DNA from: Acidobacteriota bacterium
GTDB taxonomy: Bacteria; Acidobacteriota; Vicinamibacteria; Vicinamibacterales; CAVVIG01
Reading direction: 5' to 3'
Length of the DNA: 43,530 nt
NCBI GenBank assembly: GCA_028876655.1
Contig: JAGWRA010000093.1
Location: forward strand, 1 to 43,530
This document shows positions 1 through 43,530 of the stretch, one piece after another. The notes beneath the pieces were generated by a model, which did not search any database, was not told the DNA's origin, and saw only the letters and a program-made list of their open reading frames with translations. The first letter of the stretch is position 1. Every line of letters starts with the position of its first letter. The translations under genes were made by a program, and so were the position numbers.

Positions 1-337
1 GCACGAGCGCCGCGCGCGCGGCGAGCCCGTCGGCGCGCGCGCGCCACTCGCGCTGCCGGTCGGCCGCTTCGATCCCCTGTTCCACCTTCCGCACGAGCGC
101 CTCGATCCGGCCGATCAGCCGGACCCGCTCGCCGGCCACGGCCGCCGCCTGGATCTCCGGAATCGTCCGCTCCAGCGTCCGGATGAGCGCCTGGCACCCG
201 TCGCAGGCCCGGTCGGCCGGGCACAGCAGGGCGTCGGCGCCCGATCGCCGGGCCTTGTCGAAGATCGTCCGGATCCAGTGCGTGCCGCGCGCGGCCGCGC
301 GCGTGCCGGCCTCGGTCGTCGTGTACGGCTCTGGCAT
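1..337 (-). CDS. Unknown protein, 3' end cut by window edge
   Basis: The frame reads from an ATG at 337-335 and is still open at base 1, giving at least 112 residues. The start is supported by an AGGGTGG stretch about 8 bases upstream on the minus strand. The visible part is soluble, rich in Arg, Ala and Glu, and mostly predicted helix by eye. A short cysteine cluster near residues 39-48 (CPADRACDGC) could bind a metal, but the pattern is not a standard zinc finger that I recognise. It lies on the same strand as the next gene (528-1247) with a 190-base gap that holds nothing I can identify. Function unknown. The coding call rests on codon-like composition and the start context. Confidence 0.55.
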   Translation of the reverse strand, partial: MPEPYTTTEAGTRAAARGTHWIRTIFDKARRSGADALLCPADRACDGCQALIRTLERTIPEIQAAAVAGERVRLIGRIEALVRKVEQGIEAADRQREWRARADGLAARAALV

Positions 338-527
338 ATGTGTGGACCACCCTGACGGAATCGTGCGTGCCGGATCGAATCTGACGGACCGCCGTGGCGG
401 GCCGCTCGCGGCGGATGCGCGCGATTGCGCGGCGGAACCCGCGCAGGCCGCCGGCCGGCCGTGCCCGGGCCGTCACGGTCACCGGTCGTGCATCAAGACG
501 GGTGCCAGCGTGCGGCGTACGGACGGG

Positions 528-1247
528 CTAGCGGCAGCCCTCGGTCGGCGGCAGGGTGAAGCGGCGGACGCCGGTCGTCCGATTGACGGTGATCTCGCCC
601 AGCTCGTTGCAGAGTGCGACCCGGGGGATTGGCAGATGCGACGGGACGGCGCCGGCGTTCTCGCGCGTCCAGAAGTGGACCTCGATGGCCGGCGCGCGGC
701 CCTGCAGCCGATCGACGATCTGCCAGAGGACGTCGCCGAAGCCGGGGGACTCGTTGAGGACGACCAGGTACACCTGGCCCTCGTGGGCGGCGACGCGGAA
801 GTCGGGGAGCGACAGCGGGCGGTCGGCGCCGCGGCTCGGACGGAAGCCGGCGACGATCGCCACCAGGAAGATGCCGACGAGGCCGACGATCAGGAAGCGC
901 AGCGGCCACGGCGATCCGGGCTGCGCCGGGCCGTGGCGCACGATCGGCACGTCGCGCGGCGGACCGAGCGACTGCGGGTCGAGGGCGTCGATGAAGCAGA
1001 CCAGGTGGACGCCGAGGGGGAGCAGCAGGCTGACGAGGCCGATGGGCGCGGCCTGCAGGAAGAGCGCGATCGAGACGACGTACAGCGTGACGGCGGCGGC
1101 GAACCACACCAGGCCGATGACGACCTGCCCCAGGTAGACCTGCCCGCTGCCGGGGACGATCAGACTGCAGAAGGCGGCGAACACCCGGTTCCTGCGTCGT
1201 GCTGAACCGGGCGCGGCCTGCGGTGTGTCCGGAGCGACGTCGTGCAT
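528..1247 (-). CDS. Small multi-pass membrane protein with TM2-like N-terminal motif
   Basis: The protein has about 239 residues. The N-terminal half carries the sequence SLIVPGSGQVYLGQ, which resembles the 'PG.GQ.Y.G' turn of TM2-type and related small membrane proteins. It sits between hydrophobic segments, with about three more segments through residue 120. A C-terminal region of about 110 residues lacks membrane segments and includes DFRVAAHEGQVYLVVLN. I prefer the ATG at 1247 over the in-frame GTG at 1277 because GAGAGAG lies just upstream of the ATG and a TATAGT -10-like box lies at 1281-1276. The pairing of a TM2-like membrane domain with a soluble tail is not one I can link to a function. 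It is divergent from the RND efflux operon. Confidence 0.7.
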   Translation of the reverse strand: MHDVAPDTPQAAPGSARRRNRVFAAFCSLIVPGSGQVYLGQVVIGLVWFAAAVTLYVVSIALFLQAAPIGLVSLLLPLGVHLVCFIDALDPQSLGPPRDVPIVRHGPAQPGSPWPLRFLIVGLVGIFLVAIVAGFRPSRGADRPLSLPDFRVAAHEGQVYLVVLNESPGFGDVLWQIVDRLQGRAPAIEVHFWTRENAGAVPSHLPIPRVALCNELGEITVNRTTGVRRFTLPPTEGCR

Positions 1248-1275
1248 GCTCTCTCTCGACGGACCGTGCTCCCTC

Positions 1276-1281
1276 ACTATA
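1276..1281 (-). promoter_or_regulatory. -10-like box for the TM2-like gene
   Basis: TATAGT on the minus strand, five of six matches to TATAAT, lies about 28 bases before the preferred ATG at 1247. No convincing -35 is visible. The predicted leader would be about 22 bases. Confidence 0.4.
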
Positions 1282-1398
1282 GCGGAAGTCGGGCGGCCCC
1301 GGTGAGCGGATGGGGACGCCCGCCGCGCGGGCGCGGATCGGTCCTGCGCGGGCCGCGCGTGGAGAAGAAATGTGACAACCGGTCCGGCCCGGCTGTTC

Positions 1399-1404
1399 TA
1401 TGCT
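1399..1404 (+). promoter_or_regulatory. -10-like box, nearly leaderless start of the RND operon
   Basis: TATGCT lies 9 bases before the ATG at 1414, and no Shine-Dalgarno sequence lies between them. Normal -10 geometry puts the transcription start at about 1411, almost on the start codon. No good -35 is visible at the usual spacing. Confidence 0.4.
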
Positions 1405-1413
1405 ACGTCGTCC

Positions 1414-4400
1414 ATGTGGATTGTCCGTATCGCGCTGAAGCGGCCGTACACCTTCGTGGTGCTGGCCCTCCTGCTCCTCATCATCGGCCCGATCGTCATC
1501 GCGCGCACGCCGGTCGACATCTTCCCCAACATCGACATTCCGGTCGTCGCGGCCATCTGGAAGTACGACGGCCTCTCCGCGCAGGATCTCGCCAACCGGA
1601 TCACGTCGAATTACGAGCGGACGCTGACGACGGCGGTCAACGACATCGAGCACATCGAGTCGCAGACGCTGAACAGCGTCTCGATCGTCAAGGTCTTCTT
1701 CCACCCGGGCGCGGCGGTCGACCTGGCGGTGGCGCAGGTGGCGGCGATCTCGCAGACGGTGCTGCGCCAGGCGCCGCCGGGGACGGTGCCGCCGTTCATC
1801 GAGGTCTACAGCGCGTCGAGCGTGCCGGTGCTGCAGCTCGGGCTGTCGGGGCCGGGGCTGTCCGAGCAGCAGCTGAACGACATCGGGACGAACCTGCTGC
1901 GGAACCAGCTGGCGACGGTGCAGGGGGCGTCGATCCCGTATCCCTACGGCGGCAAGCAGCGGCAGATCCAGGTCGACCTGAACCTGGCAGCGCTGCAGGC
2001 CCACGGGCTGTCGCCGCTCGACGTCCAGAACGCGATTGCGGCGCAGAACCTGATCCTGCCGGCGGGCGTGACGAAGATCGGCCCGTTCCAGTACGAAGTC
2101 GACATCAACGGCAGCCCGCAGACGGTGGCCGAGCTCAACAACCTGCCGATCAAGGTCGTGGGGCAGACGCCGATCTACGTCCGGGACGTGGCGCACGTGC
2201 GCGACGGCTTCTCGCCGCAGACCAACATCGTCCGGGTGAACGGGCGCCGGGCGGCGCTCGTGACGGTGATGAAGAGCGGGAACGCGTCGACGCTCGACAT
2301 CATCTCGCGCGTGAAGGCGGCGCTGCCGCAGCTGAAGGCGGCGCTGCCGGCGAACCTGCAGATCACGCCGCTGCTCGACCAGTCGCTGTTCGTGCGGGCG
2401 TCGATCGAGGGGGTGCTGCGCGAGGCGCTGATTGCGGCCGCCCTGACGGCGCTGATGATCCTGGTGTTCCTGGGGAGCTGGCGCAGCACCCTCATCATCG
2501 CGGTGTCGATCCCCCTGTCGATCCTGACGTCGATCGTCCTGCTGAGCGCGCTGGGCGAGACGATCAACATCATGACGCTCGGCGGGATGGCGCTGGCGGT
2601 CGGCATCCTCGTCGACGACGCCACGGTCGCCATCGAGAACATCAACTGGCACCTCGAGCAGGGGAAGGCGCTCGAGCCGGCCATCCTCGACGGCGCGCAG
2701 CAGATTGCCATCCCCGCCTTCGTGTCCACGCTCAGCATCTGCATCGTCTTCGTGCCGATGTTCTTCCTGAGCGGCGTGGCGCACTACCTGTTCGTGCCGA
2801 TGGCCGAGGCGGTGGTCTTCGCGATGCTCGCCTCGTACTTCTTCTCGCGCACGCTGGTGCCGACGATGGCGAAGTACCTGCTGCACGCGCACGTCCAGCA
2901 CGACGGCCCGCCGCCGCCCTCGCGCAACCCGTTCGTCCGGCTGCAGCGGGCCCTCGATGACGGCTTCCTCGCCATGCGCGCCTGGTACCGCGGCACGCTC
3001 GAGCGCTGCGTCCGGCGGCGCGGCCTGCTCGCCGGCGCCTTCCTGCTGGTCTGCGCCGTGTCGTTCGCGCTGGTGCCGTTCGTCGGGGAGGATTTCTTCC
3101 CGACCGTCGACAGCGGGCAGTTCAAGCTGCACCTGCGGGCGCCGACCGGCACGCGCATCGAGGACACGGCGGCGCTGTGCGACCGGGTGGAGCAGGCGCT
3201 GCGGCAGGTGATCCCGCCGCGCGAGATCCGGAGCGTCATCGACAACATCGGGATCCCCTACAGCGGCATCAACCTGTCGTACAGCAACTCGGCCCCCGTC
3301 GGCATGGAGGACGCCGACGTGATGGTCGCCCTCACCGAGGACCATCACCCGACGGCGGGCTACGTCCACGACCTGCGCCTGCGGCTGCCGGAGGAGTTCC
3401 CGGGGGTCCAGTTCAGCTTCGTGCCGGCCGACATCGTCAGCCAGATCCTGAACTTCGGCCTGCCGGCGCCGATCGACCTGCAGGTGGTCGGCCGTGACGT
3501 CCAGGCGAACCGCTGGGTGGCGGCCGGCCTGGCGCGCCGCCTGGCGCGCGTGCCCGGCGTCGTCGAGGCGCGGGTGCAGCAGCCGTTCAACCAGCCGGTG
3601 CTCCACCTCGACGTGGACCGGACGCGCGCGGCGATCGAGGGGCTGACGCAGCGGCAGATCGCGAGCAACCTGCTGATCTCGCTGAGCGGCAGCGTGCAGA
3701 CCGCGCCGGCCTTCTGGCTGGATCCGCGCAACGGCGTCAGCTATTCGGTGGCCACGCAGGCGCCGCAGTACCGGATCGCCTCGCTGCAGGACCTGGGCAA
3801 CATCCCGGTGGCGGGCAACGACGGCGGGCCGCAGGAGGTGATGCAGGGCGTCGCGACGATCTCGCGCGGCGACGTGCAGGCGGCCGTGTCGCACTACAAC
3901 GCGCAGCCGGTGCTGGACGTCTTCGGGGCGGTGCAGGGGCGCGACCTCGGCAGCGTGATGCGGGCGATCGCGCCGATCGTGGACGCGGCGCGGCAGCACC
4001 TGCCCCGCGGGTCGCAGATCATCGAGCGCGGCCAGATGGAGACCATGCAGTCGTCGTTCGCCGGGCTGCTCGGCGGCCTCGTGCTGGCGATCGTGCTGGT
4101 CTACCTGCTGATCGTCGTCAACTTCCAGTCGTGGCTCGACCCGTTCATCATCATCTCCGCGCTGCCGGCGGCGCTGGCCGGCATCGTCTGGCTGCTGTTC
4201 CTGTCGCACACGACCTTCAGCGTGCCGGCCCTGACGGGCGCGATCATGTGCATGGGGGTCGCCACGGCGAACAGCATCCTCGTCGTCAGCTTCGCGAAGG
4301 ACGAGCTGCACCGCGGCCGCCCGGCCGTCGCCGCCGCCGTGGACGCGGGCTTCACCCGGTTCCGCCCCGTGCTGATGACGGCGCTCGCGATGATCATCGG

Positions 4401-4602
4401 CATGGTGCCGATGGCGCTGGGGCTCGGGGAGGGCGGCGAGCAGAACGCGCCGCTCGGGCGCGCCGTGATCGGCGGCCTCACGCTCGCCACCGTGGCGACG
4501 CTGTTCTTCGTGCCGTCGGTCTTCGCGCTGCTCCACGGCCGTCGCGGAGCAACCGGCGGCGGTGACGATGGCGAGGCCGCGGTGGTGGCGCCGGTCGAGT
4601 AG
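1414..4602 (+). CDS. RND efflux pump inner-membrane transporter (AcrB/MdtB-like)
   Basis: This is a proton-driven resistance-nodulation-division exporter of 1,062 residues, the normal length for the family. It opens with WIVRIALKRPYTFVVLALL, the usual first membrane helix, followed by DIFPNIDIPVV. The helix-4 relay is visible as GILVDDATVAIENI, whose paired aspartates belong to the proton path of HAE-type pumps. Two long periplasmic loops follow helices 1 and 7. The C-terminal bundle holds ALPAALAG and the relay-partner region around GAIMCMGVATANSILVV. I chose ATG 1414 because the motif begins there; an upstream in-frame GTG at 1372 would add 14 atypical residues. The pump gene precedes its adaptor (4630) and outer-membrane factor (5811), whereas adaptor-first is the more common order. 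Substrate cannot be read from the sequence; drugs or small hydrophobic compounds are likelier than metals. Confidence 0.95.
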   Translation: MWIVRIALKRPYTFVVLALLLLIIGPIVIARTPVDIFPNIDIPVVAAIWKYDGLSAQDLANRITSNYERTLTTAVNDIEHIESQTLNSVSIVKVFFHPGAAVDLAVAQVAAISQTVLRQAPPGTVPPFIEVYSASSVPVLQLGLSGPGLSEQQLNDIGTNLLRNQLATVQGASIPYPYGGKQRQIQVDLNLAALQAHGLSPLDVQNAIAAQNLILPAGVTKIGPFQYEVDINGSPQTVAELNNLPIKVVGQTPIYVRDVAHVRDGFSPQTNIVRVNGRRAALVTVMKSGNASTLDIISRVKAALPQLKAALPANLQITPLLDQSLFVRASIEGVLREALIAAALTALMILVFLGSWRSTLIIAVSIPLSILTSIVLLSALGETINIMTLGGMALAVGILVDDATVAIENINWHLEQGKALEPAILDGAQQIAIPAFVSTLSICIVFVPMFFLSGVAHYLFVPMAEAVVFAMLASYFFSRTLVPTMAKYLLHAHVQHDGPPPPSRNPFVRLQRALDDGFLAMRAWYRGTLERCVRRRGLLAGAFLLVCAVSFALVPFVGEDFFPTVDSGQFKLHLRAPTGTRIEDTAALCDRVEQALRQVIPPREIRSVIDNIGIPYSGINLSYSNSAPVGMEDADVMVALTEDHHPTAGYVHDLRLRLPEEFPGVQFSFVPADIVSQILNFGLPAPIDLQVVGRDVQANRWVAAGLARRLARVPGVVEARVQQPFNQPVLHLDVDRTRAAIEGLTQRQIASNLLISLSGSVQTAPAFWLDPRNGVSYSVATQAPQYRIASLQDLGNIPVAGNDGGPQEVMQGVATISRGDVQAAVSHYNAQPVLDVFGAVQGRDLGSVMRAIAPIVDAARQHLPRGSQIIERGQMETMQSSFAGLLGGLVLAIVLVYLLIVVNFQSWLDPFIIISALPAALAGIVWLLFLSHTTFSVPALTGAIMCMGVATANSILVVSFAKDELHRGRPAVAAAVDAGFTRFRPVLMTALAMIIGMVPMALGLGEGGEQNAPLGRAVIGGLTLATVATLFFVPSVFALLHGRRGATGGGDDGEAAVVAPVE

Positions 4603-4629
4603 GGACGGGGTTCGTCTGCAGGAGTGGGT

Positions 4630-5811
4630 ATGAGCGTCACGCAGGAGCGCACGGAAGGCGGCCGCCGCACGGGCACGCTTGTCGCGGTGGTGGTGGTGCT
4701 GCTGGCGGCCGGCGGCGCGGCCTGGTCGGGCATCGCCTCGCGCGCGCGGGCCATGGAGACCCTGACGCGCGAGACCGACGAGATGGCGATCACCACGGTC
4801 GCCGTCGTCACGCCCGAGAAGGGGTCGCCGCAGCAGGAGATCGTGCTGCCCGGCACGACACGCGCGTTCGTCGACGCCCCGATCTACGCCCGGACCACCG
4901 GCTACCTGAAGGCGCGGTACGTGGACATCGGCAGTCGCGTGCGGGCCGGCCAGCTGCTCGCCGCGATCGACACGCCGGAGGTCGACCAGCAGCTGCAGCA
5001 GGCCCGCGCCGACCTGGCGACCGCCGAGGCGAACGAGCGGCTGGCGCGGACGACGGCCGATCGCTACCGCAACCTGATCGGGACCGACGCGGTCTCCCGC
5101 CAGGATCTCGACGATGCGAACGGCAGCCTCGAGGCCAAGCGGGCGATCGTCGAGTCGGCGCAGGACAACCTGAAGCGGCTGGAGCAGCTGCACGCCTTCA
5201 AGCGGATCGTCGCGCCGTTTGCCGGCATCATCACCGCGCGCAACGTCGACGTGGGCGCGCTCATCGACCCCGGGGGGAACGCGAAGGAGCTGTTCCACAT
5301 CGCCTCCACCGGCAAGCTGCGCGTCTACGTCGGCGTCCCCGAGCTCTACGTGCCGCTGACGAAGCCGGGTGTGACGGCGACGCTGACGCTGCAGGAATAT
5401 CCGGGACGGACCTTCACCGGGTCGGTCGTCCGGACCGCCGGCGCCATCGACGTGGCGTCGCGGACGATGCAGACGGAGGTCGACGTCGCCAACCCGGACG
5501 GGACGCTGCTGCCAGGCTCGTACGTGCAGGTCCATTTCGAGCTGCCGACGCCGCAGTCCACCTTCCGGCTGCCGATCAACACATTGATCTTCCGCGGCCA
5601 GGGGCTGCAGGTGGCCGTGGTCCGGCCGGACGGTCGCGTCGCGCTGAAGACGGTTGCGCCGGGGCGCGATTTCGGGACGTCGATGGAAATCCTCAGCGGC
5701 CTGACCGGTCACGAGTCGATCGTGATCAATCCGCCCGATTCGATCCAGGACGGGCAGCGGGTGCGCGTCGCCGCGCCGGGCGCCACCGCGGCGGCCGGAG
5801 GGCTCATGTGA
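4630..5811 (+). CDS. RND periplasmic adaptor (membrane fusion protein, HlyD/AcrA family)
   Basis: This adaptor links the RND pump to the outer-membrane factor in the periplasm. It has 393 residues with an N-terminal membrane anchor (about residues 17-38). A split lipoyl/barrel-sandwich domain (APIYARTTGYLKARYVDIG and VAPFAGIITARNVDVGALI) flanks an alpha-hairpin coiled coil rich in Gln, Ala and Arg (about residues 115-190). Beta-barrel and membrane-proximal domains follow, including PGSYVQVHFELP. The ATG at 4630 has GGAG five bases upstream; the GTG at 4624 is possible but overlaps that site. The gene starts 27 bases after the pump stop, and its TGA shares one base with the ATG of the next gene (TGATG). 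This implies translational coupling within one operon. Confidence 0.95.
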   Translation: MSVTQERTEGGRRTGTLVAVVVVLLAAGGAAWSGIASRARAMETLTRETDEMAITTVAVVTPEKGSPQQEIVLPGTTRAFVDAPIYARTTGYLKARYVDIGSRVRAGQLLAAIDTPEVDQQLQQARADLATAEANERLARTTADRYRNLIGTDAVSRQDLDDANGSLEAKRAIVESAQDNLKRLEQLHAFKRIVAPFAGIITARNVDVGALIDPGGNAKELFHIASTGKLRVYVGVPELYVPLTKPGVTATLTLQEYPGRTFTGSVVRTAGAIDVASRTMQTEVDVANPDGTLLPGSYVQVHFELPTPQSTFRLPINTLIFRGQGLQVAVVRPDGRVALKTVAPGRDFGTSMEILSGLTGHESIVINPPDSIQDGQRVRVAAPGATAAAGGLM

Positions 5812-7274
5812 TGGGCCGCCATCGCACGGCGCCGGCGTGGGGGCTGCTGCTGGCGGCGGCCTGGACCGCCGGCTGCGCGGTCGGGCCGAGGTACGTCGCG
5901 CCCGCGGTGACCCCGCCTGCGGCCTATAAGGAGACGCCGCCGGCCGACGCCGGGAAGGACTGGGCCGCCGCTCGTCCCGCGGATGCCGTCGCGCGCGGGG
6001 CCTGGTGGACCGTCTACGGCGATCCCGCGCTGAACGGCCTCGAGGCGCAGATCGAGGCCGGCAACGAGACGCTGAAGGCGGCGCAGGCCCGTTTCCTCCA
6101 GGCGCGGGCGCTCGTCCGGTCCGCGCGCGCGGCGTACCTGCCACAGGTCGGCGCAGCTGCCGGCGTGACGCCCGGGGCGCAGTCGGGCAACAAGCCGCTG
6201 CGCAGCCCGCTCGCCCCGCGGACCTACACCGACTACCTCGTGTCGGGCGACGTCTCGTGGGAGCCCGACCTCTGGCAGCGGATCGGGCGGACCGTCGAGG
6301 CAAGCCGCGCCGCGGCGCAGGCGAGTGCCGCGGACGCGGAATCGGTCCGGCTCGCGCTGCACGCCGAATGCGCCGTCGACTACTTCGTGCTGCGCGGTCT
6401 CGACGCGCAGAAGCAGTTGCTGGACGACTCGGTGGCGGCGTACGAGAAGACACTGGAGCTGACGCAGGCCCGGCACGCCGGCGGCCTGGCCTCCGGGGCC
6501 GACGTCGCCCAGGCCGAGACGCAGCTCGAGACGACGCGCGCGCAGGACATCGACACCGACGTGCAGCGGGCGCAGGTCGAGCATGCGATTGCGGTGCTGG
6601 TCGGGCAGCCGGCCTCCACCTTTTCGATCGCCCGGCGGCCGCTGACGACGCCGCCGCCGTCGATCCCGCCGGGTGTGCCGTCGCAGCTGCTCGAGCGCCG
6701 GCCGGACATCGCCGCCGCCGAGCGGCGCGTGGCCGCCGCGAACGCCGAGGTCGGCCTGGCGCAGGCGGCGTACTACCCGCTCGTGCTCTTGAACGGGGCT
6801 GGCGGGTTCGAGGCTGGTTCCATTGGCGACTGGTTCAGGGGCCTGAGCGCGTTCTGGTCGCTGGGGCCTGCGGCGGCCATGACCGTCTTCGACGGTGGCC
6901 GGCGGCGGGCGGTGTCCGAGCAGGCGCGCGCCGCGTACGACCAGGCGGTGGCCGGCTATCGCCAGACCGTGCTCGAGGCGTTCGAGGAAGTGGAGGACAG
7001 CCTGGTCGCGCTGCGGGTGCTCGGCGTCGAGGCGAAGACGACCGATGCGGCGGTGGCAGCCGCACAGCGCTCGCTGGCGCTGGCGATGAGCCGCTACCGC
7101 GGCGGCGTGGCGAGCTACCTGGAAGTGACGGCGGCGCAGACCGCCGCGTTGTCCGACCAGCGGACGGCGGTCGGCATCCTCACGCGGCGGATGACGGCGA
7201 GCGTCCTGCTGATCCAGGCGCTCGGCGGCGGCTGGAACGCTTCGACGCTTCCCTCGGGTAACCCGGGACCGTAG
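5811..7274 (+). CDS. Outer-membrane efflux factor (TolC/NodT family lipoprotein)
   Basis: This is the outer-membrane channel of the tripartite RND system, 487 residues. The N-terminus has a basic start, a hydrophobic stretch and a lipobox ending TAGC (Cys about residue 21), then GPRYVAPAV, the usual NodT/OprM mature start. Two OEP repeats are visible. The first contains WWTVYGDPALNGLEAQIEAG and the second contains LLERRPDIAAAERRVAAANA, the strongly conserved signature of the family. The C-terminal half includes VFDGGRRRAVSEQARAAYDQA. The start ATG overlaps the adaptor stop. The stop TAG at 7272-7274 is also the first triplet of a 7-bp-periodic array. Confidence 0.95.
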   Translation: MGRHRTAPAWGLLLAAAWTAGCAVGPRYVAPAVTPPAAYKETPPADAGKDWAAARPADAVARGAWWTVYGDPALNGLEAQIEAGNETLKAAQARFLQARALVRSARAAYLPQVGAAAGVTPGAQSGNKPLRSPLAPRTYTDYLVSGDVSWEPDLWQRIGRTVEASRAAAQASAADAESVRLALHAECAVDYFVLRGLDAQKQLLDDSVAAYEKTLELTQARHAGGLASGADVAQAETQLETTRAQDIDTDVQRAQVEHAIAVLVGQPASTFSIARRPLTTPPPSIPPGVPSQLLERRPDIAAAERRVAAANAEVGLAQAAYYPLVLLNGAGGFEAGSIGDWFRGLSAFWSLGPAAAMTVFDGGRRRAVSEQARAAYDQAVAGYRQTVLEAFEEVEDSLVALRVLGVEAKTTDAAVAAAQRSLALAMSRYRGGVASYLEVTAAQTAALSDQRTAVGILTRRMTASVLLIQALGGGWNASTLPSGNPGP

Positions 7275-7320
7275 CCCCGAAGCCCGTAGCCTGCAGCCCG
7301 GAGCCCGTGGTCCGTCACCC
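7272..7320 (+). repeat. Heptad array 1 (7-bp periodic, seven units)
   Basis: Seven consecutive 7-base units with consensus GNAGCCC run from the stop codon of the efflux gene to just before the AraC promoter. Units read tagcccc, gaagccc, gtagcct, gcagccc, ggagccc, gtggtcc, gtcaccc. The register is unbroken while the sequence drifts. It lies between two same-strand genes and does not code. Confidence 0.8.
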
Positions 7321-7325
7321 TGCGC

Positions 7326-7331
7326 TATACT
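7326..7331 (+). promoter_or_regulatory. -10 box of the AraC-family gene
   Basis: TATACT (five of six matches to TATAAT) lies 19 bases before the ATG at 7351, directly after heptad array 1. This predicts a leader of about 13 bases. No clear -35 is visible because the array occupies that position. Confidence 0.5.
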
Positions 7332-7350
7332 CCCGCGCAGGATCCCTTCA

Positions 7351-8163
7351 ATGCCGATCACCCGCCTGTTCCCCGACGGCCGGATCGTCCGCTGGCGCCG
7401 CGTGGGCGGGCTCGCGCTCGCGGAGATCGAGTACGCGGCCGGGCAGCGGCTCGTCCCGCGAGCGGGAGGGCATTGGCGGGTCGTCTTCGTCCTGCGCGGT
7501 GGCCTGCTGGCACCCGACCGGGACGGCGCGCGGCCGGCCCCTGCCTCGACCCTGATCCACCTGCCGCCCGGCGCGCCATGCGACTGGCGCGCGGCCGCGG
7601 GCGGGGCGACCTGCCTGGCGATTGACATCGACGCCGGCTGGATGGGACGGACCGGCGCCAGCGGCCTGCGCCTGGCGGCCGCCGAGTTCCGCGGCGGCCT
7701 GCTCGGCCATCTGGCGCGCCGCCTCTACGGCGAGTTCCGCCTGCGCGACGAGGTCTCGCGCCTGGCGATCGACAGCCTGATGCTCGGCGTGGTGGCCGAG
7801 GCGATCCGCCGGCAGGACCGGCTGCGGGCGGGCCGCCAGCCCGGCTGGCTGCACCGGGTGCGGGAACTGCTGCACGCCCGCTTTGCCGAGCCGCTGACGC
7901 TCGACGAGATCGCGGCGACGGCGGGCGTCCATCGGGTGCACCTGGCCCGCGCGTTCCGCGAGTGGCAGTCGTGCACCATCGGCGAGTACGTCCGCAACCT
8001 GCGGCTCGAGTTCGTCTGCCGCGAGCTGGCAACCTCGTCGGCGCCGCTCGCCGAGCTCGCGCTGGCGGCCGGCTTCAGCGACCAGAGCCACTGCACCCGG
8101 ATCTTCAAGCGCCACCTCGGCATGACGCCCGGCCGCTACCGCCGGACCTGCGCCACGCGCTAA
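7351..8163 (+). CDS. AraC-family transcriptional regulator
   Basis: This is a DNA-binding regulator of 270 residues. The first 110 or so residues form a cupin-like sensory domain (HWRVVFVLRGGLLAP and STLIHLPPGAPCDWRA). The C-terminal 100 residues carry the two helix-turn-helix motifs of AraC proteins. The first helix is LTLDEIAATAGVHRVHLARA. The family signature follows as LAELALAAGFSDQSHCTRIF, then KRHLGMTPGRYRR. It lies between the efflux operon and an amino-acid permease on the same strand, so either could be its target. The spacing (73 bases to the permease) does not decide this. The ligand is unknown. Confidence 0.93.
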   Translation: MPITRLFPDGRIVRWRRVGGLALAEIEYAAGQRLVPRAGGHWRVVFVLRGGLLAPDRDGARPAPASTLIHLPPGAPCDWRAAAGGATCLAIDIDAGWMGRTGASGLRLAAAEFRGGLLGHLARRLYGEFRLRDEVSRLAIDSLMLGVVAEAIRRQDRLRAGRQPGWLHRVRELLHARFAEPLTLDEIAATAGVHRVHLARAFREWQSCTIGEYVRNLRLEFVCRELATSSAPLAELALAAGFSDQSHCTRIFKRHLGMTPGRYRRTCATR

Positions 8164-8236
8164 CGGCGTTCCACCGCGCTACGGCGGTTCAATCCTTTCC
8201 CTGACGCTCCCCGTACCCTGCGGCGGGAGCGTCGTC

Positions 8237-9784
8237 ATGTCCACCCTGTTCGCGACCAAGCCGATCGACCGCCTCCTCGCTGACGCGGGGCAGGACGGCC
8301 GCCATGGCCTGAGGCGGAGCCTGGGCCCGATCAACCTGATCTCGCTCGGCATCGGCGCCATCATCGGCGCCGGCATCTTCGTGTTCACCGGCACCGCCGC
8401 CGCGCAGTTCGCCGGCCCGGCGATCGTCATCTCGTTCCTGCTGGCCGGCGCCGGCTGCGCCTTTGCGGGGCTCTGCTACGCCGAGTTCGCCTCGCTGATC
8501 CCCATCGCGGGGTCGGCGTACACCTACGGCTATGCGACGCTCGGCGAACTGGTCGCCTGGATCATCGGGTGGGACCTGATCCTCGAGTACGCGTTCGGGG
8601 CGGCGGGGGTGGCGGCCGGCTGGAGCGGCAACCTCCAGAGCCTGCTGCAGGACTACGGCTATCACCTGCCGCCCGCGCTGATGGCGACGCCGGGGACGCC
8701 GCTCGTGCTGTGGCACGGGCGCTGGGAGATCCTGGGGTCGGTGCAGCCGGCGATTCTGGCGGCGGGCGTCGATCCGGCGGTCCTCCCGCACGCGACCGGC
8801 GCGTTCGACCTGCTGGCCTGCCTGGCGATCGCCTTCGTCACCGCCATTCTCGTGCTCGGCATCCGCGAGTCGGCGAACCTGAACACCGGCATCGTCGCGG
8901 TGAAGGTGGGGACGGTGCTGATCTTCATCGCGGTGGTCGGCGTGTTCCTGTTGCGGCACCCGGGGGTGGCGATCCGCAACTGGCATCCGTTCATCCCGCC
9001 GAATGCCGGCGCCTTCGGCGACTACGGCTGGTCGGGCATCGGCCGCGGCGCCGCGGTGATCTTCTTCGCCTATATCGGCTTCGATGCGGTGTCGACGGCC
9101 GCGCAGGAGGCGCGGAACCCGCAGCGCGACATGCCGGTCGGCATCCTCGGGTCGCTGGCGATCTGCACGGTGCTGTACCTGCTGATGGGGGCGCTGCTGA
9201 CCGGGGTCGTGAAGTACACGCAGCTGAACGTCGCGGCGCCGGTGGCGCTCGGCATCGATGCCACGGGGATCGCGTGGGGCAGCCTCGTGGTGAAGATCGG
9301 CACGTTCGCCGGCCTCGGGACGACGATGCTGGTGATGCTGATGGGGCAGTCGCGGGTGCTGTTCACGATGTCGCGGGACGGCCTGCTGCCGGCCTGGTGC
9401 GGCCGCGTGCACCCGCGGTTCCGGACGCCGTGGATCTCGTCGATCGTCGTCGGCCTGTTCGTGGGGCTGTTCGCCGCGCTCGTGCCGATCGGCGTGCTCG
9501 GCCAGTTGACGAACATCGGCACGTTGCTCGCCTTCATCATCGTCTGCGCCGGCGTCTGGGTGCTGCGCGTGCGGCGCCCCGACCTGCCCCGGGCGTTCCG
9601 CACGCCGTGGGTCCCCTTCGTGCCGATCGCGGGGATCGTCATTTCACTGCTGCTGATGCTGAGCCTGCCGATCGACACCTGGCTGCGGCTCTTCGCCTGG
9701 CTGGCGATCGGGCTGGTCGTCTACTGGCAGTACGGCCGGTGGCACAGCCGGGTGAGGGGGGAAGCGGAGAGGTCTGTAACGTAG
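8237..9784 (+). CDS. APC-superfamily amino-acid permease (CAT-like)
   Basis: This is a cytoplasmic-membrane amino-acid transporter of 515 residues with about 12 membrane helices. The first helix carries the APC core motif SLGIGAIIGAGIFVFTG, whose unwound Gly-rich segment binds the substrate backbone. Helix 2-3 has CYAEFASLIPIAGSAYTYGY and helix 6 has FFAYIGFDAVSTAAQEARNP, both typical of the cationic-amino-acid-transporter subgroup (YfnA/CAT). Substrate cannot be fixed from sequence. GGGAG eight bases upstream supports the ATG at 8237, and TACCCT at 8214-8219 is a possible -10. The last residues (SVT) and the TAG stop lie inside the first units of a 7-bp-periodic array, so the array has supplied the end of the reading frame. 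Confidence 0.93.
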   Translation: MSTLFATKPIDRLLADAGQDGRHGLRRSLGPINLISLGIGAIIGAGIFVFTGTAAAQFAGPAIVISFLLAGAGCAFAGLCYAEFASLIPIAGSAYTYGYATLGELVAWIIGWDLILEYAFGAAGVAAGWSGNLQSLLQDYGYHLPPALMATPGTPLVLWHGRWEILGSVQPAILAAGVDPAVLPHATGAFDLLACLAIAFVTAILVLGIRESANLNTGIVAVKVGTVLIFIAVVGVFLLRHPGVAIRNWHPFIPPNAGAFGDYGWSGIGRGAAVIFFAYIGFDAVSTAAQEARNPQRDMPVGILGSLAICTVLYLLMGALLTGVVKYTQLNVAAPVALGIDATGIAWGSLVVKIGTFAGLGTTMLVMLMGQSRVLFTMSRDGLLPAWCGRVHPRFRTPWISSIVVGLFVGLFAALVPIGVLGQLTNIGTLLAFIIVCAGVWVLRVRRPDLPRAFRTPWVPFVPIAGIVISLLLMLSLPIDTWLRLFAWLAIGLVVYWQYGRWHSRVRGEAERSVT

Positions 9785-9914
9785 AACGGAGAACGCATAA
9801 CGGAGAACGAAGAACGAAGAACGAAGAACAGGGGCAAGGGGCAAGGGGCGAGGGGCAAGGGTAAAGGGGCAAGGGGTGTCCCTTGTCCCTCCTTCCTTGT
9901 CCCTTGTCCCTGAC
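9774..9914. repeat. Heptad array 2, mirrored, between convergent genes
   Basis: The array is 7-bp periodic with two unit families and one mirrored block. From 9774 the units end in AAC (ctgtaac, gtagaac, ggagaac, gcataac, ggagaac, then gaagaac three times). After one extra base at 9830 come GGGGCAA-type units to 9879. From 9880 to 9914 the complementary type runs (cccttgt, ccctcct, tccttgt, cccttgt, ccctgac). The G-rich and C-rich halves can fold into a long hairpin. It sits in the whole gap between the convergent permease and amidase genes, where a two-way terminator would be expected. Confidence 0.85.
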
Positions 9915-9919
9915 TCGAT

Positions 9920-11629
9920 CTACGCGTACGCGTTCGCCACCGACAGATCCGCCGTCTTGAGGAACTTCGGTGCCCGGCGATGCTTCGTGGCCTGCTCGTA
10001 GGCGTAGGCGAGCTTCAGCAGCGTCGGTTCGCTCCAGGCGCGGCCGAAGAACGACAGGCCGACCGGCAGGCCGTAGTGGTAGCCGGCCGGCACGGTGATG
10101 TGCGGGTACCCCGCCATCGCCGCGATGCCCGAGCTGCCACCGAAGCCGTAGCCGCCGTTCACGAGATCGGTGAGCGAGGCGGGCGAGCCGGTGGGGCAGA
10201 CGAACGCGTCGAGCTTGTACGTGTCCATGACCGCATCGATCCCCTCCTTGCGCGACAGGCGCATGCTGGTCGCGAGGGCGTCGACGTAGGCCTTGTCGGT
10301 GAGCGGGCCCCGCGCCTGGGCCGCGATCATCAGCTCCTGCCCGAAGTACTGCAGTTCACGGTCCTTGTTCTTCTCGTTGAAGTCGATGACCTCCGCGAGC
10401 GTGTGGACCGGGGCCGACGGCCCGAGCGCCGCCAGGTACGCATTCAGGTCGTGCTTGAATTCGTAGGACAGGATGAGGTTCTCGGGTTCGCGGAGATCGT
10501 CGAGCGTCGGGAGATCCGCCGGGTCGACGAGCACCGCGCCGAGCCGCTTCAGGTCCTCGAGCGCCGCCTCGATGATCCGGTCCGTCGAGACGCTGTAGCC
10601 GAACAGGTGCTTCCGGGGGACGCCGAGCCGGGCCCCCTTCAGTCCGTTCGGATCCAGGAACGTCGTGTAGTCGGTCTGCGACCGGCCCGCGCTCGCGGCC
10701 GTCGCCGGGTCGTCCGGATCGACGCCCGTCAGCGCGCCGAGCAGCGTGGCGACGTCGGCCACTGTCCGGCCCATCGGGCCCGCGGTGTCCTGCGTGTGCG
10801 AGATCGGGATGACGACGGACCGGCTCCACAGCCCCACCGTCGGCTTGAAGCCGACGATGCCGTTGGTAGTCGACGGCGAGACGATCGATCCGTTGGTCTC
10901 GGTGCCGATGGCGATGGCGCAGAAGTTCGCCGACGCCGACGCGCCCGATCCGGCGCTCGATCCCGACGGGTTGCGGTCGATCGCGTACGGGTTGGCGCAC
11001 TGGCCGCCGCGGCCGCTCCAGCCGCTCGACGAGTGGGCGCCGCGGTAGTTGGCCCATTCCGACAGGTTGGCCTTCGCGAGGATGATGGCGCCCGCCTCGC
11101 GCAGCTTCGCCGCGATGAACGAGTCCTTCGGCGGGATCGACGTGGCGAGGGCCAGCGATCCGGCCGCCGTCGGCATCCGGTCGTGGGTGCCGATGTTGTC
11201 CTTGATGATCACCGGGATGCCGTGCAGCGGCCCGCGCACCTGGCCGCTCTTGCGCTCGTCGTCGAGCTTCGCCGCGATGTCCGCCGCATCGGGGTTGATC
11301 ATGATGACGCTGCGCAGCATCGGCCCGCCCTGATCGAGCGCGTGGATGCGCGCCACGTACTGCTCGACGAGCGACCGGGCCGTCTCCTTGCCCGAGGCCA
11401 TCTGCTTCTGCAGGTCGGCGATGGTCACCTCCTCGAGCGCGAAGGGCGCTGCCGCCGCATCGGTCTTCGCCGCCGCCGCCGGCGCGGGCGCCTGCGACGC
11501 CGCGCTGCAGCCGGCCGAGCCGAGGGCCCCGGCCGCCGCCGCCGCGCCGATCACGCCGGCCGCGCCCGCCTGCAGGAACGTCCGCCGCTTCATGCCCCGT
11601 CCCTCCCGTTCCTCCTCACGCTGACTCAT
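9920..11629 (-). CDS. Tat-exported amidase (amidase signature family)
   Basis: This amide hydrolase of the amidase-signature family has 569 residues. The N-terminus has a twin-arginine signal (KRRTFLQAGAAG) followed by an Ala/Gly-rich hydrophobic stretch and Cys (SAGCSAA), so the enzyme is probably exported folded and may be lipid-anchored. The catalytic triad is visible: Lys in GIPVIIKDNIGT, the cis-Ser in NPSGSSAGSGAS, and the nucleophilic Ser in AIAIGTETNGSIVSPS. The C-terminal part has AGYPHITVPAGYHYGLPVGL, typical of this clade. The ATG at 11629 is chosen because AAAGGA lies 8 bases upstream; starting at the internal MKRRTFL (about 36 bases later) would still keep the Tat signal. Substrate is unknown; peptide amides or aryl amides are possible. 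Confidence 0.93.
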   Translation of the reverse strand: MSQREEEREGRGMKRRTFLQAGAAGVIGAAAAAGALGSAGCSAASQAPAPAAAAKTDAAAAPFALEEVTIADLQKQMASGKETARSLVEQYVARIHALDQGGPMLRSVIMINPDAADIAAKLDDERKSGQVRGPLHGIPVIIKDNIGTHDRMPTAAGSLALATSIPPKDSFIAAKLREAGAIILAKANLSEWANYRGAHSSSGWSGRGGQCANPYAIDRNPSGSSAGSGASASANFCAIAIGTETNGSIVSPSTTNGIVGFKPTVGLWSRSVVIPISHTQDTAGPMGRTVADVATLLGALTGVDPDDPATAASAGRSQTDYTTFLDPNGLKGARLGVPRKHLFGYSVSTDRIIEAALEDLKRLGAVLVDPADLPTLDDLREPENLILSYEFKHDLNAYLAALGPSAPVHTLAEVIDFNEKNKDRELQYFGQELMIAAQARGPLTDKAYVDALATSMRLSRKEGIDAVMDTYKLDAFVCPTGSPASLTDLVNGGYGFGGSSGIAAMAGYPHITVPAGYHYGLPVGLSFFGRAWSEPTLLKLAYAYEQATKHRRAPKFLKTADLSVANAYA

Positions 11630-11659
11630 CGTGGTGTCCTTTCTGGTCACTGTCGCTGA

Positions 11660-11771
11660 CCCATGCGACGTGCTGGGTGCCTGGTGCAACGTGCGGCCCA
11701 TCCGTGCGGAGTGCCGGGTGCGTTGAGCAGCGCGCGATACCCGTTGCGCGTTGCCCGTTGCCCATTGCGAC
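11660..11771 (-). repeat. Heptad array 3, upstream of the amidase
   Basis: Sixteen consecutive 7-base units keep one register for 112 bases. The first units end in GTGC on the plus strand (gacgtgc, tgggtgc, ctggtgc, aacgtgc). After more degenerate units the last are TTGCCCG-like (ttgcgcg, ttgcccg, ttgccca, ttgcgac). The array begins 31 bases upstream of the amidase ATG. If the -10 box at 11893-11888 is used, it lies in the amidase leader. Its right end closely resembles array 4 at 19397-19431. Confidence 0.8.
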
Positions 11772-11887
11772 GCCTCTCCCCCGCGAGCGCCCGAGCCCCT
11801 GAGCGACGGACATGGAGATCCGGAGCGAGGCATCGGCGTCAGTTCGCGGCGGGGGTGGGGCCCCGCCGCCACCGAAGAATGCGAGCG

Positions 11888-11893
11888 ATTGTA
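11888..11893 (-). promoter_or_regulatory. -10-like box for the amidase
   Basis: TACAAT on the minus strand, five of six matches, lies about 260 bases before the amidase ATG. It would give a leader of about 250 bases containing heptad array 3. A closer promoter is not excluded. Confidence 0.35.
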
Positions 11894-11968
11894 GTGCCGA
11901 ACGGCTGCGCGGCGGAATGCGTCCCGCCGGCAGGGCCTCCGCAGCTCAGCCGCTTGCGGCCGAACTGC

Positions 11969-11974
11969 TACAAT
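11969..11974 (+). promoter_or_regulatory. -10-like box for the sensor kinase
   Basis: TACAAT on the plus strand lies 44 bases before the GTG start at 12019. It is divergent from the amidase -10 box 75 bases away. No good -35 is visible. Confidence 0.35.
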
Positions 11975-12018
11975 GCCTGCCGCCGCGCGGTGCCGCACCG
12001 GCGGCTGGAGACCGATTC

Positions 12019-13821
12019 GTGGCACAGCCCCTGCGCCGACAGATTCTCCTCATCACCGCCGCCGTTCTCGTGGTGATCGGGGCGATGATGGCCTCGTCGG
12101 CCTACCTCACCTACCGCCAGGAAGTCGCACAGATCGACGCCGGGGCCCACACGATGGCGGCCACCGTGGCGGTCGCCGTGGACCGGACCTTCGCCGCGGC
12201 CGACGCCGCGGCCGAGGTGCTGGTGTCCGAGCCGTCCATCCAGGCGCTCGACGCCGGCGCCATTCCGAGCGCGCTTCGCGCGGTACTCGCCAATCCCCTG
12301 TTCCGCAACGCCGTGATCACCGATCTGGGCGGCCGCCCGGTCGCCTGGGCGGCACCGCCCGATCCAGCCGTGGAAGGGACGCTGGCAGCCGACTGGATGG
12401 CGGCGGCCGGGCGGCACGAGACGCCGTCGTTCGGTCCGCTGCTGGGCGCCGCTCCTGCGCGGCCGCGCGCGGTGCTGATCGCCTACCCGATCCGCCGTCT
12501 CGGCCGGACCGTCGGCGTGCTCGGGCTGTCGATCCGGCTGGCGGCGCTGCGGGATGGCCTGGTGTCGCTGCCGATCCCCGAACCGGCCGTGATCACGATC
12601 GTCGACGGTGGCGGTACGGTCATCGCGCGCAACCGCCGCTGGCAGGGAGTCGTCGGACAGTCGATGCCCCTCGAGATCGGGCGCGCTCTGGTGAGCCACG
12701 GGCCGGCCGTCGTCCGCGCGTCGCTCGACGGCGACACGCAGATCGCCGCCACGGCGACGATCCCGCGCGGTGGGTGGACCGTGCGCGTCGGCGTGCCGAC
12801 GAGCGTCGCGTGGGCGCTGGCGATGCACATCTACCAGCGCAATTTCCGGATCCTGGTCGGCATCACGATCGGCATCCTGATTACCGTGTTCGTCTTCGCC
12901 CGGCGCCTGCTGCGCGGCGTGGCCCACCTCGAGAGGGCGGCCGATCGCGTGAAGGACGGGGAGCTCTCCACGCCCGCGCGCCGGCCGATGCCGACGACCG
13001 AGTTCGCCCGCCTGCAGGACGCCTTCGTCAGCATGGTCGACGGACAACGACAGGCGCAGGCGGCGATCGCCGCACAGGTCGACGAAGAGCGGCGGATACG
13101 GACGGAGCTCCAGTCGCTGCAGCAGCAGGTGGTGCGCCAGGAGCGGCTCGCCGCCATCGGCGTGCTCGTCTCCGGCCTGGCGCACGAGCTGAACAACCCG
13201 CTGCAGGCGGTGCTGGGCCTCGCCGAGCTGCTCCTGGTGCGCGGCGACCTGCCCGGCGACGCCCGGACCGACCTGGGCCTGATCGTCCGCGAGAGCGAGC
13301 GGGCCAGCGGGATCGTCCGGAACCTGAAGCGCTTCGGGCAGCCGCAGACGAGCGAGCCGGTGCCCGTGCGGCTGGGCGACGTCATCGCGTCGACCATCGA
13401 GTTGCGGCGTCACGACCTCGAGGGGGAAGGGATCGCGCTGGCGGTCGACGATCGCGCCACCTCGGCGGTGCTCGCGGTCTTCACCGAACTGCAGCAGGTG
13501 CTCCTGAACCTCGTCATCAATGCCGAGCAGGCCATGGGCCGGGACGGGCGCGGACCGCGGCGTCTGGCCATCCGGACGGCCGACGTCGACGGGCGCGTGC
13601 AACTCGAAGTGGAGGACTCCGGACCGGGCGTCGTGGCCGGAGACGTGTCGAAGCTGTTCCAGCCGTTCTTCACGACCAAGCCCGTCGGCGAGGGGACGGG
13701 GCTCGGGTTGTCGGTGAGCTACGGCATCATCCTCGCGCACGGAGGCGAGATCGGCTACCGCCCGTCGCCCGAGGGCGGCGCGATCTTCTTCTTCTCCCTG
13801 CCCGTCGCCCCGCCGCGCTGA
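12019..13821 (+). CDS. Membrane-bound sensor histidine kinase (Cache-HAMP-HisKA-HATPase)
   Basis: This sensor kinase has 600 residues. A first membrane helix (QILLITAAVLVVIGAMM, about residues 8-24) and a second (about residues 275-295) enclose an extracytoplasmic domain of about 250 residues. That domain has the look of a double Cache fold (VLIAYPIRRLGRTVGVLGLS). A HAMP linker and coiled coil follow, then the phospho-acceptor helix GLAHELNNPLQAVLGLAELL. The ATP-binding domain has NLVINAEQA (N box), DSGPGV (G1) and GEGTGLGLSVSYGI (G2). I start at GTG 12019, before the first membrane helix and with GGAG upstream. The open frame continues to 11812 but those residues look non-coding. No response-regulator gene is adjacent, so its partner lies elsewhere. 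The Cache type suggests a small organic ligand. Confidence 0.92.
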   Translation: MAQPLRRQILLITAAVLVVIGAMMASSAYLTYRQEVAQIDAGAHTMAATVAVAVDRTFAAADAAAEVLVSEPSIQALDAGAIPSALRAVLANPLFRNAVITDLGGRPVAWAAPPDPAVEGTLAADWMAAAGRHETPSFGPLLGAAPARPRAVLIAYPIRRLGRTVGVLGLSIRLAALRDGLVSLPIPEPAVITIVDGGGTVIARNRRWQGVVGQSMPLEIGRALVSHGPAVVRASLDGDTQIAATATIPRGGWTVRVGVPTSVAWALAMHIYQRNFRILVGITIGILITVFVFARRLLRGVAHLERAADRVKDGELSTPARRPMPTTEFARLQDAFVSMVDGQRQAQAAIAAQVDEERRIRTELQSLQQQVVRQERLAAIGVLVSGLAHELNNPLQAVLGLAELLLVRGDLPGDARTDLGLIVRESERASGIVRNLKRFGQPQTSEPVPVRLGDVIASTIELRRHDLEGEGIALAVDDRATSAVLAVFTELQQVLLNLVINAEQAMGRDGRGPRRLAIRTADVDGRVQLEVEDSGPGVVAGDVSKLFQPFFTTKPVGEGTGLGLSVSYGIILAHGGEIGYRPSPEGGAIFFFSLPVAPPR

Positions 13822-13917
13822 CGCGCACGCGTGTCGGGCGCCCGGATCGTCCCCGGAATGGACCCCGATCGACGCGCTGATCTGCCGATGTCTCTGAAGG
13901 CCGGGAAGGCGGATATC

Positions 13918-13951
13918 AGGCCTGGCGCCGGATGTTCCGTGCGCCAAGCCT
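13918..13951 (+). terminator. Strong hairpin after the sensor kinase
   Basis: AGGCCTGGCGC (13918-13928) pairs with GCGCCAAGCCT (13941-13951), 10 of 11 pairs. The stem is extended inward by CGGA/TCCG around a three-base loop. There is no T tract, as is common in GC-rich genomes. It lies between the convergent kinase and cytochrome genes. Confidence 0.5.
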
Positions 13952-13958
13952 GGAGGAC

Positions 13959-13976
13959 CCGGCCCGCCAGGGCCGG
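13959..13976. terminator. Second hairpin in the same convergent gap
   Basis: CCGGCCC and GGGCCGG form a perfect 7-bp stem around the four-base loop GCCA. It lies 7 bases after the hairpin at 13918-13951 and may act in either direction. Confidence 0.4.
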
Positions 13977-14020
13977 ATTGACGGACTTGCTGATAGGGAC
14001 AGCATAGCCCCGGCGTGCGA

Positions 14021-14037
14021 CGGCCGTGTCACGGCCG
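14021..14037. repeat. Near-perfect palindrome in the convergent gap
   Basis: CGGCCGTG and CACGGCCG are perfect inverted repeats around a single base. A smaller inverted repeat TTACG/CGTAA follows at 14040-14053. They lie downstream of both convergent genes, so a terminator or cruciform is likelier than an operator. Confidence 0.45.
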
Positions 14038-14062
14038 GGTTACGCATCCGTAAATACACCTG

Positions 14063-14830
14063 TCATCGCAGCTTCCCGAGCCGCTCGAGCAGGTCCTTCG
14101 CGCGGACGAGCGACGTATTCAGCCGCTCGGACGCCTGGAAGTACACGAAGCGGTGGGCCTCCTCGATCGCCTCGGTGAGCGGCACCTCGGCCTGCGCGTA
14201 GTCCTGCTGGAGGCTCGCCCGCGCCTCCTTCTCCTTCACCTGCGCGATGGCGCGCTTCGCCTCGTCGAGCAGGCGGCGGGCCGAGGCAATCCCCACGAGT
14301 GTGGCGCGGGCGTTCTGCGCGTACTCGGGGTGCCCCGCGGGCTGGTCGGCCGCATGACAGTGCGCGCACTCGCGCGCGAGTGCGTCGGGCGACAGCAGCG
14401 ACGCGGCCACCGCGCCGTGACAGGTCGAGCAGGTCGGCACGTCGGCGCTCGCCGACGCCTGCAGCAGGGCGAAGTGACGGCTCTTCTGGAACGCGACGAA
14501 CGGCCCGGCGTGGCACCGGCCGCAGGTGGCCGGCAGGTTGGCGCGGGCGGTCGGGCTCGCCGGCCGCGCGCTCGGGACGATGCCGCGATGCGCCTCGAAG
14601 ACATCGGCCGAGGCCGGGTCGCCGCCGTGGCACTGCTCGCAGCCGACGTCATGACGGCCGTGGGCCGAGCGCTGCCACGAACTCACGTGCTCGGGATCCG
14701 GCGCCCCCGGCGTGGTCAGGTGGCAGCCGGCGCAGAGGCTGCCGGGCTGCGCGGCGGCCGGCGTGGCGGGGAGCGCGAACGGCAGGGTCAGGGTTCCGGT
14801 CAGCAGCAGGCGGAGAGAGTATCGGATCAT
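14063..14830 (-). CDS. Periplasmic pentaheme cytochrome c
   Basis: This is an exported multihaem electron carrier of 255 residues. A signal peptide (residues 1-27, MIRYSLRLLLTG through TPAAA) precedes five CxxCH haem motifs: CAGCH (33-37), CEQCH, CGRCH, CSTCH and CAHCH. The last 100 residues are haem-free and strongly helical (AKRAIAQVKEKEARASL and ASERLNTSLVRAKDLLERL), like the tail of some NapC/NrfB-neighbour cytochromes. The ATG at 14830 is chosen for GAGGA upstream and because the signal peptide starts there. It is divergent from the hydrogenase genes with a 290-base shared upstream region. By context it may take electrons from the hydrogenase in addition to, or instead of, the cytochrome b route. 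That role is inference. Confidence 0.9.
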   Translation of the reverse strand: MIRYSLRLLLTGTLTLPFALPATPAAAQPGSLCAGCHLTTPGAPDPEHVSSWQRSAHGRHDVGCEQCHGGDPASADVFEAHRGIVPSARPASPTARANLPATCGRCHAGPFVAFQKSRHFALLQASASADVPTCSTCHGAVAASLLSPDALARECAHCHAADQPAGHPEYAQNARATLVGIASARRLLDEAKRAIAQVKEKEARASLQQDYAQAEVPLTEAIEEAHRFVYFQASERLNTSLVRAKDLLERLGKLR

Positions 14831-15120
14831 GACGCGTCCTCGGTGATGGCACGGGCGGCGGCCCGGGACCCGGAGCCAGCAGCTGGATTCCGGCCCATCG
14901 GGGGCACCCTGCCCGTTGAGCCGTGCACAACGCGGACCGGCACGCCTGTTGCGAGGCGCGATCGGCGAATCCCCGGCGACCAGCCGCGAGCCCCATCCCG
15001 CCTGTCGAGACCCGCCCGATCGTCCGGGATTCTGACACGATTCCCGTGCAGCTCTGCCGTTGGCGGGGCAACTTTCCGCGCGGCGGCACGAAAAAATCCG
15101 GTCCTTCCGTCGAGGTGGGT

Positions 15121-16233
15121 ATGCCATTGCACGACCACTCGCTGCCCGAGGCCCTGGCGCTCCGCGGGGTGTCCCGCCGCCGGTTCATCGAATTCTGCGG
15201 CGCCATGGTTGCCACGCTCGCGCTCCCGTCCCACTACATCGACCAGGTCGTCCAGGCCCTCGACAAGAAGCGCAAGCCCGTGATGGTCTGGCTCGAGTTC
15301 CAGGACTGCGCGGGCAACACCGAATCGATGTTGCGCTCGGCCGATCCGCCGATCGCGGACATCGTGCTGGACCTGCTCTCCCTCGAGTACCACGAGACCA
15401 TCATGGCGGCGGCCGGCCACCACGCCGAAGCCGCGCTCGAGCGCGTCGTCAAGGAGGAGAAGGGGCAGTACATCGTCGTGGTGGAGGGCTCGATCCCGAC
15501 GGCGGATGGCGGGGTCTACTGCACCATCGGCGGGCGGACCGCGCTCGACATCGCGCGGGAGGTCTGCGCGAACTCGGCCCTGAACATCGCCGTCGGTGCC
15601 TGCGCGTGGGACGGCGGCATTCCCTACGCGAAGCCGAACCCGACCGGCGCGCGCGGGCTGCAGGACGCGATTCCGGGCCTCAACGTGATCAACCTGGGCG
15701 GCTGCCCGCACAACCCGGCAAACACGGCCGCGGTGCTCGTCCACTACCTGACGTTCGGGCAGGCCCCCGCGCTCGATCAGTACAACCGCCCGCTGTTCGC
15801 CTACGGCCACATCATCCACGACCAGTGCGAGCGGCGCGCGCACTACGACGCCGGCCGCTTCGTCGAGGAATGGGACGACGAAGGGGCCCGCAACGGCTGG
15901 TGCCTCTACAAGATGGGCTGCAAGGGGCCGGAGGCGACGTTCAACTGCCCGACGGTGCGGTGGAACAGCGGGACGAGCTGGCCGGTGAAGGCCGGGCACG
16001 GCTGCATCGCGTGCGCCTCGTACCACTTCTGGGACAGCAAGTCGCCCTTCTACAAGCGCCTGCCCGACGTGCCGGGCTTCGGCGTCGACACGACGGCGGA
16101 GAAGGTCGGCTGGGTGGCCGTGGGGGCGGTGGCCGGACTGACGGCTGCGCACGCGGTCGGGTCGGCCGTCCGCGGGAAGGTCGGTGGCGGCCGGGAAGCG
16201 AAGGACGCCGGCGACGGCGCATCCAAATCCTAG
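15121..16233 (+). CDS. [NiFe]-hydrogenase small subunit (group 1-like, Tat-exported)
   Basis: This electron-transfer subunit has 370 residues and should carry three Fe-S clusters. A twin-arginine signal (SRRRFIEFCG, residues 18-27) directs export with the large subunit. The proximal-cluster motif reads FQDCAGNTE: Cys63 is present but the second Cys of the usual CxxC is Asn66, preceded by Asp62. Further likely ligands are Cys134 (VYCTIGG) and Cys161 (AVGACAWDGG). The distal and medial cluster regions follow as HDQCERRAHYDAGRF, WCLYKMGCKGPEATFNC and GHGCIACASYHFWD. A C-terminal membrane helix (VAVGAVAGLTAAHAVG) anchors the enzyme to cytochrome b. The supernumerary Cys pair of O2-tolerant group 1d enzymes is absent. 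ATG 15121 is chosen because GAGGTGG lies just upstream and the Tat signal follows. The divergent upstream region (14831-15120) shows no convincing promoter. Confidence 0.95.
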   Translation: MPLHDHSLPEALALRGVSRRRFIEFCGAMVATLALPSHYIDQVVQALDKKRKPVMVWLEFQDCAGNTESMLRSADPPIADIVLDLLSLEYHETIMAAAGHHAEAALERVVKEEKGQYIVVVEGSIPTADGGVYCTIGGRTALDIAREVCANSALNIAVGACAWDGGIPYAKPNPTGARGLQDAIPGLNVINLGGCPHNPANTAAVLVHYLTFGQAPALDQYNRPLFAYGHIIHDQCERRAHYDAGRFVEEWDDEGARNGWCLYKMGCKGPEATFNCPTVRWNSGTSWPVKAGHGCIACASYHFWDSKSPFYKRLPDVPGFGVDTTAEKVGWVAVGAVAGLTAAHAVGSAVRGKVGGGREAKDAGDGASKS

Positions 16234-16242
16234 GGAGGCCTC

Positions 16243-17952
16243 ATGGCACGCATCGTCGTCGATCCAGTGACGCGCATCGAAGGCCACCTGCGCATCGAGG
16301 CCCAGGTGGACGGGGGGAAGGTCAGCGACGCCTGGAGCTCCGGGACGATGTTCCGCGGGATCGAGCTGATCCTGAAGGGACGCGATCCGCGCGAGGCCTG
16401 GCTGTGGACGCAGCGGATCTGCGCGGTCTGTACCATGGTCCACGCGCTCGCCTCGGTACGGGCGGTCGAGGACGCGCTGGGCATCGAGGTGCCCGACAAC
16501 GCCCGGATCATCCGCAACATCATCTCGGCCACGCAGCTCATCCACGACCACGTCGTCCACTTCTACCACCTGCACGCGCTCGACTGGGTCGACGTGACGC
16601 AGGCGCTGAAGGCCGATCCGGCGAAGACGTCGCAGCTGGCCGAGTCGATCTCGGCGTGGCCGAAGTCGAGCCGGAACTACTTCAAGGCCGTCCAGGATCG
16701 CGTGAAGGCCCTCGTCGACAGCCAGCAGCTCAGCCTCTTCACCGGCGGCTACTGGGGACATCCGGCGTACCACCTGCCGCCGGAAGCCAACCTGATGGCG
16801 GTGGCGCACTACCTCGAGGCGCTCGAGTGGCAGCGCGACTTCATCCGCATCCACGCCGCGCTCGGCGGCAAGAACCCGAACCTGCAGACCTACCTGGTCG
16901 GCGGCATGACGACGGCGATGGATCCCAACGCGCCGAACGCGCCGATCAATCCCGAGCGGCTCGACTTCATCACGCAGGTCGCCAGGAGCGCGACGACCTT
17001 CGTCGAGCAGGTGTACCTGCCCGACGTGCTCGCCGTCGCCAGCTTCTACCCCGAGTGGTTCAGCCTCGGCGAGGGCCCGGGCAACTTCCTGAGCTACGGC
17101 GCCTTCCCGCTGGGCGGCGTGCACGACGCCTCGCGGTACATGCTGCCGCGCGGCATCATCCTGGGCAACGACCTCGCGCACGTGCACCCGGTCGACCCGG
17201 GCCAGGTGACGGAGTACGTCACGCACTCGTGGTACGAGTACTCGAGCGGCGACCAGACCGGCGTGCACCCGTACGACGGGGAGACGAATCCGAAGTACAC
17301 GGGACCGACGCCGCCGTACGAGCAGCTGAACGTCGACCAGAAGTACTCGTGGCTGAAGGCGCCGCGCTATGACGACAAGCCGATGGAGGTCGGTCCGCTG
17401 GCGCGCGTGCTGGTGGCCTACGCCTCGGGCGACCAGGAGGTGAAGGCGCTCGTCGACGGCACGCTGGCGAAGCTGAAGGCGCCGGCGACGGCGCTCTTCT
17501 CGACGCTCGGCCGCGTCGCGGCCCGCGCGCTCGAGACGCAGGTGGCCGTCAACCACCTCGAGGAGTGGATCGGGCAGCTGCGGACGAACATGCACTCCGG
17601 CAACCTGGCCACCCACAACGGCGAGAAGTGGGACCCGGCGACCTGGCCGAAGACCGCCCGCGGCTGGGGCTTCTTCGAGGCGCCGCGCGGCTCGCTGGCC
17701 CACTGGGTCGAGATCGAGGACCAGGCCATCAAGAACTACCAGTGCGTGGTCCCCACGACCTGGAACGCCGGGCCGCGCGACGCGAAGGGGCAGCGCGGCG
17801 CGTACGAAACGGCCCTGCTGAAGACGCCCATCGCGGATCCCGAGCGGCCGCTGGAGATCCTGCGGACGGTGCACTCGTTCGATCCGTGCCTGGCCTGCGC
17901 CGTCCACGTGCTCGACGCGCACGGGCGGACCCGCGTGCACGTCAAGGCCTGA
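16243..17952 (+). CDS. [NiFe]-hydrogenase large subunit
   Basis: This catalytic subunit has 569 residues and binds the Ni-Fe(CN)2CO centre. The N-terminal motif is RICAVCTMVHALASVRAVED, which has Ala where most group 1 enzymes have Gly (RICGVC), with both cysteines present. The C-terminal motif is HSFDPCLACAVHVLD, giving the second Cys pair. Maturation should cleave after the His of CAVH and remove the last 14 residues, matching the protease gene at 18802. The subunit has no signal of its own and is exported with the small subunit. GGGAGG lies just before the ATG, and the gap to the small-subunit stop is 9 bases. It follows the same gene order (small, large, cytochrome b, protease) as other membrane-bound uptake hydrogenases. 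Subgroup assignment (1f is my guess) needs a tree. Confidence 0.97.
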   Translation: MARIVVDPVTRIEGHLRIEAQVDGGKVSDAWSSGTMFRGIELILKGRDPREAWLWTQRICAVCTMVHALASVRAVEDALGIEVPDNARIIRNIISATQLIHDHVVHFYHLHALDWVDVTQALKADPAKTSQLAESISAWPKSSRNYFKAVQDRVKALVDSQQLSLFTGGYWGHPAYHLPPEANLMAVAHYLEALEWQRDFIRIHAALGGKNPNLQTYLVGGMTTAMDPNAPNAPINPERLDFITQVARSATTFVEQVYLPDVLAVASFYPEWFSLGEGPGNFLSYGAFPLGGVHDASRYMLPRGIILGNDLAHVHPVDPGQVTEYVTHSWYEYSSGDQTGVHPYDGETNPKYTGPTPPYEQLNVDQKYSWLKAPRYDDKPMEVGPLARVLVAYASGDQEVKALVDGTLAKLKAPATALFSTLGRVAARALETQVAVNHLEEWIGQLRTNMHSGNLATHNGEKWDPATWPKTARGWGFFEAPRGSLAHWVEIEDQAIKNYQCVVPTTWNAGPRDAKGQRGAYETALLKTPIADPERPLEILRTVHSFDPCLACAVHVLDAHGRTRVHVKA

Positions 17953-17965
17953 GAGGGGAGCTGCC

Positions 17966-18805
17966 ATGGACCCGATTGCACAACCGGCCGGCCGCGTGGC
18001 GCCGCATCCCATCGCGCGCGAGGAGGGGCTCGTGCGCGTCTACGTCTGGGAGGCGCCCGTGCGGATCGCCCACTGGGTGATCGTCCTCTCCATCCTCGTA
18101 CTCAGCTTCACGGGGTACTACCTCTACAATCCGTTCATCATCGCGCGCGGCAGCCGCGTGTTCATGATGGGGACGATGCGGTTCATCCACGAGGTGGCCG
18201 CCTTCGCCTTCATCGGGGCGGGGATCGTCCGTGCCTACTGGTTCTTCCGGGGCAACCGGTGGGCGCACTGGCGGAGCTTCGTGCCGATCCGGCGGTGGCA
18301 ATGGCAGGGGCTGGGGGAACAGCTGCAGTACTATCTGTTCCTGCGGCGGGCGCCGAACAGCCAGGTCGGGCACAACCCGCTGGCCGCCATCACCTACCTG
18401 TTCGTCTACCTGCTCATGCTGGTCGAACTGCTGACCGGCCTGGCGCTGTTCAATCACGTGCTCGCCGGCCAGGACCGGCTGCTGGCACTGTCCATCGGCT
18501 GGCTGCCCCGGCTGATCGACATCCAGTACCTGCGCGAGACGCACTTCCTGATCATGTTCGCGTTCCTCGCGTTCCTCGTCCATCACGTGTACAGCGCCGT
18601 GCTGATCGGCATCGAGGAGCGCAGCGGGCTGATGGGCGGGATCTTCTCCGGCTACAAGTTCTTTCCCTCGGCCTTCGTGGCCGCCGACCCGGCGCGCCGG
18701 TCCGGCGAGGCGCAGATCCCGGCCGTGCCGGCGGGACGATCCCATCAGGCGCCGCCGGCCAGGCCCGTGCCCCCGACGGCGATCCGGGAGACGAACCTGC
18801 CGTGA
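17966..18805 (+). CDS. Hydrogenase b-type cytochrome subunit (HyaC-like)
   Basis: This di-haem membrane subunit passes electrons from the small subunit to the quinone pool. It has 279 residues with four to five membrane helices. Likely haem-ligand histidines sit in VRIAHWVIVLSILVLSFTGYY, MRFIHEVAAFAFIGAG and FLVHHVYSAVL. The core is the length of HyaC. A 40-residue Pro/Ala-rich C-terminal tail (QAPPARPVPPTAI) is longer than usual and looks disordered. It starts 13 bases after the large-subunit stop, and its TGA overlaps the GTG of the protease gene. A cytochrome b partner places the enzyme on the outer face of the cytoplasmic membrane, in H2 uptake. Confidence 0.95.
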   Translation: MDPIAQPAGRVAPHPIAREEGLVRVYVWEAPVRIAHWVIVLSILVLSFTGYYLYNPFIIARGSRVFMMGTMRFIHEVAAFAFIGAGIVRAYWFFRGNRWAHWRSFVPIRRWQWQGLGEQLQYYLFLRRAPNSQVGHNPLAAITYLFVYLLMLVELLTGLALFNHVLAGQDRLLALSIGWLPRLIDIQYLRETHFLIMFAFLAFLVHHVYSAVLIGIEERSGLMGGIFSGYKFFPSAFVAADPARRSGEAQIPAVPAGRSHQAPPARPVPPTAIRETNLP

Positions 18806-19377
18806 CCGGCCGAGGCCGCGCCACGCGGGCCCGCATCGTCGTGCTGGGCGTCGGGAACCTCATCCGGACCGATGACGGGCTCGGCGTGCAGGCGCTGCAG
18901 CGCCTGTCAGCCGATCCGCGCATCCCGCGCGCCGGGGACGCCGCCGGCGCCGGCTTCGAGATCGACTTCATCGACGGGAGCACGCGCGGCCTCGAACTGG
19001 TCAACGAGACCGGCGAGGCGACCCACGTCCTGATCCTCGATGCCATTGACGTGGAGGCCGAGCCGGGTATGCTGGTGAGGCTCAGCGGACAGGAACTGGC
19101 GAACCTCCCCGGCGGCTGGAGCGTGCACCAGCTCGGCGTCGTCGACTGGATGACAGCGCAGCTGCTGCTCACCGGCCGCCTGCCGGAGATCCGGGTGCTC
19201 GGCCTGCAGCCGGCCGAAACCGGCTGGGGGACGACGCTGTCGGCGGCGCTCGAGCCTCACGTCGGGCGACTCGTCGACGCGGCGGTGGAACAGCTGCAGC
19301 AGTGGGTGGTGGCGGCCCCGGTACCTGACGGCCTGGCCGCGAGCGGCCGGCCGTGCGCGACCGGCTGCGGGTTCTGA
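18802..19377 (+). CDS. Hydrogenase maturation endopeptidase (HyaD/HybD-like)
   Basis: This cytoplasmic nickel-dependent check-point protease clips the large-subunit tail after Ni insertion. It has 191 residues. The fold signature VVLGVGNLIRTDDGLGV carries the first Ni-binding acidic residue, DGSTRGLEL and LILDAIDVEAEPG follow, and WSVHQLGVVDW supplies the His ligand. The GTG at 18802 overlaps the cytochrome b stop (GTGA), indicating coupled translation. An upstream ATG in this frame would run far into the cytochrome gene. The last 20 residues or so are Cys-containing and not typical. The gap to hypC contains heptad array 4. Confidence 0.93.
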   Translation: MTGRGRATRARIVVLGVGNLIRTDDGLGVQALQRLSADPRIPRAGDAAGAGFEIDFIDGSTRGLELVNETGEATHVLILDAIDVEAEPGMLVRLSGQELANLPGGWSVHQLGVVDWMTAQLLLTGRLPEIRVLGLQPAETGWGTTLSAALEPHVGRLVDAAVEQLQQWVVAAPVPDGLAASGRPCATGCGF

Positions 19378-19396
19378 GGGAAGCCGGCGGGCCCCC

Positions 19397-19431
19397 GACC
19401 CATTGCCCGTTGCCCGTTGCGCATTGCGACG
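19397..19431 (+). repeat. Heptad array 4, between protease gene and hypC
   Basis: Five 7-base units (gacccat, tgcccgt, tgcccgt, tgcgcat, tgcgacg) lie 20 bases after the protease stop and just before the hypC Shine-Dalgarno. The end CATTGCGACG and the CCGTTGCCCGTTG core are also found in array 3, 7.7 kb away, so this is a dispersed element. Confidence 0.75.
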
Positions 19432-19448
19432 AGCGGAGGAGGACGGCC

Positions 19449-19709
19449 ATGTGCCTCGCGATTCCCGGGAAGATTCTCGACGAACGGACCGATAACGGCA
19501 TCCGGTCCGGCCGCGTGCAGTTCGGCGGCATTACGCGGGATGCATGTCTGGACTTCGTGCCCGACGCCGGCGTGGGCGACTACGTGCTGGTGCACGTCGG
19601 GTTCGCCATCAGCCGGGTCGATCGCGAGGAGGCCGAGCGGACCTACCAGCTGCTCGAGTCGATGGGCGTCCTCGAGGAGGAACTGGCGCCGGGGGACGGC
19701 GCGGCCTGA
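19449..19709 (+). CDS. hypC: Hydrogenase maturation factor HypC
   Basis: This small chaperone with HypD carries the Fe(CN)2CO group and delivers it to the large-subunit precursor. It has 86 residues, the usual size. It begins MCLAIPGKI, with the functionally essential Cys2 exposed after Met removal, then ISRVDREEAERTYQLL near the C-terminus. GGAGGAGGA just upstream of ATG 19449 decides the start; the longer frame from 19353 reads through heptad array 4 and is not coding. It is flanked by heptad arrays on both sides, which separates it from both the hya-like genes and hypD. Confidence 0.96.
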   Translation: MCLAIPGKILDERTDNGIRSGRVQFGGITRDACLDFVPDAGVGDYVLVHVGFAISRVDREEAERTYQLLESMGVLEEELAPGDGAA

Positions 19710-19725
19710 GGGCACCCAGTCGACG

Positions 19726-19907
19726 TGGCAATGGGCAATGGGCAATGGGTATTGCCCGCGCCCGGCGCTCGGAACCCGACGGTCGAATGAGCATCGCACG
19801 TCGCACGGACAAGGTCGCACGTCGCACGTTGCACCCCGCACCCTGCACGTGACAAGTCTTGCCCCGGACGTCGGACGTAAGGGAATGGACGTGGGACGTC
19901 GGACGTC
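19726..19907 (+). repeat. Heptad array 5, largest, between hypC and hypD
   Basis: Twenty-six consecutive 7-base units hold one register for 182 bases while the motif changes in blocks. It opens with GGGCAAT units (tggcaat, gggcaat, gggcaat, gggtatt), passes through degenerate units, then GCACGTC units (gcacgtc, gcacgga, gcacgtc, gcacgtt, gcacccc, gcaccct, gcacgtg). It ends with GGACGTC units (ggacgtc, ggacgta, agggaat, ggacgtg, ggacgtc, ggacgtc). It stops 14 bases before the hypD start and fills nearly all of a 212-base gap that would otherwise be a within-operon junction. Confidence 0.85.
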
Positions 19908-19921
19908 ACTGGAGGAGGCCC

Positions 19922-21034
19922 ATGAAGTACGTCGACGAATATCGCGATCCGAAGCTGGCCCGCGCGCTCGTCGCCGACATCGCCCGCCGGACCTCGCGCG
20001 ACTGGGTGCTGATGGAGATCTGCGGCGGCCAGACGCACACGATCATGCGCTACGGCATCGACGAGCTGCTGCCGCCGGGGCTCGAGCTCGTCCACGGACC
20101 CGGCTGCCCGGTCTGCGTGACGCCCATCGAGACGATCGATAAGGCGGTGGAGATCGCCTCGCGGCCCGACGTCACCTTCGTCTCCTACGGCGACATGCTG
20201 CGCGTGCCGGGCTCGCACACCGACCTGCTACGTGTGAAGGCGCGGGGCGGGGACGTGCGGATCGTGTACTCGCCGATGGAGGCGCTGGTCCTGGCGCGGG
20301 CCAATCCCGATCGCCAGGTGGTCTTCTTCGCCGTCGGCTTCGAGACGACGGCGCCGGCCAACGCCATGGCGGTCTGGCAGGCCCACCGCGAAGGGCTGAC
20401 GAACTTCTCGATGCTCGTGTCCCACGTGCTCGTGCCGCCCGCGATCCGGCTGCTGCTCGAACAGTCCACCAACCGCGTGCAGGGGTTCATCGCGCCGGGG
20501 CACGTCTGCACGGTGATGGGCTACCGCGAGTACGAGGACCTGGTGCGCGACTACCGCGTGCCGATCGTCGTCGGCGGGTTCGAGCCGGTCGATCTGCTCG
20601 AGGCGATCCGGATGCTGGTGGCCCAGCTCGAGGAGGGCCGTGCCGAGGTCGAGAACCAGTACGTCCGCTCGGTGACCGCCGAGGGGAACCTCCCCGCGCA
20701 GCGGGTGATGGAACAGGTGTTCGAGGTCGGCGACATGAAGTGGCGCGGCGTCGGCCTCATCCCGCAGAGCGGCTTCCGCCTGCGGCCCGCGCTGGCCGCC
20801 CACGACGCCGACCGGATCTTCGGCCTGTCGACGGTGAGCGCCGACGAGTCGCCGGAGTGCATCGCCGCCCAGGTGCTGCAGGGGCTGAAGAAGCCGGTCG
20901 ACTGTCCGGCGTTCGGCACGCGCTGCACGCCCGAGCAGCCGCTCGGCGCGCCGATGGTCTCGAGCGAGGGCGCCTGCGCCGCCTACTTCCAGTACCGGCG
21001 CCACGCCATGGAGCCGGCAGGGTCCCGCCGATGA
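19922..21034 (+). CDS. hypD: Hydrogenase maturation protein HypD
   Basis: This [4Fe-4S] scaffold protein works with HypC to assemble the Fe(CN)2CO moiety. It has 370 residues, the normal length. Conserved elements are visible in order: [28 protein letters not shown] (the CPVC pair), [26 protein letters not shown], and the C-terminal cluster cysteines in [20 protein letters not shown] and [18 protein letters not shown] lies just before ATG 19922, directly after the end of heptad array 5. Its TGA overlaps the hypE ATG (ATGA). Confidence 0.97.
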
Positions 21035-22086
21035 GCGACCGGTCCGACGGCTTCTCGTGTCCCGTGCCGCTCGCCGACCGGAGCACGGTGCTGCTCGGCC
21101 ATGGCAGCGGCGGCAAGCTGTCGGCCGAGCTCGTGCGCGACGTCTTCCTGCCGGCCTTCCGCCACCCGGCGCTCGCCGCCCTCAACGATCAGGCCATCGT
21201 CCGGGTCAACGGCAGCCGTGTCGCCTTCACGACCGATTCGTTCGTCGTCAAGCCGCTGTTCTTCCCCGGCGGCGACATCGGCACGCTCGCCGTGCACGGC
21301 ACGATCAACGACCTGGCGATGGGCGGCGCGCAGCCGCTGTTCCTCAGCGTGGCGCTGATCATCGAGGAAGGGCTGCCGATGGACGACCTGCGCCGCGTCG
21401 TCGCCTCGCTGCAGCAGTCGGCCGAGCGGGCGGGGGTGGGGATCGTCACCGGCGACACGAAGGTGGTCGAGAAGGGGAGCGGCGACGGGCTGTTCATCAC
21501 GACCTCCGGCATCGGCCTGGTGCCGGACGGCGTGGACCTGTCGGCCGATCGCGCCCGTCCGGGCGACGCCGTGCTGCTCAGCGGGACGCTCGGCGACCAC
21601 GGCATCACGATCCTCGGGCAGCGCGAAGGGCTGCGGTTCGACGGTGCGATGGCGAGCGATTCGGCCGCGCTGCACACGCTGGTCGCCGACCTGCTGGCGG
21701 TCGGCACCGGCTTCCGGTGCTTCCGCGACCCGACGCGCGGCGGGCTGGCGAGCACCCTGAACGAGATCGCCGCGCAGTCGGGCGTCGCCATCGAGCTCGA
21801 CGAGGCGCAGTTGCCGATCCGCGACGAGGTGCGCGGCGCCTGCGAGCTCCTCGGCCTCGATCCGCTCTACGTGGCGAACGAGGGGAAGCTGGTGGCGCTG
21901 GTCGATCCCGCGATGGCGGATCGGGCGCTCGAGACGATGCGGGCACACCCGCTCGGCCGGCAGGCGGTGCGGGTCGGCACGGTGCAGGCGACCGCTCGCG
22001 GCCCGATCGTGACGATGCGCACGCCGTTCGGGACGACGCGCATCGTCGACATGCTGGCCGGCGATCAGCTGCCGCGGATCTGCTGA
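21031..22086 (+). CDS. hypE: Hydrogenase maturation protein HypE
   Basis: HypE dehydrates the carbamoyl group received from HypF to a thiocyanate on its own C-terminal Cys, the source of the cyanide ligands. It has 351 residues. It shows [15 protein letters not shown], the ATP-binding [33 protein letters not shown] and [14 protein letters not shown]. The protein ends PRIC, with the reactive Cys as last residue, as required. The ATG overlaps the hypD stop by four bases, and hypA follows after 7 bases. Confidence 0.97.
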
Positions 22087-22093
22087 GGGCGTC

Positions 22094-22474
22094 GTGCACG
22101 AGCTCGGCATCGCCACCGCCGTCCTGGATGCGGTCCGCACCGAAGCGCGGCGCCGGCCGGGCGCGCGCGTCCGGCGCGTCGGTCTGCGGCTGGGCGAGGT
22201 GGGCGGTGTCGATCGCGATGCCCTGACGTTCTGCTTCGAGGCCATCACGCGCGACACCGAGCTCGACGGCCTCGTGCTGGACATCGAGCACTGCCCGCTG
22301 CGGCACCGCTGTCCGGCGTGCGACCGGACGTTCGAGGTCGCGCGGTTCGAGACGCAGTGTCCCATCTGCGGCTGCCGCGACACGGTGTGCGTCGGCGGCG
22401 ACGAACTCGAGCTCGCCTATCTGGAGGTGGACGACGATGGACCGGGTACCCCTGGAACAGAAGGTCCTCAGTGA
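22094..22474 (+). CDS. hypA: Nickel-delivery metallochaperone HypA
   Basis: HypA inserts nickel into the hydrogenase large subunit together with HypB. It has 126 residues. It begins with (GTG-encoded) MHELGIATAV, with His2 and Glu3 as Ni-site residues. It has a zinc site of two CxxC pairs, HRCPACDRTFE and QCPICGCRD. The last 12 residues or so (DGPGTPGTEGPQ) form an extra tail that overlaps the start of hypB by 38 bases. The GTG start is set by the conserved N-terminus. Confidence 0.95.
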   Translation: MHELGIATAVLDAVRTEARRRPGARVRRVGLRLGEVGGVDRDALTFCFEAITRDTELDGLVLDIEHCPLRHRCPACDRTFEVARFETQCPICGCRDTVCVGGDELELAYLEVDDDGPGTPGTEGPQ

Positions 22475-23120
22475 GAACGACCGGCTCGCGGCCGCGCTGC
22501 GCGCGCGCTTCGCCGAGCGCCGCGTGCTGTGCCTCAACCTGATCAGCTCGCCCGGCGCCGGCAAGACGTCGCTGCTCGAGAAGACGCTCGAGCGGCTCGA
22601 CCCCGGGGAGCGCGTGGCCGTGCTCACCGGCGACATCCAGACCGACAACGACGCCCGCCGCCTGGCGCGGTTCGGGTTCCCGGTGCGCCAGATCACGACC
22701 GGGGGGACCTGTCATCTCGACGCCCGGATGATCGAGCGGTCGCTCACCGGCTGGCGGCCCGACGCCTTCGACCTGCTGTTCATCGAGAACGTCGGCAACC
22801 TCGTCTGCCCGACGAGCTACGACCTGGGCGAGGCGGCGAAGGTCGTGGTGCTCAGCGTGACCGAAGGGGAGGACAAGCCGCTGAAGTATCCCGGCATCTT
22901 CCACCGGTCCTCGCTGATGGTGCTCAACAAGATCGACCTGCTGCCCTACGTGCCGTTCGATCCCGACGCGGCGGAAGCCAACGCGCGGCGCGTCCACCCG
23001 GGCCTGGAAGCGCTCCGGGTGTCGACGCTCACCGGGGAAGGGTTCGACGGCTGGCTGGCGTGGCTGCGGGCGCAGCGCGAACGGCACGCGCAGGCGGCAA
23101 CGGCTCCGCTGGCGGGATGA
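22437..23120 (+). CDS. hypB: Nickel-inserting GTPase HypB
   Basis: This SIMIBI-class GTPase drives nickel transfer. It has 227 residues. The Walker A is SSPGAGKTSLLEKT, the metal/switch region TGDIQTDNDARR and TTGGTCHLDARMIE (interface metal-site Cys-His), then FIENVGNLVCPTSYDLGE, and NKIDLLPY as the guanine-specificity motif. The N-terminus is short. It lacks both the His-rich stretch and the CxxCGC high-affinity nickel site of some HypB proteins, so it probably has no nickel-storage role. The start lies 38 bases inside hypA. Confidence 0.96.
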   Translation: MDRVPLEQKVLSENDRLAAALRARFAERRVLCLNLISSPGAGKTSLLEKTLERLDPGERVAVLTGDIQTDNDARRLARFGFPVRQITTGGTCHLDARMIERSLTGWRPDAFDLLFIENVGNLVCPTSYDLGEAAKVVVLSVTEGEDKPLKYPGIFHRSSLMVLNKIDLLPYVPFDPDAAEANARRVHPGLEALRVSTLTGEGFDGWLAWLRAQRERHAQAATAPLAG

Positions 23121-25429
23121 TGAATGTCCGTCGCGAGATCGCCGTCGCCGGCCTCGTGCAGGGCGTCGGCTTCCGGCCGCACGTCTTCCGGCTCGCGCAC
23201 GCCCACGGCCTGACCGGCACCATTACCAACACCAGCGGCGGGGTCGTCATCGAGGTGCAGGGGCCGGTCGAGTCGGCCGACGCGTTCCTCGCGCAGCTGC
23301 AGGACGAGCCGCCGCCGCTCGCCCGCCTCACGTCCGTGATGGTGCGCGACCTCCCCTGCGTGCCGGAGGACGACTTCCGGATCCTCGCGAGCCGTGCGGC
23401 GCCGGCCGCGCGCACGGTCGTCCCGCCCGACGTCGCGCTGTGCGACGACTGCCTGCGCGAACTGCTCGATCCGGCGGATCGCCGCTACCGCTACCCGTTC
23501 ATCAACTGCACCAACTGCGGGCCGCGCTTCACCATCGTCCGGGACGTCCCGTACGACCGGCCGCAGACGTCGATGGCCGTCTTCCCGATGTGCCCGGCCT
23601 GCCAGGCCGAGTACGACGACCCGATGAACCGGCGCTTCCACGCGCAGCCGAACGCCTGCCCGGCCTGCGGCCCGCGCCTCACGCTGCTCGACGGCCAGGG
23701 ACGGCCTCTGATCGTCGACGACCCGATTCGCGACACCGTTCGGCGTCTCGCAGCCGGTGAGATCGTCGCGATCAGGGGGCTCGGCGGGTTCCACCTCGCC
23801 GTCGACGCGCGGCAGCCGGCAGCCGTGCAGCGGCTGCGCGATCGCAAGCACCGGATCGAGAAGCCGTTCGCCGTGATGGTCCCGTCGCTCGCCGCCGCCG
23901 AGCGGATCGTGGAGGTGGATGCGGCGGCGCGCGCCCTGCTCACGGGGTGGGAGCGGCCGATCGTGATCCTGCCGCGGCGCGATGGAGGCGCCATTCCCGA
24001 GGTCGTGGCGCCCGGGAACCGGTTCCTCGGCGTGTTCGTGCCGTACACGCCGCTGCATCACCTGCTTTTCGCCGATGGAGCGTTCGAGGCGCTGGTGATG
24101 ACCAGCGGCAACCTCAGTGAGGAACCGATCGCCATCGGCAACGACGAGGCAGTGGGCCGGCTGGCCGGGATCGCCGATGCCTTCCTCGTCCACGACCGCG
24201 AGATCCTGCGGCGGTGCGACGACTCCGTCGTGACCGTGGCGGCGGGGGAGCCTCGGGTGCTGCGGCGGGCGCGCGGGTTCGTGCCGGTGCCCGTCCAGCT
24301 GCGCGAGCCGGTCCTGCCCGTGCTGGCGGCCGGCGCGGAGCTGAAGAACACGATCTGCCTGGCCGCCGGCGATCGTGCGTTCCTCAGCCAGCACGTCGGC
24401 GACATGGAGAACGTCGAGAGCCATCGCTTCTTCGACGAGGTGGTCGAGCACTTCCAGCGGATCCTCGACGTGCGCCCCGGGACGGTCGCCTGCGACCTGC
24501 ACCCGGACTATTTTCCGACCCGCTGGGCGCAGGCCCTCGGCGACGTCCGGCTGATCGGCGTGCAGCACCATCACGCGCACCTCGCCGCCTGCATGGCGGA
24601 GAACCACCTGGACGGGACCGTCATCGGCATCGTGCTCGACGGCACGGGGTACGGCACCGACGGGCGGATCTGGGGCGGGGAAGTGCTGGTCGGCGGCTAC
24701 GCGTCGTTCGATCGCGCCGGCCACCTGGCCTACGTGCCGATGCCGGGCGGCGAGGCGGCGGTTCGCGAGCCGTGGCGGATGGCGGTCAGCTATCTCGCGC
24801 CCCAGCTGGATGCCGAGGCGTGCGTGGCGGCGCTTCGGTCGTTCGGGGCGGGCGGCCCGGTGGAGGCCTCGCAGGTGCGGTTCGTACGGCAGATGATCGA
24901 CCGGGGCGTGAACGCGCCCCTCACATCGAGTGCCGGGCGGCTGTTCGACGCGGTCGCGGCGCTCGCCGGCCTCCGATCGCGCGTCACGCACGAGGCGCAG
25001 GCGGCCGTCGCGCTGGAGATGGCCGCCCGGGACTCACGCGACACGGTGGCCTATCCACTCGACCTCGCGTGGCGATCCGGCGGCCCATGGCTCGTGGAGC
25101 CGCGGCCGCTGGTCCGCGCCATCCTCGACGATCGAGCGGCGGGCGTGGATGCGGCCGGCATCGGCCGCCGCTTCCACAACGGCCTGGCGCTGGTGCTCGC
25201 GCGTCTGGCGGGCCTGATCCGGCAGGAGACGGGGCTCGGCCGCGTCTGCCTGAGCGGCGGCTGCTTCCAGAACCGCACGCTGCTCGAGTCGCTGCTGGCC
25301 GAGCTGCGCGCGGCGCGCTTCGAGGTGTTCGCGCACCGCGAGATCCCGTGCGGTGACGGGGGCCTCAGCCTCGGGCAGGCGCTGGTGGCGGCCGCCACCG
25401 TCACTGCAGGTGGAACGGCACGCTCGTGA
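23117..25429 (+). CDS. hypF: Carbamoyltransferase HypF
   Basis: HypF makes the carbamoyl group for the cyanide ligands from carbamoyl phosphate and ATP, and passes it to HypE. It has 770 residues, full length. Domains in order: acylphosphatase (VQGVGFRPHVFRLAHAHG, about 10-95); two zinc fingers (CDDCLRELLDPADRRYRYPF, INCTNCGPRF, MCPACQAEYDDPMNRRFHAQ, CPACGPRL, about 107-190); a YrdC-like domain (about 200-390); and a Kae1-like domain with GVQHHHAHLAACMAEN and LDGTGYGTDG, ending at PCGDGGLSLGQA. ATG 23117 overlaps the hypB stop. The 3' end overlaps the 3' end of the convergent kimA gene by 29 bases. Confidence 0.97.
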   Translation: MMNVRREIAVAGLVQGVGFRPHVFRLAHAHGLTGTITNTSGGVVIEVQGPVESADAFLAQLQDEPPPLARLTSVMVRDLPCVPEDDFRILASRAAPAARTVVPPDVALCDDCLRELLDPADRRYRYPFINCTNCGPRFTIVRDVPYDRPQTSMAVFPMCPACQAEYDDPMNRRFHAQPNACPACGPRLTLLDGQGRPLIVDDPIRDTVRRLAAGEIVAIRGLGGFHLAVDARQPAAVQRLRDRKHRIEKPFAVMVPSLAAAERIVEVDAAARALLTGWERPIVILPRRDGGAIPEVVAPGNRFLGVFVPYTPLHHLLFADGAFEALVMTSGNLSEEPIAIGNDEAVGRLAGIADAFLVHDREILRRCDDSVVTVAAGEPRVLRRARGFVPVPVQLREPVLPVLAAGAELKNTICLAAGDRAFLSQHVGDMENVESHRFFDEVVEHFQRILDVRPGTVACDLHPDYFPTRWAQALGDVRLIGVQHHHAHLAACMAENHLDGTVIGIVLDGTGYGTDGRIWGGEVLVGGYASFDRAGHLAYVPMPGGEAAVREPWRMAVSYLAPQLDAEACVAALRSFGAGGPVEASQVRFVRQMIDRGVNAPLTSSAGRLFDAVAALAGLRSRVTHEAQAAVALEMAARDSRDTVAYPLDLAWRSGGPWLVEPRPLVRAILDDRAAGVDAAGIGRRFHNGLALVLARLAGLIRQETGLGRVCLSGGCFQNRTLLESLLAELRAARFEVFAHREIPCGDGGLSLGQALVAAATVTAGGTARS

Positions 25430-27239
25430 CGACGATGTCCGGCTGGAAGAGCAGCGCCCCCTTGATGAGCAGCGCCCGCTGGTTGTGGAAGATCGCCTGC
25501 CACCAGTGCTTCGGGACGAACTCGGGCAGCAGCACGGTCAGGTAGCTGTCGGGATGTGTCTTCTGGACCTGCTCGATGTACTCGAGCAGCGGTTCCATCA
25601 GCGATCGGTACGGCGAGTCGAGCACGACGAGTTTCACCCCCTCGCCCCACGTCTCCCAGTCCTGCCGGATCCGCTGCGTCACGGCCGGCTCCACGTCCAC
25701 GTAGGTGGCGTAGACGTCGGGCGAGAGCGACCGGGCGTACCGCAGCGCCTGCACGACCGCGCGGTGGATGCCGCCGACGGGCACGATGACGATGTTGTGC
25801 CTCACCGACTCGGGCACGAAGCCCCGCAGACTGAGCTGGCTGGCCACGTGGTCGTAGTGGGTGCGTGTCATCCGGAACAGGCCGACCAGGCAGGGGATCA
25901 GCACGATGACGATCCAGGCGCCCTCGGCCGCCTTCGTGGCCGCCACGATGATGAGCACGACGCCGGTGAGCACGGCGCCGACGCCGTTGATGGCCGCGCT
26001 CGTCTTCCAGCCCGGCGTCCCGAGCCGCCGCCAGTGGATCACCATGCCGGCCTGCGAGAGCGTGAAGGAGACGAAGACGCCGATCATGTAGAGCGGGATC
26101 AGGGCGTGCGTGTCGCCCTCGAAGACCACGAGCAGCAGGCTGGCGAAGGCGCTCAGTACCAGGATGCCGTTCGAGAAGGCGAGGCGGTCGCCCTGGTTCA
26201 TGAACTGCCGGGGCAGGAAGCCGTCGGCCGAGACCACCGACGCCAGCCGCGGGAAGTCCGCATAGGCGGTGTTCGCCGCCAGCACCAGGATCAGCATCGT
26301 CGCGACCTGCACGGCGTAGTAGGCGGCGTTCCGGCCGCCGACCAGCGCGCGCGCGATCTGCGAGATGACCGTTTCCTGGTTCGACGGGATGATGTGGTAC
26401 GCGTGGGCGAGCAGCGTGATGCCGACGAACATCGTGATCGCCAGGACGGCCATCGCGCCGAGCGTCGCCGCCGCGTTCTCCGACGTCGGGTCGCGGAAGG
26501 CCGGCACGCCGTTCGACACCGCCTCGACCCCCGTCATCGCCGTGCAGCCGTTCGAGAAGGCCGTGAGGATCGCGAACAGGCCCAGCGTGTGGACGGTGCC
26601 GATCGCGACCGGGTTCACCGGGGTTGGCGGCGTCAGCGTGCCGGTGGCGTACCGCACGACGCCCACGGCCAGCAGCACCAGGATGCTGCCGATGAAGAAG
26701 TAGGTCGGCACGGAGAACAGGCGGCCCGACTCGCGGATGCCGCGGAGGTTGCCGATGGCGAGCACCGCCACGCACACCAGGGCGATCAGCACCCGGTCGC
26801 CGTGCAGGGTGGGCACGGCCGACGTGATGGCCGCCACGCCGGCCGCCACGCTGACCGCCACGGTCATCGTGTAGTCGATGAGCAGCGAGGCGGCGGCGAT
26901 CAGCCCGGCAGTCCGCCCCAGGTTCTCGCGCGCGACGATGTAGGCGCCGCCGCCGTTCGGATAGGCGTGGATCGTCTGCCGGTACGAGAAGACCACGATG
27001 GCCAGCAGCAGCGCGATGCAGACGGCAATCGGCGTCGCGAAGCTCAGCGCGGCGACACCGCCGACGATGAGCACGCGCAGGATCTCCTCGGTCGCGTAGG
27101 CGACCGACGAGAGGGCGTCCGACGAGAGGACGGCCAGACCCGTGACGCGCGAGAACCGTTCGTGATGGGCGAGATGAGTGGGGATCGGGCGCCCGATGAA
27201 CAGGTGCTTCAACTGGGAGAGCAGGCGCTCTTCCGACAT
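25401..27239 (-). CDS. kimA: KimA-type high-affinity potassium importer (APC family)
   Basis: This K+/H+ symporter is of the APC fold and resembles B. subtilis KimA (formerly YdaO). It has 612 residues. The N-terminus matches KimA closely (LKHLFIGRPIPTHLAHH, then LAVLSSDALSSVAYATEEIL). The core continues with FSYRQTIHAYPNGGGAYIVA and LLIDYTMTVAVSVAAGVAAI. Twelve helices are followed by a cytoplasmic tail of about 150 residues with RHNIVIVPVGGIHRAVVQAL, the Usp-like part of KimA. ATG 27239 has GGAG upstream; the longer frame to 27383 is riboswitch RNA, not protein. Family knowledge says c-di-AMP inhibits such importers at both RNA and protein level. Here a ydaO-type riboswitch directly precedes the gene. 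Its end overlaps hypF on the other strand. Confidence 0.92.
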   Translation of the reverse strand: MSEERLLSQLKHLFIGRPIPTHLAHHERFSRVTGLAVLSSDALSSVAYATEEILRVLIVGGVAALSFATPIAVCIALLLAIVVFSYRQTIHAYPNGGGAYIVARENLGRTAGLIAAASLLIDYTMTVAVSVAAGVAAITSAVPTLHGDRVLIALVCVAVLAIGNLRGIRESGRLFSVPTYFFIGSILVLLAVGVVRYATGTLTPPTPVNPVAIGTVHTLGLFAILTAFSNGCTAMTGVEAVSNGVPAFRDPTSENAAATLGAMAVLAITMFVGITLLAHAYHIIPSNQETVISQIARALVGGRNAAYYAVQVATMLILVLAANTAYADFPRLASVVSADGFLPRQFMNQGDRLAFSNGILVLSAFASLLLVVFEGDTHALIPLYMIGVFVSFTLSQAGMVIHWRRLGTPGWKTSAAINGVGAVLTGVVLIIVAATKAAEGAWIVIVLIPCLVGLFRMTRTHYDHVASQLSLRGFVPESVRHNIVIVPVGGIHRAVVQALRYARSLSPDVYATYVDVEPAVTQRIRQDWETWGEGVKLVVLDSPYRSLMEPLLEYIEQVQKTHPDSYLTVLLPEFVPKHWWQAIFHNQRALLIKGALLFQPDIVVTSVPFHLQ

Positions 27240-27251
27240 CTGCGAGCTCCA

Positions 27252-27402
27252 ACCGCCGACGAGGTTAGCTGACGGGCTCGGGGTTGGAACTCCCCTACGC
27301 CGCCCGGGCTCGAAGGAGGCCGGGCCGGCGATACGCCCCGGGAAGGACGGGCCTTCCTGTGGGTCCCCCGCACCGGCGGGCACGTGGCCGCCGGTTTTGG
27401 CA
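27252..27402 (-). promoter_or_regulatory. ydaO-type c-di-AMP riboswitch controlling kimA
   Basis: The minus-strand leader carries the conserved blocks of the ydaO/yuaA riboswitch in order. They are a 5' CCAAAACCG (27400-27392), GGGGGACCCAC, an internal hairpin GGAAGG/CCTTCC (27357-27341), CGGGGCGTATCGCC, GTAGGGG paired with CCAACCCCG, and the hallmark GTCAGCTAACCTCGTCGG (27273-27256). The 5' CCAAAACCG can pair with CGGTTGG at 27255-27249. That segment overlaps the first two G of the kimA Shine-Dalgarno GGAG (27250-27247). Ligand binding could therefore hide the ribosome site, a translational switch. No T-rich terminator is visible. Family identity is clear; the mechanism is inferred. Confidence 0.88.
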
Positions 27403-27409
27403 ACGCCTC

Positions 27410-27415
27410 ATCATA
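27410..27415 (-). promoter_or_regulatory. -10 box of the riboswitch-kimA transcript
   Basis: TATGAT on the minus strand, five of six matches, predicts a transcription start near 27403. That is directly at the 5' edge of the riboswitch aptamer. The -35 region is not clear. Confidence 0.55.
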
Positions 27416-27557
27416 GCGCCAAATTGAACCTCAGTGACTGCATCCGCGTTGCTGGTTGCCATGCGACCCATCTGGCCAGGCCAGCTTGCCGTTGATGGCG
27501 CACGGATGCTGGCGCGTTGTGAGCCTGAGATCCGTGCAGCTTCACCTGCCATGTATG

Positions 27558-27587
27558 TTGACCCCGACTGTCGGAGTCTTGGAGAAT
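27558..27587 (+). promoter_or_regulatory. Candidate promoter for the lower-GC membrane-protein gene
   Basis: TTGACC (27558-27563) is a five-of-six -35, followed after 18 bases by GAGAAT (27582-27587). A short inverted repeat GACT...AGTC lies in the spacer. It would give a leader of about 60 bases before ATG 27656. Confidence 0.35.
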
Positions 27588-27655
27588 CCCCGATGTCGGT
27601 GCGTCCGAACCGTGCCCACGGAGGAAGACCAGAGGTCAGCTGCAGCGGAGGAGTC

Positions 27656-28342
27656 ATGCTGAACGTGTACGGCACACTGAAGGACTACATTGACAAGGTG
27701 TTTGGCCTTGCTCTCGCGATCGGGGGTGTACTGCTTGCGCACGCACGTCTCATTCAACTGTATCGAGCCGATCCACTGAAGGCGGTGTTCAGCGGTCTGT
27801 TGATGTTACTGACGTTCTTGGCGTTCTTTTGGTACTACCGCGCCGTTGCTGGAGAACTCGATATGCTCAACCGTGCCTTTGACGAAGGGCTCTTACAGGA
27901 CGGCGAGCCAAGAGGTATGACGCTGACGATCGGAGTCGCGCTCGGTATTCTCTTCGGCGGCCTGATCGCGTCGAGTACGAATATTCTCTGGTACACCGCC
28001 GTAATCGTGCTTCTCGAGTTGTTCGATCTTCTGGGACAGGCCACCGTCAGCATGAATGTCGCCAGGATGTGGCGGCGCGGAGCCTTCAAGCCGGATGGGG
28101 GGGCTGACCGAGCTGAGGTCCTCTTCGAGTACTACCTTGAACGCCCCCTGGTTGTTCGTTGTGCGATATTGATGTTCATTTATTTCAGCGCACTGATATT
28201 GGCGCTAGCGGGCGCCTTGGTCGGCTCGGTCTACGCTACCTATGCGGCTTACGTGCTCGTGATCGTCACTATTCCGCTGGGCGAGCGTGTGATTTTCGCT
28301 TGGCGACGAGCGCGAAATGCCGCGCTGGAGAAGCATCGCTGA
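27656..28342 (+). CDS. Multi-pass membrane protein of unknown function, lower GC than neighbours
   Basis: The protein has 228 residues with about six hydrophobic segments, including FGLALAIGGVLLA, FSGLLMLLTFLAFFWYY, IGVALGILFGGLIASS and MFIYFSALILALAGALVG. A basic C-terminus (WRRARNAALEKHR) points to the cytoplasm. I recognise no family. GGAGGAG just before ATG 27656 fixes the start; the frame is open to 27434 but that part has no coding character. The whole stretch from about 27420 to 28345 has visibly more A/T and rarer codons (ATA-, TTA- and TTT-type) than the rest of the window. This suggests recent acquisition. It sits between the kimA riboswitch and the metal-protein/TonB pair. Confidence 0.8.
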   Translation: MLNVYGTLKDYIDKVFGLALAIGGVLLAHARLIQLYRADPLKAVFSGLLMLLTFLAFFWYYRAVAGELDMLNRAFDEGLLQDGEPRGMTLTIGVALGILFGGLIASSTNILWYTAVIVLLELFDLLGQATVSMNVARMWRRGAFKPDGGADRAEVLFEYYLERPLVVRCAILMFIYFSALILALAGALVGSVYATYAAYVLVIVTIPLGERVIFAWRRARNAALEKHR

Positions 28343-28357
28343 TCGCCGTTGAACATC

Positions 28358-28366
28358 TGTGATATT
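28358..28366 (+). promoter_or_regulatory. Extended -10-like element before the metal-rich peptide gene
   Basis: TGTGATATT (TG plus GATATT) lies 12 bases before ATG 28379. There is no properly spaced Shine-Dalgarno sequence, so a nearly leaderless transcript is predicted. Confidence 0.3.
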
Positions 28367-28378
28367 ACTGTCGGGAAG

Positions 28379-28756
28379 ATGCGCCGGACGATCGTCCTGC
28401 TCGTGCTGCCGCTGCTGATCCTCGCCTCGGCCGGCCTGCCGCTGGCCGCGGGGGCCTCGTGCGGCATGGCGGCCTCCGGCTCGAAGGCCGACTGTCCGCT
28501 CTGCGCCCATCGCCACTGCGACATGGCCGGCGGCCGCGCGACCTGCGGCATGACCGGCGGCCACTGCGCCATGGACGGCCACTGCGGCGATCACCGCGAC
28601 GCGGCCGGCCTGTTCGTCTTCTTCAGTCAGCCGGCGCTCCTGGCGCACGGCGCCGCGCCGGCGCGTCCCGCGCGCGCCACGCGCCTCGCCGCCGTGGCCA
28701 CGCGCCTCCTCCCCACCGTCGATCCCGCCGCTCCCTGGGAACCGCCCCGAAGCTAG
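28379..28756 (+). CDS. Small secreted Cys/His/Met-rich protein, probable metal binding
   Basis: The protein has 125 residues. The N-terminus is a signal peptide (MRRTIVLLVLPLLILASAGL). A central segment of about 45 residues is unusually rich in Cys, His and Met: SCGMAASGSKADCPLCAHRH, then CDMAGGRATCGMTGGHCAMD and GHCGDH. Such clusters suit soft metals such as copper. The C-terminal 50 residues are Ala/Pro-rich with one hydrophobic patch (AGLFVFFSQPALLAHG), and no known fold is visible. A TTG start at 28349 is possible but the ATG before the signal peptide is preferred. It precedes a TonB-dependent receptor by 53 bases on the same strand, so the two may act in metal or metal-complex handling. 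The function is inferred only from composition and position. Confidence 0.75.
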   Translation: MRRTIVLLVLPLLILASAGLPLAAGASCGMAASGSKADCPLCAHRHCDMAGGRATCGMTGGHCAMDGHCGDHRDAAGLFVFFSQPALLAHGAAPARPARATRLAAVATRLLPTVDPAAPWEPPRS

Positions 28757-28809
28757 ACCCGTCCCGTCCGGCTTCCGCGTCTATTTTCTTTTCTCAGGGA
28801 GGGGGACCC

Positions 28810-31035
28810 ATGGCCCGGAGTGCGAGGGCTGTACTCTTCCTGGGCGTGGCGTTGCTGTTGCTGGCGGCGCCCGCCCGGGCCACGATTTTCGGGAACGTTC
28901 GCGGGCACGTGCGCGACCCGCAGGGCCGCGCCGTCGAGGGGGCGACGGTGTTGCTGCAGGCGCAGGCATCGGCGTGGACGCGCCAGATGCAGACCGATCC
29001 GCACGGGCGCTTCGAGGCTCCTGCGGTGCCGGTCGGCCAGTACGTCGTCACGGTGGTGAAGCAGGGCTTCGAGACCCTGACGCGGGCGGCGCAGGTCGAC
29101 TCGGGGACGGCGCTCGACCTGACGTTCACGCTGGCGCTGGCGTCGGTGACGCAGAGCGTGACCGTCTCGGCCGCGCCGCCGGCGATCGACCGCGAGTCGT
29201 CGACGACGCAGACGCTCGTCAGCCGCCGGGCGATTGCTGACGCACCCGGGGCGGACCGGGCCAACAGCCTGGCGATGATCACCGACTACGTGCCGGGCGC
29301 CTACATGGTGCACGACCAGCTGCACGTGCGGGGCGGCCACCAGGTGACGTGGCAGATCGACGGCGTGCCCGTGCCGAACACCAACATCGCCAGCAACGTC
29401 GGCCCGCAGTTCGACCCGCAGGATGTCGACTACCTCGAGGTGCAGCGCGGCGGCTACTCGGCCGAGTACGGCGACCGGACGTACGGCGTCTTCAACGTCG
29501 TGCCGCGATCGGGATTCGAGGCGAAGAACTTCGTCGACCTCTCGGCATCCTACGGCAGCTTCAACCAGACCAACGACTACGCCGGGTACGGCAGCCACAC
29601 CGAGCGCCTGGGCTGGTTCCTCAGTGCGAATGCCAACCGGAGCGACTACGGCCTCGAGACGCCGACGAGCCAGGTGCTGCACGATCGGGTGAGCGGCTTC
29701 GGCGGCTTCTCGTCGATCCTCTTCAACGCGACGCCGGCCGATCAGCTGCGGGTGGTCGTCTCGTCACGGGCGGATCACTACCAGGTGCCGAACGACCCGA
29801 TGCAGCAGGCGGCGGGGGTTGCCGACGAGGAGCGGGAGCAGGACTCGTTCGTCAACGTGTCCTGGGTGCACACGGCCGCGTCGGGGCTGCTGCTGACCGT
29901 GTCCCCGTTCTACCACTTCAACCGGGCCCACTATATCGGCGGCGCCCACGACACGCCGATCGTCCCGGAGGACGATCGGGGATCGCAGTACATCGGCGGG
30001 CAGGTGACGGCGGCGTACGTCCGCGGCCGGCACAACGCGAGCGTCGGCGCCCAGGTGTTCGGCCAGCGCGACAACACGCTGTTCGCGCTCACGGCGACCG
30101 ACGGCAGCGGGTTGGCGCTGAGCCAGCGCGTGCAGGAATGGGGGACGGTGAGCGCCGTCTTCGCCGAGGAGCGGTACCGGGCGACGTCGTGGCTCACGCT
30201 GAACGGCGGGCTCCGCTACACGCACTACAGCGGCGGGGTCACCGAGGACGCCACGAGCCCCCGCGTGGGAGCCGCGGCCGTCCTGCCGCGTGTCGGCTGG
30301 GTGCTGCGCGCCTTCTACGGGCGGTACTATCAGGCGCCGCCGCTCAATACCGTGTCGGGGCCGCTGCTGGCCTTCGCGCTCGACCGGGGCTTCGACTTCC
30401 TGCCGTTGCAGGGAGAGCGGGACGAGCAGTGGGAGGTCGGGCTCGCCATTCCGCTGCGGCGATGGACGCTGGACCTCGATCACTTCCAGACCAACGCCCG
30501 GAACTTCTTCGATCACGACGTGCTCGGCAACTCGAACATCTTCTTCCCGCTGACGATCGCCCGCGCCCGCATCCGCGGCTGGGAGGCGACGCTGCGCGCG
30601 CCGCGGGCCCTGCACGGCCGGCTCGGCGTCCACCTGGCGTTCTCGAACCAGACCGTCCAGGGCGCCGGGGCGGTGACGGGGGGCCTCACCGACTTCTCGC
30701 CGCCCGACGAGGGGTACTTCTACCTCGACCACGACCAGCGCAACACGCTGAACGCCGGCTTCGACGCCGACCTGCCGGCGCGAGTCCGGCTGTCGAGCAA
30801 CGTGATGTACGGATCGGGCTTCCTGAACGGCGACGGTCCGGGGCACCTGCCAGCGCACGCCACCGTCGACGTGCAGCTGGCGCGGCCGCTCGGCGCCGGG
30901 TTGTCGCTGCAGGTGAGCGCCCTCAACCTCGGGGACGTCCGGTACCTGCTCGACAACAGCAGCACGTTCGGCGGCACGCACTTCAACGAGCCGCGGCAGT
31001 TCATCGTGGGGCTGCGGTACAGCCGGCGGCCGTAG
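28810..31035 (+). CDS. TonB-dependent receptor with N-terminal CarboxypepD_reg domain
   Basis: This outer-membrane active-transport receptor has 741 residues. After a signal peptide (VLFLGVALLLLAAPARA) comes a carboxypeptidase-regulatory-like domain of about 80 residues (GHVRDPQGRAVEGATVLLQA), typical of SusC-like and Acidobacteria receptors. The plug follows (YVPGAYMVHDQLHVRGGHQV, WQIDGVPVPN, then EVQRGGYSAEYGDRTYGV), then a barrel of about 500 residues ending RQFIVGLRYSRRP. AGGGAGGGGG lies directly before ATG 28810. The upstream gene is a Cys/His/Met-rich secreted protein, and no transporter for the inner membrane is adjacent. The ligand may be a metal complex, but this is inference. The stop TAG lies inside a 12-bp inverted repeat shared with the convergent gene. 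Confidence 0.92.
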   Translation: MARSARAVLFLGVALLLLAAPARATIFGNVRGHVRDPQGRAVEGATVLLQAQASAWTRQMQTDPHGRFEAPAVPVGQYVVTVVKQGFETLTRAAQVDSGTALDLTFTLALASVTQSVTVSAAPPAIDRESSTTQTLVSRRAIADAPGADRANSLAMITDYVPGAYMVHDQLHVRGGHQVTWQIDGVPVPNTNIASNVGPQFDPQDVDYLEVQRGGYSAEYGDRTYGVFNVVPRSGFEAKNFVDLSASYGSFNQTNDYAGYGSHTERLGWFLSANANRSDYGLETPTSQVLHDRVSGFGGFSSILFNATPADQLRVVVSSRADHYQVPNDPMQQAAGVADEEREQDSFVNVSWVHTAASGLLLTVSPFYHFNRAHYIGGAHDTPIVPEDDRGSQYIGGQVTAAYVRGRHNASVGAQVFGQRDNTLFALTATDGSGLALSQRVQEWGTVSAVFAEERYRATSWLTLNGGLRYTHYSGGVTEDATSPRVGAAAVLPRVGWVLRAFYGRYYQAPPLNTVSGPLLAFALDRGFDFLPLQGERDEQWEVGLAIPLRRWTLDLDHFQTNARNFFDHDVLGNSNIFFPLTIARARIRGWEATLRAPRALHGRLGVHLAFSNQTVQGAGAVTGGLTDFSPPDEGYFYLDHDQRNTLNAGFDADLPARVRLSSNVMYGSGFLNGDGPGHLPAHATVDVQLARPLGAGLSLQVSALNLGDVRYLLDNSSTFGGTHFNEPRQFIVGLRYSRRP

Positions 31036-31081
31036 GCGACGCCCGCGTCACTCCGGGAGGCCGGCGCGGCGCCTACGGCCG
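31027..31081. terminator. Bidirectional hairpin containing both convergent stop codons
   Basis: CGGCCGTAGGCG (31027-31038) and CGCCTACGGCCG (31070-31081) are a perfect 12-bp inverted repeat around a 31-base GC-rich loop. The receptor stop (TAG 31033-31035) and the minus-strand stop of the next gene (31075-31073) occupy mirror positions in the two arms. Confidence 0.65.
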
Positions 31082-31357
31082 GGCGGACGAGCGGTGGTCG
31101 CGCAAGAGATCCTCGAGGGCAGCCGCAGCGGTCTCCCCGGTCGTGCCGGCCTCCCACTCCAGCGGCAGGTGGAAGGTCCGCGCCCACCGGGGCGCGTCCG
31201 GGTCCAGGAACGTGAGTTCCCAGATGCCCCACCGGTCGGTGGGCGGCTGAACGCCGACCAGCTCGTAGGGGAGTCCGGCGCGCGCCAGGATCGCCTGCGC
31301 GATCCGCGAAATCTGCGTGCAACTGGTCATGGCTGGATCGGTCCGCTTCATGTTCAT
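31073..31357 (-). CDS. Unknown 94-residue protein at the end of the kdp locus
   Basis: This short soluble protein has a Thr/Cys-containing helix-like start (SCTQISRIAQAILARAGLPY) and a central part rich in aromatic residues (DRWGIWELTFLDPDAPRWAR, then TFHLPLEW). The end is Ala/Glu-rich and helical. I recognise no family. Its ATG overlaps the stop of the KdpD N-terminal gene (ATGA), so it is translationally coupled and is the last gene of the K+ locus. A second in-frame Met lies two codons later. The tight coupling suggests a role tied to the KdpD/Usp protein. Confidence 0.72.
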   Translation of the reverse strand: MNMKRTDPAMTSCTQISRIAQAILARAGLPYELVGVQPPTDRWGIWELTFLDPDAPRWARTFHLPLEWEAGTTGETAAAALEDLLRDHRSSARP

Positions 31358-32502
31358 GCCCCGCCGGGGTCTTCGAGCGGCACGACCTGCACGGCGGCGT
31401 CGCGCACCTCGGACAGGAACCGGTCGATGGTCGAGCCGTGGCGGAGCAGTTCCCACCGCGAGCGGGCGCTCTGGCCGAAGATGACGTGGGTGATCCCCTC
31501 GCGCTGGGCGAAGGCGATGAGTCCCTCGGCGGCCCGGTCGGCGTGCACGCGGACGACCGTGGCGCCGAGGCTCTCGGCGAGTGTGATGTTCTGCGCGATC
31601 GCCTCGCGCGCACCGGCGGTAATCCGGCCCGGCCGCTCCGACGGCGTCTCGACGTACACCGCGTACCACCGCGCCCCCAGCCGGCCCGCGATCCGGGCGC
31701 CGGTCCGCAGCACGCGCGGCGCCAGGCTGTTGGAGCTCATCGCCACCATCACCCGCTCGGGGATGTAGGCGGGCTCCAGCCCCTCGCGCGCCCGGTACGT
31801 CGCGGCCTTCTCGCCGACCTCGTCGGCCACGGCGCGCAGCGCCAGCTCACGCAGCGTCGACAGGTTCCCCTTGCGGAAGAAGTTCGTCAGCGCCTGCTCG
31901 ATCTTCTCGGGCCGGTACACCTTCCCCTCGCGCAGCCGGTTGCGCAGTTCCTCGACCGTGACGTCCACGTTCACCACCTCGTCGGCGCGATCCAGGAAGG
32001 TGTCGGGGACGGTCTCGCGCACGCGGACGCCGGTGACGCGGGCCACGGCGTCGTTCAGTGTCTCGAGGTGCTGGATGTTGACCGCCGTCATCACGTGGAT
32101 GCCGGCGTCCAGCAGCTCGATCACGTCCTCGTACCGCTTCGCGTGGCGGCTGCCGGGGGCGTTGGTGTGGGCCAGTTCGTCCACCACCACCACCTCGGGC
32201 TTGCGGGCCAGGATGGCGTCGAGGTCCATCTCCTCGATCTGCACGTTGCGGTACTCGATGACGCGGCGCGGGACCACTTCCAGATCCTTCAGCTGCGCCT
32301 CGGTCTCGGTGCGGCCGTAGGTCTCGACGAAGCCGACGACCACGTCGAGGCCGCCCTGGCGGAGGGCGCGGGCGGCCTGCAGCATGGTGTAGGTCTTGCC
32401 GACCCCCGGGGCCGCGCCGATGTAGATGCGCAGGCGGGCCTGCTCGCGGCTCTTCAGCCGCGCCAGGATCTGGTCCGCCGTCGGTTTCCCGTTCTCGGGC
32501 AT
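31354..32502 (-). CDS. kdpD: KdpD N-terminal sensor plus Usp domain, without kinase
   Basis: This protein has 382 residues, corresponding to only the cytoplasmic N-terminal half of classical KdpD (about 890 residues). Residues about 22-230 are the KdpD domain, with Walker A IGAAPGVGKTYTML, VVVGFVETYGR, VVVDELAHTNAPGSRHAKRY and TAVNIQHLETLNDAV. Residues about 250-375 are a universal-stress-protein domain (VMVAMSSNSLAPRVLRTGAR and THVIFGQSARSRW). It lacks the four membrane helices and the histidine kinase, which are in a separate gene at 39183-40703. The gene is intact and coupled to its downstream neighbour, so it is a real split, not a broken copy. In classical KdpD this part senses K+ and binds c-di-AMP in some species. 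Confidence 0.93.
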   Translation of the reverse strand: MPENGKPTADQILARLKSREQARLRIYIGAAPGVGKTYTMLQAARALRQGGLDVVVGFVETYGRTETEAQLKDLEVVPRRVIEYRNVQIEEMDLDAILARKPEVVVVDELAHTNAPGSRHAKRYEDVIELLDAGIHVMTAVNIQHLETLNDAVARVTGVRVRETVPDTFLDRADEVVNVDVTVEELRNRLREGKVYRPEKIEQALTNFFRKGNLSTLRELALRAVADEVGEKAATYRAREGLEPAYIPERVMVAMSSNSLAPRVLRTGARIAGRLGARWYAVYVETPSERPGRITAGAREAIAQNITLAESLGATVVRVHADRAAEGLIAFAQREGITHVIFGQSARSRWELLRHGSTIDRFLSEVRDAAVQVVPLEDPGGA

Positions 32503-32515
32503 GCGTCTCTCGCGG

Positions 32516-33100
32516 CTAGTGTCGCACCGGGAACTGCGCGTCGAGCGCCAGGTTCAATTCGAGGACGTTCACGCGGGGCTCGCCGAGGAAGCCGAGCTGC
32601 CGTCCCTCGATGTGCGCCTCGACCAGCTGGCGCACGGCCGCCGGACCGGCCCCGCGCGCCCGTGCCACGCGCGGCACCTGGAAGAGCGCCGCGGCGGGCG
32701 AGAGGTCGGGATCGAGCCCCGAGCCGGAGGAGGTGACGAGGTCGACGGGCACCGGCGTCCCGGGATTGTCCGACCGCGCGGCCGCCACCCGGGCCCGCAC
32801 GGCGTCGATGAGCGCCTTGCTGGTCGGTCCGAGATTCGTCCCGCCCGAGGCCGTGGGATCGTAGCCGGCCGGTCCGGCCGCCGACGGGCGCGGATGGAAA
32901 TAGCGGTCCGCGCTGAACGGCTGGCCGAGCAGGCGCGATCCGATCAGGCGGCCGTCCCGGACGATCAACGACCCGTTCGCCTGCGCCGGGAACAGCCACT
33001 GCGCCAGCCCCGTGACGACGAGCGGATAGCCAAAGCCGAACAACGCGGTCGTGACGACTGTCATCAGCACGGCGACGATCAGGTTCCGCAGGACACGCAT
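32516..33100 (-). CDS. kdpC: Potassium-transporting ATPase subunit KdpC
   Basis: KdpC is the single-helix accessory subunit that couples KdpA and KdpB, 194 residues. An N-terminal membrane helix (LIVAVLMTVVTTALFGFGYP) is followed by the conserved LIGSRLLGQPFSADRYFHPR, SGGTNLGPTSKAL and DLVTSSGSGLDPDLSPAAA. All are characteristic of the family. The gene starts 10 bases after the kdpB stop and ends 13 bases before the KdpD N-terminal gene. Confidence 0.97.
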   Translation of the reverse strand: MRVLRNLIVAVLMTVVTTALFGFGYPLVVTGLAQWLFPAQANGSLIVRDGRLIGSRLLGQPFSADRYFHPRPSAAGPAGYDPTASGGTNLGPTSKALIDAVRARVAAARSDNPGTPVPVDLVTSSGSGLDPDLSPAAALFQVPRVARARGAGPAAVRQLVEAHIEGRQLGFLGEPRVNVLELNLALDAQFPVRH

Positions 33101-33110
33101 GGATGACCTC

Positions 33111-35152
<2,042 letters not shown>

Positions 35153-35153
<1 letters not shown>

Positions 35154-36931
35154 CAGAACACCTGACCTTTCAGCATGAGGAGGTGCTCGACCACCGGTCC
35201 GAGGCTGAGCGCCGGGAAGAAGGTGAGCGCGCCGACGATGACGACGACGCCGACGAGGAGCGTGGCGAAGAGCGGCGTGGTGACGGGGAAGGTGCCCGAC
35301 GAAGGGGGCACCCGCTTCTTGCGGCCGAGACTGCCGGCGATGGCGAGCATCGGGACGATCATGAGGAACCGGCCGACGAGCGTCGCCAGGCCGATGGACA
35401 GGTCGTACCAGGGGGTGTTCGCGTTCAGCCCGGCGAAGGCCGAGCCGTTGTTGCCCGTGCCGGAGGAGAAGGCGTAGAGGATCTCCGACAGCCCGTGCGG
35501 ACCCGCGTTGCCGAGACTCGACGTGCCGAACGGGAAGAGGACCGAGACGGCGGCGAGGGTCAGGATGACGAGCGGGAAGATCAGCACGTAGAGCATCGCC
35601 ATCTTCACGTCGTAGGCCTCGATCTTCTTGCCGAGGTACTCGGGCGTCCGGCCCACCATCAGCCCGGCGATGAACACCGCGAGGACGATGAACACGAGCA
35701 TGCCGTACATCCCCGCGCCGACGCCGCCGAAGATCACCTCGCCGAGCATGATGTTGACGAGCGGCACCAGTCCGCCGATCGGCGTGTAGGAGTCGTGCAG
35801 GCTGTTGACGGCGCCGCAACTGGCGTCGGTCGTCACCGTTGCGAAGAGCGCCGAGTCGGCGATGCCGAACCGGACCTCCTTGCCCTCCATGTTGCCGCCG
35901 GGGCAGAGCGCCGTCACGTGCTGGTCGGCGCCGGCCGCCGTCAGCAGCGGGTTGCCCTGCGCCTCGGCCCAGTACGCGGTCGTCACGCCGGCGAGGAAGA
36001 GGAAGGCCATGGCGGCCCAGACCGCCCAGCCGTGGCCGCGCGATCCGGTCATGTCGCCGAGCGTCCAGGTGAGGCCGGAGGCCAGCGCGAAGATCGCGAG
36101 CATCTCCAGGTAGTTGCTGAGCGGCGTCGGGTTCTCGAACGGGTGCGCGCTGTTCGCGTTGAAGAAGCCGCCGCCGTTGGTGCCGAGCTCCTTGATCGCT
36201 TCCTGCGACGCCACCGGGCCCTGCGCGATCACCTGGCTCCTGACGACCTGCGTCTGCGTCGTGCCGGCCTGCCCGGTCGTGGTCACCGTCTGCGGATCGA
36301 CCAGCGTCGCCGTGTCGTACGGCCGCAGGTTCTGCACGACCCCCTGGGAGACGAGGACCAGCGAGAAGACGAGACAGAGCGGCAGCAGGACCCAGAGCAG
36401 GCAGCGCACCAGATCGACCCAGAAGTTGCCGAGCGCGTCCTTCTCCTTCTGCGCGATGCCGCGGATGAAGGCGATCGCCAGCACGATGCCAACCGCCGCG
36501 GAGGCGAAGTTGTGATAGGCCAGACCGGCCATCTGCGTCAGATAGCTCATCGTCGTCTCGCCGGCGTAGGCCTGCCAGTTCGTGTTCGTGGTGAACGACG
36601 CGGCCGTGTTGAACGCGAGCTCCGGCGGCACGCCCGGCAGGTGCTGCGGGTTCCACGGCAGCCAGTACTGCAGCCGCTCGATCGCGTACAGCAGGAGCAT
36701 CGAGACCACGCTGAACAGGAGCATGGCCATCGCGTACTCCGTCCAGCGCATCTCGTGCGCCTCGTCCACGCCGGTCGAGCGGTAGATCAGCCGCTCGACC
36801 GGACGCAGGACCGGGTCGAGCCAGGTCCGCTCGCGGTTGAAGACCCGCGTCATGAACCGCCCGGTCAACGGGGTGATCGCGGCGATCAGCGCGAGGTAGA
36901 GGGCGATCTGGAGCCAGCCATTCGCGGTCAT
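35153..36931 (-). CDS. kdpA: Potassium-transporting ATPase subunit KdpA
   Basis: KdpA is the K+-binding channel-like subunit, 592 residues with about ten membrane helices. Selectivity-filter regions are recognisable ([51 protein letters not shown] and [15 protein letters not shown]). It begins two bases after the kdpF stop. It is the first long gene of the ATPase operon. Confidence 0.98.
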
Positions 36932-36932
36932 G

Positions 36933-37022
36933 TCAGAACTTCTCCGGCTTGAGCAGCGCGTACACGAGATACACGAGCACCAGCGCCGACGCCAGCAGGC
37001 TGATCGCGGAATCGAGACTCAT
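36933..37022 (-). CDS. kdpF: Potassium-transporting ATPase subunit KdpF
   Basis: KdpF is a 29-residue single-helix peptide that stabilises the KdpABC complex. The sequence has the family form: MSLDSAISLLASALVLVY followed by LVYALLKPEKF, and the C-terminal 'ALL.PE.F' is diagnostic. It lies directly before kdpA. Confidence 0.93.
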   Translation of the reverse strand: MSLDSAISLLASALVLVYLVYALLKPEKF

Positions 37023-37030
37023 CGCGCACC

Positions 37031-37111
37031 TCACAGCCGGTCGCAGGCCGCGACGTAGAGGCCCGCCACGACGAAGAAGACCACGCCGATGAGGATCATC
37101 AGGAAGTCCAT
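37031..37111 (-). CDS. 26-residue membrane peptide in the kdp operon
   Basis: An ATG at 37111 opens MDFLMILIGVVFFVVAGLY followed by VAACDRL and TGA at 37033-37031. It is one membrane helix with a charged CDRL end. The gene sits between the porin stop (3 bases) and kdpF (8 bases), so it has no room to be anything but part of the operon. I recall similar 'M..LL......FF......Y...CDRL' peptides before kdpF in other bacteria, annotated only as hypothetical. It may be a second KdpF-like stabiliser. Too short for ordinary gene finders. Confidence 0.75.
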   Translation of the reverse strand: MDFLMILIGVVFFVVAGLYVAACDRL

Positions 37112-37114
37112 GGC

Positions 37115-38398
37115 CTACCAGCTCCCTTCCTTGTTGCCGAACCACCAGACCATCCCGAGGGTGAGGGTGTTCTGCCCCTGGTCGAGCGCACCGGCCGTTC
37201 CGCTCGGGAAGAACGGTCGATTCGACCAGTCGCGCCGCCACTCGACCCGCACGAGATAGCCAGGCCCCGGGAGCCAGCTGAACGTGCCGGTCACCTCGCG
37301 CAGGTGCTGCGCGAGGCCGCTGAAGAGGCCGTTCCGATCGTTCATGTCCTCCGCGCGCGCGGCGAGCTGCACGTCGGCCGTCGGCCGGTACTGGACGTAC
37401 GCTGCGCCGCCGGTGAGCACCGGCGACGCGCCCAGCGGCTCGCGGATGGTGTAGTAGTCGCCCTCGACGGCCAGCGTCAGCCGCGACGTCGCGCTCCAGG
37501 TCGCGTAGGTATCGAAGATGTGGGTGCGTCCCCGATCGGGAGTGGCGATCGGCGTGGTGGACAGCCCCGGCTGCGTCGGCAGCGACGGCAGTCCCGGGTT
37601 CAGCAGCGGCACGAGGTCGCGGCCTTCCTGGCCCGTGTAGTAGTTCACGCTCCAGCCGACCGACTTCACCGGTGTGAGGGTGACGATGGCCGCCTGCGAC
37701 TTGAAGCCGTTGAAGTCCTCGGTCTGGTTCGCGCCGTTGACGAGCCAGTACGTGAGCGTGAGCCGATCGTTCACGGGGTACGTCGTCCGGAACCCCATGT
37801 GGTAGAAGGGCAGGAAGTTGAAGAAGAAGGACCGCGAGTAGTTCATCTGGTCCTTCGTGTAGTTCCCTTCGATGCCGAGCGCGCTCGCGAACTTGCCGAA
37901 GTCGACCTGGAGGCCGTGGCCGAGCGGGAAGACGTACGACCCATACGCCTGGAAGAGCGGGCGGTACACCTGCGGGCGCGGCTCGTTGGCGGCGCTCCCC
38001 TGCAGCGTGTCCGTCGCCTGGCCGTACATGAGGTCGACGCGCAGGCCGGCGCGATGCCCGTGCGCCGGATCGGGCGCGTGGTCGATGATCAGGCCGACCT
38101 GATTCAGACTGAAGCTGTTGCTCGTGACGTCGTAGGCCCGCAGCAGGTTCACCCGGCCGACCGGATCGTTGGCGTTGTACTCGTAGTACCCGTCGAGATC
38201 GACGCCGAACGTCGTGCCCGCGAGGAACGCGTCGACGCCTGACGCGGGGGCCGGGTCGCTGGCGGGCTGCGGCGCGGCGTCCTGTGCGACCGCGGTGGAG
38301 GCCTGTCCGGGTGCCTGCGCGCGCGCGGCGGATGGTGCGGCGGCGCCGCCCGCGACGAGCGGGGCGATCACGATCAGTCGGACGAGTGCCTCACGCAT
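37115..38398 (-). CDS. Outer-membrane porin (BBP2-like) heading the kdp operon
   Basis: This 427-residue beta-barrel has a signal peptide (LVRLIVIAPLVAGGAAAPSA), an Ala/Pro/Gln-rich linker, then alternating amphipathic strands from FGVDLDGYYEYNANDPVG to LTLGMVWWFGNKEGSW. It resembles the putative beta-barrel porin-2 family (VDFGKFASALGIEGNYTKDQ). Such porins are often found with kdp genes in Acidobacteria and Deltaproteobacteria. Here the stop is 3 bases from the 26-residue peptide gene, so it is co-transcribed with kdpFABC. It would let K+ through the outer membrane under limitation. That role is inferred from position. Confidence 0.88.
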   Translation of the reverse strand: MREALVRLIVIAPLVAGGAAAPSAARAQAPGQASTAVAQDAAPQPASDPAPASGVDAFLAGTTFGVDLDGYYEYNANDPVGRVNLLRAYDVTSNSFSLNQVGLIIDHAPDPAHGHRAGLRVDLMYGQATDTLQGSAANEPRPQVYRPLFQAYGSYVFPLGHGLQVDFGKFASALGIEGNYTKDQMNYSRSFFFNFLPFYHMGFRTTYPVNDRLTLTYWLVNGANQTEDFNGFKSQAAIVTLTPVKSVGWSVNYYTGQEGRDLVPLLNPGLPSLPTQPGLSTTPIATPDRGRTHIFDTYATWSATSRLTLAVEGDYYTIREPLGASPVLTGGAAYVQYRPTADVQLAARAEDMNDRNGLFSGLAQHLREVTGTFSWLPGPGYLVRVEWRRDWSNRPFFPSGTAGALDQGQNTLTLGMVWWFGNKEGSW

Positions 38399-38408
38399 GA
38401 TGCCGCTC

Positions 38409-38431
38409 TCCTGAACCCCTCGAGTTCAGGA
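38409..38431 (-). promoter_or_regulatory. Inverted repeat between kdpE and the porin gene
   Basis: TCCTGAAC and GTTCAGGA form a perfect 8-bp inverted repeat around a 7-base spacer, 11 bases upstream of the porin ATG. TATCCT on the minus strand (38434-38429) overlaps its edge and could be a -10. An A/T-rich stretch with the palindrome AAGCGCTT follows the kdpE stop at about 38470. Either could be a KdpE operator or an end-of-kdpE hairpin. Confidence 0.45.
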
Positions 38432-38478
38432 TAGGCAGCAACGCCTAAGGGTGGACGAAAGCCTCCCTAAAAAAGCGC

Positions 38479-39186
38479 TTAAGAGGCGGGTTCGTCGGCC
38501 ACGAAGCGGTAGCCGACCCAGGGTTCGCTGATGATGTGGCGGGGGTGGGCGGGGTCGGGCTCGATCTTGCGCCGGAGCTGGCCGACCAGCACCCACAGGT
38601 GCTCGGGCTGGTCGACGGCGTTGGCGCCCCAGATCGCCTTCAGGATGGCGTGGCGCGTGAGGACGCGATCGGGGTGGGTCGCGAAGAAGGCGAGCAGCTC
38701 GAATTCCTTCGGCGTGAGACGGATCTCCTGATCGCCCCGCAGCACGCGGTGGCGATCGAAGTCGATGGTCAGGCCGCCCCGCCGGATCTGTCCGGACGAC
38801 CCGACCGGTTCCTGCCTGATCCGGCGCAGCGCCACGCGGACGCGCGCCAGCAGTTCCTCGGGGCTGAACGGTTTGGTGACGTAGTCGTCGGCGCCGTTGT
38901 CGAGCGCCAGCACCTTGTCGGTCTCCTGGCCGCGCGCCGACAGCACGATGATGGGCGCCGGCGACGAGACCCGGATCCGCCGGCACAGCTCCGTTCCTTC
39001 GATGTCGGGCAGGCCGAGATCGAGGATGACGACGTGCGGCCCCTCCGTGGCGAGCGCGGCGAGCGCCTCGGCGCCGTTGCCCGCGATCGTCACCTCGTAG
39101 CCGCGCGAACGCAGCAGCGGGCCGAGCGTCCGCTGCAGCGCCGGCTCGTCGTCCACGACCAGCACCCGGGCCGGTTCGGTGCTCAT
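38479..39186 (-). CDS. kdpE: Response regulator KdpE
   Basis: This OmpR/PhoB-type regulator has 235 residues. The receiver domain shows VLVVDDEPALQRTL, the phosphorylated Asp in VVILDLGLPDIEGTE, the Thr/Ser site IIVLSARGQETDKV, and Lys in DDYVTKPFSPEELLARVRVA. The C-terminal winged helix has IRLTPKEFELLAFFATHPDR and ILKAIWG. The similarity to KdpE extends through LWVLVGQLRRKIEPDP. Its ATG overlaps the kinase stop (ATGA). The porin-kdpFABC genes follow after 80 bases. Confidence 0.96.
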   Translation of the reverse strand: MSTEPARVLVVDDEPALQRTLGPLLRSRGYEVTIAGNGAEALAALATEGPHVVILDLGLPDIEGTELCRRIRVSSPAPIIVLSARGQETDKVLALDNGADDYVTKPFSPEELLARVRVALRRIRQEPVGSSGQIRRGGLTIDFDRHRVLRGDQEIRLTPKEFELLAFFATHPDRVLTRHAILKAIWGANAVDQPEHLWVLVGQLRRKIEPDPAHPRHIISEPWVGYRFVADEPAS

Positions 39187-40703
39187 GACTCGATCGCCTG
39201 CAGGGAGGCTCGGGCCGCGGCCGGAACGACGATGGTGAAGCGTGCCCCGCCGTCGGCGCAGTTCGCGGCCCAGATCCGGCCGTTCTCCACCGCGAGGATC
39301 CGGCGGGCGATCGTCAGGCCGAGCCCCGTGCCGGTCGCGTGCGCCTGGCTGCCGCTGCCGCGGTAGAAGCCGTCGAACAGGTGCGGCAGGTCGGCCGGCG
39401 CGACGCCCGGGCCGTGATCCCGCACGTCAATCTGCAGCCCCTCGCCGACGATCGCGGCCGAGACCTCGATGGGCGTGCCGGCCGGCGAATAGCAGGCGGC
39501 GTTCTCGAGGAGGTGACTGAGGGCCGTCGCCGTGAGCCGCGGATCGACGTCGACCAGCCCGTCGCTGACCGTGACCTGCACCGTGCGGCCGGCGAGCAGC
39601 GACTCGGCCTGTGCCTGCGCCGCCTCGACGATCTGGCCGGGCGCCACCCACTCGCGCGCCGGGTTCACGCTGCCGGCGTCCAGCCGCGCCATGTCGAGGA
39701 TGTTCTGGAACAGCCGCTCGAGGCGGCGGGTCTCGGTCAGCACGATGCCCGCCTGATCGTCCCGCTCGGCGCTGCCCAGGCCGGGTGCCTGCAGGTTCGC
39801 GGCGGCGACGCGGATGGCCGTGAGCGGCGTCCGCAGGTCGTGCGCGAACGAAGCGAGCAGCGCCGACTTCAAATCCGCGGTCCGGCGCGAGAGCTCGGCG
39901 GCCTTGCGCTCCTCCAGGAACTGCGTCCGCTCGAGGGCGATCGCCACCAGCCCCCCGATGGCGTCGATCGTCCCCGGCTCGAGGGGCCGGCTGCCGGCGG
40001 CGAGCACGCCCACCGCCCGCGTCCCCAGCCGCAGCGGCACCAGCACGAGCGGCCCGCGCGGCGTGTCGACCCGGCGATGCCCGCCGTAGGTCCGCTGGCG
40101 GGCGTCGAACTCCAGTGTCCGCTCGGCGTCCTGGTAGACGGCGGTCAGCAGCGCCGGATCGATCGAGGCGGCCGTGGGCGGGGTCGCATAGGTGATCCAC
40201 TCCGGGCCGGATGGCAGGCAGATCGCGACCTCGTCGAGCGAGAAGCGGCGCGCGACGAAGCCGGCGATCGTCCGCATGGCATCGCGTGCATCGCCGGCGA
40301 GCAGCACGTCGCGGCTCAGGTCGAACAGCCGCGCGAGCTCGTCGCGCCGCGCCAGCGCCTCGGAGGCCCGGGCCCGGGCGGCCGACGACAGGTTGCTGGC
40401 GACGAGGCTCACGGCGAGGAAGGCGAAGAGCGCGATCCAGTTCTGCGGGTCGGCAATCGTGAAGGTCCGGACGGGCGGGAGGAAGAAGAAGTTCACCAGC
40501 AGCATGGCCGCGAACGACGCGATGACGGCCGTCCGCAGCCGGCCGCGCGCGGCGGTCACCAGGACGACCAGCAGGAACGCCAGGGCGACGGTCGTGCTGT
40601 TGGAGACGTGGAGCAGGCCGGCGAGCAGGCCGGTCAGGGCGAGCAGGGCGGCCAGGGCGATCGCCAGTTCCTGCACGTCGGCCGGCCAGCGGCGGGCGCT
40701 CAT
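39183..40703 (-). CDS. kdpD: KdpD-type histidine kinase half (DUF4118-GAF-HisKA-HATPase)
   Basis: This protein has 506 residues and matches the C-terminal half of classical KdpD. Four membrane helices form the DUF4118 domain (LAFLLVVLVTAARGRLRTAV and LLVNFFFLPPVRTFTIADPQ). A GAF-like domain follows (about 150-260). The kinase has SFAHDLRTPLTAIRVAAANL (H box), HLLENAACYSP (N box), DHGPGVAPADLP and ATGTGLGLTIARRI. It lacks the N-terminal KdpD and Usp domains, which are in a separate gene at 31354-32502. The ATG at 40703 is chosen because TAGACT lies 7 bases upstream, placing transcription start at the start codon. The longer open frame to 40808 has no membrane or domain features. Confidence 0.94.
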   Translation of the reverse strand: MSARRWPADVQELAIALAALLALTGLLAGLLHVSNSTTVALAFLLVVLVTAARGRLRTAVIASFAAMLLVNFFFLPPVRTFTIADPQNWIALFAFLAVSLVASNLSSAARARASEALARRDELARLFDLSRDVLLAGDARDAMRTIAGFVARRFSLDEVAICLPSGPEWITYATPPTAASIDPALLTAVYQDAERTLEFDARQRTYGGHRRVDTPRGPLVLVPLRLGTRAVGVLAAGSRPLEPGTIDAIGGLVAIALERTQFLEERKAAELSRRTADLKSALLASFAHDLRTPLTAIRVAAANLQAPGLGSAERDDQAGIVLTETRRLERLFQNILDMARLDAGSVNPAREWVAPGQIVEAAQAQAESLLAGRTVQVTVSDGLVDVDPRLTATALSHLLENAACYSPAGTPIEVSAAIVGEGLQIDVRDHGPGVAPADLPHLFDGFYRGSGSQAHATGTGLGLTIARRILAVENGRIWAANCADGGARFTIVVPAAARASLQAIES

Positions 40704-40710
40704 ACGTGAC

Positions 40711-40716
40711 AGTCTA
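40711..40716 (-). promoter_or_regulatory. -10-like box, leaderless start of the kinase gene
   Basis: TAGACT on the minus strand ends 7 bases before the ATG at 40703, with no Shine-Dalgarno sequence between. This implies a leaderless mRNA. Confidence 0.4.
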
Positions 40717-40808
40717 CACGGTCCCTCCGCGGGCGGGATTCCGGGCCGGGCCCGCACGTGGAAATCGCCGCGCCGCCGGGCGGCTTGAAACGGCGGTGCA
40801 CGAGCCAC

Positions 40809-40814
40809 TACGAT
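40809..40814 (+). promoter_or_regulatory. -10-like box for the FecCD-type permease gene
   Basis: TACGAT lies 8 bases before the TTG start at 40823. GAGG (40815-40818 region) overlaps the predicted start of transcription, so the gene may be leaderless or have an alternative promoter further upstream. Confidence 0.3.
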
Positions 40815-40822
40815 GAGGCGCC

Positions 40823-41911
40823 TTGTCGCGTCTCTTCACGATCCTCCGCGCGGTGTTCCAACCGGAGCCTCCCCCCGAGGCCCGCCAGTCGGGCGACACG
40901 GCCGGCCTGCTGGCGACGCTGTTCGTCCTGATGGTGCTGGTGACGCTCGCCTCGATCCGGTACGGGGCGATCGACTTCACCGCGCGCGAGATGTGGGCGG
41001 CGATCGCCTCGCTCGCCGGCGCGCACGGGCCGCTGACGCTGAACGAGCGGATCTTCCTCGAGCTGCGCGTGCCACGTGCGCTGCTGTGCCTGGCGGTGGG
41101 GGCCGCGCTGGGCGTCGGCGGCGCGCTGATGCAGGCGCTCTTCCGCAACCCGATCGTCGAGCCGGGTCTCGTGGGGACGTCGAGCGGCGCCGCGCTCGGG
41201 GCCTCGGTCTACTTCGTGCTCGGCGGCCTCCTGCACGTCGCGAGCAGCGTCTGGGGACTGCCGGTCGCCGCCTGCCTGGGCGGCGTCGTCGCCACCTACC
41301 TCGTCTTCGCGCTCGCGCAGTCGAACGCCGACGGCCGGAGCTCGATCGTCCTGCTGCTGCTCACCGGCCTGGCGGTGAACGCGCTGTGCCTGTCCGGCAT
41401 CGGCTTCCTCTCCTACATCGCCCGCGACCCGCAGGCGCGCTCCATCGTCTTCTGGAACCTGGGGACGATGGCCGGCGCGAACTGGCAGTCGCTCGGGATC
41501 GTCGGCGCGACCACCGTGGGGTGCGTCGTCTGGGCGCTCGCGTACGCGAAACCGCTGAACGCCCTCATGATCGGCGAGGAAGAGGCCATCTATCTCGGCG
41601 TCAACGTGAACCGGCTGAAGTGGGCCGTGCTGACGATCAACGTGATCATGGTGGCCGTCGCCACCGCCTTCACCGGCGTCATCAGCTTCGTCGGCCTGAT
41701 CGTGCCGCACATCCTCCGGATCCTGCGCGGCGCCGACAACCGCTATCTCATCATCGGCAGCGCCCTGCTCGGCGCGATCCTGCTGAGCCTGGCCGATCTC
41801 GTCGCGCGGATGGCGCTGCGGCCGGCCGAACTGCCGATCGGCATCGTCACCTCGGTGGTGGGCGTGCCGGTGTTCCTGTCGCTGCTCCGCAACCGGCAGT
41901 ACCTCTTCTAG
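40823..41911 (+). CDS. FecCD-type ABC transporter permease (haem, siderophore or cobalamin)
   Basis: This inner-membrane permease has 362 residues and about ten helices. Family motifs are clear: LRVPRALLCLAVGAALGVGG, MQALFRNPIVEPGLVGTSSG, LGTMAGANWQ, GVNVNRLKWAVL, and VISFVGLIVPHILRILRGAD near the C-terminus, which contacts the ATPase. The start is a TTG with GAGG about 5 bases upstream; an overlapping ATG at 40813 is in another frame. It pairs with the ATPase gene 10 bases downstream. No substrate-binding protein is in the window, so the substrate is open; the ATPase is closest to haem-type HmuV by eye. Confidence 0.93.
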   Translation: MSRLFTILRAVFQPEPPPEARQSGDTAGLLATLFVLMVLVTLASIRYGAIDFTAREMWAAIASLAGAHGPLTLNERIFLELRVPRALLCLAVGAALGVGGALMQALFRNPIVEPGLVGTSSGAALGASVYFVLGGLLHVASSVWGLPVAACLGGVVATYLVFALAQSNADGRSSIVLLLLTGLAVNALCLSGIGFLSYIARDPQARSIVFWNLGTMAGANWQSLGIVGATTVGCVVWALAYAKPLNALMIGEEEAIYLGVNVNRLKWAVLTINVIMVAVATAFTGVISFVGLIVPHILRILRGADNRYLIIGSALLGAILLSLADLVARMALRPAELPIGIVTSVVGVPVFLSLLRNRQYLF

Positions 41912-41921
41912 GGCCGAGGCC

Positions 41922-42704
41922 ATGCTCCAGGCGCGCGAGATCGTCTACCGGGTCGGCCAGCGGGAGCTCCTGCACGGCGTGTCGGCGTCGTTCGAGGCCG
42001 GCCGCCTCCACCTCATCGTCGGGCCGAATGGCGCCGGCAAGTCGACCTTCGTGAAGGTGCTGTCGCGGCTGCTGCGGCCGCAGGCGGGCGAGGTCCGCTA
42101 CGGCGACCTCGACGCGGGCACGCAGGACGAGCGGACGCTGGCCCGGCAGCGCGCCGTGCTGTCACAGGCACTCGAGCTGGCCTTTCCGCTCCCCGTGCGC
42201 GATCTCGTGATGATGGGGCGCTATCCGCACTTCCGCGGCCGCCCCGGACGGGCCGACGAGGAGATCTGCGACGAAGTGATGGCGTACTTCGACGTGCAGG
42301 ACATGCGCGATCGGAGCTACGTGACGCTCAGCGGCGGCGAGAAGCAGCGCGTGAACTTCGCGCGGGTCCTGGCGCAGGTCTGGCGGCCGCTGCCCGGCGC
42401 CTGCCGGTACCTCTTCCTGGACGAGCCGCTGACGTTCCTCGACATCCGCCACCAGATCGACTTCATGAAGAAGGTGCGCGCCTTCGTCGAGCACCACGAC
42501 GTCGTCGCCGTCGGTGTCGTGCACGACCTGAACCTCGCCGCCCGCTTCGGCGACCGGCTGCTGATGATCGACGACGGCCGCATCGTCGCCTTCGGCTCGA
42601 AGGAGGACGTGCTGACGCCGGCGCACATCCGCTCGACGTTCCACGTCGATCCGGTCGTCGTCCGCGAGCCCGGCACCGACGCCTTCCACCTGATCTTCCA
42701 TTGA
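41922..42704 (+). CDS. ABC transporter ATP-binding protein (HmuV/FecE-like)
   Basis: This ATPase of the importer encoded upstream has 260 residues. It has Walker A IVGPNGAGKSTFVKVLSRLL, Q loop VLSQALELAFPLPVRDLVMM, the ABC signature YVTLSGGEKQRVNFARVLAQ, Walker B RYLFLDEPLTFLDIRHQ and the switch His in GVVHDLNLAARFGDRL. The form 'P.SGGEKQRV..ARVLAQ' with an inserted WRPLPGACRYL before Walker B is typical of HmuV haem ATPases. The ATG is 10 bases after the permease stop. Confidence 0.94.
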   Translation: MLQAREIVYRVGQRELLHGVSASFEAGRLHLIVGPNGAGKSTFVKVLSRLLRPQAGEVRYGDLDAGTQDERTLARQRAVLSQALELAFPLPVRDLVMMGRYPHFRGRPGRADEEICDEVMAYFDVQDMRDRSYVTLSGGEKQRVNFARVLAQVWRPLPGACRYLFLDEPLTFLDIRHQIDFMKKVRAFVEHHDVVAVGVVHDLNLAARFGDRLLMIDDGRIVAFGSKEDVLTPAHIRSTFHVDPVVVREPGTDAFHLIFH

Positions 42705-42708
42705 GTCC

Positions 42709-42737
42709 GGGCTCCGGCGCGCCGGCCCTTGCGTTTT
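42709..42737 (+). terminator. Terminator-like palindrome after the ABC operon
   Basis: GGGCTCCGGCGCGCCGGCCC contains the 12-bp perfect palindrome CCGGCGCGCCGG and is followed by TTGCGTTTT. It lies 5 bases after the ATPase stop. Confidence 0.5.
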
Positions 42738-42758
42738 CCAGCGGCGGCCACCCACAAT
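42729..42758 (+). promoter_or_regulatory. Candidate promoter for the CusF-like gene
   Basis: TTGCGT (42729-42734) and CACAAT (42753-42758) are separated by 18 bases and lie about 62 bases before ATG 42820. Both are moderate matches. Confidence 0.35.
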
Positions 42759-42819
42759 CGACGACAGCGCGGCCGCGCCCGTGCGGGCGAGACGGCGGCC
42801 GTCAGGAGGCACGAGGCTG

Positions 42820-43179
42820 ATGGACATGCGCAGACGGATGAGCCGCCTGGTGACCGGGCTGGCGCTGGTGACCCTGGTGGCCGTGGCGGGCGGCGCCTGC
42901 AAGGCGCGCGATCAACTGACCGTCCGGAGCTATGCGATGCAGGGGAAGGTGCTGGCGGTCGACGTCCAGGGGAAGCAGGCCACCATCCAGCACGGGGACA
43001 TCCCGGGCTTCATGGGCGCCATGACGATGGCCTATCCGATCAAGGACGACGAGGCGCTGGCGAGGCTGAAGAAGGGCGACGAGATCAAGGCGGTCGTGGT
43101 CGTCGACGATACGAAGGGGCTCTGGCTCGAGCACATCCAGATCCTGCCGCCGGCCCCGTCTGCGGCGCCGGCGAAGTAG
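42820..43179 (+). CDS. Exported CusF-like copper-binding protein
   Basis: This small exported protein has 119 residues. The N-terminus has Arg-rich start, hydrophobic stretch (LVTGLALVTLVAVAGG) and Cys (GGACKA), so it is secreted and possibly lipidated, although the -3 position is not a standard lipobox. The mature part is a CusF-type small barrel: YAMQGKVLAVDVQGKQATIQ, then HGDIPGFMGAMTMAYPI, whose His and Met residues form the copper site in this family, and LKKGDEIKAVVVV. A second ATG lies two codons downstream. AGGAGG lies upstream of 42820. No Cus efflux genes are beside it. The Cys/His/Met-rich peptide at 28379 is another candidate soft-metal protein in the window. Confidence 0.88.
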   Translation: MDMRRRMSRLVTGLALVTLVAVAGGACKARDQLTVRSYAMQGKVLAVDVQGKQATIQHGDIPGFMGAMTMAYPIKDDEALARLKKGDEIKAVVVVDDTKGLWLEHIQILPPAPSAAPAK

Positions 43180-43192
43180 CCCGCCGGAAGCG

Positions 43193-43214
43193 GCCGGCCG
43201 CCGCAACGGCCGGC
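43193..43214. terminator. Hairpin between convergent genes
   Basis: GCCGGCCG and CGGCCGGC form a perfect 8-bp stem around CCGCAA, between the stops of the CusF-like and hydrolase genes. It may serve both directions. Confidence 0.5.
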
Positions 43215-43234
43215 GGCTCCCGTCGAGCCGGATC

Positions 43235-43530
43235 TCAGGCCCGGCCGCCGTGCGCCAGGTGCGGCGCGTGCGCCTCGATGAGGTGGCGGACGAACCAGTC
43301 GCGCGCGAGGCCGGCGACCACATCGAGCGCCCCCGGTTCCTCGAACAGGTGGGTCGCCCCGGGCACGATGCGCAGCTGCCCGAGCGGGCCGAGTTGCTCG
43401 AGCGCGGCCTCGTTCAGCGCAATCACCTCGACATCGCGTTCGCCGACGATGAGCAGCGTCGGCGCCCGGACGCCCCCGAGCGCGGGGCCGGCCAGATCCG
43501 GCCGCCCGCCGCGCGAGACGACGGCCGCCA
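43235..43530 (-). CDS. Dienelactone-hydrolase-type alpha/beta hydrolase, 5' end outside window
   Basis: The visible 98 residues are the C-terminal third of an alpha/beta hydrolase. It opens VVSRGGRPDLAG, with VRAPTLLIVGERDVEVIALN carrying the acidic catalytic residue (Asp) after the last core strand. VPGATHLFEEPGALDVVAGL carries the catalytic His. This form ('GATHLFEEPGAL') is typical of the dienelactone-hydrolase-like proteins that are often fused to, or beside, a phosphoribosyltransferase; whether that fusion exists here lies outside the window. The frame is open to the window edge, so an internal ATG at 43426 is not the start. Confidence 0.85.
   Translation of the reverse strand, partial: AAVVSRGGRPDLAGPALGGVRAPTLLIVGERDVEVIALNEAALEQLGPLGQLRIVPGATHLFEEPGALDVVAGLARDWFVRHLIEAHAPHLAHGGRA

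Follow-up and report, generated by a model that had tools for sequence, protein, structure and literature searches.

An array of seven-base repeats at the hypC-hypD junction as the probable gene-less derivative of an S23 mobile element family

Results

An array of seven-base units separates hypC from hypD

The DNA analysed here (the window) is a stretch of 43,530 nucleotides from an Acidobacteriota bacterium, and it makes up one whole contig of a draft genome of 4.19 Mb in 281 contigs. It carries a hypC-like and a hypD-like gene, which are separated by an array of tandem heptads (Table 1). In five relatives that have hypC upstream, the start of hypD overlaps hypC by 4 bp, whereas the gap here is 212 bp; the array does split a tight hyp junction, as had been proposed. 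Because these relatives are only 61-66% identical in HypD, an exact target duplication is unreadable at this site.

Table 1. Positions of genes, repeat blocks and other features in the window
Feature	Position	Strand	Remarks
Heptad array (TAGCCCG/GAAGCCC)	7269-7316		Begins within the upstream gene's stop codon
Three-block heptad array (AACGAAG, AGGGGCA, TGTCCCT)	9774-9913		Last two blocks are near reverse complements
GGGCAAC/GGGCAAT array, tip GGGTATCG, then GCAC-type heptads	11670-11773	-	Another copy
CATTGCC/CGTTGCC array	19388-19438	-	Between a hydrogenase protease-like gene and hypC
hypC-like gene	19449-19709	+	Lies between two arrays; not itself part of an element
Block A (TGGCAAT, GGGCAAT, GGGCAAT, GGGTATT)	19726-19753	+	GGGCAAT-type
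Junction GCAATGGGTATTG	19742-19754	+	One of 44 copies in the genome; none in the reversed control
First transition, degenerate	19754-19795	+	Lag-7 matches 18/42
Block B, GCACGTN-type heptads	19796-19851	+
Second transition	19852-19872		Lag-7 matches 7/21, near chance
Block C, GGACGTN-type heptads	19866-19907	+
hypD-like gene	19922-21034	+
c-di-AMP (ydaO/yuaA) riboswitch	27238-27412	-	52.2 bits

Over positions 19726-19907 the identity at lag 7 is 0.566, and it falls to 0.458 (lag 14), 0.429 (lag 21) and 0.39 (lag 28). Dinucleotide shuffles of the same stretch gave a mean of 0.27 (sd 0.033), and no lag between 2 and 30 brought any of the 2000 up to the observed identity, which confirms the seven-base periodicity. 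Neighbouring units are more alike than distant units, and the similarity decays with distance along the array. The original prediction read 26 units in one unbroken register, passing from GGGCAAT to GCACGTC and then to GGACGTC. The blocks follow one another as described, except that the first unit is TGGCAAT. The transitions between them are weak, however, and the succession of a GGGCAAT block and a GCACGTN-type block recurs at 11670-11773 and at another locus (L048) with a different phase between the two, as read from the sequences. With weak transitions and an unconserved block phase, the unbroken register is not established; the seven-base beat stands.

Heptad arrays are frequent in intergenic DNA and pair as inverted repeats

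Periodicity was scanned in 712 kb of the 4.19-Mb genome, taken in contig order, with genes called by a simple codon-usage method. Lags 7, 14 and 21 stood out in intergenic DNA (z 11-15). A strong lag-7 stretch was present in 27 of the 266 intergenic regions, and in none in five shuffles; apart from 7 and its multiples, no lag exceeded 3. The scan gives the intergenic lag-7 peak that the original prediction had set as its own check. The units are diverse (GGGCAAT, GGGCTAC/GAAGCCC, GGGATTC, CAGAACT, AACTGAC and others). These results support the suggestion that the array and the four others of the window (Table 1) belong to a class of elements spread through the genome, constant in period and variable in unit.

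Among linked arrays (non-coding arrays less than 1 kb apart), 32% of the pairs had reverse-complementary units (score ≥0.55), compared with 4% of unlinked pairs. Direct pairing was not enriched (18% versus 20% at a score ≥0.45). One inverted pair enclosed a gene for a four-helix-bundle S23/IVP protein (PF05635).

The arrays lie near stop codons (median distance 19 bp, versus 86 bp to start codons), and few of them are seen between divergent genes (3/80 versus 25/207). Such placement would suit arrays that are selected for their period, as a protein-binding site or as an RNA element past stop codons (a terminator, an RNA-stability element or a G-quadruplex), and the G-rich heptamers found in Xanthomonas and Nostoc are able to fold into quadruplexes (PMC4692102). 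Purging of insertions at other positions would nevertheless lead to the same placement, the fold of the window array does not surpass that of its shuffles, and filled and empty alleles coexist in closely related plasmids (see below). Selection for period alone, which had been offered earlier as one explanation, also leaves unexplained the inverted complementary arms around S23 genes and their arrival together with the gene. We regard this reading as very improbable.

S23 genes lie between complementary heptad arms

Four PF05635 (23S_rRNA_IVP, S23) genes were found in the genome, all on contigs other than the window, and all four are flanked by inverted heptad arms whose unit differs at each locus. 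Flanks were complementary (score ≥15) at 46 of 66 usable S23 loci (70%) from relatives of the same order and at 44 of 75 (59%) from named organisms of many phyla. When left and right arms were mismatched, only 1.0% and 0.9% of the pairs, respectively, were complementary, and the value for 378 other ORFs in the same loci was 2.1%. The S23 genes were the best-scoring or pattern-matched ones, so that the percentages apply to the sampled sets rather than to all S23 genes; a third or more of them had no clear arms.

In 90 arms the mean autocorrelation was 0.57-0.59 at lag 7, 0.52-0.53 at lag 14 and 0.47-0.48 at lag 21, and it did not exceed 0.34 at any other lag. The best period was 7 in 64 arms, 8 in 11, 9 in 6 and 10 in one, with none clear in 8, and the G-rich arm was the 5′ arm in 76 of the 90. 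Across S23 cassettes, then, the unit sequence is free, and period, complementarity and polarity are mostly kept. Five cassettes (L086, L101, L103, L158 and L159) have arms of period 9 or 8 that are still complementary. A genome-specific period, of 7 in one genome and 9 in another, was rejected, since cassettes of a single genome (G023) show both 7 and 9. The longest complementarity seen, a perfect one of 150 nt, belongs to an S23 gene with CAGTTCT flanks in a Terriglobia MAG (L185, ~3001-3312). S23 genes were also looked for in phages, and none was found. Two relatives of S23 have solved structures, 2GSC (XCC0516) and 2RLD; the Xanthomonas campestris protein consists of four-helix bundles that form a pentamer, and the family has been described as having no known function (PMC4990558).

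Arms and S23 gene arrive together in cyanobacterial plasmids

Closely related cyanobacterial plasmids provide filled and empty alleles of the same sites. An S23 cassette is present in L315 and L319 at a junction that reads AAAAAGTAATTAACAAATAAATATG in the empty allele L318, which is 97.9% identical over the sequence shared with the filled allele. The latter consists of AAAAAGTAAT, the cassette and GTAATTAACAAATAAATATG, with (G)TAAT on both sides, and relative to L318 the insertion measures 428 bp in L315 and 414 bp in L319. At a second site, L331 and L332 carry an insertion of ~417 bp relative to the empty L333 and L334, and TTCTA stands on both sides in L331. A target duplication of about 5 bp is thus readable at these two junctions only. 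Heptads are absent from the empty alleles at both sites, from which it can be deduced that the arms and the S23 gene arrived together. Presence and absence of S23 were also seen when L310 was compared with L324/L325, L316 with L337, and L330 with L335/L336/L338, at junctions that are not clean.

The arms differ in length by 14 bp between L315 and L319 and by 7 bp between L312 and L313. Close homologues are exactly one or two units (7 or 14 bp) apart in arm length, in support of the earlier suggestion of growth in steps of seven. One S23 lineage with the same arms occupies at least three different sites (L315, L330 and L331). The S23 junction of L312/L313 has no element in L321/L322, and an S23-less heptad element in L323. 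Four further loci (L326-L329, about 790-1000) have the arms of the L315 element around a different, non-coding core with many short inverted repeats; an Rfam search of the elements of L326-L328 returned no match.

Across the plasmid elements Rfam gave no credible family, and the miRNA-named matches all fell on one long hairpin. This near-perfect hairpin lies between plasmid genes in L312 (6055-6163), its many miRNA matches are all below gathering scores, and it is possibly another gene-less element. In two type I-D CRISPR operons, S23 genes with repeat arms lie between cas6 and cas4 (L316, 2983-3351; L317, 2989-3348); L337, which is 99% identical to L316, has no S23 gene at the cas6-cas4 site and carries another insert of ~245 bp.

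Gene-less arrays tend to accompany S23 genes

Elements that share these arms but enclose only a short loop or some other core, and no S23 gene, are more numerous than S23 cassettes. When relatives were compared, array-bearing intergenic regions (lag 7) amounted to 29/282 in eight S23-bearing genomes, with the source genome left out, and to 2/168 in six genomes without detected S23 (Fisher P 8e-5). A genome-level Mann-Whitney test that included the source genome gave P 0.015; both values come from few genomes and are not corrected for phylogeny. Of the two array-bearing regions in genomes without detected S23, one, in G030, is a genuine GGGATTC array, and the second looks like a missed coding region. 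Another relative (G050) has 12 S23 genes and no array in the 80 kb sampled.

Heptad hairpin arrays might instead arise by themselves in many genomes, through slippage or microduplication in sevens, and S23 elements might merely prefer to insert there. The published intervening sequences do sit in 23S rRNA helices (PMC4990558), arrays that lack S23 are far more numerous than S23 cassettes (some 50 arrays in 712 kb versus 4 S23 genes in 4.2 Mb), and L323 has an S23-less element at the site where L312 and L313 carry S23. A preference of this kind does not account for the empty alleles, in which two plasmid sites lack heptads, for the lineage that carries the same arms to at least three sites, or for the near absence of arrays from S23-free relatives. 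We consider this alternative unlikely.

The window array resembles a decayed copy of the element

The unit of block A is also the unit of the 5′ arm of an S23 cassette in the same genome (contig C18, locus L072). The 13-bp non-repetitive junction GCAAYGGGTATYG occurs at 44 places in the genome, one of them beside the S23 gene on C18, and at none in the reversed control. The bases adjoining its copy in block A can form a GGGCAAT-GGGT-ATTGCCC hairpin, and the first transition is partly like GCTCAGGCGCTCG, the sequence that follows GGGT at other copies. A non-repeat junction common to 44 places indicates that an element was copied, rather than that slippage occurred independently.

The alternative is that local replication slippage and copying of short neighbouring tracts built the window array in place, the shared units being convergent. 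The decay of unit similarity along the array and the whole-unit differences between homologous arms would fit such a process, and that part of the original prediction which had nearby tracts copied from one another is consistent with nearby units being more alike. Slippage does not produce a shared non-repetitive junction, though, and it is inverted, not direct, pairing that is enriched among linked arrays. Local drift as the main cause of the unit change is not upheld, and the shared junction leads us to reject it as the whole story for block A; only blocks B and C could still be explained in this way. As an account of the array we judge it very improbable.

We conclude that the window array is probably a worn, gene-less copy of an S23 mobile element family. 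Tandem 7-bp units, the shared junction and absence from the same site in relatives are all found here, and the S23 gene is not: since the window contains no PF05635 match, the array is not itself an S23 cassette and is claimed only as a gene-less derivative. The arm opposite block A is a single ATTGCCC unit. Block C may be the opposite arm of block B, a pairing that the sequence leaves ambiguous because ACGT is self-complementary. Given the missing gene, the one-unit opposite arm and a fold like that of shuffles, the case for membership in the family is made by the unit and the junction that it shares, together with its context. In their succession the blocks resemble a patchwork of element copies. 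A gene-less copy would have landed on the 4-bp gene overlap and then decayed, and a second, ACGT-type copy would adjoin the block A copy.

hypC is flanked by same-family arrays (19388-19438 and 19719-19759) in outward orientation; the first belongs to the block A family and points away from hypC. These flanks are strongly complementary, with a score of 18 (only 3 of 452 genes reach ≥16). hypC was considered as cassette cargo, and this was rejected: the flanking arrays match, but their polarity (C-rich, then G-rich) is opposite to that of cassettes, which makes two separate copies around hypC likelier.

Discussion

The intact element, as seen in relatives and in cyanobacterial plasmids (where the cassette is ~0.42 kb), is about 0.4 kb long and consists of a 5′ arm of mostly 7-bp tandem units, the S23/IVP gene and a reverse-complement 3′ arm. 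It inserts between genes, often just past a stop codon, with the ~5-bp target duplication seen at two junctions, and its arms gain and lose whole units, as seen among the plasmids. S23-less elements would probably be mobilised in trans. Because left and right arms match and yet cassettes differ, each arm is presumably re-copied from the other, hairpin fold-back with slippage in unit steps being the simplest route. Either S23 or the hairpin may be recognised during movement. We know of no recombinase activity of S23. A reverse transcriptase was rejected as the general motor, since many genomes rich in S23 (e.g. G007, G010, G017, G029, G040 and G050) lack PF00078.

S23-bearing rRNA intervening sequences are already published. 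That of the Coxiella 23S rRNA, a 428-nt sequence with an S23 gene and a 28-bp terminal inverted repeat, has been called a selfish element, and the number of its tandem GACAGAT heptamers varies by strain (PMC4990558). Like the 23S rRNA intervening sequences with an S23/IVP ORF in Coxiella and Leptospira, the cassettes described here are small and have S23 between terminal inverted repeats. They differ in lying between protein genes, and in having empty alleles, target duplications, locus-specific heptad units and many S23-less relatives. The window array is likewise not in a 23S rRNA gene, and no rRNA family was found in the window. New here are the findings that linked arrays are inverted pairs and that the intact form flanks S23 genes.

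Heptamer repeats of Xanthomonas (GGGAATC) and Nostoc (PMC4692102) and TAACTGA repeats of Beggiatoaceae (PMC4679880) are described as intergenic and present in many copies of a 7-bp unit, with few between divergent genes. The available passages on these repeats and on the STRR type of heterocystous cyanobacteria describe one dominant unit and make no mention of S23 cassettes or arm pairing, whereas the source genome has many units. The window array shares with the STRR type the intergenic, multi-copy tandem 7-mers; a single dominant unit is not found, as there are several units per array. The contrast with cyanobacterial STRRs had nevertheless been drawn too sharply: S23 cassettes with heptad arms like those described here occur in heterocystous cyanobacteria, in Nostoc-type plasmids among others. 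In the open-access library that was searched, no paper was found that links intergenic heptamer repeats to S23.

REP/BIME sequences with RAYT (Y1) also combine a gene between inverted repeats with many gene-less intergenic copies. Here, however, the arms are tandem 7-mers, not single palindromes, and S23 is not a Y1 enzyme; a REP/RAYT system was rejected, the Y1 transposase (PF01797) being absent from the source genome. The S23-less elements such as L326-L329, with L315-type arms and another core, are gene-less and have terminal inverted repeats like MITEs, but no parent transposase has been identified, and their terminal repeats are tandem arrays whose unit changes between elements.

More tentatively, and with rather less than even confidence, we propose that S23 cassettes form, across the bacteria, one class of mobile element without a recognisable transposase, in which the S23 protein and the hairpin form the mobility system and recopying keeps the tandem 7-mer arms complementary, the heptamer repeats of cyanobacteria, Xanthomonas and other bacteria being gene-less debris. 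The main reading, of the arrays as gene-less copies of S23 elements, links the intergenic heptamer repeats scattered through genomes to the widespread S23/four-helix-bundle genes, both so far unexplained, and provides a likely source for scattered bacterial "junk" repeats. If it is right, what is annotated as simple repeats derives from a single family of mobile elements, array abundance should track S23, and S23 gains a testable role. A constant period with a free unit also poses a clean question about arm copying.

Elsewhere in the window, the c-di-AMP riboswitch (Table 1) lies directly upstream of a gene that resembles an APC-type transporter (25401-27239, minus strand).
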